Position numbers and translations under genes: made by a program. Of a stretch of DNA of 64,000 nt, positions 1 through 64,000 are shown piece after piece. The number at the start of each line of letters is the position of its first letter. Positions within the stretch are counted from its first letter, which is position 1. Origin of the DNA: an uncultured Burkholderiales bacterium (lineage in GTDB: Bacteria > Pseudomonadota > Gammaproteobacteria > Burkholderiales > Burkholderiaceae_C). A model generated the notes under the pieces. The model was not told the DNA's origin. It saw nothing but the letters and a program-made list of their open reading frames with translations, and made no database searches. The stretch covers positions 1-64,000 of the forward strand of contig CAISMH010000004.1 in the NCBI GenBank assembly GCA_903886485.1. Direction: 5' to 3'.

Positions 1-204
1 CTCAATGGCGCCCCAGTCGTATTCGTGGCTCCTTTGGGCATCTTGCTCGTGCTGGGTCGGTATTTTCATGCCAAGGGCATCAATGAGCTCCCCCCTGAGT
101 TCACCAACCGCGTGCGAGGCATGAAGTTGACTTTTGCTGCGCTTGGTTTGGCGGCAATGACCAACGCAGCTTGGGTGGTTTACCTGCTTATTCCATCGGC
201 TTAG
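1..204 (+). CDS. MAPEG-family membrane protein, C-terminal part
   Basis: Frame 1 is open from the window edge to a TAG at 202-204 and gives about 67 residues. The segment NGAP, then LGRYFHAKGI, then a hydrophobic helix ending near the C-terminus resembles the last part of YecN-type MAPEG proteins, small four-helix membrane proteins related to glutathione-linked eicosanoid enzymes. In bacteria their substrates are mostly unknown. The N-terminal half lies outside the window, so the family call rests on one loop and one and a half helices. It converges on the next gene, which starts its stop codon 24 bases away on the other strand. Confidence 0.6.
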   Translation, partial: LNGAPVVFVAPLGILLVLGRYFHAKGINELPPEFTNRVRGMKLTFAALGLAAMTNAAWVVYLLIPSA

Positions 205-228
205 TCATGAGCCACTTGGGGGCTGCTC

Positions 229-1203
229 TTATTTCAGCAAGACCTTCAATTCATCTAAAACAGCTTTGTGAACGGCTTGTGCCGCTGCAGGTTCATAGCC
301 TGTTTTGGGGTCATACGTAACGCATGAATCACTGTAGGTGAAAGGCTTTTGCGTCTCTGCATGGATGAGGGTTCCAGATTTTTCAATGATGTGACATTGG
401 CTTGTGCTTTGTGATCCTTGACTCACTGCTGGCTGGGTACTGCTCAACAAATTATCAAAGCTATGAGGTGCATTTTTGTATTCCGTGCTTTTGGTAGGTC
501 GTCCCGCCCGATCAAGTCTTTGTAACCAAGACTTGCATTGTTCCTTTGACGCGTAGTCGTCAATTTCTCCATGAAACGCATGGATGTGCATGGTGGTGTC
601 TTCATCTTCATCTAGTCGATCAAAGCATGAGGGATACAAGGGAAATGTTGCCAGCGCTTTAAATTGCGGCGACCATATTTTTTGAAATCGCCGCATGGCT
701 GTGTAAATCACGGCAGTGCCGCCTCGCGATGTGCCGATGAGGGCCACACGATTTTCATCAATTCGAGGGTGACGTGACAACTCTTCGTAGGCTCGAAACG
801 CATCAAGCACACCAGCAAATCTTCCAAGCTTGGCTTGGTCGGTTGAAACCTGTGTCAGGCCACGTCCAGAAAAGCTATCCACCACAAAAGTGGCTATCCC
901 AGCTTGGTTCAGTTCAAAAACCCAGCTCTGATTGGCAGAGTTGATACCACCTGAGCCGTGCATGATGATGACAACAGGCACTTTGTTGGTCGCGGTGACT
1001 CTTGGGAATCTGAGTTCACCTGCAAGTGTGACGGATGGACCAGCTTTGTCACCCTTTAAAAACTGGTCATCACTGAGGGTCAGCGAATTGAACGGTCTGA
1101 TTTCAACTCTTGACGCGTAGGCATCCAACGAAAGTTCGGTCGCACCTGCCGATGTGGCCAACACAAGCCCTACAAACGTGATGTAAGTGAATAGACGTTT
1201 CAA
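229..1203 (-). CDS. Secreted dienelactone-hydrolase-like alpha/beta hydrolase
   Basis: A serine hydrolase of 324 residues, probably periplasmic. I choose the TTG at 1203 because GGAGG sits just upstream and because it places a classical signal peptide (KRLFTYITFVGLVLATSAGA) at the N-terminus; the frame is open further upstream but that part has no signal-like or conserved sequence. The oxyanion loop HGSGG is at about residues 82-86 and the nucleophile elbow GTSRGG at about 157-162 (Ser159). An Asp in GEIDD (about 215) and a His in APHSF (about 247) complete a plausible triad. This order matches the dienelactone hydrolase/acetyl-xylan-esterase-like group. The substrate is unknown and the neighbours do not suggest one. 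Confidence 0.8.
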   Translation of the reverse strand: MKRLFTYITFVGLVLATSAGATELSLDAYASRVEIRPFNSLTLSDDQFLKGDKAGPSVTLAGELRFPRVTATNKVPVVIIMHGSGGINSANQSWVFELNQAGIATFVVDSFSGRGLTQVSTDQAKLGRFAGVLDAFRAYEELSRHPRIDENRVALIGTSRGGTAVIYTAMRRFQKIWSPQFKALATFPLYPSCFDRLDEDEDTTMHIHAFHGEIDDYASKEQCKSWLQRLDRAGRPTKSTEYKNAPHSFDNLLSSTQPAVSQGSQSTSQCHIIEKSGTLIHAETQKPFTYSDSCVTYDPKTGYEPAAAQAVHKAVLDELKVLLK

Positions 1204-1297
1204 GTTGCCTCCATATTTTTTGCTTTTGGCCCGAAGGCCACCTTGACTTTCGGTGGGTGGTCTATGCGTGGGTTTTAACGAGCCGATATCAACCGTG

Positions 1298-2155
1298 TCA
1301 GGAGGCGTAACGCTGGCCCTGTGCCAGCAACTCGGGCGTACCAATCACCGCGTTCAAACCATCAAAGTCAAGCATCTGGTTTTGCCACGGTCCTGTGGTT
1401 TGGTGCTGGTGCAAGCTGGCGTAATAGCCTTGCAGGGTGTGTGCCACCGCGCGTGCCGTGCCGCCCGGAAAAATCACAATCTTGTAGCCACGTTGTCCCA
1501 ACACGTCAGCACTTTGCACGGGGGTTTTGCCACCTTCGACCATGTTGGCCAACATGGGCACGCGTTGGGCAAACTGCTGACACGCGATGTGCATTTGCTC
1601 GGGGGTGCGCACGGCTTCGATGAACAAAGCATCCACACCGCAGGCCAAGTAGCGCTCGGCGCGTTCCAGCGCAGCCTCAAACCCTTCCACCGCCACGGCA
1701 TCGGTGCGCGCCAAGATCAAGGTCTCTGACGAATGGCGAGCATCCAGCGCCGCGCGCAATTTACCCTCCATCTCAGTCACAGGCACCACACCTTTGCCAT
1801 CTAAATGGCCGCAGCGCTTGGGGAAAGTTTGGTCTTCCAGTTGAATCATCGCCGCGCCTGCACGCTCGAAGTCGCGCACGGTGCGCTGCGTGTTCAAGGC
1901 GTTGCCAAAGCCGGTGTCGGCATCCACGATCACGGGCACGCGCACGCGGTCGGTGATGTGTGCCAAGGTGTGCGCCACCTCGCTGGCCGTGGTCAGGCCA
2001 ATGTCGGAACGGCCCAACAAGGTGTAGGCGATGGAGGCGCCAGACAAGTAAAGCGCTTCAAAGCCTGCCTGCTCGGCGATCAAGGCGCTGAAGGCGTCGT
2101 ACACACCTGGGGCCAGCAGCACCTCGGCTTGGTTCAAACGTTGTTTCAAATTCAT
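1298..2155 (-). CDS. Isocitrate lyase/PEP mutase family C-C lyase
   Basis: A soluble TIM-barrel enzyme of 285 residues and the last gene of the 14-gene catabolic run. DADTGFGN (about 78-85) is the Mg2+-binding motif. KRCGH (about 113-117) carries the Cys used as acid/base by the lyase branch (isocitrate lyase, methylisocitrate lyase, 2,3-dimethylmalate lyase), so a lyase is more likely than a phosphonomutase. Lyases of this group split 2-hydroxy-diacids such as substituted malates into a 2-oxo acid and a carboxylic acid. The ATG at 2155 fits the conserved N-terminus (LLAPGVYDAFSALIAEQAGF); it follows the flavoprotein stop by 10 bases. Co-transcription with an aconitase-type hydratase supports cleavage of the hydrated product. 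Exact substrate is inferred only. Confidence 0.85.
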   Translation of the reverse strand: MNLKQRLNQAEVLLAPGVYDAFSALIAEQAGFEALYLSGASIAYTLLGRSDIGLTTASEVAHTLAHITDRVRVPVIVDADTGFGNALNTQRTVRDFERAGAAMIQLEDQTFPKRCGHLDGKGVVPVTEMEGKLRAALDARHSSETLILARTDAVAVEGFEAALERAERYLACGVDALFIEAVRTPEQMHIACQQFAQRVPMLANMVEGGKTPVQSADVLGQRGYKIVIFPGGTARAVAHTLQGYYASLHQHQTTGPWQNQMLDFDGLNAVIGTPELLAQGQRYAS

Positions 2156-2165
2156 GGTGTCTTCC

Positions 2166-3584
2166 TTAAGCTGGGGTGCGTGTGGTGGTATCAGCGACGC
2201 TCTGTGCCCCTGTGTGTGCCGCAGTATGTGCGGCGATATAACCCCCTGCAATGGCACTGAGCAAACCGTTGCCCGACAAATAGCCCCACACCGCATCACC
2301 CGACACACCCCGCGCCGCGCCCCCTGCTGCGAGCAGGTTGGGCAAGGTGCTGCCGCCTTCGCGCAGCACTTGGCAGTGGGCGTTGATGTCGAGCCCGCCT
2401 TGTGTGTGGAACAAAGCACCGGTGACGCGAATCGCATGCAAGGGCGCTTCCAAGCGGTGCTTGAAGTGACGGCCTGTGTGGGAGTCTTGGCCCTCTTGCA
2501 CGCCCGCGAGGGTGTGGCGCAGGGTGTCCGCCGAGCAGCCGATGTGCTGCGCCAGCGTTGCTACATCGGCAAAGCTGTGGACGGCACCGGCCGCTTGTGC
2601 TTCGCAAAAATCAGGAAAGCTTTGGGCAAAGGCGAGCAAGCGGTCGTCGAACACATTCCACGCGGTGCCGCCTGGCTGTGCCAGCACGTGCACGCCTGCT
2701 TCTGAGTAGCCTTGCGTCTCGTCATGAAAGCGCTGCCCAAGGGCATTGATTTGCACTGCGCCTTCCATCATCAAGGCCCAAGAAATCAAAGCACCCTGCG
2801 GCACGGCCCACGAGCCGTGGCCTTGGTAACCGCCCAAGTCGGCCACTTGCGCGCCAAGTTGTTGGCCCCACGCCATGGCGCTGCCGTCGTTGCCCATGTG
2901 GCCCGCATAGAGCGCGTCACGCATCTCGGGCAACAAGGTCTTCACCAACTCGGCGTTGCCGCCAAAACCGTTGCAGGCGAGTAGCACGCTGTCGCAGCTC
3001 AGTTGTTCCAGTTGGCCGTCGGGGCGCACAAAGCCGATGCCCAGCACCCGATCGGCGTCGTTCACATACAGCGTGCTCACCTGCGCTTCGGTCAGCACCA
3101 CCACGCCCGCAGCTTCGGCGGCATTGTGCAAACGCATCATCAGACCAGCCCCGGTTTTTTCGGGCACGGCATGCATGCGGTGCACGCTGTGGCCGGGGTA
3201 CAAAAACGTGTCCAGCACCTGCCACGGCACACCGTGGTGTTGGGCCAATGAATCCATCGCTGGGCCAATGGCTTGGCTGTAGGCCTGCACCAACACGGGC
3301 GAGGCACGGCCATGGGCTTTGGCCTGAATGTCTTGCGCAAACAGCGCAGGTGAATCGCTGATGCCTTGTGCGCGCTGGGCTTGGGTGGCAGGGGCTGGCA
3401 CAAAGCCCGACGACAACGCAGTGGATCCGGTGGGTGAGGCATCACGCTCTAACACCACGCAGTCCACACCCAATTGGCTCAGAGTGAGCGCTGCGGTCAA
3501 GCCACAAGCCCCTCCGCCCACAATCGCCACCGCAGTGTGGACAGGCGCGTTGAAGCTGGCCACGCGTTCGACGGTGGGGCTCAT
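2166..3584 (-). CDS. FAD-dependent oxidoreductase, fumarate-reductase flavoprotein type
   Basis: A flavoprotein of 472 residues. An N-terminal FAD-binding Rossmann motif (GGGACG at about 23-28, with the ribose-binding Glu near 46) is followed by the LACNGFGGN segment typical of FrdA/SdhA-like and tricarballylate-dehydrogenase-like proteins. The C-terminal GGLDIN and GGAARGVSG...GYLSGNGL segment closes the FAD fold. The family interconverts saturated and 2,3-unsaturated carboxylates or 3-ketosteroids. I see no signal peptide and no partner Fe-S or membrane subunit, so it is likely cytoplasmic and soluble. Its ATG overlaps the preceding stop by 4 bases, consistent with translational coupling. 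In this pathway it could oxidise a substituted succinate to a maleate, or reduce the reverse; direction is not readable from sequence. Confidence 0.85.
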   Translation of the reverse strand: MSPTVERVASFNAPVHTAVAIVGGGACGLTAALTLSQLGVDCVVLERDASPTGSTALSSGFVPAPATQAQRAQGISDSPALFAQDIQAKAHGRASPVLVQAYSQAIGPAMDSLAQHHGVPWQVLDTFLYPGHSVHRMHAVPEKTGAGLMMRLHNAAEAAGVVVLTEAQVSTLYVNDADRVLGIGFVRPDGQLEQLSCDSVLLACNGFGGNAELVKTLLPEMRDALYAGHMGNDGSAMAWGQQLGAQVADLGGYQGHGSWAVPQGALISWALMMEGAVQINALGQRFHDETQGYSEAGVHVLAQPGGTAWNVFDDRLLAFAQSFPDFCEAQAAGAVHSFADVATLAQHIGCSADTLRHTLAGVQEGQDSHTGRHFKHRLEAPLHAIRVTGALFHTQGGLDINAHCQVLREGGSTLPNLLAAGGAARGVSGDAVWGYLSGNGLLSAIAGGYIAAHTAAHTGAQSVADTTTRTPA

Positions 3585-4198
3585 AGCGTGGCTAAGAATT
3601 GGGCGCAGGTCATCACCTCGGCCACCGACGCCATGTCGGTCAGCGCGGCTTGGTGCGCAGTCTCAGAAAAAGTAGCGCAGCCATCGCTCAACACCACGGT
3701 GCGGTAGTCACGCATGTGGGCATCGCGCACCGTGCTGGCCACGCCACCGTTGGTCACAATGCCGCACACCACCACCGTGTCCACGCCGGCACGGCGCAGC
3801 ACCCAGTCGAGTTGGGTGTTGAAAAAGGCTGAATACGCCACCTTGCACACCGACACATCTACCCACGGTGCAATGGCCTCTACATTGGCCTGACCCCAAC
3901 TGCCCGGCGCAAAGTCGCCCGCACGCAAGAACGGGCGGCGCTCCAGCAGATGCGGCGAGATCATGGGTTGACCGTCTGCATCGGGCCACAAAGTGAACAA
4001 GCTCGCTGTCACCAAGCCCTGGTGGTGCTTGACCGCTTCGGCCACGGGGGCCAAGCGTGCGGGCAACAGCAAGGCCTCGGGGCTGACGGTGTGGCCGCGT
4101 GCATAAGCGCCTTGCGGCGCCAGAAAATCGTTTTGCAAATCCACCATCACCAGACCGATGCGGTGGGGCGGGGCAGGGTGGGCATTGCGCTGGCTCAT
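3581..4198 (-). CDS. Isochorismatase-fold hydrolase with Gly at the nucleophile position
   Basis: A 205-residue isochorismatase/cysteine-hydrolase fold. VMVDLQNDF provides the catalytic Asp (Asp20 or nearby) and VCKVAYSAFFNT the Lys (Lys119). In amidases of the family (nicotinamidase, N-carbamoylsarcosine amidohydrolase, maleamate amidase) the third residue is a Cys in a TDxCV motif; here the motif reads TNGGV (149-153), so Gly152 replaces the nucleophile. True isochorismatases such as EntB and PhzD also have Gly there and cleave vinyl ethers. The protein may therefore not be a simple amidase. A longer in-frame start exists, but the ATG at 4198 overlaps the HyuA stop in the same ATGA pattern as the other junctions. 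Confidence 0.85.
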   Translation of the reverse strand: MSQRNAHPAPPHRIGLVMVDLQNDFLAPQGAYARGHTVSPEALLLPARLAPVAEAVKHHQGLVTASLFTLWPDADGQPMISPHLLERRPFLRAGDFAPGSWGQANVEAIAPWVDVSVCKVAYSAFFNTQLDWVLRRAGVDTVVVCGIVTNGGVASTVRDAHMRDYRTVVLSDGCATFSETAHQAALTDMASVAEVMTCAQFLATL

Positions 4199-6303
4199 GA
4201 GGCATTCCTCTCCACCAATAAATTGCCCAAGGTGTCCACGCGGGCAACGAAGCCGGGCTCTAACCACACCGTGGTATCGGCCTGTTCCAGAATGGCCGGG
4301 CCTGCCACTTGGGCGCCGACGGGCAAGTCCAAACGCGCATAGCGCTGGGCGTCCCACCATTGGCCTGCGTGGTACACGCGCTGCACGCCCAGCGACGCGG
4401 TGCTGCCTGCGCCCTTGGGGGCCAGCACGGCCAAGTCGAACTTGGGACGCACGCCAATGCGGGCGTAACGCAAGTTCATCACGCGAATGACCATGCCCGT
4501 GAGCACGCGGCCAAATGACGTGGCATAGGCTTTTTCAAACGCGGCCTGAATGCTCTCGCGGCTGATGTCGGCTGGGTTCAAGGGCACTTGCAAGGTGTGG
4601 GTTTGGCCCATGTAGAGCATGTCCAAAGCCACCACCTCTTGCACGCGCTCAAAGCGCACGCCCGCAGAGTCGAGGCGCTTTTGGCAAGCCTCGGCCAAGT
4701 CGGCCAGACGGGACTTGAGTTGCGCCAAGTCCAAGTCGAGCAGCGACTTGTTCAAGGTCTGCACCGCGTCGTGGCGCATGTCTGCCATCACGCAACCGAG
4801 TGCCGACGTCACGCCGGGGTAACGCGGCACGATGCCGGTGGTCACGCCGACCTCGCGCATCATGGCGCACACATGCAGAGCACCGCCGCCGCCAAATGGC
4901 ATGTAGGCAAACTGGCGGGGGTCGTGGCCACGCTCAATCGACACCACGCGAATGGCACCGGCCATCTTGGCGTTGGCCACGGTCAGCATGGCCTCGGCCG
5001 CGGCCAACATATCCAAGCCCAACGGTGTGGCCACATGGGTTTGAATCGCCAACGCAGCGGCTTTGGCATCCAGCGCTTGCAACAAACCACCGCCCAAAGG
5101 ACGGTCGGCGGCAATGCGGCCCAACACCACATTGGCATCGGTCACGGTCGGACGCGTGTTGCCACGGCCGTAGCACACAGGGCCCGGAATGCTGCCTGCC
5201 GACTCGGGGCCGACTTGCAGCATGCCGCTCGCGTCGACCGACGCAATCGAGCCACCACCGGCACCGATGGTTTCAATTTGAATCATGGGCGAGCGCACCA
5301 CCAAGCCAAACTCAATCGAGGTTTGGGCCGCCAGCGAGGCTTCGCCCTCGGCCACCAGCGACACGTCAAACGAGGTACCGCCCATGTCACCTGTGATCAC
5401 GTTGGGAAAGCCCGACGCACGGGCCACCGCCGCACAGGCAATCACGCCCGCGGCGGGGCCCGAGAGCGCCGTGCGCACTGGCACATCGCACGCGGTCTCG
5501 CGTGACATCACGCCACCGTTGCTTTGCACAATCAGCAGCTCGCCACTGAAGCCTTGGTGACGCAAGTCGTCTTCCAACTTGGCCAAGTAGCTGCCCACCA
5601 CGGGTTGCAAGGCGGCGTTCAAGGTGGCGGTGGAGCAGCGTTCGAACTCACGGATCTCGGGCAGCACTTCGCTGGCCGAGGTCACATAGGGGTTGGGCCA
5701 CATGGCACGCACAGCGGCCACGGCTTGTTGCTCGTTGATGGGGTTGGCGTAGGCGTTGATGAAGAACACACACACCGCTTCGCAGCCTGCGTCCAGCAAG
5801 GCCTGCGTTTGGGCCCGCACTTGGTCGAGGTCTACGGCCGTGTGCAAGCTGCCATCGGCCAGCACACGTTCGTCCACTTCGAGGCGCAGCTCACGCTCGA
5901 CCACCGGCGTGAAGCTGCCACGCAGCCCCCACGTTTGAGGGCGATCGCGGCGGCGCATTTCCAACACATCGCGAAAGCCGCGTGTGGTGATGATGCCGGT
6001 GCGTGCCACCTTGCGTTCCAACAAGGCGTTGGTGCCTACGGTGGTGCCGTGCACGATGGTCGCGAGGGTGGCGGCCACGCCCCCGTGTGCGACAGCGTGA
6101 CCTGCGTTGGCATCGGGCGCGTTCCCTTCGCTCACGCGCACCACGCCGTTCATGAAACCACGCGCTTCTTCGCCACGCGTGGAGGGGACTTTGACAATGC
6201 GGGCCGAGCCATCGCGCTCATCGAGCACAAACAAGTCGGTGAATGTGCCGCCCACATCGACACCCACCACCAAGTGGGGGGCGACAGGCTGTTGCGTACT
6301 CAT
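4195..6303 (-). CDS. hyuA: Hydantoinase/oxoprolinase family protein, HyuA (ATPase) subunit
   Basis: A 702-residue homologue of N-methylhydantoinase A, 5-oxoprolinase N-half and acetone carboxylase beta. The N-terminal hydantoinase/oxoprolinase domain begins with the phosphate-binding motif DVGGTFTD (about 16-23), followed by VHGTTVGTNALLERK and GFRDVLEMRRRDR. The central ASKHA-type domain has GDMGGTSFDVSLV and GAGGGSIA. Known members use ATP to activate an amide, imide or ketone for hydrolysis or carboxylation together with a HyuB partner. HyuB lies immediately upstream with a 4-base overlap, so both subunits should be made in equal amounts. Substrate is not determined; a cyclic imide or lactam is the usual class. 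Confidence 0.9.
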   Translation of the reverse strand: MSTQQPVAPHLVVGVDVGGTFTDLFVLDERDGSARIVKVPSTRGEEARGFMNGVVRVSEGNAPDANAGHAVAHGGVAATLATIVHGTTVGTNALLERKVARTGIITTRGFRDVLEMRRRDRPQTWGLRGSFTPVVERELRLEVDERVLADGSLHTAVDLDQVRAQTQALLDAGCEAVCVFFINAYANPINEQQAVAAVRAMWPNPYVTSASEVLPEIREFERCSTATLNAALQPVVGSYLAKLEDDLRHQGFSGELLIVQSNGGVMSRETACDVPVRTALSGPAAGVIACAAVARASGFPNVITGDMGGTSFDVSLVAEGEASLAAQTSIEFGLVVRSPMIQIETIGAGGGSIASVDASGMLQVGPESAGSIPGPVCYGRGNTRPTVTDANVVLGRIAADRPLGGGLLQALDAKAAALAIQTHVATPLGLDMLAAAEAMLTVANAKMAGAIRVVSIERGHDPRQFAYMPFGGGGALHVCAMMREVGVTTGIVPRYPGVTSALGCVMADMRHDAVQTLNKSLLDLDLAQLKSRLADLAEACQKRLDSAGVRFERVQEVVALDMLYMGQTHTLQVPLNPADISRESIQAAFEKAYATSFGRVLTGMVIRVMNLRYARIGVRPKFDLAVLAPKGAGSTASLGVQRVYHAGQWWDAQRYARLDLPVGAQVAGPAILEQADTTVWLEPGFVARVDTLGNLLVERNAS

Positions 6304-8003
6304 GGTTTAACCTTTGAAGAAGTGGTGTTTGAATCGCTGACGAAGCCTTGGGCTACATCGTGCGCACGCGCCGCTGGATCGCGGCCTGCGGCCGGGCCCC
6401 AGCCCCCGCCACCCGGTGTTTCCAAGCGCACACGCTCGCCTTTTTTGAGATGGATGCCCAGCATCTTGGACACCATGGGTGGCTTGCACCACTGGCCCTC
6501 GTGCTGGTACGAAAACACGTTAGGCAAGGCGTTGCCGCCGCCTGCAATGCCCTTCGGGGCAGCTTTGCCCCGCTCACCAAAGATGAAGGCCTCGGCGCTT
6601 TCTTCGAGCAACTCAATTTCATACACCGCGCCCAAGCCGCCACGGTGTGTGCCGTCGCCGCCCGAATTGGGACGCAAGGACCACTCGGTGAAACGCACGG
6701 GATAGGCGGCTTCCAAAATTTCCAGCGGTGGAATGGTGGCGGTTGAAATGGGCGCGTTGCTGTGGCTCAAACCATCGCCCGTGCTGTGGCCGCCGTGGCC
6801 ACCGCCGAAGAAACTGAACATCACCCAACGCTGGCCGAGACGTGCGGCATCGGTGCGGTGACCGGCGATGGACAGGGCGTTGATGGTGCCGTAGGCATGG
6901 GCCACCGCGCGGTTGGGGTCGGCCAGCGCCGTGGCGCTGAAGATCACATCGATCATGCGCAAAATGGTTTCGGTGTAGCCGCCCACGGGACGTGGGCGCT
7001 CGGCAGTGATGACCAAGCCTTCGGGCAACACAAAGTCCACCGCATCCAACACACCGGCGTTGGCGGGCACATCGGGGAACACGTGCTTGAGAGCCACATA
7101 GCAAGCGGCCACCGCCGTGGCACGCGAGATGTTGACTGGCCCCGCGCACTGCGGTGAGGTGCGCGAAAAGTCGAGCGTCATGTGGTTGCCCTTGACCGTC
7201 ATGTCCAAGGCGATGGTCAACAACTCGTCTTTCACGCCGTCGTTGTCCAGCACGTCTTCAAAGCTGTAGCGACCATCGGGCAAGTTTTCAATGTGCGCGC
7301 GCATCAGCACCAAGGCCCGCTTGCGCAACTCGCCCATGGCTTGCAACACCACGGCATCGCCGTATTCGTCGAGCAGCCCATCGAGGCGTTTGACACCCAG
7401 CTCTAAGGCCGAGAGTTGGCCGTTCAAGTCGCCCCACAAGCTGTCGGGCAAGCGCGTGTTGGCGCGCAAGATGCCCAACACATCGCCATCCAATTGACCT
7501 TGGCGCACGATGCGCACGGGCGGAATTTGTACCGCCTCTTGCCAGCATTCGGTGGCCGCAGGGTTGTAGTTGCCGGGCACAGCACCGCCCACGTCGTGCC
7601 AATGCGCGGCGGAGGCGAGGTAGCAAAACAACTGTCCGTTGCGAAAGAAGGGGCGCACCAGCTTGAAGTCGTTGGCGTGGGTGCCGCCTTCGTAGGGGTC
7701 GTTGAACAACCAGGTGTCGCCATCGACCATGCCGCCGCGCTCTTGCGCCACGCGTGCCGCCGCACGCACCGCAAACGCCATGGCGCCGACGAACACGGGC
7801 AAGCCCGATTTGCCTTGCACCAAGGTGTCGCCACTGTGGGCGTCGTACAAGCCGTGGCAGGCGTCGTGCGCCTCGGCAATGATGGGGTTGAACGCGCTGC
7901 GGTACAGCGTGGCGTCCATCTCATCGGCGATTTGCTCCAAACGTCCCTTGAGCACGGCGAGCGTGACGGGGTCGAGCGTGACAGCAGCGGTGTGCTCACT
8001 CAT
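6300..8003 (-). CDS. hyuB: Hydantoinase B/oxoprolinase family protein, HyuB subunit
   Basis: A 567-residue HyuB homologue, within the normal family range of 500-600. The N-terminus (DPVTLAVLKGRLEQIADEMDATLYRSAFNPII) and the block SGLPVFVGAM are characteristic, as are NDPYEGGTHANDFKLVRPFF, SAAHWHDVGGAVPG and the C-terminal RPNSGGDGTHRGGLG. With HyuA it forms the ATP-dependent hydrolase. The gene starts 8 bases inside the small hydratase subunit gene and overlaps hyuA by 4 bases. The enzyme class includes hydantoin, 5-oxoproline and N-methylhydantoin hydrolases as well as acetone and acetophenone carboxylases, so the reaction needs experiment. Confidence 0.9.
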   Translation of the reverse strand: MSEHTAAVTLDPVTLAVLKGRLEQIADEMDATLYRSAFNPIIAEAHDACHGLYDAHSGDTLVQGKSGLPVFVGAMAFAVRAAARVAQERGGMVDGDTWLFNDPYEGGTHANDFKLVRPFFRNGQLFCYLASAAHWHDVGGAVPGNYNPAATECWQEAVQIPPVRIVRQGQLDGDVLGILRANTRLPDSLWGDLNGQLSALELGVKRLDGLLDEYGDAVVLQAMGELRKRALVLMRAHIENLPDGRYSFEDVLDNDGVKDELLTIALDMTVKGNHMTLDFSRTSPQCAGPVNISRATAVAACYVALKHVFPDVPANAGVLDAVDFVLPEGLVITAERPRPVGGYTETILRMIDVIFSATALADPNRAVAHAYGTINALSIAGHRTDAARLGQRWVMFSFFGGGHGGHSTGDGLSHSNAPISTATIPPLEILEAAYPVRFTEWSLRPNSGGDGTHRGGLGAVYEIELLEESAEAFIFGERGKAAPKGIAGGGNALPNVFSYQHEGQWCKPPMVSKMLGIHLKKGERVRLETPGGGGWGPAAGRDPAARAHDVAQGFVSDSNTTSSKVKP

Positions 8004-8487
8004 GGTGTTTTCCTTGACTGCGTTGTTTCAATACATTCATCAAACCTCCGGCATGGACCATGTCCATTAAAAAATCAGGAATCGGCTGGCAGGGCAACAC
8101 GCTGCCGTCGGCACGTTGCACGCCAGCGCTGACCAGCGTGACCACATCGCCCTCTTGCAACTGTTCAGCCTGAGGGCAGGTCAGCAAGAGCAGGCCGAGG
8201 TTGAACGCGTTGCGAAAAAACAAACCACTGAACGAGGGCGCGATGACCGCACGCACACCCAAGTGCACCAGTGCGCCTGCGGCTTGTTCGCGCGAGGAGC
8301 CAATGCCAAAGTTGGGGCCAGCCACCAGCACATCACCGGGGCGCACAGCCGCCGCAAAGTCAGGGCGCAGGGCTTCGAGGCAATGCTGGGCAATGACTTC
8401 GATGCCGTTTTTCATGTAGGCCCCGGGGGCCAGCGCATCGGTGTCCACATCGGCACCGAGTTTCCATACACGGGATGTTGTTGTCAT
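7996..8487 (-). CDS. Aconitase-family hydratase/isomerase small subunit (LeuD-like)
   Basis: A 163-residue swivelling-domain protein. The substrate-loop block AGPNFGIGSSREQAAGAL corresponds to the GSSREHA motif of LeuD and aconitase domain 4, and the N-terminus (VWKLGADVDTDALAPGAYM) is the usual DxDTD entry. It pairs with the large subunit encoded directly upstream; their stop and start overlap (TGA/ATG sharing 8484-8487). Within a catabolic operon lacking leuB, a role in leucine synthesis is unlikely. The closest functional models are dimethylmaleate hydratase small subunit, citraconate hydratase or homoaconitase-like small subunits. Confidence 0.88.
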   Translation of the reverse strand: MTTTSRVWKLGADVDTDALAPGAYMKNGIEVIAQHCLEALRPDFAAAVRPGDVLVAGPNFGIGSSREQAAGALVHLGVRAVIAPSFSGLFFRNAFNLGLLLLTCPQAEQLQEGDVVTLVSAGVQRADGSVLPCQPIPDFLMDMVHAGGLMNVLKQRSQGKHHE

Positions 8488-9776
8488 AGCTGCTCCCGCA
8501 CATCGCTGATGCGGCCTCGCAGGGCGGATGCCGCTACCGTCCAAGGGGAGGCCAAGTAAACCTGCACGCTGGCTGGGCCCATGCGGCCTTTGAAATTGCG
8601 TGCGGTGCTGGAGATGACGGTGGCACCTTCTTCAAACGTGGCGCCGTATCCGGCGCACGCGCCACAGCTGTTGGGTAACACCTGTGCGCCTGCATCGCGC
8701 AGCACCTGCATCACGCCTTCGCGTTCGGCTTTTGCTTGGTCACGGGCGCTGGCGGGTGCCACCAGCAAGCGCACGCCTTGGGCCACATGGTGACCGCGCA
8801 GCACTTGGGCTGCCGCACGCAAGTCTTCGAGCTTGGCTCCAGTGCAGGCACCGATGTAGGCCACGTTCAATGCCACGTCCGCAAACTCGCCCACGCCGCG
8901 TGTGTTGGCGGGGCTGTGGGGGGCGGCCACTTGGGGGCTCAAGGTGGTGGCGTCGAAATCAAAGTCTTCGCAGTCGGCCCCCGCATCGGTGTGCCAACGG
9001 TGCGCGTGTTGCAAAGCCTCATCCGACACGCCCACGCTGCGCAGGTAGGTGCAGGTGGTGTCGTCCGCAGCAATCAGTCCGGCTTGGGCGCCCATTTCGG
9101 CGCTCATGTTGGAGAGCGTCATGCGCTCTTGCATGCCCAAGGCCATCACGGCTTCGCCCGCAAACTCCACCGCTTGGTATTGCCCGCCGTTCATGCCAAA
9201 GCGCGCAATCATGTGCAGCATCATGTCTTTGGCACAGACACCCGCGGCCAATTGGCCGTTCCAGCGCATGCGCAAGGTGCGTGGCACTTGCACCCAAATT
9301 TCACCTGTCACCACCACGCCCAGCATTTCGGTCGCGCCAATGCCAAACATGTAGGTGCCAAAAGCGCCGCCGGTGGGCGAGTGCGAGTCGCCGCCCACGC
9401 ACAACATGCCGGGGCGCAAGTGGCCGCGCTCGGGCAACACCACGTGGCAAATGCCCTCGGAGTCGATCACGTTGGGCAAGCGCCACTCGCGTGCGGTGTC
9501 ACGCGCGATTTGCACAATGCGCTTGGCATCGGCGTCTTGCGCGGGCACGTAGTGGTCCATCACCAGCACCACTTTGGCGGGGTCCCAAATCTTGGCGCCC
9601 AAATCATCCAGCATGGGCTTGAGGCGGCGCGGGCCTGAGGAGTCGTGGAACATGGCCAGATCGACTTGGCACGTCACCACCTCGCCCACGGCCACCTGAG
9701 GGCGACCCGCGGCACGGGCAATGAGCTTTTGCGCCAGCGTTTGTGGCGCGTGTGGGGCTGAGGAAACGGGGGTCAT
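8484..9776 (-). CDS. Aconitase-family hydratase/isomerase large subunit (LeuC/HacA-like)
   Basis: A 430-residue [4Fe-4S] dehydratase subunit. MDHYVPAQD and GGDSHSPTGGAFG are active-site blocks of the family. The cluster ligands are recognisable as one Cys in YIGACTGAKLEDL and two in NSCGACAGYGA. The length and the single-chain-plus-small-subunit organisation match the LeuC/HacA branch rather than full aconitase. The chosen ATG at 9776 overlaps the stop of the Bug-protein gene by 4 bases; a longer open frame upstream has no family similarity. Predicted reaction: reversible hydration/dehydration of a 2-substituted maleate/malate type diacid, supplying the substrate of the terminal lyase. Confidence 0.88.
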   Translation of the reverse strand: MTPVSSAPHAPQTLAQKLIARAAGRPQVAVGEVVTCQVDLAMFHDSSGPRRLKPMLDDLGAKIWDPAKVVLVMDHYVPAQDADAKRIVQIARDTAREWRLPNVIDSEGICHVVLPERGHLRPGMLCVGGDSHSPTGGAFGTYMFGIGATEMLGVVVTGEIWVQVPRTLRMRWNGQLAAGVCAKDMMLHMIARFGMNGGQYQAVEFAGEAVMALGMQERMTLSNMSAEMGAQAGLIAADDTTCTYLRSVGVSDEALQHAHRWHTDAGADCEDFDFDATTLSPQVAAPHSPANTRGVGEFADVALNVAYIGACTGAKLEDLRAAAQVLRGHHVAQGVRLLVAPASARDQAKAEREGVMQVLRDAGAQVLPNSCGACAGYGATFEEGATVISSTARNFKGRMGPASVQVYLASPWTVAASALRGRISDVREQL

Positions 9777-10744
9777 TCGGGTTTGGCTCCAGAAAACTTC
9801 ACCACCTCGCGCCAGCGCGCCATGTCGGCCACCACAAAACGGGCAAATTCTTGCGGGCTGTTGCCCACGGCGGTGGCACCTTCGGCTTCGATGCGACGAC
9901 GCACCTCGGGGCTTTGCACCGCCGCACGTGCCGCGTCGCTCCAAGTGCGCAACAGTTCTGGCGGCAGTTTGGCAGGGCCGAACAGGCCAAACCAAGCGCT
10001 CGACTCAAAGCCGGGCAAGCTGTCGGCAATCGCGGGTACGTCAGGCAGCGCAGCCAAGCGGTGTGAACTGGTCACCCCTAAAGCCTTGAGCTTGCCAGCA
10101 CGCAGGTGCTGCTGCACATTGCCCACCGCCGCAAACATCAACTCCACCTGACCCGCCAACACGTCTTGCACTGCGGGTGCCGTGCCACGGTAAGGGATGT
10201 TGACGATGTAGACATCCGCTTTGAGTTTGAAGGCCTCGCCTGCCAAATGCAGCGACGAGCCCAAGGCACCAATGGCGAAATTGAGTTGACCGGGTTTGCT
10301 TTTGGCCAAAGCTATCAACTCGGCCACGTTGTTGGCTGGCAAGGATGGGTGGGCCACCAACACAGAGGGCGAGGTGGACACCATGGTCAAGGGCGTGAAG
10401 TCTTTCACGGGGTCAAACGGCAAATGCGGATACAGCGAGGCGTTGATGGCATGGCTGGTGAAACTCATCAACAAGGTTTGACCATCGGGTGCAGCGCGGG
10501 CGACAGCTTCGGCGGCCAGATTGCCACCCGCACCAGGGCGGTTTTCGACCACCACGGTGCGACCCAGTTGCTGACCCATGGCCTGTGCCACGGCGCGCGC
10601 CATGGTGTCGGTGCTGCCACCGGCGGGCGCGCCCACCAAGATGCGCACAGGTGCGGTGGTGTTCAAACTTTGTGCCCCAGTCGAGGCGCTCACCAAGCCC
10701 GTCAGCAGCACCATCAACACACTCGCAAAGCGTAGACGTGACAT
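9773..10744 (-). CDS. Bug/TctC-type periplasmic binding protein
   Basis: A tripartite-tricarboxylate-transporter family binding protein of about 323 residues. An N-terminal signal peptide (MSRLRFASVLMVLLTGLVSASTGA) is followed by VRILVGAPAGGSTDTMARAVA and VVVENRPGAGGNLAAEAVARAAPDG, the two diagnostic Bug blocks that contact a carboxylate ligand. Start is uncertain: a GTG at 10756 would overlap the ATPase stop by 4 bases, whereas the ATG at 10744 starts right at the signal peptide. Bug proteins usually bind carboxylates or amides; no TctA/TctB membrane partner is encoded in the window. Its position between an ABC transporter and the catabolic enzymes implies that it binds a pathway compound, perhaps as a sensor or a second receptor. 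Confidence 0.88.
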   Translation of the reverse strand: MSRLRFASVLMVLLTGLVSASTGAQSLNTTAPVRILVGAPAGGSTDTMARAVAQAMGQQLGRTVVVENRPGAGGNLAAEAVARAAPDGQTLLMSFTSHAINASLYPHLPFDPVKDFTPLTMVSTSPSVLVAHPSLPANNVAELIALAKSKPGQLNFAIGALGSSLHLAGEAFKLKADVYIVNIPYRGTAPAVQDVLAGQVELMFAAVGNVQQHLRAGKLKALGVTSSHRLAALPDVPAIADSLPGFESSAWFGLFGPAKLPPELLRTWSDAARAAVQSPEVRRRIEAEGATAVGNSPQEFARFVVADMARWREVVKFSGAKPE

Positions 10745-10752
10745 GTTGGCTC

Positions 10753-11463
10753 TCACACGCCCAGATAGGCTTGACGCAAGGTGTCACTGGCCAACAGCTC
10801 TGCCGAGGTGCCCGAGAAGCGGATGCTGCCGTTTTCCATCACGTAGGCGCGGTCGGCGATCTCCAACGATTGCCCCACGTTTTGTTCGACCAACAAAACG
10901 GCCAATCCACCCGCACGCAGCTGCGCGATGAGGCCAAACATTTCTTCCACCAACAGCGGCGACAAGCCCAACGACGGCTCGTCCAAGATCAACAGTTTGG
11001 GCTCGGCCATCAGGCCACGACCGATGGCCAGCATTTGTTGTTCGCCACCACTCATGGTGCCCGCGAGTTGGTCTTGGCGTTCGCGCAAACGCGGGAAGGT
11101 GTCGAACACGCGCACCAAGTTCTCTGCGCGGCGCGCGCGGGCACGGGTGAAGGCGCCTAGCTCTAGGTTCTCCAACACGCTGAGGTTGGGAAACACTTTG
11201 CGGCCTTCCGGCACCTGAATCAGGCCCGCTTGCACCACCCGTCGGTAGTGAGCGCCGGTCAGGTCTTGACCATCAAACACCACGCGTCCAGCCCACGTGG
11301 GAACCAAGCCCGAGACGACGGAGTTGAGGGTGGTTTTGCCGGCGCCATTGCTGCCCAGCAGGGCCACCAGTTCGCCCGGGGCCAAGTGCAGGTCGACGCC
11401 GCGCAGCACCTCGACGGCGCCATAGCCTGCATGCAAGCCTTCAATGGTGAGCAACGGGCTCAT
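10753..11463 (-). CDS. LIV-type ABC importer ATPase (LivF-like)
   Basis: A 236-residue ATPase of the hydrophobic/branched-chain amino acid (HAAT) importer class. Walker A is LLGSNGAGKTT (about 35-45), the signature SGGEQQMLAIGRGL and the Walker B LLILDEPSLGLSP. It would dimerise with the LivG-like ATPase encoded upstream on the cytoplasmic face of the permease pair. The 4-base overlap with the LivG gene supports a single transcript. HAAT importers of Burkholderiales often carry aromatic acids, amides or ureas, so branched-chain amino acids are not the likely cargo here. Confidence 0.93.
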   Translation of the reverse strand: MSPLLTIEGLHAGYGAVEVLRGVDLHLAPGELVALLGSNGAGKTTLNSVVSGLVPTWAGRVVFDGQDLTGAHYRRVVQAGLIQVPEGRKVFPNLSVLENLELGAFTRARARRAENLVRVFDTFPRLRERQDQLAGTMSGGEQQMLAIGRGLMAEPKLLILDEPSLGLSPLLVEEMFGLIAQLRAGGLAVLLVEQNVGQSLEIADRAYVMENGSIRFSGTSAELLASDTLRQAYLGV

Positions 11464-12212
11464 GCGGTCTCCTGCTGTGTTTTGCGCAAACGCGCGGCCG
11501 TGCCTTGGCCCAGATAGGCCTCAATCACTTGCGGGTTTTGTGTCACCTCGCGGGGTGCACCTTGGGCGATGAGTTGGCCTTGGGCCAGCACCCAGACATG
11601 CTCGGCCAGGTTCATCACGGCTTGCATGACGTGTTCGATCATCAGCACAGTCACGCCCCCGTCCACCAAGCCGCGGACCACGGGCAGCATGTCTTGAATT
11701 TCTTGTGGGTTCAGGCCCGCCAACACTTCGTCGAGCAACAAGAGTTTGGGTTGGGTGGCCAGGGCACGCGCCAATTCGAGGCGTTTGCGACCCGCCACGG
11801 TCAGGTCGCTCGCGGGTTTGTCAAGTTGGGCGTACAAGCCCACGCGCTCGGCCACCGCCTCGGCGGCGTGCAAGGCGTCGCGGCGTTTGGCGTGCTGCAG
11901 GTGCGCGCCTACGGCAATGTTTTCTCGCACGGTCTGCGAGGCAAACGGCTGCACGATCTGGAATGTGCGTGTCAGCCCCAAGGCGGCGTTGAGATGGGGT
12001 GCGCGTCCGGTGATGTCCACACCGTCAAAGGTGACGCGCCCTGTGTCGGGCACCAAAAAGCCAGACATCAAGGCAAACAGCGTGGTTTTGCCCGCGCCGT
12101 TGGGGCCAATCAAGGCGGTCAAACTGCCTGCAGGCACTTGCAAGCTCACATCTTGCACGGCACGTAAGCCCCCAAAGGCACGTGACACGTGGCTGACTTC
12201 CAACAAGCTCAT
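11460..12212 (-). CDS. LIV-type ABC importer ATPase (LivG-like)
   Basis: A 250-residue ATPase. Walker A is LIGPNGAGKTTLFALMSG (about 34-51). The signature region reads LTVAGRKRLELARAL, the usual LivG variant of LSGG, followed by Walker B LLLLDEVLAGLNP and the C-terminal IEAYLG. It is the larger of the two HAAT ATPases. Both ends overlap neighbouring transporter genes by 4 bases. Confidence 0.93.
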   Translation of the reverse strand: MSLLEVSHVSRAFGGLRAVQDVSLQVPAGSLTALIGPNGAGKTTLFALMSGFLVPDTGRVTFDGVDITGRAPHLNAALGLTRTFQIVQPFASQTVRENIAVGAHLQHAKRRDALHAAEAVAERVGLYAQLDKPASDLTVAGRKRLELARALATQPKLLLLDEVLAGLNPQEIQDMLPVVRGLVDGGVTVLMIEHVMQAVMNLAEHVWVLAQGQLIAQGAPREVTQNPQVIEAYLGQGTAARLRKTQQETA

Positions 12213-13186
12213 GCACCCTCCTTGGTGTTTGACGCGCTGCCCTTGCTAGGGTTGAACCAACGCTGCCCAATGCCGCCCACACCACGTGGCAAGAACATGA
12301 CGATCAACACCAACACGCAGCCATAGACCACCATGTTGATGCCGGGCAACTGACCAAACAAATTGCGCGTCACATCGGCCAACACATGCAAGGCCAAGGC
12401 GCCCACCACGGGGCCCCACAGCGTGCCCATGCCGCCCACAATGGCGCCGACCAAGGCTTCGATCGAGGTGTGTGGACCAAAGGCTAAACCGGGGTCGATG
12501 TATTGAAATACCTGCACATAAAAGGCGCCGCCCGCGCCCATCAACGCACCCGACAACACGGTGGCCCAGAGCTTGATCAAGAAGGGGTTGACACCAATCG
12601 CACGTGCCGCGTCTTCGTTGTCACGCACGGCTTGCAGGTAAGCGCCAAACCGTGAGTGGCGCAACCACGCCGTCACACACAAGGCCAAGGTCACCAAGCC
12701 CAGAATCAGCCAGACATAGCCCGCACGCGAGGCGAACTGCATGTTGCCCACCGACTCACGCAAGGGCAGCATCAAGCCCACACCTGCGCCGGTGAAAGGC
12801 ACCGACAACGCAACGATGCGAAACACCTCAGCGAATGCGAGTGTGACGAGCGCAAAGTAAGACCCTTTGAGGCCGTAGCGAAACGACAAGGCGCCGACAA
12901 ACAAGCCCACCGCCGCACTCACCCCCATGGCCAGCACCAAGGTGAGCCAAGGGTTCCAGCCCGCATGGACTTGGGCCATGGCTTGCACATAAGCGCCGGT
13001 GCCAAAAAACAGGGCGTGACCAAAGGAAAACTGACCCCCAAAACCGCCCAGCACATTCCAGGCTTGCGCGAGCAAGCAGGCGTACAAGGCCATCATCACA
13101 AAGTTGAGCACGACCCCTGAGTCGGTGAGCAAGGGGATGCTGCCGAACAGCAGCGCAAACAATGCAATGGCACGGAAATCTTTCAT
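12209..13186 (-). CDS. LIV-type ABC importer permease (LivM-like)
   Basis: A 325-residue inner-membrane permease with about eight to ten hydrophobic helices. The block WNVLGGFGGQFSFGHALFFGTGAY is the classical LivM N-terminal signature, and GGMGTLWGPVVGAL is the conserved cytoplasmic loop that contacts the ATPase. It would form the translocation pore with the LivH-like subunit. The start codon overlaps the LivH-like stop by 4 bases. Confidence 0.93.
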   Translation of the reverse strand: MKDFRAIALFALLFGSIPLLTDSGVVLNFVMMALYACLLAQAWNVLGGFGGQFSFGHALFFGTGAYVQAMAQVHAGWNPWLTLVLAMGVSAAVGLFVGALSFRYGLKGSYFALVTLAFAEVFRIVALSVPFTGAGVGLMLPLRESVGNMQFASRAGYVWLILGLVTLALCVTAWLRHSRFGAYLQAVRDNEDAARAIGVNPFLIKLWATVLSGALMGAGGAFYVQVFQYIDPGLAFGPHTSIEALVGAIVGGMGTLWGPVVGALALHVLADVTRNLFGQLPGINMVVYGCVLVLIVMFLPRGVGGIGQRWFNPSKGSASNTKEGA

Positions 13187-14055
13187 GCGCGCGCTCCAAA
13201 CAAACCTTGAGGACGGAACAGCAGCACCGCAATGAAGATGGCAAAAATGCCCACCTGTCCGAGTGACTCACCCAGATACAAGCCCCCGATGGACTCGACC
13301 ACGCCAATCAGCAAACCACCGACCAACGCGCCCACAAAGCTGCCCATGCCGCCCAACACCACGATGGTGAAGGCCACCAGCACAAAGCCGCTGCCCACCA
13401 AGGGGTTGACGTAATACGCGGGAAGCAAGAAACATGCGGCAGCTCCCAAGCACGCCAAGCCAATGCCAAAGCACATGGCGTAAACGTGGTCCACATCAAT
13501 GCCCATCAAACGGGCACCGTGTTTCTCTTTGGACACAGCGCGGATGGCACGGCCTAAGTCGGTGTAGCGCATCACGGCCAGCAACACGGCGGAGACCACC
13601 AAGGCGCCTGCAAACGACACCAGCTTGGGCAAGGCAATCATGGCGGGGCCAATGTTGATGGTGCTCAAGGTGTAGGCCGTTTCAATGTTGCGCGTGTCGG
13701 ATTTGAAAAACAGCAAAGCCAAGTTTTCCAAAATGATGGACAGCCCCAAGGTGACCAGCAAAATGTTTTCGTCTTTGCCATGACTCGCGCGGTTGATCAC
13801 ACCACGCTGAAGCGCATAGCCCAGTGCAAACATGGCAGGCACCATGATGGGCAGGGCCAAATAAGGGTCGATGCCGAGCTGCTCTTTCAAGAAGTACACA
13901 CCGTACAAAGCCACCATCAACGACGCCCCGTGAGCGAAGTTGATGATGTGCAGCACGCCATAGATCAGGGTCAGCCCCAGCGCGATCAGCGCATAAACAG
14001 CACCTGTGGTGATGCCGTTGAGCACCGAGGCAAACAAAATAGACAGATCAAACAT
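13183..14055 (-). CDS. LIV-type ABC importer permease (LivH-like)
   Basis: A 290-residue permease. NGITTGAVYALIALGLTLIYGVLHIINFAHG at the N-terminus is the standard LivH signature, and GGMGSFVGALVGGLLIGVVES is the coupling-helix loop. Length and hydropathy fit the family. It lies 21 bases after the binding-protein gene and starts the transporter-core part of the operon. Confidence 0.93.
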   Translation of the reverse strand: MFDLSILFASVLNGITTGAVYALIALGLTLIYGVLHIINFAHGASLMVALYGVYFLKEQLGIDPYLALPIMVPAMFALGYALQRGVINRASHGKDENILLVTLGLSIILENLALLFFKSDTRNIETAYTLSTINIGPAMIALPKLVSFAGALVVSAVLLAVMRYTDLGRAIRAVSKEKHGARLMGIDVDHVYAMCFGIGLACLGAAACFLLPAYYVNPLVGSGFVLVAFTIVVLGGMGSFVGALVGGLLIGVVESIGGLYLGESLGQVGIFAIFIAVLLFRPQGLFGARA

Positions 14056-14076
14056 GGCGTGGCTCTGTGGTGAGAC

Positions 14077-15279
14077 TTAGGCTTTCAGAGGGAAGATGGG
14101 TTCGACTTCGCGGTAATCGCGTGGAATGATCACCTTGATGTCGCCCTTGACCACTTGGGTCATCAAAGGCTGGGCCCCCATGTTTTGGCCGTTCACAAAC
14201 TGCGTGGCGCCGTACGGCATGATGTGGTCAGAGAAGGTGCTCTTGTTCAACGCATCGATGATGGCAGCGCGGTCGGTGGACTTGGCGCGATCAATCGCAT
14301 CACCCAACAAGCGCATCGCTGTGTAGGCCATGAACACTTCGTAGCTGAAGAACAAGCCTTTGGCTTCGACGCGTTTTTTGAGTTCCAGAGAACGCTTGTC
14401 GCGTGGGTTGAACCAGTGGTTGCAATCGATGATGCCGTTGGCCGCATCCGGAAACTCTCTGACGAACTTGTAGCTCGATGCGGCACCACCCAAGACCGAA
14501 TAAATCGCTTTGGGTGTGACCTTTTGCTGCTGCATGGTGCGCACCAACAGGGCGTACTCGTTGTAGTAGTTGGCAGGAATCACGATGTCGGGGTTGACTT
14601 GCTTCATGCGCAAGACGATGTTGTTGAAGTCACGCGTGGGGTTGGCGTGCTTGACGATTTCTTTGACCTCGTAGCCATAACCGGGCAGCTCGCGCGCCAG
14701 CAAGTTGGCGGTGCCTGTGCCAAACAAGGACTCTTCGTGGATGATCATCACGGTACGCGCAGGTTTGCCCGCAGCGGTGTTGAGCACGTGCAAGTTGGCC
14801 ACAGCCACTTCAGCGCATTTCTTGTAGCCGGGACCAAAGCGGAAGGTGTTTTTCAAGCCGCGCTCGACGATTTGGTCGGCCACGCCCACGTCCACCACGT
14901 GCGGCAGGTTGTACTTGGCAGCCGCTTGCGTGGTGGCCAAGCAGATGGCAGACGCAAACGCCCCCACGATGGCGCTCACACCGGCTTCGTTCATTTTTTC
15001 AACTTCGGCAGCACCGGCTTGTGGGGTGGACTGTGCGTCGCCCAACAGGGCTTCGATCTTGGCGCCGCCCAGCGACTTGATGCCGCCCGCTTTGTTGATG
15101 TCTTCAATGGCCATCATCACGCCTTCACGGCATTGCTGACCCGAGTACGCCAGCGCGCCAGTGACGGGGTGCAACACACCCACTTTCACGGTCTTGGGCT
15201 GTGCGCCGCCCACCAATGGAAATGCCAAAGCCGAAGCTGCGGCTGCCGACTGACCCATAAACTGACGACGTGAAGTCAT
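14077..15279 (-). CDS. ABC importer substrate-binding protein (LivK/AmiC-like)
   Basis: A 400-residue periplasmic binding protein of the Peripla_BP_6 (Leu/Ile/Val-binding) type. The N-terminus MTSRRQFMGQSAAAASALAFPLVGGA is a Tat-like leader (SRRQF), then VKVGVLHPVTGALAYSGQQCREGVMMAIEDINKAGG, the family hallmark. The similarity is closer to amide- and urea-binding members than to LivK itself, which would suit an imide or amide substrate, but that is inference. The ATG at 15279 is chosen for this leader; the frame is open upstream into the regulator gene. It follows the regulator gene by 19 bases, so the repressor, receptor and enzymes probably share a promoter. Confidence 0.9.
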   Translation of the reverse strand: MTSRRQFMGQSAAAASALAFPLVGGAQPKTVKVGVLHPVTGALAYSGQQCREGVMMAIEDINKAGGIKSLGGAKIEALLGDAQSTPQAGAAEVEKMNEAGVSAIVGAFASAICLATTQAAAKYNLPHVVDVGVADQIVERGLKNTFRFGPGYKKCAEVAVANLHVLNTAAGKPARTVMIIHEESLFGTGTANLLARELPGYGYEVKEIVKHANPTRDFNNIVLRMKQVNPDIVIPANYYNEYALLVRTMQQQKVTPKAIYSVLGGAASSYKFVREFPDAANGIIDCNHWFNPRDKRSLELKKRVEAKGLFFSYEVFMAYTAMRLLGDAIDRAKSTDRAAIIDALNKSTFSDHIMPYGATQFVNGQNMGAQPLMTQVVKGDIKVIIPRDYREVEPIFPLKA

Positions 15280-15298
15280 GATGTGCTCCTTTGAAAAA

Positions 15299-16084
15299 TC
15301 AATGAAAGTTGGCCGATAACTCTTTGCTGACCCAGACCTTGGCATCGATGCTGCCCACCCGAGACAACTGCATTTGGTATTCGTAACGGTCCGGTCGATA
15401 CAGCCCATGCAACCACTGGATGGGCTTGTCGTCGGTGTCATAAATCAAGCGACTGACCGCCAGCAGGGCCGAGCCCACTGCAACGTCCAAATATTGGGCC
15501 ATGTGAGCATCGGCCAATTTGGCTGAAATGGTTTGTTGTGCGCGTCCGACTTTGACGCCAGATTCTTCGAGCAGCATGAGGATGGGTTTTTGGGCCAACT
15601 CTTTGCGGCCAAAGCCGCTGGCAATGCGCTCTGGCACCCACGTCGTCATGTGCGAGAGAGGGCCTTCTTTGGTGAAGCGCACACGTTGCGCTTTTTGCAC
15701 CAGTTCGCCATCTTGCAGTTGCAAGGCCATCGCCACGTCATGGGGCGCGGGGATGCGCTCTACGGATAACACCTTGACGGAAGTCCGCAAGCCCATGCTG
15801 ACCAAGTTTTCAAGCAGGCCCGTGAGTCGGGCTTGTTGTGAGGTTGGGTAAGGGGCATCGGCTGCGTCAGCACGCCGCTGAATCAGTGAGCGGGTGCCGC
15901 GCCCGGGCTCACGGCTGATCAATCCTTCTTGGGCCAATTGCGCCAAGGCCCGACGTACCGTCACGCGTGCCACGGAGAACTGTTGCATCAGCGCTAACTC
16001 GCCCGGTAAACCCTGTGAAAACTTGCCTTCGTGCAGCTGCTCACGCAACACCAAGTAAACCTGGTGGTATTTGGGAAGGGGCAT
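15299..16084 (-). CDS. GntR-family transcriptional regulator, HutC/UTRA type
   Basis: A regulator of about 261 residues: N-terminal winged helix (YHQVYLVLREQL, LMQQFSVARVTVRRALAQLAQEGLISREPGRGT) followed by a UTRA effector domain (GLLENLVSMGLRTSVKVLSVERIPAPHDVAMALQL ... LSHMTTWVPERIA ... RLIYDTDDKPIQWLHGLYRPDRYEYQM). UTRA domains bind small ligands related to the pathway. It is the first gene of the minus-strand run, and a perfect palindrome lies 32 bases in front of it, which suggests repression of itself and of the whole operon. A second ATG at 16096 would add four residues. Confidence 0.9.
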   Translation of the reverse strand: MPLPKYHQVYLVLREQLHEGKFSQGLPGELALMQQFSVARVTVRRALAQLAQEGLISREPGRGTRSLIQRRADAADAPYPTSQQARLTGLLENLVSMGLRTSVKVLSVERIPAPHDVAMALQLQDGELVQKAQRVRFTKEGPLSHMTTWVPERIASGFGRKELAQKPILMLLEESGVKVGRAQQTISAKLADAHMAQYLDVAVGSALLAVSRLIYDTDDKPIQWLHGLYRPDRYEYQMQLSRVGSIDAKVWVSKELSANFH

Positions 16085-16106
16085 GACGGAACGCATGGTG
16101 TGGGAT

Positions 16107-16133
16107 GTTGTATCAGTTCTATTGACCTGTCAA
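16107..16133 (-). promoter_or_regulatory. Candidate promoter of the 14-gene catabolic operon
   Basis: On the minus strand a perfect TTGACA (16128-16133) is followed after 15 bases by TACAAC (16107-16112). The spacer is shorter than the preferred 17, so the -10 assignment is weak, but the -35 element lies inside the palindromic operator, which would let the regulator block RNA polymerase directly. Confidence 0.35.
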
Positions 16134-16139
16134 TAGAAC
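16116..16139. promoter_or_regulatory. Perfect palindromic operator upstream of the HutC-type regulator
   Basis: Two perfect 11-base arms, GTTCTATTGAC and GTCAATAGAAC, are separated by CT. The site lies between the divergently read LysR gene end and the regulator start, at the expected position for an autoregulatory GntR/HutC operator. Only one copy was found in the window. Confidence 0.65.
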
Positions 16140-16175
16140 ATTTGTTGGGGAAATCACCTAAGCGACCGTCAGCGA

Positions 16176-17075
16176 TCAGCCGACCTCTTGCTGAATCAGC
16201 CAGTCTTTGAAATGCCGCCAGATCTCGCGTTGGGGCGCGGCGTGTGGCTCGATCAAGTAATAGGCGCGCAAACCCGTCAAGGGGCGATGGCAGGCGACGA
16301 CCAAGTCACCACTGGCGAGTTCGCCTGAAATCAGCAAGGTGGGGATGAGCGAAACGCCCAATCCACAGCGTGCAGCGGCGACTTGCATGGAAAAAAGCTC
16401 ATACCGTGGGCCGGCCATGGCGCGGGGTGACTCGATGCCTTGTGCGTCAAACCACTGTCGCCAAGCTTCGGGGCGGGTGGACTGCTGCAGCAAAGGCATG
16501 TTGAGCAGTTGCTGCGGGGTCAGTGGGCGATTTTTTTTCAGCAGCGCGGGGCTGCAAACTGGGATCACCGTCTCGTAAAACAGTTTGGTGGCCAGCGTGC
16601 CAGCCCACTGTGCGACTTGGGCGGGTGTGCCTGCGTATAGCGCAGCGTCCATGCCAGAGTCGCTGAACATGAAGGGGCGCGTGCGGGTTTCAATGTGAAT
16701 TTGATTTTGCGGAAAAGCGTGTGTGAAGGCAGGCAGGCGAGGGATGAGCCAACGCGAGGCCAGCGTGGGCACGGCGGCCAGTGTCAGACTTTCGTTTTGT
16801 CCTTGTGCGCCCATGACATCGAGGGTGTCGCGCTCTAAGGCGTCGAGGCGTATGTTCACCTGACGGGCATAGTCCAGCCCTGCGGGGGTGAGCTGCATGC
16901 CATGCTGCCCACGTTTGAACAAGCTGACGCCCAGCATGTCTTCGAGCGCGGCGACTTGGCGCGAGACAGCACCTTGCGTCAAGGCCAGTTCTTGCCCTGC
17001 TTTGGTAAAGCTGGTGTGGCGCGCAGCGGCTTCGAAGCAGATGAGCGATTGGGTGGAGGGGAGTTTGCGTCGCAT
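16176..17075 (-). CDS. LysR-family regulator of the glutarate genes (GcvA/GcdR-like)
   Basis: A 299-residue LysR-type regulator. The N-terminal helix-turn-helix (SFTKAGQELALTQGAVSRQVAALEDMLGVSLF) is followed by a GcvA-like effector domain (LTLAAVPTLASRWLIPRLPAF, then MDAALYAG). It is transcribed away from gcdH across a 129-base intergenic region, the classical layout for a LysR activator and its target. In Pseudomonas and Burkholderia a comparable regulator (GcdR) controls glutaryl-CoA dehydrogenase in response to glutarate. The ligand here is inferred from that context. Confidence 0.88.
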   Translation of the reverse strand: MRRKLPSTQSLICFEAAARHTSFTKAGQELALTQGAVSRQVAALEDMLGVSLFKRGQHGMQLTPAGLDYARQVNIRLDALERDTLDVMGAQGQNESLTLAAVPTLASRWLIPRLPAFTHAFPQNQIHIETRTRPFMFSDSGMDAALYAGTPAQVAQWAGTLATKLFYETVIPVCSPALLKKNRPLTPQQLLNMPLLQQSTRPEAWRQWFDAQGIESPRAMAGPRYELFSMQVAAARCGLGVSLIPTLLISGELASGDLVVACHRPLTGLRAYYLIEPHAAPQREIWRHFKDWLIQQEVG

Positions 17076-17204
17076 GGAAAGGTCTGGATCAAGAATGTTC
17101 AGATAATACGAAATTGCATAACTGGGTGATAAACAATCGTTTGAGCTTTGTGCATTTCACGCCTAGGATTTAACCATTCCATCTTTTTTCAGAAAGACAT
17201 CCTC
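17076..17204. promoter_or_regulatory. Divergent promoter region between the LysR gene and gcdH
   Basis: This 129-base AT-richer stretch separates the two divergent starts and must hold both promoters. I see no unambiguous T-N11-A inverted repeat or -35/-10 pair, so no exact site is called. Confidence 0.4.
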
Positions 17205-18389
17205 ATGAGTTCTCATCACGCCTTCTCTTGGTCCGACCCCTTCATGCTTGATCAGCAATTGACAGACGAGGAGCGTCAAGTCAAAGAAGCCGCCGCAGCC
17301 TACTGCCAAGAGCGCTTGGCCCCGCGTGTCCTTGAAGCCTTTCGTCATGAAACAACCGATGCGTCCATCTTTCGCGAAATGGGTGCGTTGGGCTTGCTCG
17401 GCCCCACCATCCCTGAAGCCTACGGTGGTGCAGGCTTGAACTATGTGTGCTACGGCTTGGTGGCGCGCGAAGTCGAACGTGTGGACTCAGGCTACCGCTC
17501 CATGATGAGCGTGCAATCGTCTTTGGTGATGGTGCCGATTTATGAGTTTGGCTCTGAAGCCCAAAAGCAAAAGTACTTGCCCAAGCTCGCCACCGGCGAG
17601 TGGATCGGTTGCTTTGGCTTGACTGAGCCCAACCACGGCTCAGACCCCGGCAGCATGATCACCCGCGGCAAGAAAGTGGCTGGGGGTTACTCTTTGTCGG
17701 GCTCCAAAATGTGGATCACCAACAGCCCAATCGCTGATGTGTTTGTGGTTTGGGCCAAAGACGACGCTGGCGCGATTCGCGGCTTCATTTTGGAAAAAGG
17801 CTGGAAAGGCTTGAGTGCGCCAGCGGTACACGGCAAGGTGGGCTTGCGCGCCTCGATCACAGGCGAAATTGTGATGGACGAAGTGTTTGTGCCAGAAGAA
17901 AACGCCTTCCCCGAGGTGCGCGGACTCAAAGGCCCGTTCACGTGCTTGAACAGCGCCCGCTACGGCATTGCTTGGGGTGCCTTGGGGGCGGCAGAAGACT
18001 GCTATCACCGCGCCCGTCAATACGTGATGGACCGCCAGCAGTTTGGTCGTCCACTCGCTGCGAATCAGTTGATTCAAAAGAAGTTGGCCGACATGCTGAC
18101 TGAAATTTCATTGGGCCTGCAAGCGTGCCTGCGCTTGGGTCGCATGAAAGACGAAGGCATTGCATCGGTGGAGATCACGTCCATCCTCAAGCGCAACAGC
18201 TGCGGCAAGTCCTTGGACATTGCCCGTATGGCGCGCGACATGATGGGTGGCAATGGCATCTCGGATGAGTTTGGTGTGGCCCGTCATTTGGTGAACTTGG
18301 AAGTGGTCAACACCTACGAAGGCACGCACGATGTGCACGCCTTGATTTTGGGTCGTGCCATCACGGGCATTGCTGCCTTCAGCAACTGA
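17205..18389 (+). CDS. gcdH: Glutaryl-CoA dehydrogenase
   Basis: A 394-residue acyl-CoA dehydrogenase that oxidises and decarboxylates glutaryl-CoA to crotonyl-CoA in lysine, tryptophan and glutarate breakdown. [15 protein letters not shown] contains the Arg that binds the substrate carboxylate in this subfamily. [17 protein letters not shown] carries the catalytic Glu and is almost invariant in [19 protein letters not shown] and [16 protein letters not shown] are the FAD-binding blocks. The ATG at 17205 gives the usual family length. The stop overlaps the start of the CoA-transferase gene (TGATG). Confidence 0.95.
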
Positions 18390-19573
18390 TGACCAGGTCA
18401 GCCATGACGACATCGCCACGCTCATCCTCCCCGAAGCCCTTGGCAGGCGTGCGCGTGCTGGATTTGTCGCGTGTGCTGGCGGGGCCTTGGGCGGGACAAA
18501 TCTTGGCTGATTACGGTGCCGACGTCATCAAGGTCGAGCGCCCAGGTGTGGGGGATGACACGCGCACGTGGGGGCCACCTTGGTGGGGTGAGGGCGATCA
18601 AAAAGTCGCGGCTTACTTTGTGTGTGCGAACCGAGGTAAACGCTCGGTCGCCATCGACATTGCCAGCCCAGAAGGTATTGCACAAGTGTTGCAACTCGCG
18701 GCTGAGGCCGATGTGTTGATTGAAAACTACAAAGTCGGACAACTCGCCAAGTATGGTCTTGATGCGGCGCGGTTGCAGGCACTGAACCCACGGCTGATTT
18801 ATTGCTCCATCACCGGCTACGGGCAACAAGGCCCCCTGTCGCACAAAGCAGGCTATGACTTTGCAATCCAAGCCGAAGCGGGCCTGATGAGTGTCACGGG
18901 AGAAAAGGGCGGGGAGCCCCAAAAAGTGGGTGTGGCCGTGACGGACATCATGACTGGCGTTTATGCGACCACCGCCATTCTTGCGGCGCTGCATGACCGG
19001 CACGTCACAGGACGTGGCTGTCACATTGATGCCTCCCTGTTTGATGTGCAAGTCGCCATGCTGGCCAACCAAGCCAGCAACGAATTGATTGGCGGGACGC
19101 ATCCCACGCGGATGGGCAATGCGCATCCCAACATCGTGCCTTACCAAGTGTTTGCAACGCGTGACGGTCACATGGTGCTGGCCGTTGGCAACGATGGGCA
19201 ATTCGAACGCTTTTGTCTCGCGGCAGGGCACCCCGATGTGGCGAAAGATCCGGCCTACGCCACGAATCCTGCACGGGTGAAAAATCGCCAGACCTTGGTG
19301 CCTTTGCTGGCGACTTGGCTGATGCAGCGTGACACCGCAGATTGGGGACAGTTGCTGGATGCGGCCAGTGTCCCTTGTTCACCGATTCTGGATGTCGAGC
19401 AGGTGATGAAGCACCCCCATGTGTTGGCACGCGGCATGAAGTTGAGTTCAGACGATCCCGCTCAACCGCCCATGATTGCCAACCCGATGTTGATCAATGG
19501 TCAGCGCATGACCGCCGAACGGGCACCGCCTGCTTTGGGTGCAGATGAGGCCATGTGGCGCGCAACAACCTGA
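18389..19573 (+). CDS. gcdG: Family III CoA-transferase (CaiB/BaiF), probable glutarate CoA-transferase
   Basis: A 394-residue CaiB/BaiF-fold enzyme. The N-terminal LAGVRVLDLSRVLAGPWAGQILADYGADVIKVE and the catalytic-Asp region VAVTDIMTGVYATTAILAAL are characteristic. By analogy with GcdG of Pseudomonas and human SUGCT it should transfer CoA from a donor such as succinyl-CoA to glutarate, feeding GcdH. The gene overlaps gcdH by one base. A second ATG at 18404 is an alternative start. Confidence 0.88.
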   Translation: MTRSAMTTSPRSSSPKPLAGVRVLDLSRVLAGPWAGQILADYGADVIKVERPGVGDDTRTWGPPWWGEGDQKVAAYFVCANRGKRSVAIDIASPEGIAQVLQLAAEADVLIENYKVGQLAKYGLDAARLQALNPRLIYCSITGYGQQGPLSHKAGYDFAIQAEAGLMSVTGEKGGEPQKVGVAVTDIMTGVYATTAILAALHDRHVTGRGCHIDASLFDVQVAMLANQASNELIGGTHPTRMGNAHPNIVPYQVFATRDGHMVLAVGNDGQFERFCLAAGHPDVAKDPAYATNPARVKNRQTLVPLLATWLMQRDTADWGQLLDAASVPCSPILDVEQVMKHPHVLARGMKLSSDDPAQPPMIANPMLINGQRMTAERAPPALGADEAMWRATT

Positions 19574-19650
19574 ATCTCTAGTGTTTCCCCCAGCATATGA
19601 ATGACTATCTAAAAGTCACTTTTATATGTATAGTAAATTTAGGGGGATTT

Positions 19651-20142
19651 ATGGTAAATATTACTTTTGGTAAGCGTTTGACATTAAGGTTGATATCTCT
19701 TGGTTTTGTCAGTAACTTGTTAAGCGCTTGCACATCGCCTGTGGGGATGCTGAACGGCGGTGGTCAAGCACGTTCTGACGCCAACAGCAAAAAGCCGCAG
19801 CCGTCTCAAGCTAAAAATTTGAAGGAGTACCGGTACGACGCAGCCAAGCATTTGTACCAGTCCAACGCCCATCAAATTTACAACGGCAAGTTGCCCCCGT
19901 TGCTTTATGCCATTGGCGTATTGCGCATCGATATTGCAGCCAATGGCGATTTAAAGGCCATGGACTGGATGAGAAAGCCTACACACGCACCCGAAGTCAT
20001 TGCCGAGATTGAGAAGAAGATTCAAGCGTCTTCCCCGTTTCCAGCGGCCACGCATTTGGGAGACATCAGTTACACCGAGACGTGGCTTTGGCATAAAAGC
20101 GGGCGTTTTCAATTAGATACCTTGACCGAAGGCCAAACCTAA
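19651..20142 (+). CDS. Predicted lipoprotein with TonB/TolA-like C-terminal domain
   Basis: About 163 residues. The ATG at 19651 follows AGGGGG and gives a lipoprotein signal ending in LLSAC (lipobox). A Lys/Gln-rich linker leads to a C-terminal module (LLYAIGVLRIDIAANGDLKAMDWMRKP ... IQASSPFP) that resembles the beta-alpha-beta layout of TonB/TolA C-terminal domains. A small envelope role is likely but the function is unknown. The first ~100 bases and the upstream stretch are AT-rich compared with neighbours. An upstream in-frame ATG at 19597 would add 18 residues without improving the signal peptide. Confidence 0.7.
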   Translation: MVNITFGKRLTLRLISLGFVSNLLSACTSPVGMLNGGGQARSDANSKKPQPSQAKNLKEYRYDAAKHLYQSNAHQIYNGKLPPLLYAIGVLRIDIAANGDLKAMDWMRKPTHAPEVIAEIEKKIQASSPFPAATHLGDISYTETWLWHKSGRFQLDTLTEGQT

Positions 20143-20173
20143 GTGACATGAGGAACTCATGTCCGGAGGTCAA

Positions 20174-20575
20174 TCACTCGCTTTCGCGCTTGAAGTAAAG
20201 ATTGGCGCGATAGATCACCCAGCCCAAAAGATTGAGAATCAAAACAGCGATGAAGAAGTTGCGATACCACTTCATGTCGTTGTAAGCCTCCTCATCTGTC
20301 AGGGCTTCCATGGCTTGCGAGGTTTCTTGATGGACTTGCAAGCCTTGGTTGCAAATCTGATGGTTGGCATCGTATGGATTGCTTTGACTTGATGCGATTT
20401 TTTCGCAGTTATCCAGCAGTTTGTCTGTGCTCAAGTGCAATGTTTGTTCGCGTTCAAAGGCTTCGTTGAGGCGAACTTCATTGCTCGTATGCCGCCAGTT
20501 GGCAACCCAATAGGCGGGTAACAAAGTGCAGACGAAAAAAACCAAACTGATTTTTTGAACTGTGGTGAGTTTCAT
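20174..20575 (-). CDS. Hypothetical membrane protein, two transmembrane segments
   Basis: 133 residues that I do not recognise. One hydrophobic segment is at residues 8-26 (ISLVFFVCTLLPAYWVANW) and another near the C-terminus (FFIAVLILNLLGWVIYRANLY). Between them lies a polar, probably periplasmic, region with two Cys residues (CEKIA, QICNQ) that could form a disulfide. It converges with the lipoprotein gene and lies 36 bases after the DUF3297 gene on the same strand. Confidence 0.65.
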   Translation of the reverse strand: MKLTTVQKISLVFFVCTLLPAYWVANWRHTSNEVRLNEAFEREQTLHLSTDKLLDNCEKIASSQSNPYDANHQICNQGLQVHQETSQAMEALTDEEAYNDMKWYRNFFIAVLILNLLGWVIYRANLYFKRESE

Positions 20576-20611
20576 ATCTCGTCGCCGTAGGCGTTTGGCT
20601 TGCGATGGTAT

Positions 20612-20881
20612 TTAACGGTAGAAGGCTTCAACTTTGCCTTTGATCTTGATGAGCAGAGGTTTCCCCTTGCGATCTAAGGTCTTCGTGGCCGGAACTTTGA
20701 CCCATCCCTCTGACAGGCAGTACTCCTCCACATCAAAGCGTTCTTTGTCGTTGAAGCGGATACCAATGTCGTGCTCGAACACGGCCGCCACATGGTGGGG
20801 GCTGCGTGGGTCAATCGATAAGTGATCGGGAAGGGCGGGGCGTGAGGGTGTCGTAGCGTCAGTCATGTCTTGATTTTCCAT
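20612..20881 (-). CDS. DUF3297 family protein
   Basis: 89 residues. The core LPDHLSIDPRSPHHV, HDIGIRFNDKERFDVEEYCLSEGW, then DRKGKPLLIKIKGKVEAFY matches the small, well-conserved proteobacterial DUF3297 family, which has no known function. The protein is soluble with no signal peptide. An ATG at 20866 is an alternative start. Confidence 0.85.
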   Translation of the reverse strand: MENQDMTDATTPSRPALPDHLSIDPRSPHHVAAVFEHDIGIRFNDKERFDVEEYCLSEGWVKVPATKTLDRKGKPLLIKIKGKVEAFYR

Positions 20882-20944
20882 GATTTAAGCTCTGCATCTT
20901 TAGCGGGGCCTGCGAACTGTTTGCAAATAAAATCCTAGCAACTG

Positions 20945-21400
20945 ATGTCTAAATATTTACTTGTACTTTTTGTGTTCGCTTCACAGCCCAGTGCTTGGGC
21001 GGGATGGGTGTATTTCACCAACAACAACCACGCATCCAACGAGTATTACTACGCGCCCGTCGAGAACAAGGGCAAGGTGAAGGTCTTGCGAACATTCAGC
21101 CAGATGCCAGTGGATGCCAAAGTGCCGTATCACACGCCCAAAGCGGTCGTGAAGGTCACCTTGTACAACTATTCGTCAGAACAATCGACATACGAAATCA
21201 ATTGTCAAGATCAGAGCATTCAATTGGTCGAGCGCATTTTTTACCGGGATATGGCTGGAAAAGTGCCCTTCATCACGCACAAGGTGAAAGACACATTCAT
21301 TCAGGGAAGTAACTCTGAGTTTGCAAAGCAGTTCATCAAAACACCGCTGCACTTTGACGACATCAAGCACTATCGAATGGCCGAAGTCGCTTGTAAGTAA
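20945..21400 (+). CDS. Small exported protein, surface-adhesin E-like
   Basis: 151 residues with a signal peptide (MSKYLLVLFVFASQPSAWA). The mature part begins with WVYFTNNNHASNEYYYAP and contains VVKVTLYNYSS, a layout seen in the surface-adhesin protein E-like family of small beta-rich exported proteins. Two Cys residues (INCQD and the C-terminal VACK) could pair. Family assignment is tentative and function unknown. Confidence 0.6.
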   Translation: MSKYLLVLFVFASQPSAWAGWVYFTNNNHASNEYYYAPVENKGKVKVLRTFSQMPVDAKVPYHTPKAVVKVTLYNYSSEQSTYEINCQDQSIQLVERIFYRDMAGKVPFITHKVKDTFIQGSNSEFAKQFIKTPLHFDDIKHYRMAEVACK

Positions 21401-21668
21401 AAAGGGGACCGCTCTCGGCGATGAACGTGAATTCATACGCGCCCTCAAAATTCGGACTGTGAGCGAGAGCGGTCATAACCATCACAAACTTGAACTTCTT
21501 GATTCGACGCCTACTGCGCTGACTTGAGTGGATTAGCCAAATTAATTCTCACGACCCGCTGAATGTGACGCTTGACTACCTGACGGCGAAATTCATGGCC
21601 GACAGCGCTTGCAGGCGTGAGGGGAATTGGTCTGTCTGAACCAAGCGGCGTCGATAATGGCCGCTTAT
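21401..21668. other. Longest intergenic region, with a spaced inverted repeat
   Basis: About 270 bases without a convincing gene. It holds a perfect 11-base inverted repeat, GACCGCTCTCG at 21407-21417 and CGAGAGCGGTC at 21464-21474, separated by 46 bases. No T-tract follows, so it is not an ordinary intrinsic terminator. It must also contain the promoter of the radical SAM gene. Nothing else is recognised. Confidence 0.45.
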
Positions 21669-23597
21669 ATGTCTGAACCCTCTGTGCCTGCTTCTCCATT
21701 TCGTATCTTGAGCCTCATCCCTCCGATGACGCAGCTCAACACACCGTATCCGTCAACTGCTTATTTGACGGGCTTTTTGCGCTCCCAAGGGGTCGATGCG
21801 GTGCAGGAAGATCTGGCCCTCGCTTTGGTGCTGGCTTTGTTTACTCCGACAGGCTTGGCACAAGTGCATGAACGCGCAGTCATGCAGCCAGAGGCCCAGC
21901 GCAGCGCCAGCGTGAACTACTTTTTGGATTACTTTGAACGTTACCAATCCACGATTGCCCCCACCATTGCGTTTTTGCAAGGACGTGATGCCACTCTGAG
22001 TCACCGCATTGCCAGTCGTGGCTTTTTGCCAGAAGGGCCGCGTTTTGCCTCTTTGGACGCTTATGACGATGACGGCAGTGGCGATCCCTTGGCGTGGGCC
22101 TTCGGTGCCTTGGGTCAACAAGATCGCGCCCGTCATCTGGCGACTTTGTATTTGAACGATTTGGCCGATGTCTTGCGTGACGCCGTGGACAGCCGCTTTG
22201 AGTTTGTGCGTTACGCCGAGCAACTCGCGGGCAGCCAAGCGACGTTTGAGCCCTTGGCCCAAGCCTTGATGGCCGAACCAACCTTGGTGGACAGCACTTT
22301 GCAAGCGCTGACGCTGGGCGTGATCGCTAAGCATCAACCGCAATTGGTGTTGCTGTCTGTGCCTTTCCCCGGGGCGGTGTACGCGGCCTTTCGGATGGCT
22401 CAGACGATCAAATGGCATCACCCGCATATCCGTATTGGCTTAGGAGGCGGCTTTGTGAACACCGAGTTGCGTGAGCTGACAGAACCCCGTGTGTTTGACC
22501 ATGTGGACTTCATCAGCTTGGATTCGGGTGAGCGACCCTTGCTGTCTTTGATCGAGCACTTACAGGGCAAGCGCAGCGTGCAGCGTTTGGTGCGCACCTT
22601 TGTGCGCAACGACGCGGGCCAAGTGCAACTGATGAATTGGCAAGAGCCGGATGTGCCGTTTGAGGACGTGGGCACGCCCACTTGGGATGGTTTGCCTTTG
22701 GATCGGTACTTGTCCCTGCTGGACATGCTCAACCCCATGCACCGCCTGTGGAGCGATGGCCGTTGGAACAAACTGACGGTGGCGCACGGTTGCTATTGGA
22801 AAAAATGCAGCTTTTGCGATGTGAGCCTGGACTACATCTCTCGCTATGAAACGGCGTCCGCCACCACCTTGGTGGATCGCATTGAGGCCATCGTGGCCGA
22901 GACGGGGCAGACTGGTTTTCATTTTGTGGACGAAGCAGCCCCGCCCAAAGCGCTCAAAGCCTTGGCGCAAGAGCTGTTACGTCGCAAGGTCCACATTTCA
23001 TGGTGGGGCAATATCCGCTTTGAGAAAACCTTCACGCCTGAGTTGGCGGAGTTGCTGGCTGAAAGCGGTTGTATCGCCATGTCGGGTGGCTTAGAGGTCG
23101 CCTCAGACCGTCTGTTGAACCTGATGAAAAAAGGCGTCTCGGTGGAGCAAGTGGCGCAAGTCACCAAGGGGTTTTCGCAGGCGGGGATCTTGGTTCACGC
23201 GTATTTGATGTACGGCTTTCCCACACAGACGCTGCAAGACACCGTGGATGCGCTGGAGTACGTGAGACAGTTGTTCGAAAACGGCTGCATCCAAAGTGGG
23301 TTCTTCCATCGCTTTGCATGCACCGTGCATTCCCCAGTGGGAAAGAACCCTGCTGACTATGGCGTCCAAGTGGTGCCGCTGCCAGAGGTGAGTTTTGCCA
23401 AGAACGACATTGCCTTCATTGACCCCACCGGCACAGACCACGACACCTTAGGCCTTGGTTTGAAGAAGGCCATCTACAACTACATGCACGGTGTGGGCTT
23501 AGAAGAGGATGTGCGCCAGTGGTTCGAATTGCCCAAAGGGCGCTGCCCTAAGACGACAGTGCCTCGCCACAAGATTGCCAAAGCCTTGGGTTATTGA
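21669..23597 (+). CDS. B12-binding-domain radical SAM protein
   Basis: About 642 residues. The N-terminal part (FRILSLIPPMTQLNTPYPSTAYLTGFLRSQGVDAVQEDLAL and later GLGGGFVNTELRELTEPRVFDHVDFISLDSGERPLLSLIEHL) resembles the cobalamin-binding-like domain found before many radical SAM domains. The cluster motif is in HGCYWKKCSFCD, so spacing is C-x4-C-x2-C rather than the canonical C-x3-C-x2-C. GFHFVDEAAPP and SGGLEVASDRLLNLMKKGV follow, as in oxygen-sensitive methyl-, thio- or cyclisation enzymes. Substrate unknown. Start is uncertain: ATG at 21657 and TTG at 21627 (after GAGGGG) are in frame. Its stop overlaps the mgtA stop by seven bases from the opposite strand. Confidence 0.85.
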   Translation: MSEPSVPASPFRILSLIPPMTQLNTPYPSTAYLTGFLRSQGVDAVQEDLALALVLALFTPTGLAQVHERAVMQPEAQRSASVNYFLDYFERYQSTIAPTIAFLQGRDATLSHRIASRGFLPEGPRFASLDAYDDDGSGDPLAWAFGALGQQDRARHLATLYLNDLADVLRDAVDSRFEFVRYAEQLAGSQATFEPLAQALMAEPTLVDSTLQALTLGVIAKHQPQLVLLSVPFPGAVYAAFRMAQTIKWHHPHIRIGLGGGFVNTELRELTEPRVFDHVDFISLDSGERPLLSLIEHLQGKRSVQRLVRTFVRNDAGQVQLMNWQEPDVPFEDVGTPTWDGLPLDRYLSLLDMLNPMHRLWSDGRWNKLTVAHGCYWKKCSFCDVSLDYISRYETASATTLVDRIEAIVAETGQTGFHFVDEAAPPKALKALAQELLRRKVHISWWGNIRFEKTFTPELAELLAESGCIAMSGGLEVASDRLLNLMKKGVSVEQVAQVTKGFSQAGILVHAYLMYGFPTQTLQDTVDALEYVRQLFENGCIQSGFFHRFACTVHSPVGKNPADYGVQVVPLPEVSFAKNDIAFIDPTGTDHDTLGLGLKKAIYNYMHGVGLEEDVRQWFELPKGRCPKTTVPRHKIAKALGY

Positions 23598-26164
23598 TGC
23601 CTCACAGCGTGGCGGTAAAACACACGTTTGACCACTTCCACCACGCCGAGATAGGTCAGCACCATGACTGCCAAAATGCCATAGAAATAAGCGGGAGGCG
23701 CGACGAAGCCCAAGAGGGCGCCCCACGGCGTGAGTGGCAACCCAATGGCTGCTGCGACCACCGCGAGCGAGGTGAAAGCGAGCATGGGATGGGGCTTGCT
23801 TTTGAAGGGGTTGCCCTTTGTGCGAATGATGAAAATCACGAGGACTTGCGTGCACAGCGACTCGACAAACCAGCCCGTTTGAAAGAGCTGCTCTTGGGCT
23901 TTCAACACTTCCAAAAGCACATAGAAAGTCAAGAAGTCAAACACCGAGCTGATGGGGCCAATCACCAACATGAAGTTGCGGATGAAGTTCAGATCAAGCA
24001 CCCGTGGTTGGGCTGTTTCTTCGGCATCAACCTCATCCAAAGGAATTGGAATTTCGGAGATGTCATACAAGATGTTGTTGAGCAAAATTTGCGTCGGCAG
24101 CATCGGTAAGAAGGGCAAGAACAAGGCCGCACCCGCCATGCTGAACATGTTTCCAAAATTGGAGCTGGTGCCCATCATGATGTATTTCATGATGTTGCCA
24201 AACGTGCGACGCCCCTCCAAAACGCCTGCGTGCAGCACATTCAAATCTTGTTGCAGCATGATGATGTCGGCGGCTGCTTTGGCCACGTCGACCGCGCTGT
24301 CCACCGACAGGCCGACATCGGCAGCGTGCAGTGACGGTGCATCGTTGATGCCGTCACCCATATAGCCCACGACATGTCCATTCGCCTTGAGCGCCAAGAT
24401 GACGCGCTGTTTTTGCCCTGGGTTGACGCGACAAAACAAATTCGCTGTTTCAACTCGGCGCTGCAGGGCTTGGTCATCCAACTGGCCAATTTCTTTGCCG
24501 GTCAATACGCCTGTGATTTCAATCTTCAACTGGGCGCAGACATGACGGGTGACCAAATCACTGTCGCCTGTGACCACCTTGATGGTGATGCCCGTTTGTT
24601 GAAGTTTGGCGAGGGCTGGCGCCGCACTTTCTTTGGGTGGGTCAAGAAAGGCGGCGAAACCAGCGAGCACCAATGCTGATTCATCATGGATGGCGGCAAC
24701 CGCATGGTCGCGTGGCACTTCGCGCCATGCCACGCCGAGCACGCGCAATCCTTCGCTCTCTAGGACTTGGTAGCGATCGCACATGGTTTTCAAGGTTGCA
24801 GCATCGACGTCTTGTCGCACCATGCCGCTGTCTGTGCGGACCTCTACTTGCGTGCACATGCGCACCATGTCCTCAGCTGCACCTTTTGCCACGAGCCAGC
24901 GTTGTGTGCCGTTGTCGACCAAGACTGAAACGCAGCGGCGTTCAAAGTCAAATGGAATTTCGTCGATCTTTTGCCAAGCGCTGATGTCGATGGTTGAGTG
25001 ACTCAAAATGGCATCATCAAGCGGGCTTTTCAGTCCTGTTTCAAAGAAGCTGTTGATGTAGGCAAGTTCTAAAACACGAGGACTGATTTGACCGCTCAGA
25101 TCTAAGTGACGTTCAAGGCGAATCTTGGCTTGCGTGAGTGTGCCTGTCTTGTCGGTGCACAGCACATCCATGGAGCCTAAATCTTGAATCGCAGTTTGAC
25201 GCTTCACAATCATTTTGAGCTTGGCCAAACGAATAGCCCCGCGCGAGAGCGTGACTGACACCACCATTGGCAAAAGTTCGGGCGTCAAGCCCACAGCCAA
25301 AGCCACAGCGAACAAAAACGACTCTAGCCAAGGCTTGTGAAACCACGCATTCACCAGCAGCACAAACAGCACCAACACCACCGTCAAGCGCATGATGAGC
25401 ATGCCAAAGCGGCGTGTGCCGATCTCAAACGATGTCGCGGGTGTGGGCTTTTGAATGCTGTCGGCAATGTCACCCATGGCCGTTTGCGCGCCCGTTTTCA
25501 TCACCAAAATGCGTGCGCTACCGCCAATGACAGAGGTGCCCATGAACACCGCATTGCTCGCATCTTGAAGATCGCTGGCCGTGTTTGGCAACGCGCCCGG
25601 ATGCTTCTCCACGGGGTAGGCCTCACCTGTGAGCAAGGACTGGTTGACAAAGAAGTCATTGGCTTCGAGGACCAAGGCATCGGCCGGAACCAAGCTGCCT
25701 GCACTGAGCAAGGCGACATCCCCTGTCACGACTTCTCTGACGGGAATTTCTGTGGGACGGCCATCTCGTAACACGGTTGTGCGAACGCTGACCGATTGAC
25801 GAAGCTTGTCCGCTGCAGCATTGGCGCGAAACTCTTGCACAAAATCCAAGGACACACTCATTAGCACAATGCCGCTGATGATGGCGAAGTTCGCGTACTC
25901 GCCCGTCAAGACTGAGACCGAGCTGGCCAGCAAAAGCACGACGACCAGTGGATTCTTGAAACGCAGTAAAAGTTGTCGTACCAGCGAAGGACCTTGGTGC
26001 TTTGACAGCGTGTTAGGCCCCAAGGTGCGAAGGCGATTTTCAGCTTCGGCCGATGTCAGTCCCTCACGCAAGGTGCTGGTTATGTCGTCGCGACACATCG
26101 CCATCCACCAAGGTGCTGAGTCGGGGGTACTTGCAGGACGGTCTGAATCGTTGGGCATGACCAT
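23591..26164 (-). CDS. mgtA: Magnesium-translocating P-type ATPase
   Basis: An 857-residue P3B-type ATPase that imports Mg2+. The N-terminal cation ATPase domain is followed by the actuator (SLLTGEAYPVEK), the helix 4 ion-path block VGLTPELLPM typical of MgtA/MgtB, the phosphorylation site DKTGTLT, and the hinge GDGINDAPSLHAADVGLSVDSAVDVAKAAADIIML. The C-terminus has the expected pairs of helices. It is slightly shorter than the E. coli enzyme (about 900). No MgtL-like leader peptide or Mg2+ sensor is obvious in the 83 bases upstream. A start three residues downstream (MPND) is possible. Confidence 0.93.
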   Translation of the reverse strand: MVMPNDSDRPASTPDSAPWWMAMCRDDITSTLREGLTSAEAENRLRTLGPNTLSKHQGPSLVRQLLLRFKNPLVVVLLLASSVSVLTGEYANFAIISGIVLMSVSLDFVQEFRANAAADKLRQSVSVRTTVLRDGRPTEIPVREVVTGDVALLSAGSLVPADALVLEANDFFVNQSLLTGEAYPVEKHPGALPNTASDLQDASNAVFMGTSVIGGSARILVMKTGAQTAMGDIADSIQKPTPATSFEIGTRRFGMLIMRLTVVLVLFVLLVNAWFHKPWLESFLFAVALAVGLTPELLPMVVSVTLSRGAIRLAKLKMIVKRQTAIQDLGSMDVLCTDKTGTLTQAKIRLERHLDLSGQISPRVLELAYINSFFETGLKSPLDDAILSHSTIDISAWQKIDEIPFDFERRCVSVLVDNGTQRWLVAKGAAEDMVRMCTQVEVRTDSGMVRQDVDAATLKTMCDRYQVLESEGLRVLGVAWREVPRDHAVAAIHDESALVLAGFAAFLDPPKESAAPALAKLQQTGITIKVVTGDSDLVTRHVCAQLKIEITGVLTGKEIGQLDDQALQRRVETANLFCRVNPGQKQRVILALKANGHVVGYMGDGINDAPSLHAADVGLSVDSAVDVAKAAADIIMLQQDLNVLHAGVLEGRRTFGNIMKYIMMGTSSNFGNMFSMAGAALFLPFLPMLPTQILLNNILYDISEIPIPLDEVDAEETAQPRVLDLNFIRNFMLVIGPISSVFDFLTFYVLLEVLKAQEQLFQTGWFVESLCTQVLVIFIIRTKGNPFKSKPHPMLAFTSLAVVAAAIGLPLTPWGALLGFVAPPAYFYGILAVMVLTYLGVVEVVKRVFYRHAVRHQ

Positions 26165-26247
26165 GCATCTTTAAATTTTCTTCATCCTAGTCCTGAAACT
26201 ACGCAAATTTTCGATTAGAATTTTGCTTTCGGAATTAAACACTCCAC

Positions 26248-26323
26248 GCGGGAATAGCTCAGTTGGTAGAGCGCAACCTTGCCAAGGTTGAGGTCGCGAG
26301 TTCGAGCCTCGTTTCCCGCTCCA
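26248..26323 (+). tRNA. tRNA-Gly (anticodon GCC)
   Basis: A 76-base cloverleaf with acceptor arms GCGGGAA and TTCCCGC, encoded CCA, D-arm AGCTCAGTTGGTAGAGC, anticodon GCC at 26281-26283 in the loop TTGCCAA, and a T-loop GTTCGAGCC. Confidence 0.97.
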
Positions 26324-26331
26324 TTTCAAAG

Positions 26332-26364
26332 AGCCCCTGAAACACACGTTGCAGGGGCTTTTTT
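26332..26364 (+). terminator. Rho-independent terminator after tRNA-Gly
   Basis: Stem AGCCCCTG/CAGGGGCT with a 12-base loop, followed by a run of T. It lies nine bases after the tRNA and before the DUF535 gene. Confidence 0.85.
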
Positions 26365-26385
26365 GTATCTATCGAAGCAACACCG

Positions 26386-27312
26386 ATGACCCATAGAAGT
26401 TTGGACGCGCCAACCTGCGAAGAGTTATTTCGCCTCACCGACAACGGGTCTGGTGGATGGTTGCAGACGGCCAAACGTCGCTTGAAATTTCATTTGCGTT
26501 ATTGGTGGTGTGGCGCGCAGTTGCAGCGCATTCGTAGCTTCTTTCAGCAACACGGATTGGGCGAGCTCACACGCAGCGAACTGTCTGTGATGTTGCGGCC
26601 CATGCGTCCCTATTTGTGGGGAGGTTTAAGCCCTGAAGCACGCACCAACGCCTTGTTGGCCCATTTCGAATGGGTGTTAGCGCGTCACTCGGCACAAGCC
26701 GTGGTCGATTTTTACAAGCGTGGCTCTTATGTCTACTTCACGCAAACCCATCCTGAAGGACTGATCACCATCGAGCTTGAACCGGGTCGTGGTTTGGGGC
26801 GCGAAGGTGAGTTCGAGTTGCACCTGAAATTCAACGGCGCCGCGGTGATGCGTGCCGCATTCAGTGTCTTGCCCACAGACATGGTCGGCATGCAGCAACC
26901 CGGTTTTGTCATGGCGATTGGCAATATGCAGGGGCAGCGGTTTTTGAATCAAGAAATCAAAATCGTGACTCAAAAAATGGAGCGCACGCGGCCACAAAAC
27001 ATTTTGATGACAGCGCTACAAGGCTTGGCTTCAGGTTGGCAACTTGTTGGCATGGTGGGTGTGTCCGATGTTGCACATGTGTACTCCGGCTACCGCAGTT
27101 TGTCGCAGCGTGTCGGGCAGAGCTACGACAGCCTGTGGGAAGAAATGGGCACCACGGGTGCGCTGACTTCGGTGCACTGGAATTTACCCATTCAATGGGT
27201 GGCCCGCTCAGAGCAAGACGTGCCATCCAACAAGCGCTCGCAGTTGCGTCGTAAAAACGAAATACGTCAGAAAATTTTTGACGCTGTGGCCCTCAACAGC
27301 CTCGGTCTTTGA
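26386..27312 (+). CDS. VirK/YbjX (DUF535) family protein
   Basis: 308 residues with the DUF535 pattern: an N-terminal Arg-rich helical part, FFQQHGLGELTRSELSVMLRPMRPYLWGGLSPEARTNALLAHFEWV, then EFELHLKFNGAAVMRAAFSVL and FLNQEIKIVTQKMERTRPQNILMTALQGLASGW, and a basic C-terminus with SNKRSQLRRKNEIRQKIF. Relatives (VirK, YbjX, SomA) affect envelope or virulence properties in enterobacteria; biochemical role is unknown. No membrane segment or signal peptide seen. The ATG lies directly after the tRNA terminator. Confidence 0.85.
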   Translation: MTHRSLDAPTCEELFRLTDNGSGGWLQTAKRRLKFHLRYWWCGAQLQRIRSFFQQHGLGELTRSELSVMLRPMRPYLWGGLSPEARTNALLAHFEWVLARHSAQAVVDFYKRGSYVYFTQTHPEGLITIELEPGRGLGREGEFELHLKFNGAAVMRAAFSVLPTDMVGMQQPGFVMAIGNMQGQRFLNQEIKIVTQKMERTRPQNILMTALQGLASGWQLVGMVGVSDVAHVYSGYRSLSQRVGQSYDSLWEEMGTTGALTSVHWNLPIQWVARSEQDVPSNKRSQLRRKNEIRQKIFDAVALNSLGL

Positions 27313-27399
27313 ACCCGTGTGTGTCTTGGCTTATTTTTTAGGCCCTGTGCCCAAGTGACAGAGGTGGCTGGCGTAAAATCCATCGCACACAACGACACT

Positions 27400-27489
27400 G
27401 CCCGAGTGGTGAAATTGGTAGACACAAGAGACTTAAAATCTCTCGCTTCCGTAAGGGGCGTACCGGTTCGATTCCGGTCTCGGGCACCA
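27400..27489 (+). tRNA. tRNA-Leu (anticodon TAA)
   Basis: A class II tRNA of 90 bases with acceptor arms GCCCGAG and CTCGGGC, a long variable arm, anticodon TAA at 27434-27436 in the loop CTTAAAA, T-loop GGTTCGATTCC and encoded CCA. Confidence 0.97.
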
Positions 27490-27518
27490 TTGAATAAGCA
27501 CAAGGAAGGAGTTTCGTC

Positions 27519-28148
27519 ATGGCACGCTACAACGCCGCGTATGAAATCCATGTGCATGGACTGGTCCCCCTACAGCCTGAAGTTGGCTTAGAGCAGTTGC
27601 AAGATGCGTTACGCCCTTTGTGGCAATACGCGGGCGCCTCGTCGCTGGAAGACGGCGCCAGCAGCTCATATCCGGAAGAGCCCGGCATCCGTTTCAATCC
27701 CGAAGAGCGTACTTTGCAGATGTGCTGGACGGTTCCTGGTGATGATGATTTCCGTCAAAGCTTAGATGAAATGTGCATGAGCTTGAACGAGTTGACCGCT
27801 TCAGGGGCGCCAATCGAGGTCACGTTTTATGACAACGACTTCGATGACGAGGACGAAGCCCGTGGGCAAGATTCACGCGATGATTTCGTGATGCTCTTTG
27901 TGGGGCCTACCCCCGCTGACATCATGCAAGCGCAGCGCGACATGCTGGTCAACGACGTGATTCACTTGATGGAGCGTCATTTTGACGGCGCCGAATTGGG
28001 TGGCGTGGTCAATGAAATTGACAAACTTTTTTCCCAACGATTTGACAATCTGGTCAACTCCCTTGATCTAGGTCGTCCCCCGCGTGGCCCCAATGGCGGT
28101 CATGGTGGCGGTGGTCATGGTGGGCGTAAGCCACGCCACTTGCACTGA
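27519..28148 (+). CDS. Conserved hypothetical acidic protein (possibly DUF6806)
   Basis: 209 residues, no signal peptide. The N-terminus YEIHVHGLVPLQPEVGLEQLQDALRPLWQYAG and a central acidic run (DNDFDDEDEARGQDSRDDF) precede FVMLFVGPTPADIMQAQRDMLVNDVIHLMERHFD and a Gly/His-rich tail (GGHGGGGHGGRKPRHLH) that could bind metal. I believe it matches a Burkholderiales family of unknown function (DUF6806) but cannot confirm that here. AAGGAGTTTCGTC precedes the ATG. It begins 30 bases after tRNA-Leu and may be co-transcribed with it. Confidence 0.75.
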   Translation: MARYNAAYEIHVHGLVPLQPEVGLEQLQDALRPLWQYAGASSLEDGASSSYPEEPGIRFNPEERTLQMCWTVPGDDDFRQSLDEMCMSLNELTASGAPIEVTFYDNDFDDEDEARGQDSRDDFVMLFVGPTPADIMQAQRDMLVNDVIHLMERHFDGAELGGVVNEIDKLFSQRFDNLVNSLDLGRPPRGPNGGHGGGGHGGRKPRHLH

Positions 28149-28193
28149 AACGCCTAAGCGCAAGAGGCTTCGTCGCCTCATGACAGCCAGACG

Positions 28194-28231
28194 AAAAAAA
28201 ACCGGCCTCACTGAAGAGCGCCGGTTTTTTT
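28194..28231. terminator. Bidirectional intrinsic terminator
   Basis: Stem ACCGGC/GCCGGT (28201-28206 and 28220-28225) flanked by runs of A on the left and T on the right. It serves both the plus-strand hypothetical gene and the convergent fumarase gene. Confidence 0.85.
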
Positions 28232-28243
28232 ATACGTCAGAAC

Positions 28244-29806
28244 TTAGTTGGACTGGATACCAATGCCTTTGAACTCGCCTGTTTTGACGGATTCGGCAAT
28301 GCGCTTTTGCCATTCCGCAGGACCCGTGACGTGGGCACTGGTGCCGCCAGAGTCCACCGCTACAGTCACTGGCATATCAACCACATCGAACTCGTAAATG
28401 GCTTCCATGCCGAGGTCGGCAAAGCCCACCACTTTGGCGTGCTTGATGGCTTTGGACACCAAATAAGCCGCGCCGCCCACCGCCATGAGGTAGGCCGACT
28501 TGTGCTTCTTGATCGCTTCAATGGCGGTTGGCCCACGCTCGGCTTTACCCACCATCGAGATCAAGCCCGTTTGCGACAGCATCATCTCCGTGAACTTGTC
28601 CATGCGCGTCGCGGTGGTGGGGCCAGCAGGACCGACCACTTCGTTGCCTACGGGGTCAACGGGACCCACGTAGTAAATCACGCGGTTAGTGAAGTCCACG
28701 GGCAGCTTCTCGCCTTTGGCCAGCATGTCTTGGATGCGCTTGTGTGCGGCATCGCGACCCGTGAGCATCTTGCCGTTGAGCAAAATGGTTTGGCCTGGTT
28801 TCCAGCTCGCCACTTCTTCTTTGGTGAGGGTGTTGAGGTCCACACGCTTGCTCTTTTGTGTGTCAGGCGTCCAGTTGACGTTGGGCCACAGGTCCAACGA
28901 TGGGGCCTCCAAATACACGGGGCCAGATCCATCCATGACGAAGTGTGCGTGGCGTGTGGCGGCACAGTTGGGGATCATTGCAATCGGCTTGCTGGCTGCG
29001 TGCGTGGGGTACATCTTGATCTTCACATCAAGCACCGTGGTCAAGCCGCCCAAGCCTTGGGCGCCAATGCCGAGTGCGTTGACCTTGTGGTAAAGCTCCA
29101 AGCGCAGTTCTTCAACTTGCGTGAGCTTGTCACCCTTGCTCGACTTCTCCAGCAATTGGTACATGTCGAGGTCGTCCATCAAGCTTTCTTTGGCCATGAG
29201 CACGGCTTTTTCAGCCGTGCCACCAATCCCAATGCCCAACATGCCGGGAGGGCACCAGCCCGCGCCCATGGTGGGCACTGTTTTGAGCACCCAGTCCACC
29301 ACGCTATCGCTGGGGTTGAGCATGTACATCTTGGATTTGTTCTCGCTGCCGCCGCCCTTGGCGGCCACGGTCACATCCACTTTGTTGCCGGGCACGATTT
29401 GCGTGAAGATCACCGCAGGTGTGTTGTCCTTGGTGTTCTTACGGGCGAATTGGGGGTCATCCACCACGGAGGCGCGCAGCATGTTGTCGGGGTGGTTGTA
29501 GCCACGGCGCACGCCTTCGTTGATGGCGTCTTCCAAGCTACCGCTGAAGCCTTCCCAGCGCACGTCCATGCCGATTTTTAAGAACACGTTGACGATGCCA
29601 GTGTCTTGGCAAATCGGGCGGTGGCCGAAAGCGCTCATCTTGCTGTTGGTCAAGATTTGTGCGATCGCATCTTTGGCCGCTGGGCTTTGCTCACGCTCAT
29701 AGGCGCTGGCCAAGTGAGAGATGAAGTCAGCAGGGTGGTAGTAGCTGATGTATTGCAGAGCGGCAGCGACCGATTCAATCAGGTCGTTTTGGCGGATCGT
29801 GGTCAT
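28244..29806 (-). CDS. fumA: Fumarate hydratase, class I
   Basis: A 520-residue single-chain [4Fe-4S] fumarase that interconverts fumarate and malate in the TCA cycle. The N-terminal alpha part includes FGHRPICQDTGIVNVFLKIGM with one cluster Cys and KGGGSENKSKMYMLNPSDSVVDWVLKTVPTMGAGWCPPGMLGIGIGGTAEKA. The C-terminal beta part has YYVGPVDPVGNEVVGPAGPTTATRMDKFTE and DSGGTSAHVTGPAEWQ. Length agrees with E. coli FumA/FumB. It is an oxygen-sensitive enzyme. It stands alone, with its own terminator. Confidence 0.95.
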   Translation of the reverse strand: MTTIRQNDLIESVAAALQYISYYHPADFISHLASAYEREQSPAAKDAIAQILTNSKMSAFGHRPICQDTGIVNVFLKIGMDVRWEGFSGSLEDAINEGVRRGYNHPDNMLRASVVDDPQFARKNTKDNTPAVIFTQIVPGNKVDVTVAAKGGGSENKSKMYMLNPSDSVVDWVLKTVPTMGAGWCPPGMLGIGIGGTAEKAVLMAKESLMDDLDMYQLLEKSSKGDKLTQVEELRLELYHKVNALGIGAQGLGGLTTVLDVKIKMYPTHAASKPIAMIPNCAATRHAHFVMDGSGPVYLEAPSLDLWPNVNWTPDTQKSKRVDLNTLTKEEVASWKPGQTILLNGKMLTGRDAAHKRIQDMLAKGEKLPVDFTNRVIYYVGPVDPVGNEVVGPAGPTTATRMDKFTEMMLSQTGLISMVGKAERGPTAIEAIKKHKSAYLMAVGGAAYLVSKAIKHAKVVGFADLGMEAIYEFDVVDMPVTVAVDSGGTSAHVTGPAEWQKRIAESVKTGEFKGIGIQSN

Positions 29807-29901
29807 GGATGAAGTCCTGAAAAATGCCAGAGGTAAAAACAGCGGCTGAGTTTACTCAAAGCCACTGTCTGAATGCTTGCAACGCCAGGCGGGTCGCGAG
29901 C

Positions 29902-30213
29902 TTATTTGATGGTCAACACCCATGCAGCCAGTTTTTTGGCTTCTGCGTCGTTGACTTGCGTGTTGGAAGGCATGGCCACAGGCCCCCACACACCCGAGCC
30001 ACCTTTTTGGATTTTGAGGGCTAGCTTGTCCACCGCAGATTTATCGCCTGCGTATTTGAGCGCCACATCTTTGTAGGCGGGGCCCACCAGTTTTTTTTCA
30101 AGCGCGTGGCAGGCCATGCAATTCTTGGCGGTGGCCAAAGCTTGATCGGCCCAAGCGAAATTTGTCACCGTGCTGAGGGTGATCGCGGTCCATGCCAAAA
30201 GTCTGGTTTTCAT
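29902..30213 (-). CDS. Small periplasmic c-type cytochrome (c-551/c-552 type)
   Basis: 103 residues. A signal peptide (MKTRLLAWTAITLSTVTNFAWA) is followed by the haem site NCMACH, a VGPAYKDVALKY segment and PVAMPSN, which supplies the axial Met. This arrangement matches monohaem class I cytochromes of the c-551/c-552 type that carry electrons in the periplasm. The frame is open upstream, but the ATG at 30213 is the one that begins the signal peptide. It is divergent from ilvD. Confidence 0.92.
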   Translation of the reverse strand: MKTRLLAWTAITLSTVTNFAWADQALATAKNCMACHALEKKLVGPAYKDVALKYAGDKSAVDKLALKIQKGGSGVWGPVAMPSNTQVNDAEAKKLAAWVLTIK

Positions 30214-30384
30214 CTCGAGGCCTCTGTGGTGGGGGTGTTTGGTCAGTTTATATCGGGTCCTCACAAATGATCTTGAGCCTTGTCCTTGTCCGCTGTCATG
30301 GATTGGACTCACCGTACCGTCCACGCACATCGGTGGGCGATAATCGCGGCCACTTTTTGACGTTTTCCTGACCGGAGCCATTCC
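30214..30384. promoter_or_regulatory. Divergent promoter region between the cytochrome c gene and ilvD
   Basis: 171 bases hold both promoters. No leucine/isoleucine leader peptide, T-box or attenuator hairpin is obvious for ilvD. Confidence 0.35.
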
Positions 30385-32241
30385 ATGCCTGCATATCGTT
30401 CCAAAACCTCCACCGCTGGCCGCAATATGGCTGGCGCCCGTTCTCTGTGGCGTGCCACAGGCATGAAGGACAACGACTTCAGCAAACCCATCATTGCCAT
30501 TGCCAACTCGTTCACGCAGTTCGTGCCTGGCCATGTGCACTTGAAAGACTTGGGCCAATTGGTCGCGCGCGAGATTGAGGCGGCAGGCGGCGTAGCCAAA
30601 GAGTTCAACACCATCGCCGTGGACGATGGCATTGCCATGGGGCATGACGGCATGCTGTATTCACTGCCCAGCCGCGACATCATTGCGGACTCTGTGGAGT
30701 ACATGGTCAACGCCCACTGTGCAGATGCCATCGTGTGCATCTCCAACTGCGACAAGATCACCCCCGGTATGTTGATGGCCGCCATGCGTCTGAACATCCC
30801 CGTCATCTTCGTCTCGGGCGGCCCGATGGAGGCGGGCAAGGTGCGTTTGGCCAATCCGCAGACGCAAGTCATGGAATTCAAAAAGCTCGACCTGATCGAC
30901 GCCATGGTGATGGCCGCTGATGACAAAGTCAGCGATGCTGACTTGGCCGAAGTCGAGCGCTCGGCTTGCCCCACCTGCGGCTCCTGCTCGGGCATGTTCA
31001 CTGCAAATTCGATGAACTGTTTGGCCGAAGCCTTGGGCCTTGCACTGCCAGGCAACGGGACCGTGGTGGCGACCCATGCTGACCGTGAACAACTGTTCAA
31101 AAAAGCGGGCCACGTGATTGTGGATTTGTGCAAGCGCTATTACGAGCAAGGCGACGAATCGGTGTTGCCACGTTCTATGGGTTTCAAAGCCTTTGAGAAC
31201 GCGATTGCGCTTGACATTGCGATGGGCGGCTCGACCAACACCATCTTGCATCTCTTGGCGATTGCCCAGGAAGCCGAGATTGAGTTCACCATGGCCGACA
31301 TTGACCGCATGTCCAAGATCGTGCCTCAGCTGTGCAAAGTCGCACCCAACACCAACAAGTACCACATCGAAGACGTGCACCGCGCAGGCGGCATCATGGC
31401 CATCTTGGGCGAACTCGACCGCGCAGGCAAGCTGCACACCGATGTGGGCACCGTGTTGGGCAAGAGCATGAAGTCCGTGCTTGACGAGTGGGACATTGCC
31501 CGCAACCCCAGCGACGCAGTGAAGACCTTTTATATGGCCGGTCCCGCAGGCATTCCAACGCAAGTGGCGTTCAGCCAAAACACACGTTGGCCCAGTCTTG
31601 ACACCGACCGTGTGGAAGGCTGCATCCGCTCGGCGCAACATGCGTTCAGCAAAGAAGGTGGCTTGGCCGTGCTGCGCGGCAACATTGCGCTCGATGGCTG
31701 CGTGGTCAAGACCGCTGGCGTGGACGACAGCTTGCTGGTGTTTGAAGGCCCCGCCCATGTGGTGGAGTCGCAAGACGAAGCGGTGGAGCACATCCTCAAC
31801 GACCAAGTCAAAGCGGGCGACATCGTGGTGGTGCGTTACGAAGGCCCCAAGGGCGGCCCCGGCATGCAAGAGATGCTGTATCCCACCAGCTACATCAAAT
31901 CTAAAGGTTTGGGCAAGGCCTGCGCCTTGTTGACGGATGGTCGTTTTTCTGGCGGAACCTCCGGCTTGTCCATCGGTCACTGCTCGCCCGAAGCGGCAGC
32001 GGGCGGCACGATTGGTCTGGTGAAAAACGGTGACCGTATTCGCATCGATATTCCCAACCGCAGCATCAACGTCTTGGTCAGTGACGACGAGTTGGCCAAG
32101 CGCCGCGTCGCGCAAGACAAGCTGGGCTGGAAGCCCGCCATGGCTCGCCCACGCAAAGTGTCGACTGCCCTCAAGGCCTATGCCTTGCTGGCTACCTCGG
32201 CGGACAAAGGGGCTGTGCGCGATTTGTCCTTGCTCGACTGA
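30385..32241 (+). CDS. ilvD: Dihydroxy-acid dehydratase
   Basis: A 618-residue enzyme that dehydrates 2,3-dihydroxy-isovalerate and -methylvalerate in valine and isoleucine synthesis. [55 protein letters not shown], and [22 protein letters not shown] are the family signatures. The Cys residues in the first two blocks bind the Fe-S cluster. Length matches the E. coli enzyme (616). It is followed 15 bases later by lgt. Confidence 0.96.
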
Positions 32242-32256
32242 GTCGCGCCTGCTCAC

Positions 32257-33072
32257 ATGCTGATTCACCCCCAAATTGACCCAGTCGCCTTGGCCCTGGG
32301 CCCGATAGCGATTCATTGGTACGGCCTGACTTACTTGGCTGCATTTGCTTTGTTTGTCGGCTTGGCGCGTTTGCGTTTGAAGCACGAGCCCTATGCCGCG
32401 CAAGTGGAGTTGGGCTCATGGTCAAAGCAAGACATTGAAGACATTTTGTTTTACGGCGTGATCGGCGTGGTCTTGGGCGGACGTATCGGCTACTGCGTGT
32501 TTTACAACCCGATTTACTACGCGGCGCATCCATTTGAGGTGTTTGCCGTTTGGCAAGGCGGCATGAGTTTTCATGGCGGCATGCTGGGCGTGTTTGTGGC
32601 CACGGCGGTGTTTGCATGGCAACGCCACCGCCCTTGGTTGTGGGTCACCGATTTCATTGCGCCTTGTGTGCCAACGGGTTTGGCCGCAGGGCGCTTGGGC
32701 AACTTCATCAATGGTGAGTTGTGGGGCAGGGCGGCAGACCCTTCGCTGCCTTGGGCCATGGTGTTCCCACAAAGTGGCAGCCTCATGCCGCGCCATCCTT
32801 CGCAGGTCTATCAGTTCTTGGGCGAGGGCATTTTGTTGTTCGTGGTGTTGTGGCTCTACGCCCGCAAACCTCGCGCGGTGGGCGCGGTGTCTGGCGTGTT
32901 CATGATGGGCTATGGCAGCTTGCGCTTCATCGCCGAATACTTCCGCGAGCCTGATGCCCACCTCGGTCTGCTGGCACTGGGCATGAGCATGGGCCAATGG
33001 CTGTGCGTGCCCATGGTGTGTGTCGGCGTGGCCCTGTGGCTGCGTGCGGCACGCCAACCAATACCTGCTTAG
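32257..33072 (+). CDS. lgt: Prolipoprotein diacylglyceryl transferase
   Basis: A 271-residue inner-membrane enzyme that attaches diacylglycerol to the lipobox Cys of prolipoproteins. About seven hydrophobic helices are visible. [21 protein letters not shown] (with the conserved His), [18 protein letters not shown] and [16 protein letters not shown] are the Lgt signature blocks; the Arg residues in GGRIGY and GRLGNF are those required for activity in E. coli. Length is normal. Confidence 0.96.
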
Positions 33073-33146
33073 TTTTTTGCTCTAGGGTTAGCCCTTGAGG
33101 GAAAGTCCTCGCACGCCAAGGCCTGTGACGATGATTTTTCATTTGA

Positions 33147-33162
33147 TAATTACGCGTAATTA
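33147..33162. promoter_or_regulatory. Perfect 16-base palindrome, operator of malonate module 1
   Basis: TAATTACGCGTAATTA lies 26 bases before the GntR start codon. Sites identical at 14 of 16 positions lie upstream of the paralogous regulator in malonate module 2, which supports a genuine operator. Confidence 0.7.
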
Positions 33163-33188
33163 CCGAGAGTTTTTCAAACACTCAATTG

Positions 33189-33863
33189 ATGCGATCACTT
33201 CCCAGTTCCTTGCATGACGATGTGGCCTCTAAACTGAGGAACTACATTTTTGAAGGCCAGCTTCGCCCTGGCAGCTTCATTGATGAAGCGACCCTGTGTG
33301 AGTTGTGGTCCATCTCACGCACACCGCTGCGCGAAGCGCTCAAGGTCCTCACTGCCGAAGGTTTGGTGCGCCACGAACCGCGACGCGGCTGCTTTGTGAA
33401 CGAAGTCACCGAGCAAGACCTCGATGACATTTTCCCCGTCATTGCGCTGCTTGAAGGACGTTGTGCCTTTGATGCCACCCAACGTGCCACGCCAGCCGAT
33501 GTGCAGGTGCTGGAGGTCTGGCATGAACGTTTGCGGCAGCATGCCTTAGCAGGGCGCATTCAAGATTACTACGAGGCTAACTTCGCCATTCACGAGGCCA
33601 TCATCACGCTGGCCAATAACAAATGGCTCGCGCAAACCATTTCGGATTTGCGCAAAATTTTGAAACTGGCACGTTTGCAGCAGCTCCATGCGCCGGGTCG
33701 GTTGAAGCAAAGTTTGAAAGAACATTTGGCGGTATTCGAGGCACTCAAAGCAGGGGATGCAGCGGGTGCAGAAGAAGCCATGCGCGATCATCTGTTGCAA
33801 CAACGCGAAGCTTTGCGCTCGCTGGCGTTGGCACAGCGCCGTGTCTTGGCGGATCGGCCGTAA
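33189..33863 (+). CDS. GntR-family regulator, FCD type (malonate module 1)
   Basis: A 224-residue FadR-subfamily regulator. The winged helix is LHDDVASKLRNYIFEGQLRPGSFIDEATLCELWSISRTPLREALKVLTAEGLVRHEPRRGCFV, followed by the all-helical FCD ligand domain with the metal-site pattern (Asp in DIFPVIALLEGR, His in FAIHEAI, His in LKEHLAVF, His in RDHLLQQ). It closely resembles the regulator of module 2, with long identical stretches such as ISRTPLREALKVLTAEGL. It precedes a Bug protein and matB and probably represses them until malonate or malonyl-CoA is present, by analogy with MatR. Confidence 0.88.
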   Translation: MRSLPSSLHDDVASKLRNYIFEGQLRPGSFIDEATLCELWSISRTPLREALKVLTAEGLVRHEPRRGCFVNEVTEQDLDDIFPVIALLEGRCAFDATQRATPADVQVLEVWHERLRQHALAGRIQDYYEANFAIHEAIITLANNKWLAQTISDLRKILKLARLQQLHAPGRLKQSLKEHLAVFEALKAGDAAGAEEAMRDHLLQQREALRSLALAQRRVLADRP

Positions 33864-33911
33864 CAAGCGACAGCCGATGGTCGCGATCCATCCACTCTGG
33901 GACCCACGCAT

Positions 33912-33927
33912 CACCTCGCTCGAGGTG
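33912..33927. repeat. Short perfect hairpin between the GntR and Bug genes
   Basis: CACCTCG and CGAGGTG are separated by CT. No T-tract follows, so it may modulate transcript stability or be a protein site rather than terminate. Confidence 0.35.
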
Positions 33928-33986
33928 GTGTGTCAAACAAGTACTGCCCATGAATCAGCGAACCCAAAACCATTGAGGAGACAAGC

Positions 33987-34979
33987 ATGAAGCATTTCAA
34001 AACAAACACAAACCGCCGACAGTGGATGGCGCTCACCGCAGCCGCATGCGCCGCATGGGGCATGGAGGCGCAAGCGCAAAGCGCGTGGCCCACCAAACCT
34101 GTCACCTTGATTGTTCCTTTCCCCGCCGGTGGTGGCACTGATGCGTTTGCGCGTCCGTTCTCTGCCCAGTTTGCCAAGCAGACCGGCAAGACCTTGATCA
34201 TTGACAACCGCGGCGGTGCCGGGGGTAACTTGGGTGCAGGTGTGGCTGCCAAAGCTGCTCCCGATGGCTACACCTTGTTCATGGGCGCTGTGCATCACTC
34301 GATTGCCCCTTCGATGTACCCCAAGCTGGATTACGACTTGGAACGCGACTTTGTGCCCTTGACCATGATCGCGATGGTGCCGCAGGTGCTGGTGGTCAAC
34401 CCCAAAAAAGTCTCGGGTGATTTCAAATCCTTCTTGGCCGATGTGCGCAAGAACCCCGGCAAATTCAATTACGGCTCTGCGGGCGGCGGCACCTCACACC
34501 ACATGGCTGGCGAGTTGTTCAAGCTGCAAACCAACACCTTCATCACGCACATCCCCTACCGTGGTGCAGGGCCCGCATTGCAAGATTTGATGGGCGGCAA
34601 TGTGGACATGGTGTTTGATGGCTTGGGCTCTTCCGCGCAGCACATCAAGAGCGGTCGCCTCAAAGCCTTGATGGTGTCTGGCACCAAACGCAACGCAGCG
34701 TTCCCAGATGTGCCTTGCGCCGCCGAACTCGGTTTGCCCGACTACACCGTGAGCACTTGGTACGGCTTATGGGCACCCAAAGGAACCCCCGCCGATGTGC
34801 AAGCCCACATTTTGGAAGAAGTGAAAAAAGTGTCCACCGGCGAAGAGCTAAAAGTGGCTTGGGCCAACAACGGTGCTGACTTTCCCGCCATGACCAGCGC
34901 ACAATTTGCCACCTTTGTGCACAACGAGATCAAACGCTGGGCATCGGTGGTCAAAGCCTCTGGCGCCAAACTCGATTGA
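33987..34979 (+). CDS. Bug/TctC-type periplasmic binding protein (malonate module 1)
   Basis: 330 residues. A Tat-like or Sec leader (NRRQWMALTAAACAAWGMEAQAQS) is followed by VTLIVPFPAGGGTDAFARPFSAQFA and LIIDNRGGAGGNLGAGVAAKAAPDGYTLFMG, the Bug ligand-binding blocks. The ATG is preceded by GAGGAG. Placement between an FCD regulator and matB suggests it binds malonate or a related diacid in the periplasm. No membrane components are adjacent, so it would need a remote TctAB or act as a sensor. Confidence 0.9.
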   Translation: MKHFKTNTNRRQWMALTAAACAAWGMEAQAQSAWPTKPVTLIVPFPAGGGTDAFARPFSAQFAKQTGKTLIIDNRGGAGGNLGAGVAAKAAPDGYTLFMGAVHHSIAPSMYPKLDYDLERDFVPLTMIAMVPQVLVVNPKKVSGDFKSFLADVRKNPGKFNYGSAGGGTSHHMAGELFKLQTNTFITHIPYRGAGPALQDLMGGNVDMVFDGLGSSAQHIKSGRLKALMVSGTKRNAAFPDVPCAAELGLPDYTVSTWYGLWAPKGTPADVQAHILEEVKKVSTGEELKVAWANNGADFPAMTSAQFATFVHNEIKRWASVVKASGAKLD

Positions 34980-34993
34980 ACTGAAGACAGAAC

Positions 34994-36541
34994 ATGAATC
35001 ACAACCTCTATGCGGCGCTGCGTGCCGCGTTTCCTCACCACTTAAACGCCACCGCCATCGAAACAGACGATGGTTTGCGCTACAGCTGGTCTGACTTAGA
35101 GCGTGCCAGCGCCATGATGGCCAATCTGCTGGATTCGCTCCACATCCCCAAGGGCGCACGCGTGGCCGTGCAAGTGGAAAAGTCGGTCGAAGCCATGATG
35201 CTCTACCTCGCCACCTTGCGTGCGGGCTATGTGTTCTTACCTCTGAACACCGCTTACCAAAGCGCAGAGATGGAGTACTTCATTGGCAATGCAGAGCCCG
35301 CTGTGGTGGTGTGCAGCAGCAAAAATTTTGGCTGGGTCAGCAAGATTGCCTTCAAAGCAGGCACGCACCACGTGTTCACCTTGGATGACAACCGCACGGG
35401 CAGCTTGCTCGAACGCGCAGCGCATTGTTCCGACCAACACCACGTGGTGCAAAGTCAAGCCGATGACTTGGCTGCTATTTTGTACACCAGTGGCACCACG
35501 GGGCGCAGCAAAGGCGCGATGCTCTCGCATGGCAACATGCTCAGCAACGCCCAGACTTTGAAAAATTATTGGGGCTGGAAGCCGGGTGATGTACTGATTC
35601 ATGCACTGCCAATTTTTCATGTGCACGGCTTGTTTGTCGCCATCCACGGCGCGCTACTCAATGGCAGCAAGATGATTTGGTTGTCTAAGTTTGATCCCAA
35701 ACTCGTCATCGCCAAAATGCCGCAAGCCACCGTGTTCATGGGCGTGCCCACGCTGTATGTACGCATGTTGGCCGAACCCAGTTTGACCCAAGCACAAACC
35801 GCCAACATGCGCTTGTTCATTGCAGGCTCGGCACCACTGCTGTTAGAAACCTTCAATGAATGGCATGCGCGCACGGGGCAAAAGATTTTGGAGCGCTACG
35901 GCATGAGCGAAACCGTCATGCTCACCTCCAACCCTTATGCGGCTGATCCACGTTACCCCGGTCAAACCGAACGGCGCGGTGGCACGGTAGGTTTTCCTTT
36001 GCCCGGTGTGTCCTTGCGCGTCCATGACGATACAGGCAAAGCCTTGCCCGCGGGTGAGATTGGCGGCATTCAAGTCAAAGGCCCCAATGTGTTTGGCGGC
36101 TACTGGCGTATGCCCGAGAAAACCAAAGAGGAGTTCACTGCCGACGGCTATTTCAAAACGGGCGATGTGGGCAAAGTGGATGAGCGCGGCTATGTGGTCA
36201 TCGTGGGCCGCAGCAAAGACCTGATCATCAGCGGCGGCTACAACGTCTACCCCGCAGAAATTGAGGGCTACATCAACGAGATGCCAGCTGTGGCAGAGAG
36301 CGCCTTGATTGGCGTGCCGCACCCAGACTTTGGGGAGGTCGGCGTCGCCGTCGTGATCGCCAAACCCGGCACCCAAGTCGAGCCCGATGCGGTGATTGCA
36401 GCGCTCAAGTCCAAACTCGCCAACTTCAAGATTCCCAAGCAGTGTTTTGTGGTGGCTGAACTGCCGCGCAACACCATGGGGAAGGTCCAGAAGAACTTGC
36501 TGCGTGAGCAGTACAAGAACTTGTTTGAACGCAAGACTTAA
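34994..36541 (+). CDS. matB: Malonate-CoA ligase (malonyl-CoA synthetase)
   Basis: A 515-residue member of the acyl-adenylate-forming superfamily. The ATP-binding P-loop AAILYTSGTTGRSKGAMLSH (about 158-177), the motif ERYGMSETVMLTSNP, and the C-terminal hinge YFKTGDVGKVDERGYVVIVGRSKDLIISGGYNVYPAEIE with the catalytic Lys in NTMGKVQKN are all present. The overall sequence matches MatB, which makes malonyl-CoA from malonate, ATP and CoA. Its stop overlaps the convergent cphA stop by four bases. A second MatB begins at the right edge of the window with a similar N-terminus. Confidence 0.92.
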   Translation: MNHNLYAALRAAFPHHLNATAIETDDGLRYSWSDLERASAMMANLLDSLHIPKGARVAVQVEKSVEAMMLYLATLRAGYVFLPLNTAYQSAEMEYFIGNAEPAVVVCSSKNFGWVSKIAFKAGTHHVFTLDDNRTGSLLERAAHCSDQHHVVQSQADDLAAILYTSGTTGRSKGAMLSHGNMLSNAQTLKNYWGWKPGDVLIHALPIFHVHGLFVAIHGALLNGSKMIWLSKFDPKLVIAKMPQATVFMGVPTLYVRMLAEPSLTQAQTANMRLFIAGSAPLLLETFNEWHARTGQKILERYGMSETVMLTSNPYAADPRYPGQTERRGGTVGFPLPGVSLRVHDDTGKALPAGEIGGIQVKGPNVFGGYWRMPEKTKEEFTADGYFKTGDVGKVDERGYVVIVGRSKDLIISGGYNVYPAEIEGYINEMPAVAESALIGVPHPDFGEVGVAVVIAKPGTQVEPDAVIAALKSKLANFKIPKQCFVVAELPRNTMGKVQKNLLREQYKNLFERKT

Positions 36542-39120
36542 CCAGCCAGTGCTGCCGAGTTCACCCGTTGCGTGATGTGTGCCAAGGCCTCATCCACTTG
36601 GTCGATCAAGATCAAACACAAATCGCCTTTTTGCAAACGTTCCATGGCGCGGTCAATCGCCAAAAACTCGCCGTGAATTTCATCGATGTGGGTGGTGCGT
36701 TTCGCACCTTCCAAGCCTTGACGTAAGAGCTTGAGGACCTCGCCATCCACGCGACCACGTTGGCAGGCATCTTGGTACAACACCACGTCATCAAATGCTT
36801 CGCCAATGATGCGGGTTTGCTCGCGGATGTCCTCATCGCGGCGGTCACCCGCACCACTGATCACGACACTGCGGCGTTGCGCGGGCAGGTTGGTCACAGC
36901 CTGCACCAGTGCTTTGATGGCGTCTGGGTTGTGGCCGTAATCGGCGATCACGGTCGCGCCTTTGTAATCAAACACGTTGAAGCGTCCGGGCACAGCGTTG
37001 CTGTCGCTGACGAAAGTTGCCAAGCCTTTGCAGATGGTTTGCCAAGGCACGCCCACGGCCCACGCAGCACCGATTGAGGCCATCGCGTTTTCAATTTGAA
37101 AACCAATGGCACCGCTGCGCGTGACAGGAATTTCCGACAAAGGAATGCGCACCGAGTGGTGACCTTGCATGGCGACGATTTGATCGTCTTCGACAAACAG
37201 CACGCGTTTGCCTTGGGCACGGTGCGTGGCGATCACAGGGTGGTGTGAGTCCAAGCCAAAGAAGGTCACTTGGCCTGGGCAATTGTTGGCCATGGCGGCC
37301 ACGATGGGGTCTGTGGCATTGAGCACCGCAGTGCCAGACGCAGCCACGTTTTGCACGATGACGCGTTTCAACACGGCCAGGTCTTCGACCGTCGAGATGT
37401 AGTTCAACCCCAAGTGGTCGCCCATGCCGATGTTGGTGACCACAGCCACTTGGCAGCGGTCAAAGGCCAAGCCTTCGCGCAGCATGCCACCGCGAGCGGT
37501 TTCGAGCACGGCGGCATCCACATCGGGGTGGGCCAAGACGTTGCGTCCACTGCGTGGACCGCTGCAATCGCCGCTGTCGGTTTGACGGCCGTTGACATAC
37601 ACGCCGTCCGTGTTGGTCATGCCCACGCGCAAACCGTTGGCGCGCAGCAGATGAGAGGTCAGACGCACAGTGGTGGTCTTGCCGTTGGTGCCGGTGACCG
37701 CAATCACGGGAATGCGACCATCGCTGCCATCAGGGAACATGGTGGCCATGACGGCTTCGCCGACATCGCGGCCCTTGCCAAACGAGGGGCTCAAATGCAT
37801 GCGCAAGCCGGGAGCGGCGTTGACTTCGACCACACCGCCGCTTTGTTCTTCCAAAGGGCGCAAGACCGATTCGCACACCACGTCCACACCGCAAATATCC
37901 AAGCCCACCATTTGCGCAGCCGCGATGGCGCGCAAGGCAACTTCAGGATGCACATCATCGGTCACGTCGGTGGCGGTGCCGCCGGTGGAGAGGTTGGCGT
38001 TGTTGCGCAGAATCACACGTGCGCCTTTGGCCGGCACGGAATGGGCTTCATAGCCTTGCTCTTTGAGGCGTGCAATGGCAATGTCATCGAAGCGGATTTT
38101 GGTCAGCGAGGTCGCGTGGCCCTCGCCGCGGCGTGGGTCGGCATTGACGATGTCCACCAACTCACGCACTGTGTTTTTGCCATTGCCAATGACCAGTGGG
38201 GGTTCGCGGCGTGCTGCGGCGACGAGCTTGTTGCCCACCACCAGCAAGCGGTAGTCGCTACCGGGTAAGAAGCGCTCGACCAACACGTCATCGCGGTGCG
38301 CAACCGCGGTGAGGTAAGCCGCTTTCACACCTTCTTCGCTGGTCACGTTGACGGAGATGCCTTTGCCTTGATTGCCGTCACGTGGCTTGACCACCACGGG
38401 CAAACCAATCTCTTGGGCCGCTGCCCATGCGTCTTCGGGACTCTTGACGGGGCGACCCAAAGGCACGGGCACACCCGCGGCATGGAGCAGCTTTTTGGTC
38501 AGCTCTTTGTCTTGCGCGATGGACTCGGCGATGGCGCTGGTGGAGTCAATCTCCGCCGCTTGGATGCGACGCTGCTTGCTGCCCCAGCCTAATTGCACCA
38601 AGCTGCCTTCGGTCAATCGACGAAATGGAATGCCACGCGCAATGGCTGCGTTGACGATAGAACCTGTAGATGGGCCCAAGCGGATTTCTTCATCGAGTTC
38701 GCGCAGCTGGTGAATGGCGGCATCTACATCGAAGCTGGTGTTGGTCAACGCGGCGATGCAGAGTTGGTGTGCGAGCTTCAAAGCCATCACACCGACTTGC
38801 TCTTCGCTGTATTCCACAACGACTTGAAACAAACCTTTGTCTGTCGTATCGGTTGTACGGCTGAAGGTGACGGGGCAGCCAGCCTCGATTTGCAGGTGCA
38901 GCGTGGCAGCTTCGAGTGCGTGAGCCATGCTCAGCTTGACCTTGTGGTCTGTCGGTTGCAGGTTGCCCACGCCCGGGAAGAGGTTGCGCAGGCGTTTTTC
39001 GAAGTCTGCGTGTGAGCTCAGGTCAATTTCTGCCTCATCGCAAGTCGCCAAGGCTTCCACAGCCGTGTGACGAGTCCAGAGGTTGGGGCCGCGCAGGGCG
39101 CGGATACGAGAGACTTCCAT
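36538..39120 (-). CDS. cphA: Cyanophycin synthetase, intact form
   Basis: An 860-residue enzyme that polymerises aspartate and arginine into cyanophycin. It has an N-terminal domain (IRALRGPNLWTRHTAVEAL), an ATP-grasp domain for arginine addition (GLPVVVKPRDGNQGKGISVNV, then GGVVEVNAAPGLRMHL), and a C-terminal Mur-ligase-like domain for aspartate addition whose P-loop VTGTNGKTTTVRL is intact. The Mur C-terminal part includes YGHNPDAIKALVQAV. Length matches CphA1 (about 870). The ATG at 39120 shares one base with the stop of the upstream paralogue. The two genes form an operon. Confidence 0.93.
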   Translation of the reverse strand: MEVSRIRALRGPNLWTRHTAVEALATCDEAEIDLSSHADFEKRLRNLFPGVGNLQPTDHKVKLSMAHALEAATLHLQIEAGCPVTFSRTTDTTDKGLFQVVVEYSEEQVGVMALKLAHQLCIAALTNTSFDVDAAIHQLRELDEEIRLGPSTGSIVNAAIARGIPFRRLTEGSLVQLGWGSKQRRIQAAEIDSTSAIAESIAQDKELTKKLLHAAGVPVPLGRPVKSPEDAWAAAQEIGLPVVVKPRDGNQGKGISVNVTSEEGVKAAYLTAVAHRDDVLVERFLPGSDYRLLVVGNKLVAAARREPPLVIGNGKNTVRELVDIVNADPRRGEGHATSLTKIRFDDIAIARLKEQGYEAHSVPAKGARVILRNNANLSTGGTATDVTDDVHPEVALRAIAAAQMVGLDICGVDVVCESVLRPLEEQSGGVVEVNAAPGLRMHLSPSFGKGRDVGEAVMATMFPDGSDGRIPVIAVTGTNGKTTTVRLTSHLLRANGLRVGMTNTDGVYVNGRQTDSGDCSGPRSGRNVLAHPDVDAAVLETARGGMLREGLAFDRCQVAVVTNIGMGDHLGLNYISTVEDLAVLKRVIVQNVAASGTAVLNATDPIVAAMANNCPGQVTFFGLDSHHPVIATHRAQGKRVLFVEDDQIVAMQGHHSVRIPLSEIPVTRSGAIGFQIENAMASIGAAWAVGVPWQTICKGLATFVSDSNAVPGRFNVFDYKGATVIADYGHNPDAIKALVQAVTNLPAQRRSVVISGAGDRRDEDIREQTRIIGEAFDDVVLYQDACQRGRVDGEVLKLLRQGLEGAKRTTHIDEIHGEFLAIDRAMERLQKGDLCLILIDQVDEALAHITQRVNSAALAG

Positions 39121-41333
39121 TAGCCATTCATCCTTGCAACGTCTTTGGCAACATGTTGGTTTTGTTGTCCGAAATTTTTCAAGCCAGCGCGTATCAGCAG
39201 TGGCGGTATGTCCAGCGACCAAGCGGTGGCCACGGCAGCCAACAACGTGGAGATTTGCAAGCCGTCTTTGAGCAAGCGAGCAATCAATTCGAGGTCGAGG
39301 TGGAACAGCTGTGTTTCTTGGTCGCCGCGCGCCAAGATGACATGGCCTTCTTTGCAAAACACCGCGCGACCGCCTTGCTGCAAATGGGCCATGACGGTGG
39401 CGTTGTCCGGTGCTTTGGCGTAGTACACAACTTCACCATCGCTCAACTCGGCCAAGGTGGTCACAGCGGCTTCATCCGCATTGAGGACGGCGGCCCCTTC
39501 TGGCAACACCAAGTCGACTTGGGTGCGAACCACGGTGCGCATTTGCTCTTGCGTCTGAATGTCATGCTTTTCAATCAGAGCTGCGTCCGTCTCAGGCATG
39601 TGGGTGACGACGCCGATCAAGCAGCGGTCATAGGCCAAGCCTTCGTCCAAGATGAGAGCGGGCGTGGTCTCAAACACTGCGGCATCGAGCGCACGGTTGA
39701 TGAGCAAACGCTCCGAGGCTTCAAAGCCCCGCGCATCGTATTTGCCCAAGTGGTGTTGGTCCATGTACAGACCATCTTTGCAGGCCAGACCGGTTCGGCG
39801 GCCCGACAGGTGCAACAACCAAGCTACCAACTGCGCAAGCTCCGTGGTTTGATGACTCCCCACAATACCCACCACGGGAATGCGGCCCGACTCGTTGGCG
39901 CCAAACAGGTGTTCGACGATGGCTTTGCCGACGGGACGTGGCTGTCCGACGGCGGGTTTGACGTGCATCAGCAAACCGGGGCCTGCGTTCACTTCAATGA
40001 TGGCGCCTTGGGTTTCTTCCAACGGGCGCGAGATGTCTTGCGTCACGATGTCAATGCCCGCAATGTCCAAGCCAATCACGCGGGCGGCGAGGGTGGCGAC
40101 CGCTGCGACTTCTGGATGCACCAAGTCGGTCACGTCCATGCTCAAGTTGCCGTTGCGCTGAATCACCACAATGCGACCAGCCTCTGGCACGCTGTCGGGC
40201 TCTAAGCCATTGCGTTGAATTTCAAGCAAAGACATTTCGCCACGGGGCGTGTGCAAAAGGATCGAATAAAGCGGGAAGTCTTCGGTCAGGCCGCGACGTG
40301 GGTCAGAGTTGATTTGCAGGTCAATGAGTTGCGTAACTGTGGAGACGCCATCGCCAATGATCTGAGCAGTTTCGCCACGGGTGGCTGCGACCACACGGTC
40401 GCCGACCACCAAGACGCGGTGTTCGTCCCCGCGCACGTAGCGCTCAATCAGGACTTCACTGCCTTCTTTCTCGGCAGCGATCCAGGCCTGGCGGACGCCT
40501 GCTTCGGTGTTCACGTTGAGAGACACGCCCCAGCCCCGGTTGCCATCCAAAGGCTTGACCACCACGGGCAAGCCGATGTCTTGTGCGGCTTCCCACGCTT
40601 CGTCTGAGGTTTTCACAATCTGACCTTCGGGGACCGGGATGCCGCACTGCGTGAGCAAACGCTTGGTCAAGTCTTTGTCGCTGGAGATGCTCTCGGCAAT
40701 GGCGCTGGTGCGGTCTGTTTCTGCCGTCCAAATGCGTCGTTGCTTGGAGCCGTAGCCCAGTTGCACCAAGTTGCCTTCGGTCAAACGAATGAAGGGTGTT
40801 TTGCGCTCAACAGCCGCATCCACGATGCACGCGGTGCTCGGGCCGAGGCATCGCAAGTCCGCAATTTTCTTCAGACGCTCCACCGTCGCGTTGATGTCGA
40901 AAGGTTTGTTGTTGGCGGCAGCCATGACGATTTCGCGTGCGGCCAAGAAGCTTTCGCGGCCGAGTTCTTCATGCTCGGTACGGAACACCACTTTGTATAT
41001 GCCACGTTTGCTGATTTCACGGGCTTTGCCAAACTCAGCGCGGGCACCGGCCAAGAGCTGCAACTCGATGGAGACATGCTCCATGATGTGGCCCATCCAT
41101 GTCCCACCGACCAAGCGAGTTAGAAACCCACCGCGATGACCTACGCCACAGTGGTGCTCGACCAAACCAGGCAGCCAAGCGTTGAGGCGGTCATTGAAGC
41201 CGTCAATCTTGTTGGAAGGGTGGTCTTCCATCTCACCCAAGTCAATCAGCGCTTCGATGATGGGACGGTAAGTCCAGATATTGGGCCCACGCAGGTAATT
41301 CATGCGCAGGATTTGAATGTCTTTGAAGGCCAT
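39120..41333 (-). CDS. Cyanophycin synthetase paralogue with degenerate Mur-type P-loop (CphA')
   Basis: A 737-residue homologue of CphA. The N-terminal domain (ILRMNYLRGPNIWTYRPIIEALIDLGEMEDHPSNKIDGF) and the ATP-grasp domain (GLPVVVKPLDGNRGWGVSLNV, GAIIEVNAGPGLLMHV) are complete. In the Mur-like domain the P-loop position reads VGIVGSHQTTELAQL, lacking the GTNGKTT residues that bind ATP, and the domain is about 120 residues shorter. It probably keeps one ligase activity, as CphA2 does in cyanobacteria, or works as a partner subunit of the intact CphA next to it. It is first in the operon, divergent from the ABC transporter gene. Confidence 0.9.
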   Translation of the reverse strand: MAFKDIQILRMNYLRGPNIWTYRPIIEALIDLGEMEDHPSNKIDGFNDRLNAWLPGLVEHHCGVGHRGGFLTRLVGGTWMGHIMEHVSIELQLLAGARAEFGKAREISKRGIYKVVFRTEHEELGRESFLAAREIVMAAANNKPFDINATVERLKKIADLRCLGPSTACIVDAAVERKTPFIRLTEGNLVQLGYGSKQRRIWTAETDRTSAIAESISSDKDLTKRLLTQCGIPVPEGQIVKTSDEAWEAAQDIGLPVVVKPLDGNRGWGVSLNVNTEAGVRQAWIAAEKEGSEVLIERYVRGDEHRVLVVGDRVVAATRGETAQIIGDGVSTVTQLIDLQINSDPRRGLTEDFPLYSILLHTPRGEMSLLEIQRNGLEPDSVPEAGRIVVIQRNGNLSMDVTDLVHPEVAAVATLAARVIGLDIAGIDIVTQDISRPLEETQGAIIEVNAGPGLLMHVKPAVGQPRPVGKAIVEHLFGANESGRIPVVGIVGSHQTTELAQLVAWLLHLSGRRTGLACKDGLYMDQHHLGKYDARGFEASERLLINRALDAAVFETTPALILDEGLAYDRCLIGVVTHMPETDAALIEKHDIQTQEQMRTVVRTQVDLVLPEGAAVLNADEAAVTTLAELSDGEVVYYAKAPDNATVMAHLQQGGRAVFCKEGHVILARGDQETQLFHLDLELIARLLKDGLQISTLLAAVATAWSLDIPPLLIRAGLKNFGQQNQHVAKDVARMNG

Positions 41334-41530
41334 AACTGAGCGGTGGTTTTTAGCGGAGGTTTGTAGGCTGGAAAGCAGGGTGGTGCGTCGAGGTGGTCAG
41401 CGTGAGCGCCGAGGCTGCGGCGATACAATCACTCGTCAACGTGCTGGGGTGCAACAAAGTCCTGGCTCCTGCTTTTATTTTTATCGCCGTCCATCGATTT
41501 GCATCGATTGAAAGCAGCAACATTCCAATA
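41334..41530. promoter_or_regulatory. Divergent control region of the cyanophycin cluster
   Basis: 197 bases between the cphA' and ABC-transporter starts. Two ATCGAT hexamers (41491-41496 and 41501-41506) spaced by four bases could be a regulator site, and TACAAT at 41424-41429 is a possible -10 for the plus strand. No clear -35 accompanies it. Confidence 0.35.
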
Positions 41531-43816
41531 ATGAATTCTTCCTTATCGGCTTCCACCAAAGTTGTTTTCCCCGAGGGCTGGCGAACTTCAGCTTCTGCAC
41601 AACTGTCTACTCAAGAAAACGTCCTAGCTTGGCTGGAGGTTGACTTGAATGCCCAATTACATTTTTCGCTAGGGCTACTCATTGTGACAGACCAGCGGGT
41701 GCTTTTTGGCACCCAAGACGCTGGCCCGACCCCTGTGTGGGAGAGTTGGCCGCTCGCTGCGGGGATGGCGATGACCCACACGGATCATGCCGGTGTGGGC
41801 ACTTTAAGTTTGGTCGACGCCACGCACCGTATCGCCAGCTGGCGCTTCACCTTGACGCACAACGTCACCGCCATGCGCTTGCAAGAGAAGTTCGCCGAGC
41901 GCGTGGAAGTTTTGACCCACGGCAAGTCGCTGGCTTCAGCCGCGCAGGCGCGTTGCCCACAGTGCAAGTTGCCGCTTGAAAACGTGGAGGATGCCTGTCC
42001 GGTGTGCAGCCGTGAACAACATGCGCCCCTGTCAACCTGGGGTTTGTTTCGCCTGTGGCGCTTTGCCAAGCCCTACCAATGGCGCTTGTTGGCGGGCTTT
42101 TTGTTGACGTTGGCTTCCACTGCGGCCACCTTGGTGCCGCCTTACTTGACCATGCCGTTGATGGACGATGTGCTGATTCCGTTTCAAAACGGCAAAGACA
42201 TCGACCACGACTTGGTCTTCATGTATCTGGGCGGTTTATTGGGAGCTGCCTTGCTGGCTTGGAGTTTGGGCTGGGCCAAAACCTACATCTTGGCCTTGGT
42301 GTCTGAGCGCATTGGTGCAGACCTGCGCACCACCGCGTATGAGCATTTGATGCGCTTGTCTCTGGAGTACTTTGGGGGTCGTCGTACCGGCGATTTGATG
42401 AACCGCATCGGCGCAGAGACCGACCGCATTTGTGTCTTCTTGTCATTGCATTTGTTGGACTTCGCCACCGATGTTCTGATGATTGTGATGACTGCCTCTA
42501 TTTTGATCAGCATTGATCCCAAGCTCGCCGCCGCCACGTTGCTTCCGCTGCCGTTCATCGTCTGGTTGATTCACACCGTGCGCGACAAATTGCGCACGGG
42601 TTTTGAAAAGATTGACCGTGTGTGGTCAGAGTTGACCAATGTGTTGGCCGACACCATTCCGGGCATCCGCGTGGTCAAAGCCTTTGCCCAAGAGACACGC
42701 GAAGCCAACCGCTTTCGCGATGCCAACAAACACAACTTGGCCGTGAACGACCGCATCAACTTTGTCTGGTCTTTGTTTTCACCCACCGTCACCTTGATGA
42801 CCGAAGTGGGCTTGTTGGTGGTGTGGGGCTTTGGCATTTGGCTGGTGTCGCACCATCAAATCAGCGTGGGTGTGTTGGCTGCGTTCTTGGCGTACATCGG
42901 ACGCTTTTACACGCGCTTGGATTCGATGAGCCGCATCGTGTCGCACACGCAAAAAGCGGCGGCTGGTGCCAAGCGTATTTTTGAAATCTTGGACCACGTT
43001 TCCAGCGTGCCTGAGACGTTGCACCCGCAACAACTGCCGGTGCCTTTGCAGGGCCACATCGAGATTCAAGATGCAGGCTTTCGCTATGGCAACCGCGCGG
43101 TGATTCGCGGCATGAACCTCAACATCCGCCCGGGCGAGATGATCGGTTTGGTGGGACAAAGCGGTTCTGGCAAAAGCACCTTGGTGAACTTGATTTGCCG
43201 CTTCTATGACCTGAGCGAAGGCGCCATCAAGTTGGATGGCATCGACATTCGCAACATCGCGTTGTCCGACTTTCGCAGCCACATTGGCATGGTGTTGCAA
43301 GAACCGTTTCTGTTCTTTGGCACCATCGCCGACAACATCGCCTATGGCAAACCCAATGCCACACGCGAGCAGATCGTCGCGGCAGCGCGTGCGGCCCACG
43401 CGCATGAGTTCATCTTGCGTTTGCCGCAAGGCTATGACTCCTTGGTGGGTGAGCGCGGCCAAGGTCTGTCAGGTGGCGAGCGTCAACGCATTTCGATTGC
43501 GCGTGCCTTGCTCATCAACCCACGCATCTTGATCTTGGACGAAGCCACGGCGTCTGTGGACACCGAGACCGAGCAAGAAATTCAAAAGGCCTTGGACAAC
43601 TTGGTGCAAGGCCGCACCACGATTGCCATTGCCCACCGCTTGTCCACGCTCAACAAAGCCGACCGCTTGGTGGTGATGGAGCAAGGCGTGGTGGTGGAGG
43701 AGGGCGACCACGACACGCTGATGGCACGACAAGGCGCGTACTACCGCCTCTACGAAGCCCAAGCCAAAAATGCAGAAGACGCCGTGGCGCGTGCTTCGAC
43801 CCAGGAGTCTGTATGA
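41531..43816 (+). CDS. Cyanophycin-associated ABC transporter with N-terminal PH-like and zinc-ribbon domains
   Basis: About 761 residues. The N-terminal ~140 residues (ENVLAWLEVDLNAQLHFSLGLLIVTDQRVLFG) look like a bacterial PH-like domain. They are followed by a zinc ribbon (CPQCKLPLENVEDACPVCSRE), six transmembrane helices of the exporter type, and an ATPase domain (VGQSGSGKSTLVNLICRFYD, LSGGERQRISIARALL, ILILDEATASVDTE). Such a fused transporter is known to co-occur with cyanophycin genes together with a DUF1854 protein, as here. Its cargo is unknown. The ATG at 41531 is chosen because the upstream open frame is not family-like; the preceding RBS is weak. Confidence 0.88.
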   Translation: MNSSLSASTKVVFPEGWRTSASAQLSTQENVLAWLEVDLNAQLHFSLGLLIVTDQRVLFGTQDAGPTPVWESWPLAAGMAMTHTDHAGVGTLSLVDATHRIASWRFTLTHNVTAMRLQEKFAERVEVLTHGKSLASAAQARCPQCKLPLENVEDACPVCSREQHAPLSTWGLFRLWRFAKPYQWRLLAGFLLTLASTAATLVPPYLTMPLMDDVLIPFQNGKDIDHDLVFMYLGGLLGAALLAWSLGWAKTYILALVSERIGADLRTTAYEHLMRLSLEYFGGRRTGDLMNRIGAETDRICVFLSLHLLDFATDVLMIVMTASILISIDPKLAAATLLPLPFIVWLIHTVRDKLRTGFEKIDRVWSELTNVLADTIPGIRVVKAFAQETREANRFRDANKHNLAVNDRINFVWSLFSPTVTLMTEVGLLVVWGFGIWLVSHHQISVGVLAAFLAYIGRFYTRLDSMSRIVSHTQKAAAGAKRIFEILDHVSSVPETLHPQQLPVPLQGHIEIQDAGFRYGNRAVIRGMNLNIRPGEMIGLVGQSGSGKSTLVNLICRFYDLSEGAIKLDGIDIRNIALSDFRSHIGMVLQEPFLFFGTIADNIAYGKPNATREQIVAAARAAHAHEFILRLPQGYDSLVGERGQGLSGGERQRISIARALLINPRILILDEATASVDTETEQEIQKALDNLVQGRTTIAIAHRLSTLNKADRLVVMEQGVVVEEGDHDTLMARQGAYYRLYEAQAKNAEDAVARASTQESV

Positions 43817-44295
43817 GTGCCGCTGCCTTGACCTCTCACTTTCATTTGGCGTTTGACCCTTTTGGCAAGTTGATCGTCACCTTGGCCGATGGTTCGCAGC
43901 ATGTGGGTGCCGTGGTGGCGCGTGCGTTCCCGATTGCGGCGCCCGAGCAAAGCATCTCTATCGTGAGCGCCGAAGGCAAAGAACTGGCGTGGATTGAACA
44001 CCTCAACGACTTGCCCGCGCATGAGCGCGATGTCGTGACGCAAGCCCTGCAAGGCCGCGAGTTCATGCCCGAGATTTTGCGTTTGGACGGTGTCAACAGC
44101 TTTTCTACGCCCAGCGTGTGGCGCGTACAAACCACCCGTGGCTCGACGCAGTTGGTGCTCAAGGGCGAGGAAGACATCCGCCGTTTGAGTGCGAACCGAC
44201 TGATCGTGGCCGATGCACACGGCGTGCAATTTTTGATTCGCGATTTGCCCTCACTCGATCGCCACACGCGCAAATTGCTGGACCGCTTTTTGTAA
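43813..44295 (+). CDS. DUF1854 family protein, cyanophycin-associated
   Basis: 160 residues without signal peptide. The pattern GKLIVTLADGSQHVGAVVARAFPIAAPEQSISIVSAEGKELAWIEHLNDLP ... LQGREFMPEILRLDGVNSFSTPSVWRVQTTRGSTQLVLKGEEDIRRL ... VADAHGVQFLIRDLPSLDRHTRKLLDRFL matches DUF1854. The gene overlaps the ABC transporter by four bases, so the two products probably work together. Its biochemical role is not known. Confidence 0.88.
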   Translation: MSAAALTSHFHLAFDPFGKLIVTLADGSQHVGAVVARAFPIAAPEQSISIVSAEGKELAWIEHLNDLPAHERDVVTQALQGREFMPEILRLDGVNSFSTPSVWRVQTTRGSTQLVLKGEEDIRRLSANRLIVADAHGVQFLIRDLPSLDRHTRKLLDRFL

Positions 44296-44302
44296 GCGCT
44301 TG

Positions 44303-44325
44303 GCGAAGGCCTCAGCGGCCTTCGC
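44303..44325. terminator. Hairpin between the convergent DUF1854 and PEtN-transferase genes
   Basis: Perfect 9-base arms GCGAAGGCC and GGCCTTCGC with loop TCAGC. It lacks T-tracts, so termination efficiency is uncertain. It overlaps the stop codon of the minus-strand gene. Confidence 0.4.
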
Positions 44326-45970
44326 AGGCTGCAAACAAATCACGCTCGCGCTGGTAGACAGAGGTTTGGACCGCCATCAAGCCCAATACCGAATGGAACA
44401 AGTTGTCGTGTGACAAAGGCTTGTCGCGCTGGGTTTGCATGCAGCGGGTGCTCACGCGGCTGCGTTGCTCAAACTCTGGCGACAACCACGTGATCAGCGG
44501 CACCGTGGTTTGTTCAGGTGGCGCCACACTGTAGGGCAGGCCATGCAAGTACATGTTTTTCTCACCCAAGGATTCGCCATGGTCGGCCACATAGAGCATG
44601 GCTGGTGTAATGGTTTTTTCATGAGTTTTGAGCCAAGCAATCACGCGTGACAAAAAGTAGTCGGTGAACACCAAGGTGTTGTCGTAGGCATTGACCACTT
44701 GGGCGCGGTCACATTGTGAGAGCGAGGTGTCGGTGCACTCGGGGGTGAATTTTTTGAACTCTGCAGGCGTGCGCTTGAAGTACGCAGGCCCGTGACTGCC
44801 CATCTGGTGCATCACCACCACAGTGCCGCGAGCGCGGCGCTCGGCGGGGAGTTTGGCCAGCTCGGCGTCAATGCGGGCGAGCATCACGGTGTCACGGCAT
44901 TCATCGCCCTCGCAGTATTCGGGCAGTTTCAGGTCGGACGTGTTCACGTAGGGCACACGCGCACATTGACCTTTGCAGCCCGATTGGTTGTCCATCCACA
45001 GCACGGCCAAGCCCGCACGTTGCAACACATCCAGCATGTTTTCAAACTCGTGGCTGCGTTTGGCGAAATCAGTGCGACCCAAGTGCGAGAACATGCAAGG
45101 CAGAGACTCTGCCGTGCTGGTGCCGCATGAGCTGACGTGGGTGAAGCTGGTCACATTCTCGCGAGCCAGCAAGGGGTTGGTGTTGCGCGAGTAACCATTG
45201 AGCGAGAAGCTCTGGCTGCGTGCTGTTTCGCCCAACACAAACACCAGCAAGGGCGGCTGCTGTGGGGTGCTGTTTGCGCTTGTTGCGATGTGGGCATCTT
45301 GACCCAAAGGCTGCATGGGGCCTCGTGGTTGCTCAGACGGAATGACCGTCATGTCCAGCACCGCATAGACGCTGTTGAGTGGGTTGATGAGGTAGCGCAT
45401 TTCGGTGTAGTTGCGCATCAACGAAGAGAAGTCTTGAAACACAAGTTGTGTTGTGCCAAAAGCCAGCACCAGCCCGCCCGCCAACAGGCCTGCATTGCGC
45501 AGCATTTGTTGCGCCAACGGCGGTGTGGACACAGGTTGTCGCCACAACCACACCAGCGGCAGCACGGCCAGACCGACAACCGTCGCGAGCAATCGCCAGC
45601 TCAATTGGTCACGTGCTTCCCGTGTGTCGGTTTGCAGCACATTCACGAGCATGGGGGTGTCCACCACGACGCCGTACATCAGCATGTAGTGCGTGGCGAA
45701 AGCCGCCAACAGCAACAGCACAGTGATCGCAGGTTTGAGCGTGAATCGCCAAGCGAGCAATGACAGCAGCACGACCACAAGGCACGCAATGATGATCGCA
45801 AAGGCCGCGCCGAACAGCACCCCATGCCAGCCCGTGAGGTCAGGCACAAGGAGCAGTGTTCTCCAAAGTGCCAAGTTACCCAAGATCGCCAGCCAGAGGC
45901 TGGCCGCAATGACCAAAGTCGTGGCCGAGCGGGTAGGGCGGACGGGCGGAGCTAAAAACATGGTGCGCAT
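44312..45970 (-). CDS. eptA: Phosphoethanolamine transferase (EptA family)
   Basis: 552 residues. About five N-terminal transmembrane helices are followed by a periplasmic sulfatase-like domain. FVLGETARSQSFSLNGYSRNTNP carries the metal-binding Glu, SCGTSTAESLPCMFS the nucleophilic Thr, and YVADHGESLGEKNMYLHGLPY the Asp/His metal ligands. The set of paired Cys residues (SCGTS, PCMFS, GCKGQC, YCEGDECRD, PECTDTSLSQC) matches EptA/MCR enzymes that add phosphoethanolamine to lipid A or another envelope glycan. The exact acceptor is not predictable. Confidence 0.9.
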   Translation of the reverse strand: MRTMFLAPPVRPTRSATTLVIAASLWLAILGNLALWRTLLLVPDLTGWHGVLFGAAFAIIIACLVVVLLSLLAWRFTLKPAITVLLLLAAFATHYMLMYGVVVDTPMLVNVLQTDTREARDQLSWRLLATVVGLAVLPLVWLWRQPVSTPPLAQQMLRNAGLLAGGLVLAFGTTQLVFQDFSSLMRNYTEMRYLINPLNSVYAVLDMTVIPSEQPRGPMQPLGQDAHIATSANSTPQQPPLLVFVLGETARSQSFSLNGYSRNTNPLLARENVTSFTHVSSCGTSTAESLPCMFSHLGRTDFAKRSHEFENMLDVLQRAGLAVLWMDNQSGCKGQCARVPYVNTSDLKLPEYCEGDECRDTVMLARIDAELAKLPAERRARGTVVVMHQMGSHGPAYFKRTPAEFKKFTPECTDTSLSQCDRAQVVNAYDNTLVFTDYFLSRVIAWLKTHEKTITPAMLYVADHGESLGEKNMYLHGLPYSVAPPEQTTVPLITWLSPEFEQRSRVSTRCMQTQRDKPLSHDNLFHSVLGLMAVQTSVYQRERDLFAACEGR

Positions 45971-45992
45971 AAGTGGCGTTCACATACAGGGT

Positions 45993-47357
45993 TCAAGTAG
46001 GCCATGTGCTGCCGTGTTCCGGCACCACGGCGCGCCAGCATAGCTCGCGCTCAATGCGTTGACGCATGGCGTCTGCCGCGTCCGGTTCACCATGCACCAC
46101 ATAGACTTGGCTAGGTGCATGTTTCATGTGCTTGAGCCAGTCGATCAGCTGAGTGGCATCGGCATGTGCCGAGGAAGATTGCAACTGGACCACTTCAGCT
46201 CGTATCGCCACATCTTGACCGTGAATGCGGACCGTGGCACTGCCGTTGGCCAAGGTATCCCCGCGTGTGCCCGGCGCTTGGTAGCCGGTGAGGATGACCA
46301 TGTTGCGATGGTCCGGCAGGTAATGCGCCAAATGGTGTAGTACCCGCCCGCCGGTCGCCATGCCACTGGCGGACAAGATCACCATCGGACCATGACGCTT
46401 GGCCAAAGCCTTGGATTGCTCGGGCGTCTCCACCATGGTGGCGACGTGCTTCATGCGTTGCAAGGCGTGTGCATCCAGTCGGTGTGCGTCTGGGTGTCGC
46501 GGCAGCAGCTCCGTGGTGTGAACCGCCATGGGACTGTCCAAGAAGATGGGCAAGCTGCTCGCAATCTCACCACGTTCTTTGAGCAACGAAATCGCGTAGA
46601 GCAGGGCTTGTGCACGGCCCACTGCAAACACCGGCACCACAGCGACCCCACCACGCGAGGCCACGCGTTTCAAGGCTGGGGCTAATTCGGCCAGCACATC
46701 CTCTATCGGGTGGGTGCGGTTGCCGTAGGTGGACTCAATCAAGACGGTGTCTGCATCGGGGGGCAAGTCGGGTGGGATCATCACCAGATCATCAGGGCGA
46801 CCTAAATCACCGCTGAAAAAAATTCGACGCCCCGCCACTTCCAACAAGATGCTGGCGGCACCGAGGATGTGCCCCGCGGATGAAAACGTCGCCTTCCAAC
46901 CCGGTATGGGGCAGAAGGTTTGACCGATCACTTCGGGGTGTAGCAAGTTCAAGCTCACGATGGCATCGTGCTTGCTGTAGAGAGGCAGCGCGGGCGTGTG
47001 CTTGGCGTAGCCGTGACGATTCAAAAAGTCCGCATCCTCCTCTTGGATGTGACCGCTGTCTGGCAACAAAATCGCGCACAAGTCGCAGGTCGCGGGCGTT
47101 GCATGGATGCGACCTCGAAACCCTTGACGGTAAAGCAGGGGCAAGTAACCGCTGTGGTCTAAGTGGGCGTGGGTCAGCAGCACGGCATCCACGTCAGCGG
47201 CTTCGACAGGCATGGGGTTCCAGTTGCGCAAGCGCAGCTGTTTGTAGCCTTGAAACAAGCCGCAGTCGACCAGCAATTGCTTGCCGTCGTGCTGCACCAA
47301 GTATTTAGAGCCGGTGACGGTGCCGGTGCCGCCCAAGAATGTGATGTTGACGCTCAT
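45993..47357 (-). CDS. Metallo-beta-lactamase/beta-CASP RNA nuclease-like hydrolase
   Basis: 454 residues. The MBL core has VLLTHAHLDHSGYLPLL (HxHxDH), SSAGHILGAASI and FFSGDLGRPDD. The beta-CASP insertion includes ESTYGNRTHP, and the C-terminal RMK domain ends with GYQAPGTRGDTLANG and SAHADATQLIDWLKHM. Bacterial members (TTHA0252-like, YsH1-like) are RNA-processing or degrading nucleases. The ATG at 47357 is preferred over a TTG 18 bases upstream. Physiological RNA target unknown. Confidence 0.9.
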   Translation of the reverse strand: MSVNITFLGGTGTVTGSKYLVQHDGKQLLVDCGLFQGYKQLRLRNWNPMPVEAADVDAVLLTHAHLDHSGYLPLLYRQGFRGRIHATPATCDLCAILLPDSGHIQEEDADFLNRHGYAKHTPALPLYSKHDAIVSLNLLHPEVIGQTFCPIPGWKATFSSAGHILGAASILLEVAGRRIFFSGDLGRPDDLVMIPPDLPPDADTVLIESTYGNRTHPIEDVLAELAPALKRVASRGGVAVVPVFAVGRAQALLYAISLLKERGEIASSLPIFLDSPMAVHTTELLPRHPDAHRLDAHALQRMKHVATMVETPEQSKALAKRHGPMVILSASGMATGGRVLHHLAHYLPDHRNMVILTGYQAPGTRGDTLANGSATVRIHGQDVAIRAEVVQLQSSSAHADATQLIDWLKHMKHAPSQVYVVHGEPDAADAMRQRIERELCWRAVVPEHGSTWPT

Positions 47358-47398
47358 GGGCGAAGTATCCTCCAACGCGGGGTGATACCTCGCGTGGC

Positions 47399-48538
47399 TC
47401 AGTTGAAAAAGCGCTTGAGCTTATCGGCCCATCCACCTTCGACGGGTGAATGTTTGGCGCCGCCCTTTTTCAGTGACTCGTCCAGTTCCTTGAACAGCTT
47501 GCGTTGGTGCTCCGTGAGCTTGACGGGCGTCTCTACCGAGATGTGGCAATACAAGTCGCCAGGAAAGCTCGAGCGAATGCCCTTCAAGCCCTTGCCCCGT
47601 AAACGGAATTGCTTGTCGTGCTGCGTGCCTTCTGGAATGTCAATGGCGGCTTCGCCCGCCAAGGTGGGCACACGAATTTCGCCGCCCAGTGCGGCGGTGG
47701 TGATGCTGATCGGCACTGAGCAGTGCAGGTCGTCGCCATCGCGCTCGAAGATGTCGTGTTTCTTGACGCGAATTTCGATGAACAAGTCGCCAGGCGGGCC
47801 ACCGTTGGTGCCGGGTTCGCCATTGCCCGTGCTGCGAATGCGCATGCCGTCGTCAATGCCTGCAGGAATTTTGACTTCGAGTGTTTTTTGCTTCTTGATC
47901 TTGCCTTGGCCGTGACAGCTGGTGCATGGATCGGGAATGATCTTGCCCGAGCCGCGGCAATGCGGACAGGTTTGCTGCACACTGAAAAAACCTTGGCGCA
48001 TTTGCACCTGACCGTTGCCGTGGCAAGTGGTGCAAGTCTTGGCCGAGGTGCCGGGTTTGGCGCCCGTGCCATCACAGGTTTCGCACTCGTCCCAGCCCGG
48101 AATTTTGAGCTGCGCGTCTTTGCCATTGGCCGCTTCTTCCAGCGTGATTTCCATGGCGTAACTCAAGTCGTTGCCACGGTAGACCTGACGGCCGCCTGCG
48201 CCACGACGTTGCTGACCAAAGATGTCACCAAAAATATCGCCAAAGGCTTCCCCAAAACCCGCGCTGCCAAACCCACCGGGACCACCGGGGCCGCCACGCA
48301 TATTGGGGTCCACGCCGGCGTGACCATACTGGTCATAGGCCGCGCGCTTGTCGGGGTCCGACAACATTTCGTAGGCCTCTTTGACCTCTTTGAACTGTGC
48401 CTCCGCCTCCTTGGCTTTGTCGCCTTGGTTGCGGTCAGGGTGATGCTTCATCGCGAGTTTGCGATAAGCCTTTTTGATCTCGTCGTCGCTCGCGCCTTTG
48501 GCAAGGCCGAGCACTTCATAAAAATCGCGTTTGGACAT
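47399..48538 (-). CDS. dnaJ: Chaperone protein DnaJ
   Basis: 379 residues. The J domain ([39 protein letters not shown]) has the HPD motif that stimulates DnaK ATPase. A Gly/Phe linker is followed by four CxxCxGxG zinc repeats ([32 protein letters not shown]) and the C-terminal substrate-binding domains. It lies 103 bases after dnaK on the same strand, with a strong hairpin between them. The ATG at 48538 is the conserved family start. Confidence 0.97.
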
Positions 48539-48578
48539 GGTGGGCGTGCCGTTTTTTTTGTGGGGCTTCATCAAGACT

Positions 48579-48615
48579 TCGCCGCGTGTTCACCTTGTCA
48601 GGTGAAACGCGGCGA
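48579..48615 (-). promoter_or_regulatory. Hairpin in the dnaK-dnaJ intergenic region
   Basis: Arms TCGCCGCG..TTCACC and GGTGAA.CGCGGCGA form about 14 base pairs with a small internal mismatch and a six-base loop. No T-tract follows in the direction of dnaJ. It may attenuate or process the transcript so that dnaJ is made at a lower level than dnaK. Confidence 0.5.
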
Positions 48616-48641
48616 GGTCTGCTCAGTCGAGACGGAAGGGT

Positions 48642-50564
48642 TTAGCCTTTTTTGACTTCTTTCACTTCCGCGTCGACCACGTTGTCGTCGGCTGGTTTGG
48701 CTTCTGTGCCTGCCGCAGCACCGCCTGCGGCTTGCGCAGCTTGCATGTCAGCGTAGACTTTTTCACCGAGCTTTTGTGACGCGGTCATCAAGGCTTCGGT
48801 CTTGGCATCGATGGCGGCTTTGTCTTCGCCCTTCAACGCTTCTTCGACTTCTTTGATGGCGGCTTCGATGGCTTCTTTTTCGCCTGCATCGAGCTTGTCG
48901 CCGTGCTCGCCCAAGCTCTTCTTCACGCTGTGCACCGCAGCGTCGGCTTGGTTGCGTGACTGCACGATTTCGAGCTTCTTCTTGTCTTCGGCGGCATTCA
49001 ACTCGGCGTCTTTCACCATTTGTTGAATTTCGTCTTCGCTCAAGCCCGAGTTGGCCTTGATCGTGATTTTGTTTTCTTTGCCGGTGGCTTTGTCCTTGGC
49101 GCCCACATGCAAGATGCCGTTGGCGTCAATGTCAAACGACACTTCAATTTGAGGGGTGCCGCGTGCCGCAGGTGCAATGCCCTCGAGGTTGAACTCGCCC
49201 AAGCTCTTGTTGCCAGACGCCATTTCGCGCTCGCCTTGGTAGACCTTGATGGTCACGGCAGGTTGGTTGTCATCGGCGGTTGAGAAGGTTTGTGCAAACT
49301 TGGTGGGGATGGTCGTGTTCTTGGCGATCATCTTGGTCATCACGCCGCCCAAGGTTTCGATACCCAAAGACAGCGGTGTCACGTCCAACAACAACACGTC
49401 GGTGCGGTCGCCAGACAAGACTTGACCTTGAATCGCAGCGCCCACGGCCACGGCTTCGTCAGGGTTCACGTCACGACGTGGCTCTTTGCCGAAAAACTCT
49501 TTGACCTTGTCTTGCACCTTGGGCATGCGGCTCATACCACCGACCAAGATCACGTCGTCAATGTCGCTCACCGACACGCCTGCGTCTTTGATGGCGGTGC
49601 GGCAAGGTGCGATGGTGCGCTCGATCAGCTCGTCCACCAGTTGTTCCAACTTGGCGCGGTTGAGTTTGATGTTCAAGTGCTTGGGGCCTGAAGCATCCGC
49701 TGTGATGTAAGGCAAGTTGATGTCGGTCGAGGCAGACGACGACAACTCGATCTTGGCTTTTTCGGCGGCTTCTTTGAGTCGTTGCAAAGCCAGCACGTCT
49801 TTGGACAAATCCACGCCAGATTCTTTCTTGAACTCGGCAATGATGAAGTCGATGATGCGTTGGTCGAAGTCTTCGCCGCCCAAGAAGGTGTCGCCATTGG
49901 TCGACAACACTTCAAATTGTTTTTCGCCATCGACGTCGGCGATTTCGATGATGGACACGTCAAACGTGCCGCCGCCCAAGTCATACACCGCAATCTTGCG
50001 GTCGCCTTTTTCGATTTTATCCAAACCAAAGGCCAAGGCAGCCGCGGTGGGTTCGTTGATGATGCGCTTGACATCCAAGCCCGCGATGCGGCCTGCATCT
50101 TTGGTGGCTTGGCGTTGGGCGTCATTGAAGTAAGCGGGCACCGTGATGACGGCTTCGGTCACTTCTTCGCCGAGGTAGTCTTCGGCGGTTTTCTTCATCT
50201 TGCGCAGAATTTCAGCGCTGATTTGAGGCGGGGCCAACTTGTTGCCGCGCACTTCCACCCATGCGTCGCCGTTGTCGGCTTTGGCAATGGTGTAGGGCAT
50301 CAGGTCGATGTCTTTTTGAACTTCTTTTTCTGCAAACTTGCGACCGATCAAACGCTTGACCGCGTACAGCGTGTTGCGTGGGTTCGTCACCGCTTGGCGC
50401 TTGGCCGATGCGCCGACCAAAATTTCGCCGTCTTCTTGGTACGCAATGATGGACGGTGTGGTGCGCGCGCCTTCGGCGTTTTCGATCACTTTGGTTGTGT
50501 TGCCTTCCATGATGGCCACGCACGAGTTGGTGGTGCCCAAGTCAATACCGATGATTTTTCCCAT
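48642..50564 (-). CDS. dnaK: Molecular chaperone DnaK (Hsp70)
   Basis: 640 residues. The ATPase domain begins [17 protein letters not shown], continues with [22 protein letters not shown] and [16 protein letters not shown], and ends with [11 protein letters not shown]. The substrate-binding domain includes [14 protein letters not shown]. The C-terminal lid ends in EVKEVKKG. Length equals that of E. coli DnaK within a few residues. It works with GrpE and DnaJ, both encoded next to it. A sigma-32-type promoter lies just upstream. Confidence 0.98.
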
Positions 50565-50604
50565 GTGTAACTCCAGTAACTTTTTAAAAATTCAGATGTG
50601 GCGT

Positions 50605-50632
50605 AGGTGTGGATAACTTCGCCAATTTCAAG
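50605..50632 (-). promoter_or_regulatory. Sigma-32-type heat-shock promoter of dnaK
   Basis: On the minus strand CTTGAAA (50626-50632, exact consensus) is followed after 13 bases by CCACACCT (50605-50612), which agrees with the CCCCATNT -10 element at five of seven defined positions. It lies in the short gap after grpE, giving dnaK its own heat-inducible start. Confidence 0.65.
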
Positions 50633-50635
50633 TGT

Positions 50636-51232
50636 TTATTTCGGTGCAGACACTGTGACGAGTGCAGGGCGCAACACGCGCTCGGCGATCAAGTAACCCT
50701 TTTGCAGTACGGTGACCACGGTGTTGGCTTCTTGCTCGGCAGGCACCACGCTGATCGCTTGGTGTTGTGCAGGGTCAAACTTCGCACCAGCCGCAGGGTC
50801 GATGGCCACAATTTTGTTGCGCTCCATGGCGCTTTTGAGCTGACGCAACGTGGCTTCAGCGCCTTCGCGGATTTGTTCAGGCGTGGCGGTTTGCACGGCC
50901 AAACCCGCTTCGAGGCTGTCAAGCACAGGCAGCAAGCTGTCGGCAAAGCTCTCGAGCGCGAATTTGCGGGCTTTGGAGACTTCGTCGTCGGCGCGGCGGC
51001 GGGCGTTTTGAACTTCGGCTTGGCCGCGCACATATTGGTCTTGCAACTCGGCGACTTTGGCTTGCAAGGTGACGACTTCGGCTTGCGCGGCGGCCAAGGG
51101 GTCGAGTTGCGCGGTGGAGTCTGCTGCGGCGGCGGTGTCCGCGGCAGGCGCCATGCTGGCCATGTGCGACGCCAAATGCTCAGCAGCTGAAGGGGCGGCT
51201 GGGGTGTCTTTGTTTTCTGTAGGTTCTGACAT
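50636..51232 (-). CDS. grpE: Nucleotide exchange factor GrpE
   Basis: 198 residues. An acidic, Ala/Pro-rich N-terminal tail leads to a long coiled coil ([35 protein letters not shown]), then the conserved [21 protein letters not shown] and the beta domain ([40 protein letters not shown]). It catalyses ADP release from DnaK. It is first in the grpE-dnaK-dnaJ cluster and has its own CTTGAAA promoter. Confidence 0.96.
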
Positions 51233-51266
51233 GCTTTGTGAGGCTTGTTGGAGGAGGATTCAGCAG

Positions 51267-51294
51267 AGCTGAGGGCATCCCACCTTATTTCAAG
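51267..51294 (-). promoter_or_regulatory. Sigma-32-type heat-shock promoter of grpE
   Basis: CTTGAAA (51288-51294) is followed after exactly 13 bases by CCTCAGCT (51267-51274). The same spacing and the same -35 are found in front of dnaK, which supports both. The -10 is weaker here. Confidence 0.55.
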
Positions 51295-51320
51295 TGGGGT
51301 GATGTGAAAAATTTGAACGC

Positions 51321-51349
51321 CACAAAACAAAGCGGGGCCTTGCCCCGCT
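51321..51349 (-). terminator. Rho-independent terminator of the FKBP gene
   Basis: Minus-strand stem AGCGGGGC/GCCCCGCT (loop of three) followed by TTTGTTTTGT. It separates the FKBP gene from grpE. Confidence 0.8.
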
Positions 51350-51385
51350 GGTCATTGGCTGCTTGACAGCGGCCGTTGGGCTGTT

Positions 51386-51736
51386 TTATTCGACGCCGAG
51401 CAACTCGACGTCAAACTTCAAGGTGGCGTTGGGCGGGATCACGCCGCCCGCGCCGCGTGCGCCGTATCCCAGCTCTGGCGCGATGATGAGGGTGCGTTGA
51501 CCGCCAATCTTCATGCCTTGCACGCCTTCGTCCCAGCCTTTGATGACCATGCCTGCGCCCAAGGGGAAGTCAAATGGGTCATTGCGATCGCGGCTGGAAT
51601 CGAACTTAGCGCCTTGCTCACCGTCTTGGTAAAGCCAGCCGGTGTAATGCACGGTGACGTGCTGGCCTGCTGCGGCCTCGGCGCCATCGCCCACCACGTT
51701 GTCGATGTATTGCAGGCCGGAAGGGGTCGTGTTCAT
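51386..51736 (-). CDS. FKBP-type peptidyl-prolyl cis-trans isomerase
   Basis: 116 residues forming a single FKBP domain without signal peptide, hence cytoplasmic. [87 protein letters not shown] contains all the usual active-site positions (Tyr, Phe, Asp, Trp, Tyr, Phe). It accelerates proline isomerisation during folding. Its own terminator lies downstream. Confidence 0.96.
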
Positions 51737-51904
51737 GGCAAATCCTTGAATAGAGGTCTAATGAAAAGCGAAGCCCTAGAGTGTACTGACCTGCTGCTTG
51801 TCCAATGAGAAAGCCCCGATGCGGGTCACATCGATTTTTTGAAGACGGTTGACTTTGACGATCTAAGACAATCGACACATTCCTTCCCATTTTGGAGATG
51901 TGTC

Positions 51905-52894
51905 ATGCAGGGTCGTCGTTGTGTGTTGTTTCGGTTTGCGGTCATTGCAGCCACCGGTTTTTTTAGCTTGGGTGGCTTGGACGTGGCGAATGCTCAGTCC
52001 TACCCCAACAAGCCTTTGCGCATCGTGGTGCCGTTTGGCGCAGGCGGTGTGGCAGACCTCACGGCACGCACCGTCGCACAAAAAATGTCCGAGGGCTTGG
52101 GTCAGTCGGTCATCATTGACAACCGTCCGGGCGCGGGCGGCATTGTGGCGGCCGAGATGGTGGCGAAGTCTGAGCCGGATGGTTACACCCTGCTGCTGAT
52201 GTCCAACGCCAATGCGGTGAGCGTTGGCTTGTTCAAATCATTGCCGTTTGACCCTGTGAAAGACTTCAATCCGGTGTCGCTGATGGGGACTTTTGATTTG
52301 GGGCTCATCACCAGCGCCGACTCACGCTTTCAGTCCTTGCCCGAGTTGTTGGCTTGGGCCAAAGCCAATCCGGGCAAGCTCAACATTGGCAGCATCAACA
52401 TTGGAAGCACGCAGCACCTAACGGCCGAGTTGTTCAAGTCAGCCGCGGGCTTGGATGCGCAAGTGGTGCCTTTCAATGGCACGCCTGCTGTGATGACCGC
52501 GCTGCGGGGTGGTCAGATTGATGTGGCGGTTGAAGTGCTGAGCCCGATGCTGCCGCAAATCAAAGGCGGTGCGTTGCGTGCATTGGCCGTGACAGGACAA
52601 AAACGCAACCTGGCATTGCCACAAGTGCCCACGGCCAAAGAGGGGGGTGTCCCGAATTTGATCTCGACGTCATGGAATGGTTTGGGAGTTCCCACCAAAA
52701 CACCGCAGGCCGTGGTGGACCGCTTGAACAAAGAAGTGAACGTGGCTTTGCAAAGCCCTGCAGTGCGCCAAAAGTTGCTGGACTTGAATGTGGAGCCACA
52801 CCCCAGCACCGTGGTGCAAGCGCATGATTGGCTGCAAACAGAAATCAAGCGTTGGGGTGATGTGATCCAACGCGCTGGGATTCAAAAGCAATAA
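51905..52894 (+). CDS. Bug/TctC-type periplasmic binding protein
   Basis: 329 residues. A signal peptide (LFRFAVIAATGFFSLGGLDVANAQ) is followed by LRIVVPFGAGGVADLTARTVAQ and VIIDNRPGAGGIVAAEMVAKSEPDGYTLLLMS. GGAG lies seven bases before the chosen ATG. It is followed 13 bases later by an AEC-type permease gene, so the two may share a carboxylate substrate. The ligand is unknown. Confidence 0.9.
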   Translation: MQGRRCVLFRFAVIAATGFFSLGGLDVANAQSYPNKPLRIVVPFGAGGVADLTARTVAQKMSEGLGQSVIIDNRPGAGGIVAAEMVAKSEPDGYTLLLMSNANAVSVGLFKSLPFDPVKDFNPVSLMGTFDLGLITSADSRFQSLPELLAWAKANPGKLNIGSINIGSTQHLTAELFKSAAGLDAQVVPFNGTPAVMTALRGGQIDVAVEVLSPMLPQIKGGALRALAVTGQKRNLALPQVPTAKEGGVPNLISTSWNGLGVPTKTPQAVVDRLNKEVNVALQSPAVRQKLLDLNVEPHPSTVVQAHDWLQTEIKRWGDVIQRAGIQKQ

Positions 52895-52907
52895 AAAGCA
52901 GACCACC

Positions 52908-53858
52908 ATGTTGAACATTCTCTCCATCATTGGGCCCATTTATCTGTCGATTGCGCTGGGTTTTGTCGCCACTCGCCAAGGCATGTTCAGCAAAGTCGAT
53001 GGCCAAGTCTTAGGGCGCTTTGTGCTGAACTTTGCCTTGCCTGCCATGCTGTTCAACACACTTTCCCAGCGTGATTTTGCAGAGGTGATGAACCCGCACT
53101 ACTTGGTGGCTTACGGTGTGGGCTCGATGTTCTCGTTTGCGGTGGGCTTTGGCGTCTGGCGCTTTGGGCGTCAGCGGTCGATGACTGAAAGTGGCTTGGT
53201 TGCCTTGGGCGTGAGCTCGTCCAACAGCGGCTATGTGGGCTACCCCATCTTGTTGCAACTCCTCGGTCCTGTGGCGGGTGTCGGCTTGGCGCTGACGGTG
53301 CTGGTTGAAAACCTGTTGACGATTCCACTGGGTCTAGCGATTGCCGAAAGCGGGGAGACCCAGCACCTGTCTTGGCAGCGCACCGTTTTTCAAAGTCTCA
53401 AGCGGATGGCTCAACTGCCAATGATGCAAGCCATTGTGTTGGGCTTTGTGTTCTCTGTCTTGGGTGTGCGCTTGCCCGAGGTGCTGTCAAAAACAGTGAA
53501 TCTTTTCGCCGCTTCAACGGCAGCGATTGCGCTGTTTGTGAATGGGGGCTCTTTGGTTGGGATGCGTGTGTTGGGCCTGATTCAAGATGTGCGTTGGATT
53601 GCGATGGGCAAATTGGTGCTGCATCCTTTGGCTGTCGGCCTCATGTTGTTGTGGCTTGGGCCCACGACGCCGAGTCTCAAAATCACAGCGGTGTTGTTAG
53701 CGGGCATGCCCATGCTGGGCATTTATCCGCTGTTGGCGCATCGCCATGGCAAAGAGGGATTCTGTGCGGCTGCGTTGTTGGTGACCACTGTGGCGTCGTT
53801 CTTCACGATCAGTTTGATTTTGTGGGCGATGGGTGAGTTACCGGGCTGGCATGTGTAG
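52908..53858 (+). CDS. AEC family transporter (auxin efflux carrier type)
   Basis: 316 residues with about ten hydrophobic helices. The N-terminus IIGPIYLSIALGFVATRQGMFSKVDGQVLGRFVLNFALPAMLFNTLSQR is typical of the AEC family, which includes malonate (MdcF) and malate efflux/uptake carriers. SNSGYVGYPILLQLLGP is the conserved crossover region in helix 4. Pairing with a Bug protein suggests an organic acid as substrate. Confidence 0.9.
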   Translation: MLNILSIIGPIYLSIALGFVATRQGMFSKVDGQVLGRFVLNFALPAMLFNTLSQRDFAEVMNPHYLVAYGVGSMFSFAVGFGVWRFGRQRSMTESGLVALGVSSSNSGYVGYPILLQLLGPVAGVGLALTVLVENLLTIPLGLAIAESGETQHLSWQRTVFQSLKRMAQLPMMQAIVLGFVFSVLGVRLPEVLSKTVNLFAASTAAIALFVNGGSLVGMRVLGLIQDVRWIAMGKLVLHPLAVGLMLLWLGPTTPSLKITAVLLAGMPMLGIYPLLAHRHGKEGFCAAALLVTTVASFFTISLILWAMGELPGWHV

Positions 53859-53866
53859 AGCGCAGC

Positions 53867-54256
53867 ATGCAAATTAAAGAATCAGAAGTTGAGGTCACGG
53901 CCATCCGCGCTCAAGGTGCGGGGGGGCAAAACGTCAACAAGGTTTCGAGTGCCATCCATTTGCGCTTTGATGTGACGGCCTCGTCTTTGCCCGAGGATGT
54001 CAAAGCGCGTTTGCTCGCCTTGTCGGATCAACGCATCACCAACGAGGGCGTGGTGGTGATCAAGTCGCAAGAGCACCGAAGCCAAGACATGAACCGCATC
54101 GAAGCCTTTGCGCGCTTGCTAGAGCTGGTGCAATGCGTCGCGAAGCCACCCAAGAAGCGCAAACCCACCAAGCCCACTTATGCGTCAAAGCTGCGTCGCT
54201 TAGACAGCAAAAAAAAGACCTCGGCGATCAAATCAAACCGAGGTCGGGTGTTGTAA
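53867..54256 (+). CDS. arfB: Alternative ribosome-rescue factor B (YaeJ-like peptidyl-tRNA hydrolase)
   Basis: 129 residues. The GGQ motif (RAQGAGGQNVNKVSSAIHLRFD) hydrolyses peptidyl-tRNA on stalled ribosomes, and the basic C-terminal tail (KPPKKRKPTKPTYASKLRRLDSKKK) is the part that enters the empty mRNA channel. The absence of a codon-recognition domain and the short length distinguish it from release factors 1 and 2. It starts nine bases after the AEC gene. Its last codons contain the terminator of the opposite-strand phnA gene. Confidence 0.94.
   Translation: MQIKESEVEVTAIRAQGAGGQNVNKVSSAIHLRFDVTASSLPEDVKARLLALSDQRITNEGVVVIKSQEHRSQDMNRIEAFARLLELVQCVAKPPKKRKPTKPTYASKLRRLDSKKKTSAIKSNRGRVL
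54209..54245 (-). terminator. Terminator of phnA lying inside the 3' end of arfB
   Basis: Minus-strand stem GACCTCGG/CCGAGGTC (54238-54245 and 54217-54224) followed by eight T residues (54209-54216 as A on the plus strand). The T-tract is read as the Lys codons of the arfB tail on the other strand. Confidence 0.75.
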
Positions 54257-54269
54257 GCGTCTTGTGGAT

Positions 54270-54611
54270 TTAAGCTTTGCGCAAATAGCAGGCTTTGAGC
54301 ATGTAGTTGCCGACATCCATCTTGCAGTCCACCTCGTGGTCCCCACCGACCAAGCGGATGCTTTTGACTTTGGTGCCCATTTTCAAGGTGGTGGATGAGC
54401 CTTTGACTTTCAGGTCCTTGATCAGCACGACAGCATCACCGTCTTTCAAGATGTTGCCATTGGCGTCTTTCACCACGGCATCGTCTTCATCGTCAGCGGC
54501 CACTGGCGCGGCCATTGGCCATTCATAAGCACAGTCGGCGCACACGTAGTTGTCGCCATCTTGGTAGGTGTTTTCTTGGCCGCACTGTGGGCAGGCTGGA
54601 ATAGAGGACAT
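54270..54611 (-). CDS. phnA: PhnA (YjdM) family zinc-ribbon protein
   Basis: 113 residues. The N-terminal zinc ribbon (CPQCGQENTYQDGDNYVCADCAYEW) is followed by a KOW/SH3-like C-terminal domain (VKDANGNILKDGDAVVLIKDLKVKGSSTTLKMGTKVKSIRLV). The family was named after the phosphonate operon but is not needed for phosphonate use; its role is unclear. Length equals E. coli YjdM (111). Confidence 0.95.
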   Translation of the reverse strand: MSSIPACPQCGQENTYQDGDNYVCADCAYEWPMAAPVAADDEDDAVVKDANGNILKDGDAVVLIKDLKVKGSSTTLKMGTKVKSIRLVGGDHEVDCKMDVGNYMLKACYLRKA

Positions 54612-54648
54612 TTTTTCTTTCTCAAAGAGTTTGTATCAATGGATACGG

Positions 54649-55731
54649 TCAGCGAACATGCAGTTTGACAGCGTCAGTGGATGCTGCTGCCGTGATCTCG
54701 CCGATTTCAGCGGCGTTGGCAAATCCATGTTTTTGAAAGATCGCCATGACCTCGTTGACAGCCTCGGGTGCGCAGGCCACCAACAAACCGCCACTGGTTT
54801 GGGGGTCGCTCAGCAAGGCTTGGTCGATGGCGTCGCATTCAGGAGCAAGCGCAATTTCGTGTCCATAAGCAGACCAATTGCGGCCTGATGCGCCCGTGAT
54901 CATGCCTTGCTGGGCCAGTGCGCGTACCTCGGGCAACAAGGGAATTTGACGCATGTTCAATTGCACGGTGTGTTGGCTGCCACGAGCCATCTCAAGCGCA
55001 TGACCCGCCAAGCCAAAGCCCGTGACATCGGTCATGGCATGCACCCCCGTCAAGGCAGACAAGGCTGCACCCGGTGTGTTGAGTTGGGTGGTGTTGGCGA
55101 TCATGTGCGCGTAGCCCTCGGTACTGAGTGCGTTCTTTTTCAGGGCCGCAGAAAGTACGCCAACGCCCAAGGGCTTGCCCAAGATCAAGCGATCACCCAC
55201 ACGTGCATTGGCATTGCGCTTGATACGTTTTGGATGGACCAAACCCAGCACGACCAAGCCGTAAATGGGTTCCACCGAATCAATGGTGTGACCACCGGCA
55301 ATCGGAATGCCCGCTTCACGACAGATGCTTTGCCCGCCATCCAAGATTTTGCCAATCGTTTCTGGCGATAAGACGTTGATGGGCATACCGACCAAGGCCA
55401 AAGCCATGATGGGTGTGCCGCCCATGGCATACACATCACTGATGGCGTTGGTCGCAGCGATGCGACCAAAGTCAAACGGGTCATCAACGATGGGCATGAA
55501 GAAGTCGGTGGTGGCAATCAAGGCCTGCTCGTCGTTGAGCTGATAGACCGCTGCGTCATCTGCCGTTTCAATGCCCACCAACAACTGCGGCGGGATGGGC
55601 ATGGCCTGTGTGCTTTTGAGAATCTCGCTCAAGACACCGGGGGCGATCTTGCAGCCGCAACCACCGCCATGGGACAAACTGGTCAAGCGCGGGGATGTGT
55701 GTGTGGAGGGCGTGTGGGTCGCTGTGATCAT
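54649..55731 (-). CDS. selD: Selenide, water dikinase (selenophosphate synthase), Cys form
   Basis: About 360 residues. LSHGGGCGCKIAPGVL contains the active-site Cys (as in E. coli, so no selenocysteine) and Lys. DDAAVYQLNDEQALIATTDFFMPIVDDPFDFGRIAATNAISDVYAMGG is the ATP-binding AIRS-type fold, and DVTGFGLAGHALEMARGS closes the family pattern. The enzyme makes selenophosphate for selenocysteine or 2-selenouridine. No selA, selB or mnmH partner lies in the window. The ATG at 55731 has a weak RBS; upstream in-frame starts exist. Confidence 0.92.
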   Translation of the reverse strand: MITATHTPSTHTSPRLTSLSHGGGCGCKIAPGVLSEILKSTQAMPIPPQLLVGIETADDAAVYQLNDEQALIATTDFFMPIVDDPFDFGRIAATNAISDVYAMGGTPIMALALVGMPINVLSPETIGKILDGGQSICREAGIPIAGGHTIDSVEPIYGLVVLGLVHPKRIKRNANARVGDRLILGKPLGVGVLSAALKKNALSTEGYAHMIANTTQLNTPGAALSALTGVHAMTDVTGFGLAGHALEMARGSQHTVQLNMRQIPLLPEVRALAQQGMITGASGRNWSAYGHEIALAPECDAIDQALLSDPQTSGGLLVACAPEAVNEVMAIFQKHGFANAAEIGEITAAASTDAVKLHVR

Positions 55732-55844
55732 AAGAGGCTTGTGTTGCGTGAGACTAGATTTTGCCAGCAGCGCATGCACAGACCCTCAAATGAAGCCATC
55801 ACTCTGATTTCTTCATGCAGTTTTCTGTTGTGAGTTTGAAGACA

Positions 55845-56636
55845 TCAGATGACTTTGAGCGTGATGTTCGGTAGTCCATCAATGTGACCTTCCATCGTGT
55901 CGCCTTTGACAACAGGGCCTACGTTTTCTGGCGTGCCTGCGTAAATGATGTCACCTGGCATGAGTTCAAACGCTGCAGATAGCTGGCTAATTTGCTCGGC
56001 AACAGACCAGATCATTTGCGCCAAATTGGCTTCTTGCTTGATGACTCCGTTGACCTTTAACCAAATCGCACCTTCTTTGAAATGGCCAAATTTTTCAACG
56101 GGGTGAATAGGGCCAATCGGTGCTGACTGGTCAAAACTTTTCCCAATTTCCCACGGCTTTTTTTGATCACCCATGGCGCGCTGCAAATCACGACGTGTCA
56201 TGTCCAGCCCTATGGCGTATCCATAGACACACTCAAGTGCTTTGTCGACTGGAATATTTCGCCCACCTTTGGCCAGTGCTGCGACCAGTTCAATTTCGTG
56301 GTGGTAGTTTTTTGTGAGGGGCGGGTAGGGGTGGTGGACGGTTTGCCCGACAGGCACAAGTTGAATGGCGTCAGTCGGTTTTTGAAAGAAAAACGGAGGC
56401 TCACGTGTCGGATCCGAGCCCATTTCAAGGGCGTGTGCGGCGTAGTTTCTACCGATGCAATAAATACGACGGACTGGAAAAACTTTGTGTGAACCAACAA
56501 TAGGTATGGTGGTTGTCGCGACTTTGAATAGCGTTTTAGCTGCGCTGTCCGCCATGACAGTTGGTGTGTAGCCAGCGAATGCGCTCAATCCAACTGCGCC
56601 TGCTTTTGTGAACAGGCCTCTCTTTTCAGCATCCAT
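55845..56636 (-). CDS. Fumarylacetoacetate hydrolase-fold protein with an N-terminal export-like leader
   Basis: 263 residues. The FAH domain starts near residue 55 with RIYCIGRNYAAHALEMG, then PPFFFQKPTDAI, HHEIELVAAL (acidic metal ligands), YGYAIGLDMTRRDLQ and GDIIYAGTPENVGPV. This pattern fits fumarylpyruvate-hydrolase-like enzymes that split acylpyruvates. Unusually, residues 1-35 (KRGLFTKAGAVGLSAFAG ... TPTVMADS) resemble a Tat leader with KR in place of RR. Most family members are cytoplasmic, so a periplasmic location would be uncommon. Upstream neighbours also encode exported proteins. Confidence 0.85.
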   Translation of the reverse strand: MDAEKRGLFTKAGAVGLSAFAGYTPTVMADSAAKTLFKVATTTIPIVGSHKVFPVRRIYCIGRNYAAHALEMGSDPTREPPFFFQKPTDAIQLVPVGQTVHHPYPPLTKNYHHEIELVAALAKGGRNIPVDKALECVYGYAIGLDMTRRDLQRAMGDQKKPWEIGKSFDQSAPIGPIHPVEKFGHFKEGAIWLKVNGVIKQEANLAQMIWSVAEQISQLSAAFELMPGDIIYAGTPENVGPVVKGDTMEGHIDGLPNITLKVI

Positions 56637-56726
56637 GGTTTCTTCCTTTTTTGCAATGACGACGCATGCTATGAGTGCGGTTCATTCCCCATGAGAGTGA
56701 AAACCCTTGCGCACAGCCCAAATTCG

Positions 56727-57524
56727 CTAGGGTGCAAGCACGGCGCCTTCAATTTTGTGGCGGAGCAAACTCTCGCGGACAAAGCCATTGGATTTCATTT
56801 CAGCAATGAAGTTTGTTAATGCCTCTTTCGCGAGCGCAGAGCTGTTTTTCGGTTGCCCCATGGCTTGTTCAATCCACATGAAGTGTCCAGGTAACAAGCG
56901 CAGACCTTCTGTTTTTTGTGCGTCGGATTCAAGTTGTTGCTTGACCCCAGCAGCAACGTCATACGAGCCGTCCATGAAGAAAGAAACGACTTGCGGTGAG
57001 GTGGGCGCGCGAACCAATTGGGCTTGTTTGAGTTCCCGAGTTAGAAATAAATCGTATGCACTGCCTTTGCCGACCACCACTTGGTGCTGCGCTTGATCGA
57101 CTTGCTCGTTGCGCATCAAGGGTGAATTTTTTTTCACCAAATAACTTCCTTCGATCACGACATAGGGCGGGCTGAATGAAATGCCTTGCCCACGCACAGG
57201 ATCGATGGCAAAAAAACCAAGGTCTGCGTTGCCTTGCGTCACCGCCTCGACAGATTTCGCGGCGGAGTTTACCGGTATGAGTTTCAGCGGTAGGTTGAAT
57301 TTTTGAGCGAGGGCTTGGGCCAAATCGACGGACACACCCACGGGCTCACCTGTGGATGGGTCCGTCCGCGCAAGAATGGGATTGCCAAGGTTGATCACGG
57401 CGCGCAATGTACCGGTAGGCGCCATGTGTTTCCCAATCTCTGTGGTCGTTTGCGCCCAAGCCAGCGGGTGTGACAGGGCGATCAAAGTCAGCCCCGCCAA
57501 CACCGCTTTCAGCCTTGCCTTCAT
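56727..57524 (-). CDS. Family 3 extracellular solute-binding protein
   Basis: 265 residues. A signal peptide (MKARLKAVLAGLTLIALSHPLAWA) is followed by GTLRAVINLGNPILA, GVSVDLAQALAQKFNLPLKLIPVNSAAKSVEAVTQGNADLGFFAIDPVRGQGISFSPPYVVIEGSYLV, the amino-acid-binding-protein fold. No permease or ATPase gene is adjacent. It follows the MBL-fold gene by six bases, so they are probably co-transcribed. Ligand unknown. Confidence 0.88.
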   Translation of the reverse strand: MKARLKAVLAGLTLIALSHPLAWAQTTTEIGKHMAPTGTLRAVINLGNPILARTDPSTGEPVGVSVDLAQALAQKFNLPLKLIPVNSAAKSVEAVTQGNADLGFFAIDPVRGQGISFSPPYVVIEGSYLVKKNSPLMRNEQVDQAQHQVVVGKGSAYDLFLTRELKQAQLVRAPTSPQVVSFFMDGSYDVAAGVKQQLESDAQKTEGLRLLPGHFMWIEQAMGQPKNSSALAKEALTNFIAEMKSNGFVRESLLRHKIEGAVLAP

Positions 57525-57530
57525 CTCGGT

Positions 57531-58394
57531 TTAAAACTCAAGCGTTTGGCCTTCCGTCATTGGCACAACCTTGACGGAGCTGCCTTTCATGGCTTTTTGA
57601 AATTCTTCCAACGTGCCTTTGGCCAAGGGATTGGAGTTGTAATGGATTGGGATCACCATCTTGGGCTTGATCCACTGACGTGCGGCATAGGCAGCGTCTT
57701 CGGGGTCCATCGTGAAGTTGCCACCAATGGGCATCAACACCAAATCAGGTTTGTAGCGTTCAGAGATGAACTTCATGTCACCAAAGAGCCCAGTATCACC
57801 CATGTGCCAAATTTTGAAGCCATTTTCCAACTCAATGATGTAGCCCACCGCTTCGCCCGCAGGGTGTGACTCGAGTTTCTCAGTGGCTGGGTTTTTCCAA
57901 ACATACAGGGACGAGTGTTCAGCTTGTACCGCGGTGACTTTGATGCCGGGAAGTGGTTTGACGCTGCCCGACTTGTTGAAGCGATGCGTCAACTCAGCAG
58001 GCATGACGCCCAGAGTAACCAAAGGCGTGATCATGTCGGCAGGCCCGTACAGCACAGTTTTGTGCAGCTTGGCCAAAGCCGGTGCATCGCCGATGTGATC
58101 GACGTGCGCGTGCGTCACCAACAGCAGGTCTACCTTGCCTAGGGCGGCAATGTCAGTTTTATAAGGCGCGGGTGTTTTGGGGCCACCTGTGAGCCAAGGG
58201 TCCACCACGATGGTTTGGCCACCGGGCGACTTGATACGAAAACCAGCTTGTCCCAACCAAAGAACTTCTGTTTTGGCCTGAACAGCGCTGGTTGTGGTTT
58301 GAGCCAAGCTGCTGGTGATCCCGATGGCAGCGAAGCTCAACAGCATGCAAGCCTTGATCCGCATGGCATGCAACCGACTGATTTGAGATGACAT
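57531..58394 (-). CDS. Exported metallo-beta-lactamase-fold hydrolase
   Basis: 287 residues. A signal peptide (MRIKACMLLSFAAIGITSSLAQ) precedes a UPF0173-like MBL domain: LWLGQAGFRI, VVDPWL, LLLVTHAHVDHIGDAPAL (HxHxDH), HMGDTGLFGDM and IPIHYNSNP. The family acts as zinc-dependent hydrolases of unknown substrate. AAGGA lies eight bases before the chosen ATG; a second ATG 18 bases upstream is possible. Probably the first gene of a short operon of exported proteins. Confidence 0.88.
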   Translation of the reverse strand: MSSQISRLHAMRIKACMLLSFAAIGITSSLAQTTTSAVQAKTEVLWLGQAGFRIKSPGGQTIVVDPWLTGGPKTPAPYKTDIAALGKVDLLLVTHAHVDHIGDAPALAKLHKTVLYGPADMITPLVTLGVMPAELTHRFNKSGSVKPLPGIKVTAVQAEHSSLYVWKNPATEKLESHPAGEAVGYIIELENGFKIWHMGDTGLFGDMKFISERYKPDLVLMPIGGNFTMDPEDAAYAARQWIKPKMVIPIHYNSNPLAKGTLEEFQKAMKGSSVKVVPMTEGQTLEF

Positions 58395-58430
58395 GGTGTG
58401 TTCCTTATTCATTAAATTCAACACGCACAT

Positions 58431-58619
58431 TTGAATCGAGTGAGGTCTAGGGATAACCCTTTTTTTTGTGTCTGCGCAAAAAAAGGAGTCGCATGTTGGA
58501 CACCTGGCCCTTACTTGTCGCGAGCGAGGTGGGCTACAGAATGCACGTGCTATTGGATACGGACCGCAAGCGGGGTCATCGCAGGGTATCGCTTGAATCG
58601 AAAACTAATGAGGTCTAGG
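58431..58619. repeat. Pair of imperfect direct repeats around a 160-base spacer
   Basis: TTGAATCGA and TGAGGTCTAGG occur together at 58431-58451 and again at 58593-58619, the second copy with six extra bases between the two blocks. The second copy covers the 3' end of the histidine phosphatase gene, so the first may be a duplicated gene tail. Confidence 0.5.
58493..58618 (+). CDS. Possible 41-residue small protein
   Basis: An ATG preceded by AAGGAG at four bases opens a frame of 41 codons ending at a TAG inside the second direct repeat. The product starts MLDTWPLLVASEVGYRM and has a basic middle (DRKRGHRR). It overlaps the stop of the minus-strand phosphatase gene. No family is recognised. 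The good RBS is the only positive evidence. Confidence 0.25.
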   Translation: MLDTWPLLVASEVGYRMHVLLDTDRKRGHRRVSLESKTNEV

Positions 58620-59174
58620 AATCACTTGATAAGACATCATTTTCCCGTTGGGATCCACTTTCGCTAGAACCATCTCACCTGAGGCAATGTTTTCGCCCAT
58701 GAACGCATGAATGTTGACATGGTGCGTGACCAAGATGAGTGCCTTGTCGCCCTTGGTTTTGAGCTTTTGAGAAATGAATTGCTGAAGCGCTTGTGTTCTT
58801 TCATTGGCTTTTTGCATGTCATCAAAAAAAGAGGCCAACGAGGGTTCAACTTGAAATCCCTTGAAATTGATCAATTCAGCCGTGTCCTTGCACCGACACC
58901 AAGCGCTGGATTGCACATCGGCAGTTTGGATGTTTTGCTTCTTGAGCCAGTCACCGATCCGCCGCGCTTGTTGACGACCTTCGGCACTGAGGTTGCGTTG
59001 CGTTTTGCAATCCTCCAGCACGTAATGAGCGGGGTCACCGATGCCAGGTGCGCGGGTGTGCCGCATCAATAAAACATACTCAGATGATTGAAGCTTGTCG
59101 GATAAATCACTGGCATGACAAAGTGCGCAAGCAAGCAACCAGAGTGCCGTTGTCGTGATTTTTTTCAGAACCAT
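58605..59174 (-). CDS. Exported histidine phosphatase family protein
   Basis: 189 residues. The signal peptide (LKKITTTALWLLACALCHA) is followed by VLLMRHTRAPG, which carries the phosphorylated His of the RHG-type motif, then NLSAEGRQQARRIGDWL, SAWCRCKDTAELI and ILVTHHVNIHAFMGENIASGEMVL with the second catalytic His. It resembles periplasmic SixA/Ais-like phosphatases. GGAG lies five bases before the ATG at 59174; an upstream ATG overlapping the lipoprotein gene would destroy the signal peptide. Confidence 0.88.
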   Translation of the reverse strand: MVLKKITTTALWLLACALCHASDLSDKLQSSEYVLLMRHTRAPGIGDPAHYVLEDCKTQRNLSAEGRQQARRIGDWLKKQNIQTADVQSSAWCRCKDTAELINFKGFQVEPSLASFFDDMQKANERTQALQQFISQKLKTKGDKALILVTHHVNIHAFMGENIASGEMVLAKVDPNGKMMSYQVIPRPH

Positions 59175-59221
59175 GCCGACTCCAGAGGGGCATGCGTCAG
59201 CTGCGCAGAACCGAACATGGG

Positions 59222-59764
59222 TCATGCCCTTTTGGTGAAAGATAGCGTGACATCACCCAAGTGAATACCCAATTTGGTCATGCGCGCCTTGTTGAGCATG
59301 ACGCGCTCGTTCATCAGGTACATCCAATCGTCCATTTGCACGTTCAAGATCCTGCCGTCCACGGGAAGGGCGAGGGTATAGCCCCAGTTGAAGGCGTTGC
59401 CTTTGGCTTGTCCCTGCGCAGTGCCCACCACATCACCTGCGGTCCCTGTGAACTGGCCGTGACCGAGGTCAGTCAGCGTCCATATTCTTTTCTCTTGCGT
59501 GCCATCGGAATACGAAAAGTCCTCATCCAAGGTGCCGATGTCTTTGTTCCAGTGGCATTTCATTTCAACGGTGAAACGTTTCACAACTTTGCCATTGCGA
59601 TCCGTGAAGATGCCCCAAGCATCGATGACGCCATTGAAGTAGGTGCGCAAATCTAGTTCGGGCTTTTGTCCTGCGTAATCTTCAATCGTCGGTGTTGCAC
59701 ATCCTGTCAGACCGAGGGTTGTGGTGGCCACGCCACCCCATAAAAGCATTCGACGATTCATCAT
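59222..59764 (-). CDS. DUF3833 family lipoprotein
   Basis: 180 residues. The leader MMNRRMLLWGGVATTTLGLTGC ends in a lipobox Cys. DLRTYFNGVIDAWGIFTDRNGKVVKRFTVEMKCHW and YSDGTQEKRIWTLTDLG, then LNVQMDDWMYLMNERVMLNKARMTKLGIHLGDVTLSF match DUF3833. Family members are often found with DUF2878 and cyclopropane-fatty-acid genes. Only the DUF2878 neighbour is present here. It overlaps that gene by four bases. Confidence 0.9.
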   Translation of the reverse strand: MMNRRMLLWGGVATTTLGLTGCATPTIEDYAGQKPELDLRTYFNGVIDAWGIFTDRNGKVVKRFTVEMKCHWNKDIGTLDEDFSYSDGTQEKRIWTLTDLGHGQFTGTAGDVVGTAQGQAKGNAFNWGYTLALPVDGRILNVQMDDWMYLMNERVMLNKARMTKLGIHLGDVTLSFTKRA

Positions 59765-60285
59765 GGCAGTCCTTGTGGGCGGTTGGATATGAGTTTGGCT
59801 AAATAGACCGTGGCTGGCATCACCAACAACCAGCTCAACGCCAGCATGGTCGTGTGAGTGAGTGTGCCATCAAAGGCCGCAGCGCCTAGCTTGGCACCAG
59901 CCAGGTAGGTGAGTGGGCCCAAGATCAGACCCGCGACTGCGGCGAGCGCCAAAGATTTGTGTTGGAGAAAGTCCAACGATGTGTTGAGTGTCATCCCAAA
60001 CAATACCCACAGCATCCACAGCCAAAAAGGGCTGAGTGGGCCGAATGCCCATCCATAAAAATGAATCACTGAAAAGTATTGAAGCAGTGAGTCCATCACC
60101 ACGCCAAGCAGCCAGACGATGGCCACAAGTCTGATTTCTGTGGTGCGCTTGTCTGAAAGAGTTAAATGCGCACACACCAATGCTGTGCAAAACAACAAGG
60201 CTGGAATTTCCAATCCCAGCCCGACGCTGGCAACGCAGGCCCACCAACCCACTTGAAAACCGAGAGCGTTGATGAGGCGATTCAT
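59761..60285 (-). CDS. DUF2878 family inner-membrane protein
   Basis: 174 residues with about five hydrophobic helices. NALGFQVGWWACVASVG at the N-terminus, then WLLGVVMDSLLQYFSVIHFYG and PFWLWMLWVLFGMTLNTSLDFL are the DUF2878 pattern. Function unknown. It is usually encoded beside DUF3833, as here, and the two genes overlap by four bases. Confidence 0.88.
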   Translation of the reverse strand: MNRLINALGFQVGWWACVASVGLGLEIPALLFCTALVCAHLTLSDKRTTEIRLVAIVWLLGVVMDSLLQYFSVIHFYGWAFGPLSPFWLWMLWVLFGMTLNTSLDFLQHKSLALAAVAGLILGPLTYLAGAKLGAAAFDGTLTHTTMLALSWLLVMPATVYLAKLISNRPQGLP

Positions 60286-60397
60286 GCGCCGATTTTAGGA
60301 AGAGGGGTTGACCTTTGAATGCCTCTGGGTATCCGCGTCAGGGACCAAATGCTGATGGCGTTGCCATCGCCCCTGCTCAGCCAGCCTGCGCAGCCAC

Positions 60398-61162
60398 TTA
60401 GCCGCCCACGATGGCCTTGACTGCCAAATAAAGGACAGACGGGCCCATGAGGCAACCCAGACCTGTGTGAAATGTGGCAACCAATGCGCCATAGGGGACT
60501 AAACGTCTATCCGTCGCAGCAAGGCCGGCTGAAACGCCGCTGACTGTGCCAGCTAAACCGCCGAAGACCATGGCTGAGCGTGGGTTGTTGAGCCCCATGA
60601 ACTTGGCCAGCACTGGTGTGAAAACCATCACCATGATGGCTTTCACAACACCTGTCGCAATGGATAAAGCCATGATGTCTGAGCTAGCGCCAATGGCTGC
60701 GCCCGTGACAGGTCCGACGATGTAAGTCACCGCACCCGCACCAATGGTGGTCATGTCAATTGCACTTGTGTAACCCATGGCGTAGGCAACACTTGCGCCA
60801 AAGATGAACGGAATGATGGTTCCCAAAAACAAAGAAACGACACCGATGATGCCTGCCTTGCGGGCTTGCATGACATTGACCTCAAAGGCCGTTGCCACAA
60901 TGGCGAAGTCACGCATCATGGCGCCCCCCATCAAACCGATGCCTGCGAAAATTTTCACATCAGCAATCCCTTTTGTGCCGCCTGTTTGCAGTCCCCCCCA
61001 ATAGGCCAATCCAAGTCCGATCAGGATGGCAATGGCTGAGCCGTGAACACGCCCAAATGTGAGATAGCGCGACAACTTGACAGACAGCAGCATGACCAAT
61101 CCGACAACAGCAAAGGCGAAGACCAAGCTGTTGCTGTTAATTGCATTTTCGAGTTCGTGCAT
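60398..61162 (-). CDS. madM: Malonate transporter subunit MadM
   Basis: 254 residues with eight or nine hydrophobic segments. VKLSRYLTFGRVHGSAIAILIGLGLAYWGGL and KAGIIGVVSLFLGTIIPFIFGASVAYAMGYTSAIDMTTIGAGAVTYIVGPVTGAAIGASSDIMALSIATGVVKAI fit MadM, the larger subunit of the Na+/malonate symporter first described in Malonomonas. It follows madL by 24 bases. Together they import malonate for the CoA ligase and decarboxylase encoded divergently. Confidence 0.94.
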   Translation of the reverse strand: MHELENAINSNSLVFAFAVVGLVMLLSVKLSRYLTFGRVHGSAIAILIGLGLAYWGGLQTGGTKGIADVKIFAGIGLMGGAMMRDFAIVATAFEVNVMQARKAGIIGVVSLFLGTIIPFIFGASVAYAMGYTSAIDMTTIGAGAVTYIVGPVTGAAIGASSDIMALSIATGVVKAIMVMVFTPVLAKFMGLNNPRSAMVFGGLAGTVSGVSAGLAATDRRLVPYGALVATFHTGLGCLMGPSVLYLAVKAIVGG

Positions 61163-61186
61163 TTTTTTTCCAAAGTATTCGTTTAA

Positions 61187-61591
61187 TTACTGGGGTGTCT
61201 CTGACTTGGCAATGTCTTTCCAAGACTCGTCATGGTCTTGCGGTCCGACTCTGTTGATCAACGCGATGGTTGCCGCGCACAGAAGCACCGAGCCCAACGC
61301 CGCAATCAGCGCTACAGGGCCACCACGGAGTGCGGCCATGACGTTTTGCTGGGCAGCCATGGCGACCACGACGGGGATGTACATCAGTGACCAAAACTCA
61401 ACACCTGCTTCCGTCGTTTTTGGCATCAACCCGTGCTTGTGCATCCAGATACGGACTGCGATGAGCAAGATCATTGCGATACCTACACCTCCAACGTTTG
61501 CCTTGACGCCAATCGCCATGCCTAGCAAGTCACCGATGTAGGCGCCCATCAAATGGCAGGCTGCTAAAAGGGCTGTTCCGTAAATGATCAT
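61187..61591 (-). CDS. madL: Malonate transporter subunit MadL
   Basis: 134 residues with about four hydrophobic helices. MIIYGTALLAACHLMGAYIGDLLGMAIGVKANVGGVGIAMILLIAVR is the conserved MadL N-terminus. It is the small partner of MadM and starts directly at the divergent operator region. Confidence 0.95.
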   Translation of the reverse strand: MIIYGTALLAACHLMGAYIGDLLGMAIGVKANVGGVGIAMILLIAVRIWMHKHGLMPKTTEAGVEFWSLMYIPVVVAMAAQQNVMAALRGGPVALIAALGSVLLCAATIALINRVGPQDHDESWKDIAKSETPQ

Positions 61592-61640
61592 TTGAGCTCC
61601 ACGTATCTAAAAAATTGTTGTAATGTCAAAGACATGATTA

Positions 61641-61666
61641 TAATTATCCGTAATTACACGTTATTA
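61641..61666. promoter_or_regulatory. Two overlapping TAATTA-type operators of malonate module 2
   Basis: TAATTATCCGTAATTA (61641-61656) and TAATTACACGTTATTA (61651-61666) overlap by six bases. Each agrees at 14 of 16 positions with the perfect palindrome in front of the module 1 regulator. A further half-site GGTAATTACC lies at 61669-61678, just before the start codon. The region is shared by madL and the regulator, so one repressor could control both directions. Confidence 0.7.
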
Positions 61667-61679
61667 GGGGTAATTACCA

Positions 61680-62381
61680 ATGTCTATCGACGACAAATTC
61701 AAGTCGTTACATCACGAGGTGGCTGATCGTTTGCGCGAGCAAATCTTCAGCGGCACGCTGGTGGCGGGAGATTTCCTTGATGAAAGCAAGCTGTGTCAAG
61801 CGCTTTCAATTTCTCGTACACCCCTAAGAGAAGCCTTGAAAGTGCTCACCGCCGAGGGGCTGTTACGGCATGAACCTCGGCGCGGTTGTTTTGTTAACCA
61901 AGTCACGGAGCAAGATCTCGATGAGATTTTTCCTGTGCTGGCATTGCTTGAAGGTCGTTGTGCTTATGAGGCCACGAACAGGGCGACTGACGCAGACCTG
62001 TCAACCTTAGAAGGAATGCACCAGCAACTTCAAAAGCTCGCCAATACCGAGCAACTGAATGAGTATTACGAACTCAATTTCCAAATTCATGAGGCGTTCA
62101 TCGTGCTCGCTGCCAATCGTTGGCTGACCCAGATGATTGGGGACTTGCGAAAGCTTTTAAAGCTGTCGCGCCAGCAGCAGCTGCGCTTGCCCGGTCGTTT
62201 GAACGACAGTCTCAAAGAACATCAACAGATCTTCAATGCGATGAAAAACCGCAACCCTGAAGCGGCTGAAAAAACCATGCGACATCACATTGAAAGCCAG
62301 CGTGAGGCATTGAAGCAACTGAAGAATTCGGCGCTGAATTCTTCGATTCATCTTTTTGAAAGAAATGGAAGGTCGATATGA
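61680..62381 (+). CDS. GntR-family regulator, FCD type (malonate module 2)
   Basis: A 233-residue close paralogue of the regulator in module 1. The winged helix (LHHEVADRLREQIFSGTLVAGDFLDESKLCQALSISRTPLREALKVLTAEGLLRHEPRRGCFV) and FCD domain (LDEIFPVLALLEGR, FQIHEAFIVL, LKEHQQIF, MRHHIESQ) have the same metal-site pattern. It overlaps the malonyl-CoA decarboxylase gene by four bases and faces madL. By analogy with MatR it should sense malonate or malonyl-CoA. Confidence 0.9.
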   Translation: MSIDDKFKSLHHEVADRLREQIFSGTLVAGDFLDESKLCQALSISRTPLREALKVLTAEGLLRHEPRRGCFVNQVTEQDLDEIFPVLALLEGRCAYEATNRATDADLSTLEGMHQQLQKLANTEQLNEYYELNFQIHEAFIVLAANRWLTQMIGDLRKLLKLSRQQQLRLPGRLNDSLKEHQQIFNAMKNRNPEAAEKTMRHHIESQREALKQLKNSALNSSIHLFERNGRSI

Positions 62382-63868
62382 ACACCTCAACTTGGATTGG
62401 CCGTGGCGTGACAAAGTTCCTTCCTGCAGCCAAAGGGATGGTTGGGCACAAAGACACAGCGAATTCGCATGGCGAAGTTGCCGTGCTCAAGGGGAGCCAT
62501 GTTGCCGCCCCAGCGAAGGGGCAACGCTCGTGTGCTGAACGTATGGACGCAACCTTTAGTTTGAAAACAGAGGCAATGTCTCCGCGTATGTTGCGACGCA
62601 CCTATGAGTTACTCAAGGCCATCATTGATCCGCGTGTCAGCGAGGTAGAGGGGGGGAGGCGCGCCGAGGCATTTGCAGCACTGTACAAAGACGCAACCAT
62701 TGATCGTCGCAAGGATGTATGGCTGCTGATGAGTGAAATGTTTGTGGCTGATCAGAAAAAAGTGAAAGAGGCGCAGGCTAAATTAGCCGCCGCTTTGGGC
62801 ACGGCAGATGAAGCCGTTGCGGAAGTTCACTTCAGACGTGAGACTGTTTCTCCCCGTCGACGATTGCTCCAACGTTTCAGTGTGTATCCAGAGGGCGTGC
62901 AATTTTTGGTTGACTTACGTGCCGAGCTACAAGCTGCATTGAAGACTGACAAGCGACTTCAAGCACTTGATGTCGAAATGGAATACATGTTTTCAACATG
63001 GTTCGATGTGGGCTTCTTGGAGCTGCGTCGTATGAGTTGGAACTCGCCCGCGTCACTGATTGAGAGGCTGATTCAATACGAAGCGGTTCACGACATCAAA
63101 AGCTGGGCGGATGTCAAAAACAGACTCGACAGCGACAGACGTTGTTATGGCTTCTTTCACCCACGCTTGCCTGAAATTCCTTTGATTTTTGTGGAAGTGG
63201 CGTTGGTCGACGAAATTGCAAGTGACATCGTTCCATTGCTCGATGAGCTCGGTGCCGAGGCAGATTTACAAAAAGCCACAACTGCTATTTTTTACTCCAT
63301 CAGTAACACGCAGGTCGGCTTACGCGGGGTGAGTTTTGGTGACTCTCTCATCAAAGCTGTTGTGGAGAAATTGAAAAAAGAATTCCCCAGACTCAAAGTG
63401 TTTGCGACGCTTTCGCCGATTCCTGGTTACCGAACTTGGCTTGAGAAAAACATTGCGACGCTGCTTGAAAAGCTTGAGCCTAAAGAACGTCAGGCTTTGG
63501 GACGCGCTGTTGGTTTTGAGCCTCCCGCTGCAACCCATTTTTTGTCCGCATTAGATGCACCTTTGCAGCTGTCGGAAAAATCTTTGGTGCGGCATTACTT
63601 GATGCGTTTTGCCGCCGAGTACTTAGGTCGTTTGAACGCAAAAGGCCACCCAACAGATCCCGTGGCCAGGTTTCATCTGGGCAATGGTGCGCGTGTCGAC
63701 CGACTGAACTGGGCGGGCGATCCTTCGTCCAAAGGCGTGAAGCAGTCTTACGGATTGATGGTGAACTATTTGTATGACCTCAAGCGCTTAGACAAAAACA
63801 GAGCGTTGTTGGCCGATGGCGAAGTGCCAGTTTCAAGTGGCATTGAAGATCTGATGTTCAAGAGCTGA
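62378..63868 (+). CDS. matA: Malonyl-CoA decarboxylase
   Basis: 496 residues. The N-terminal helical domain (SPRMLRRTYELLKAIIDPRVSEVEGGRRAEAFAALYKDA) is followed by the catalytic GNAT-like domain with PLIFVEVALVDEIASDIVPLLDE, FYSISNTQVGLRGVSFGDSLIKAVVEKLKKEFPRLKVFATLSPIPGYRTWL (catalytic Ser region) and VARFHLGNGARVDRLNWAGD (catalytic His region). It converts malonyl-CoA to acetyl-CoA and CO2. GGAAGG precedes the ATG. The first ~65 residues are family-atypical, so a later start is possible. matB follows 26 bases downstream. Confidence 0.93.
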   Translation: MNTSTWIGRGVTKFLPAAKGMVGHKDTANSHGEVAVLKGSHVAAPAKGQRSCAERMDATFSLKTEAMSPRMLRRTYELLKAIIDPRVSEVEGGRRAEAFAALYKDATIDRRKDVWLLMSEMFVADQKKVKEAQAKLAAALGTADEAVAEVHFRRETVSPRRRLLQRFSVYPEGVQFLVDLRAELQAALKTDKRLQALDVEMEYMFSTWFDVGFLELRRMSWNSPASLIERLIQYEAVHDIKSWADVKNRLDSDRRCYGFFHPRLPEIPLIFVEVALVDEIASDIVPLLDELGAEADLQKATTAIFYSISNTQVGLRGVSFGDSLIKAVVEKLKKEFPRLKVFATLSPIPGYRTWLEKNIATLLEKLEPKERQALGRAVGFEPPAATHFLSALDAPLQLSEKSLVRHYLMRFAAEYLGRLNAKGHPTDPVARFHLGNGARVDRLNWAGDPSSKGVKQSYGLMVNYLYDLKRLDKNRALLADGEVPVSSGIEDLMFKS

Positions 63869-63894
63869 AATAAAACTAACGAGAGAGAAAAAAC

Positions 63895-64000
63895 ATGACC
63901 AATCAAAAAGAAAACTTCAATTTGTTCAGCGCCATTCGTGCAGCTTTTCCTGAGGATTTAAGTGCTGTTGCGGTAGAGGCCGACAACGGCAAAAACTACA
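63895..64000 (+). CDS. matB: Second malonate-CoA ligase, N-terminal fragment at window edge
   Basis: 35 codons are visible after GAGAGA and an ATG. The reading NLFSAIRAAFPEDLSAVAVEADNGKNY aligns with the N-terminus of the first MatB (LYAALRAAFPHHLNATAIETDDGLRY). Together with malonyl-CoA decarboxylase and MadLM it completes a malonate catabolic unit. The rest lies outside the window. Confidence 0.8.
   Translation, partial: MTNQKENFNLFSAIRAAFPEDLSAVAVEADNGKNY

Follow-up and report, generated by a model that had tools for sequence, protein, structure and literature searches.

The window, as the term is used here, is the whole analysed stretch of 64,000 nucleotides from an uncultured Burkholderiales bacterium. 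The genes considered lie on its minus strand at positions 54649-58430:

54649..55779, minus strand: selD-like gene, next after the FAH gene, with AIRS and AIRS_C domains, used for collinearity
55845..56636, minus strand: FAH-fold enzyme (PF01557) of 263 amino acids, a member of the leader-bearing clade, with its predicted fold and active-site residues
56553..56636, minus strand: predicted Tat-type leader of the FAH protein, residues 1-28, with KR at 5-6 and no lipobox
56727..57524, minus strand: family-3 solute-binding protein (SBP; PF00497, 53 bits) with a Sec-type leader
57531..58394, minus strand: PRK00685-like MBL-fold hydrolase (NF001911, 204.7 bits) with a Sec-type leader

On the minus strand the order is MBL, SBP, FAH, the intervals being 6 and 90 bases; the FAH stop lies at 55845, and at 58394 there is an ATG in frame with the MBL open reading frame, which can be extended to 58430. 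Domain searches returned 175 bits for FAA_hydrolase PF01557 (cut-off 23.9), 53 for SBP_bac_3 and 93 for Lactamase_B_2, and the MBL protein exceeded the cut-off of the NCBIfam 'metal-dependent hydrolase' PRK00685 (204.7 vs. 144 bits). An earlier sequence-only reading had named these three proteins in this order, each with an export-like leader, and both the exact coordinates and the domain searches agree with it. The gene at 54649..55779 we take to be selD, and no permease gene adjoins the SBP gene in the list of open reading frames. Further along, a DUF3833 protein (59222-59764, minus strand) carries a leader, NRRMLLWGGVATTTLGLTGC, which also resembles that of a Tat-type lipoprotein, and positions 60398-63868 hold a malonate-use cluster made up of the MadM and MadL transporter genes, a divergent GntR regulator and malonyl-CoA decarboxylase.

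FAH-family enzymes are regarded as cytoplasmic, and the leader of the window FAH protein had been described as Tat-like and unexpected. The N-terminus, MDAEKRGLFTKAGAVGLSAFAGYTPTVMA-DSAA, begins at an ATG (56636) preceded by a good ribosome site, AAGGAAGAAACC, whereas none was seen in front of the in-frame ATG at residue 28. An SPase I-like site in the leader, VMA↓DS, was assigned by eye, with VMA ending at residue 29; the lipobox cysteine by which a lipoprotein would be recognized is absent. Its core is weak, with a best 12-residue mean hydropathy of 1.23 against 2.28 in the SBP leader and 2.33 in the MBL leader, as would be expected of Tat rather than Sec; the clade median is 1.77 (115 leaders). 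The description as Tat-like is supported, and orthologues retain the leader, but the motif in this copy is KR rather than RR and the core is weak. The same genome encodes a Tat translocase (TatC and two TatA/B matches, all on contig C17). PhoA reaches its folded state only once exported, and fusions to it would be ill suited to testing Tat transport.

Retention of the leader in orthologues, which the sequence-only reading had proposed as a check, was found at every place of a family sample of 399 evenly drawn genomes searched at E 1e-95 or better. Sixty-five of these genomes, in 35 of 141 genera, were positive at 66 places, and all 66 leaders, each of which was read, have RR (60) or KR (6; neither, 0) followed by a hydrophobic stretch. 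A lipobox-like motif, scored with lenient patterns that vary slightly between counts, is present in 62 of the 66, and these orthologues are predicted to be Tat lipoproteins. A scan of named genomes, which took the best 80 of 563 relatives and is thereby biased to close ones, and which overlaps the family sample in part, gave KR or RR at 79 of 80 loci and a lipobox in 68 of those 79 leaders. The taxa include Limnohabitans, Polaromonas, Variovorax, Noviherbaspirillum, Herminiimonas and Rubrivivax, while some records are labelled Methylophilaceae, Sterolibacterium or 'Gammaproteobacteria' and were assumed to belong to the Burkholderiales in the GTDB sense. At closer range, matches of at least 68% identity occur in 15 of 61 genomes, the window's own included, and no further match exceeds 59%; an alignment of 15 genus members shows R6 to be invariant and position 5 to be R in 14 and K in the window.

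Of the remoter matches, those read start near residue 40 and have no leader. Outside the clade, a leader was seen in 0 of 16 readable relatives out of 17 distinct ones (L025 is truncated where its contig ends, and the leaderless call for L030 rests on its start codon, upstream of which there is a chance RR). Nor was one seen in the seven other FAH-superfamily genes read, of eight other matches, in the window's own genome, which also holds a leaderless relative at C7:9106. The presence of such leaders at all 66 family places, and in none of the 16 readable relatives outside the clade, goes beyond chance. The leader is unexpected for the superfamily as a whole, as had been claimed, but not for the protein's own clade.

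That clade is a single group of 118 rows (SH-aLRT 99, branch 0.63) in a quick tree of the mature domain built from 149 loci and 135 distinct rows. RR or KR is present in 115 of its rows; L137 has no twin motif, L149 has an interrupted frame and L155 has no leader. Among the clade members read, L155 alone is entirely leaderless, although most of the clade residues are present in it. RR occurs in 93 and KR in 22 of 117 clade rows. Presence or absence of the leader amounts to two changes on the quick tree, which would fit a single gain and a single loss, and the choice of RR or KR to at least seven. Presence of the lipobox changes six times; although such counts alone cannot separate gain from loss, most rows have a lipobox, and its loss in the window's branch would therefore be the simpler reading. 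The cysteine is also absent from six sister rows (L010-L012, L069, L071 and L072), which have RR in five cases, KR in one, and AxA-like sites.

In an order-level sample, 11 of 300 genomes were positive; besides the window's own genome, eight of the other ten have RR or KR, and the remaining two are the interrupted L149 and the leaderless L155. A class-level sample at E 1e-95 returned the window's own genome only (1 of 369), and at 1e-80 one more match, 57% identical and leaderless. In the samples examined, the clade is seen only within the Burkholderiales in the GTDB sense. Carriage on plasmids was considered and rejected, as all 130 matching plasmid records are below 60% identity and none reaches the level of the clade.

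The predicted Tat-type export of the window FAH enzyme is well supported by these comparisons. Against it stand the KR of the window copy, its weak core, the leaderless L155, L137 without a twin motif and the interrupted L149. One could suppose decay in the window copy, which, with KR and without the cysteine, would be cytoplasmic or poorly exported while its orthologues are exported; its KR in place of RR, its lack of a lipobox and a core of 1.23 against the clade median of 1.77 would fit. However, KR recurs across the clade with at least seven RR/KR changes, the six cysteine-less sister rows retain their twin motif and AxA-like sites, and the active-site residues and ribosome site of the window copy are intact. 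In the available text of a 2019 review, moreover, a single Arg-to-Lys change is reported only to slow Tat transport, not to block it, in most bacteria (PMC6708511; similarly, in the part available, PMC1182353). We regard decay as unlikely, although not negligibly so. According to the same text of the review, no native KR cargo of Tat other than TtrB is known (PMC6708511), and the efficiency of export of the window copy may for that reason be low.

The sequence-only reading had also linked the three genes functionally, the product of a periplasmic hydrolysis being captured by the adjoining binding protein. The genes do share a strand, are separated by only 6 and 90 bases and all encode leaders. 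Their surroundings were compared across 91 loci, namely the window, 10 loci of the genus and 80 named loci (the best 80 of 563 relatives); for 21 of these 80, the sequence on one side is shorter than 3 kb, so that all neighbour counts are lower bounds. An MBL gene lies within 3 kb of FAH in at least 1 of the 91 loci, the window alone, and an SBP relative in at least 4 (the window and L182-L184), three of them on the opposite strand. In a related genome, G009, the nine genes from grpE to MBL stand in the window's order on contig C28 at 72-96% identity, with FAH missing, the selD-like gene directly after SBP and the G009 FAH on another contig. Four genomes of the genus have an exported PRK00685-like MBL paired with SBP_bac_3 (the window, G1093:C30, G009:C28 and G033:C1), and in the last three no orthologue of the window FAH stands beside the pair. 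SBP relatives do occur on the same contig as FAH, about 12 kb away, in G009 and G033. G1093 has a remote member of the FAH superfamily (L189:4102-4962, 34% identity), which is flanked by two Bug-type receptor genes and sits on the other strand at a distance of about 1.6 kb from the MBL-SBP pair.

Weighing these observations, we consider a functional unit of all three genes quite improbable, and the capture of the product by the adjoining SBP found no support in the comparison, nor did MBL-SBP-FAH as a conserved unit. Most likely, the MBL-SBP pair is a unit of its own and FAH stands beside it by rearrangement. FAH could have been inserted in the window lineage or lost from this place in G009; insertion would be the simpler view, because FAH stands in other surroundings in other loci, with the counterpoint that SBP relatives lie near FAH in L182-L184 and a distant FAH gene near the pair in G1093.

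The neighbours of FAH differ between loci. Across the same 91 loci, 80 of them the best of 563 relatives, FAH is accompanied by an AraC-family regulator in at least 16, a dienelactone hydrolase in at least 9, a same-strand FAD monooxygenase in at least 7 and an amidohydrolase match in at least 5, one of which is partial. All nine dienelactone hydrolases have a [ST]RRTALK leader. Bug-type receptors occur near FAH in at least 21 of the 91, a count that takes in the window's distant one; many of them share about 30% identity. No ring-cleavage family was found beside FAH among 25 of the 33 families listed for 45 scanned neighbours. These neighbours suggest aromatic or lactone catabolism and name no substrate. 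In the window's sister branch (L067, L068, L069 and L072), FAH is followed on the same strand by a gene for a 725-amino-acid, exported-looking protein, with a gap of 31 bases in three of the four; for the L068 copy, neither Pfam nor NCBIfam gave a match at the thresholds applied.

With respect to chemistry, the active site was numbered by aligning the window FAH with FAHD1, the roles of the FAHD1 dyad, metal site and lysine being taken from the available text of PMC8398924. Ten active-site positions are intact (H68, E71, K86, E114, E116, D145, R149, Q152, K166 and G62), and, with L155 set aside, every one of the 117 clade rows keeps them, as do all 18 leaderless rows, among which L155 is counted; the intact active site alone does not separate the clade from its leaderless relatives. 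Nine other residues, S74, Q85, Q92, H102, K160, S167, M208, Q215 and N238, are fixed in 117 of 117 clade rows and are rare or absent in 17 leaderless relatives. N238, for instance, lies within the GTPENVG of the clade and is G in all 17. These clade-specific residues suggest a substrate other than fumarylpyruvate.

The predicted structure has an FAH fold from about residue 42 (mean pLDDT 71.7), with residues 1-37 below 50 and a poorly modelled lid at 64-74 and 150-167, and its nearest solved structure is 6j5y (TM 0.83 by target length). On the quick tree, the window FAH does not belong with the leaderless fumarylpyruvate hydrolases and falls in the separate clade. None of the named NCBIfam FAH equivalogs exceeded its cut-off, the best being PRK10691 (141.9 vs. 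201 bits); the rhamnonate-pathway hydrolase scored 95.9 against 500. The best reading is that of a C-C hydrolase of the acylpyruvase type, predicted to be periplasmic and to serve a catabolic route, and periplasmic hydrolysis of an acylpyruvate by the window FAH is plausible. An ordinary cytoplasmic fumarylpyruvate hydrolase translated from downstream of the leader, as the ATG at residue 28 and the 57% identity to 6j5y might suggest, is very improbable, given that a ribosome site precedes ATG 56636 but not residue 28 (an internal start there was rejected), and given the family-wide conservation of the leader, which is not a start-site artefact, the nine clade-fixed residues and the separate leaderless relative at C7:9106.

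We think it likely that the FAH protein belongs to an exported clade composed mostly of Tat lipoproteins, that the window copy is a soluble periplasmic, acylpyruvase-like member, and that the MBL-SBP pair is separate from it. The leader, its conservation, the clade, the active-site residues and the gene order are read directly from the sequences; from them we infer the export, anchoring and chemistry of the clade as follows. An FAH protein of this Burkholderiales clade would fold with its metal in the cytoplasm and then be exported by Tat. In most members, the lipobox in the leader would make the product a predicted lipoprotein facing the periplasm, whereas in the window's branch, which has no cysteine, signal peptidase I would release it as a soluble periplasmic enzyme. 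Given the acylpyruvase-type active site, the likeliest chemistry would be divalent-metal-dependent hydrolysis (or decarboxylation) of a beta-keto acid, for example of an acylpyruvate to pyruvate and an acid. The FAH step would lie within a regulated catabolic route whose partner genes vary between species.

Acylpyruvate hydrolysis is treated as cytoplasmic. If the reading above is true, some freshwater and soil bacteria split acylpyruvate-type compounds in the envelope, which would bear on how such bacteria keep or share carbon, and a breakdown step that splits a carbon-carbon bond may occur outside the cytoplasm. The clade would also offer a natural series of signals (RR or KR, with or without a lipobox) on one folded, metal-binding cargo with which to probe what Tat accepts. 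More tentatively, and with somewhat less than even confidence, we suggest that envelope FAH C-C hydrolases may be Burkholderiales-wide, mostly as Tat lipoproteins and sometimes beside a Tat-exported dienelactone hydrolase, that late steps in the degradation of aromatics or lactones may thus proceed outside the cytoplasm, and that natural KR signals, held to be nearly unique to TtrB, may have arisen several times in the clade.

No description of Tat-exported FAH enzymes or of this clade was found in the open-licence literature searched. Within their available text, PMC5758756 and PMC3644233 contain nothing on export, PMC7116474 makes no mention of a periplasm or signal peptide, and PMC8778405 lists an FAH protein in a cytoplasmic fraction. 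The exoproteome of the Alphaproteobacterium Ruegeria pomeroyi includes a protein named FAH outside cells at low abundance (PMC5839243); the entry, as available, says nothing of a leader.

The leaders of the clade share with Tat signal peptides of the lipoprotein type, and with that of TtrB, the RR or KR motif, a weak hydrophobic core and, in 62 of the 66 family places, a lipobox; the window copy, however, lacks a lipobox, and TtrB is a different protein, a tetrathionate reductase subunit (PMC6708511 and PMC1182353, in the parts available). The mature domain has the FAH fold of the P. aeruginosa fumarylpyruvate hydrolase 6j5y (solved with Mn2+ and pyruvate), with 57% identity over that domain, but the 6j5y chain was solved without such a leader and the window FAH falls in a separate clade with clade-specific residues. 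Human FAHD1 (6fog), an acylpyruvase and oxaloacetate decarboxylase, is about 40% identical, and its dyad, metal-site residues and lysine have counterparts in the window FAH, although FAHD1 is mitochondrial and not Tat-exported.
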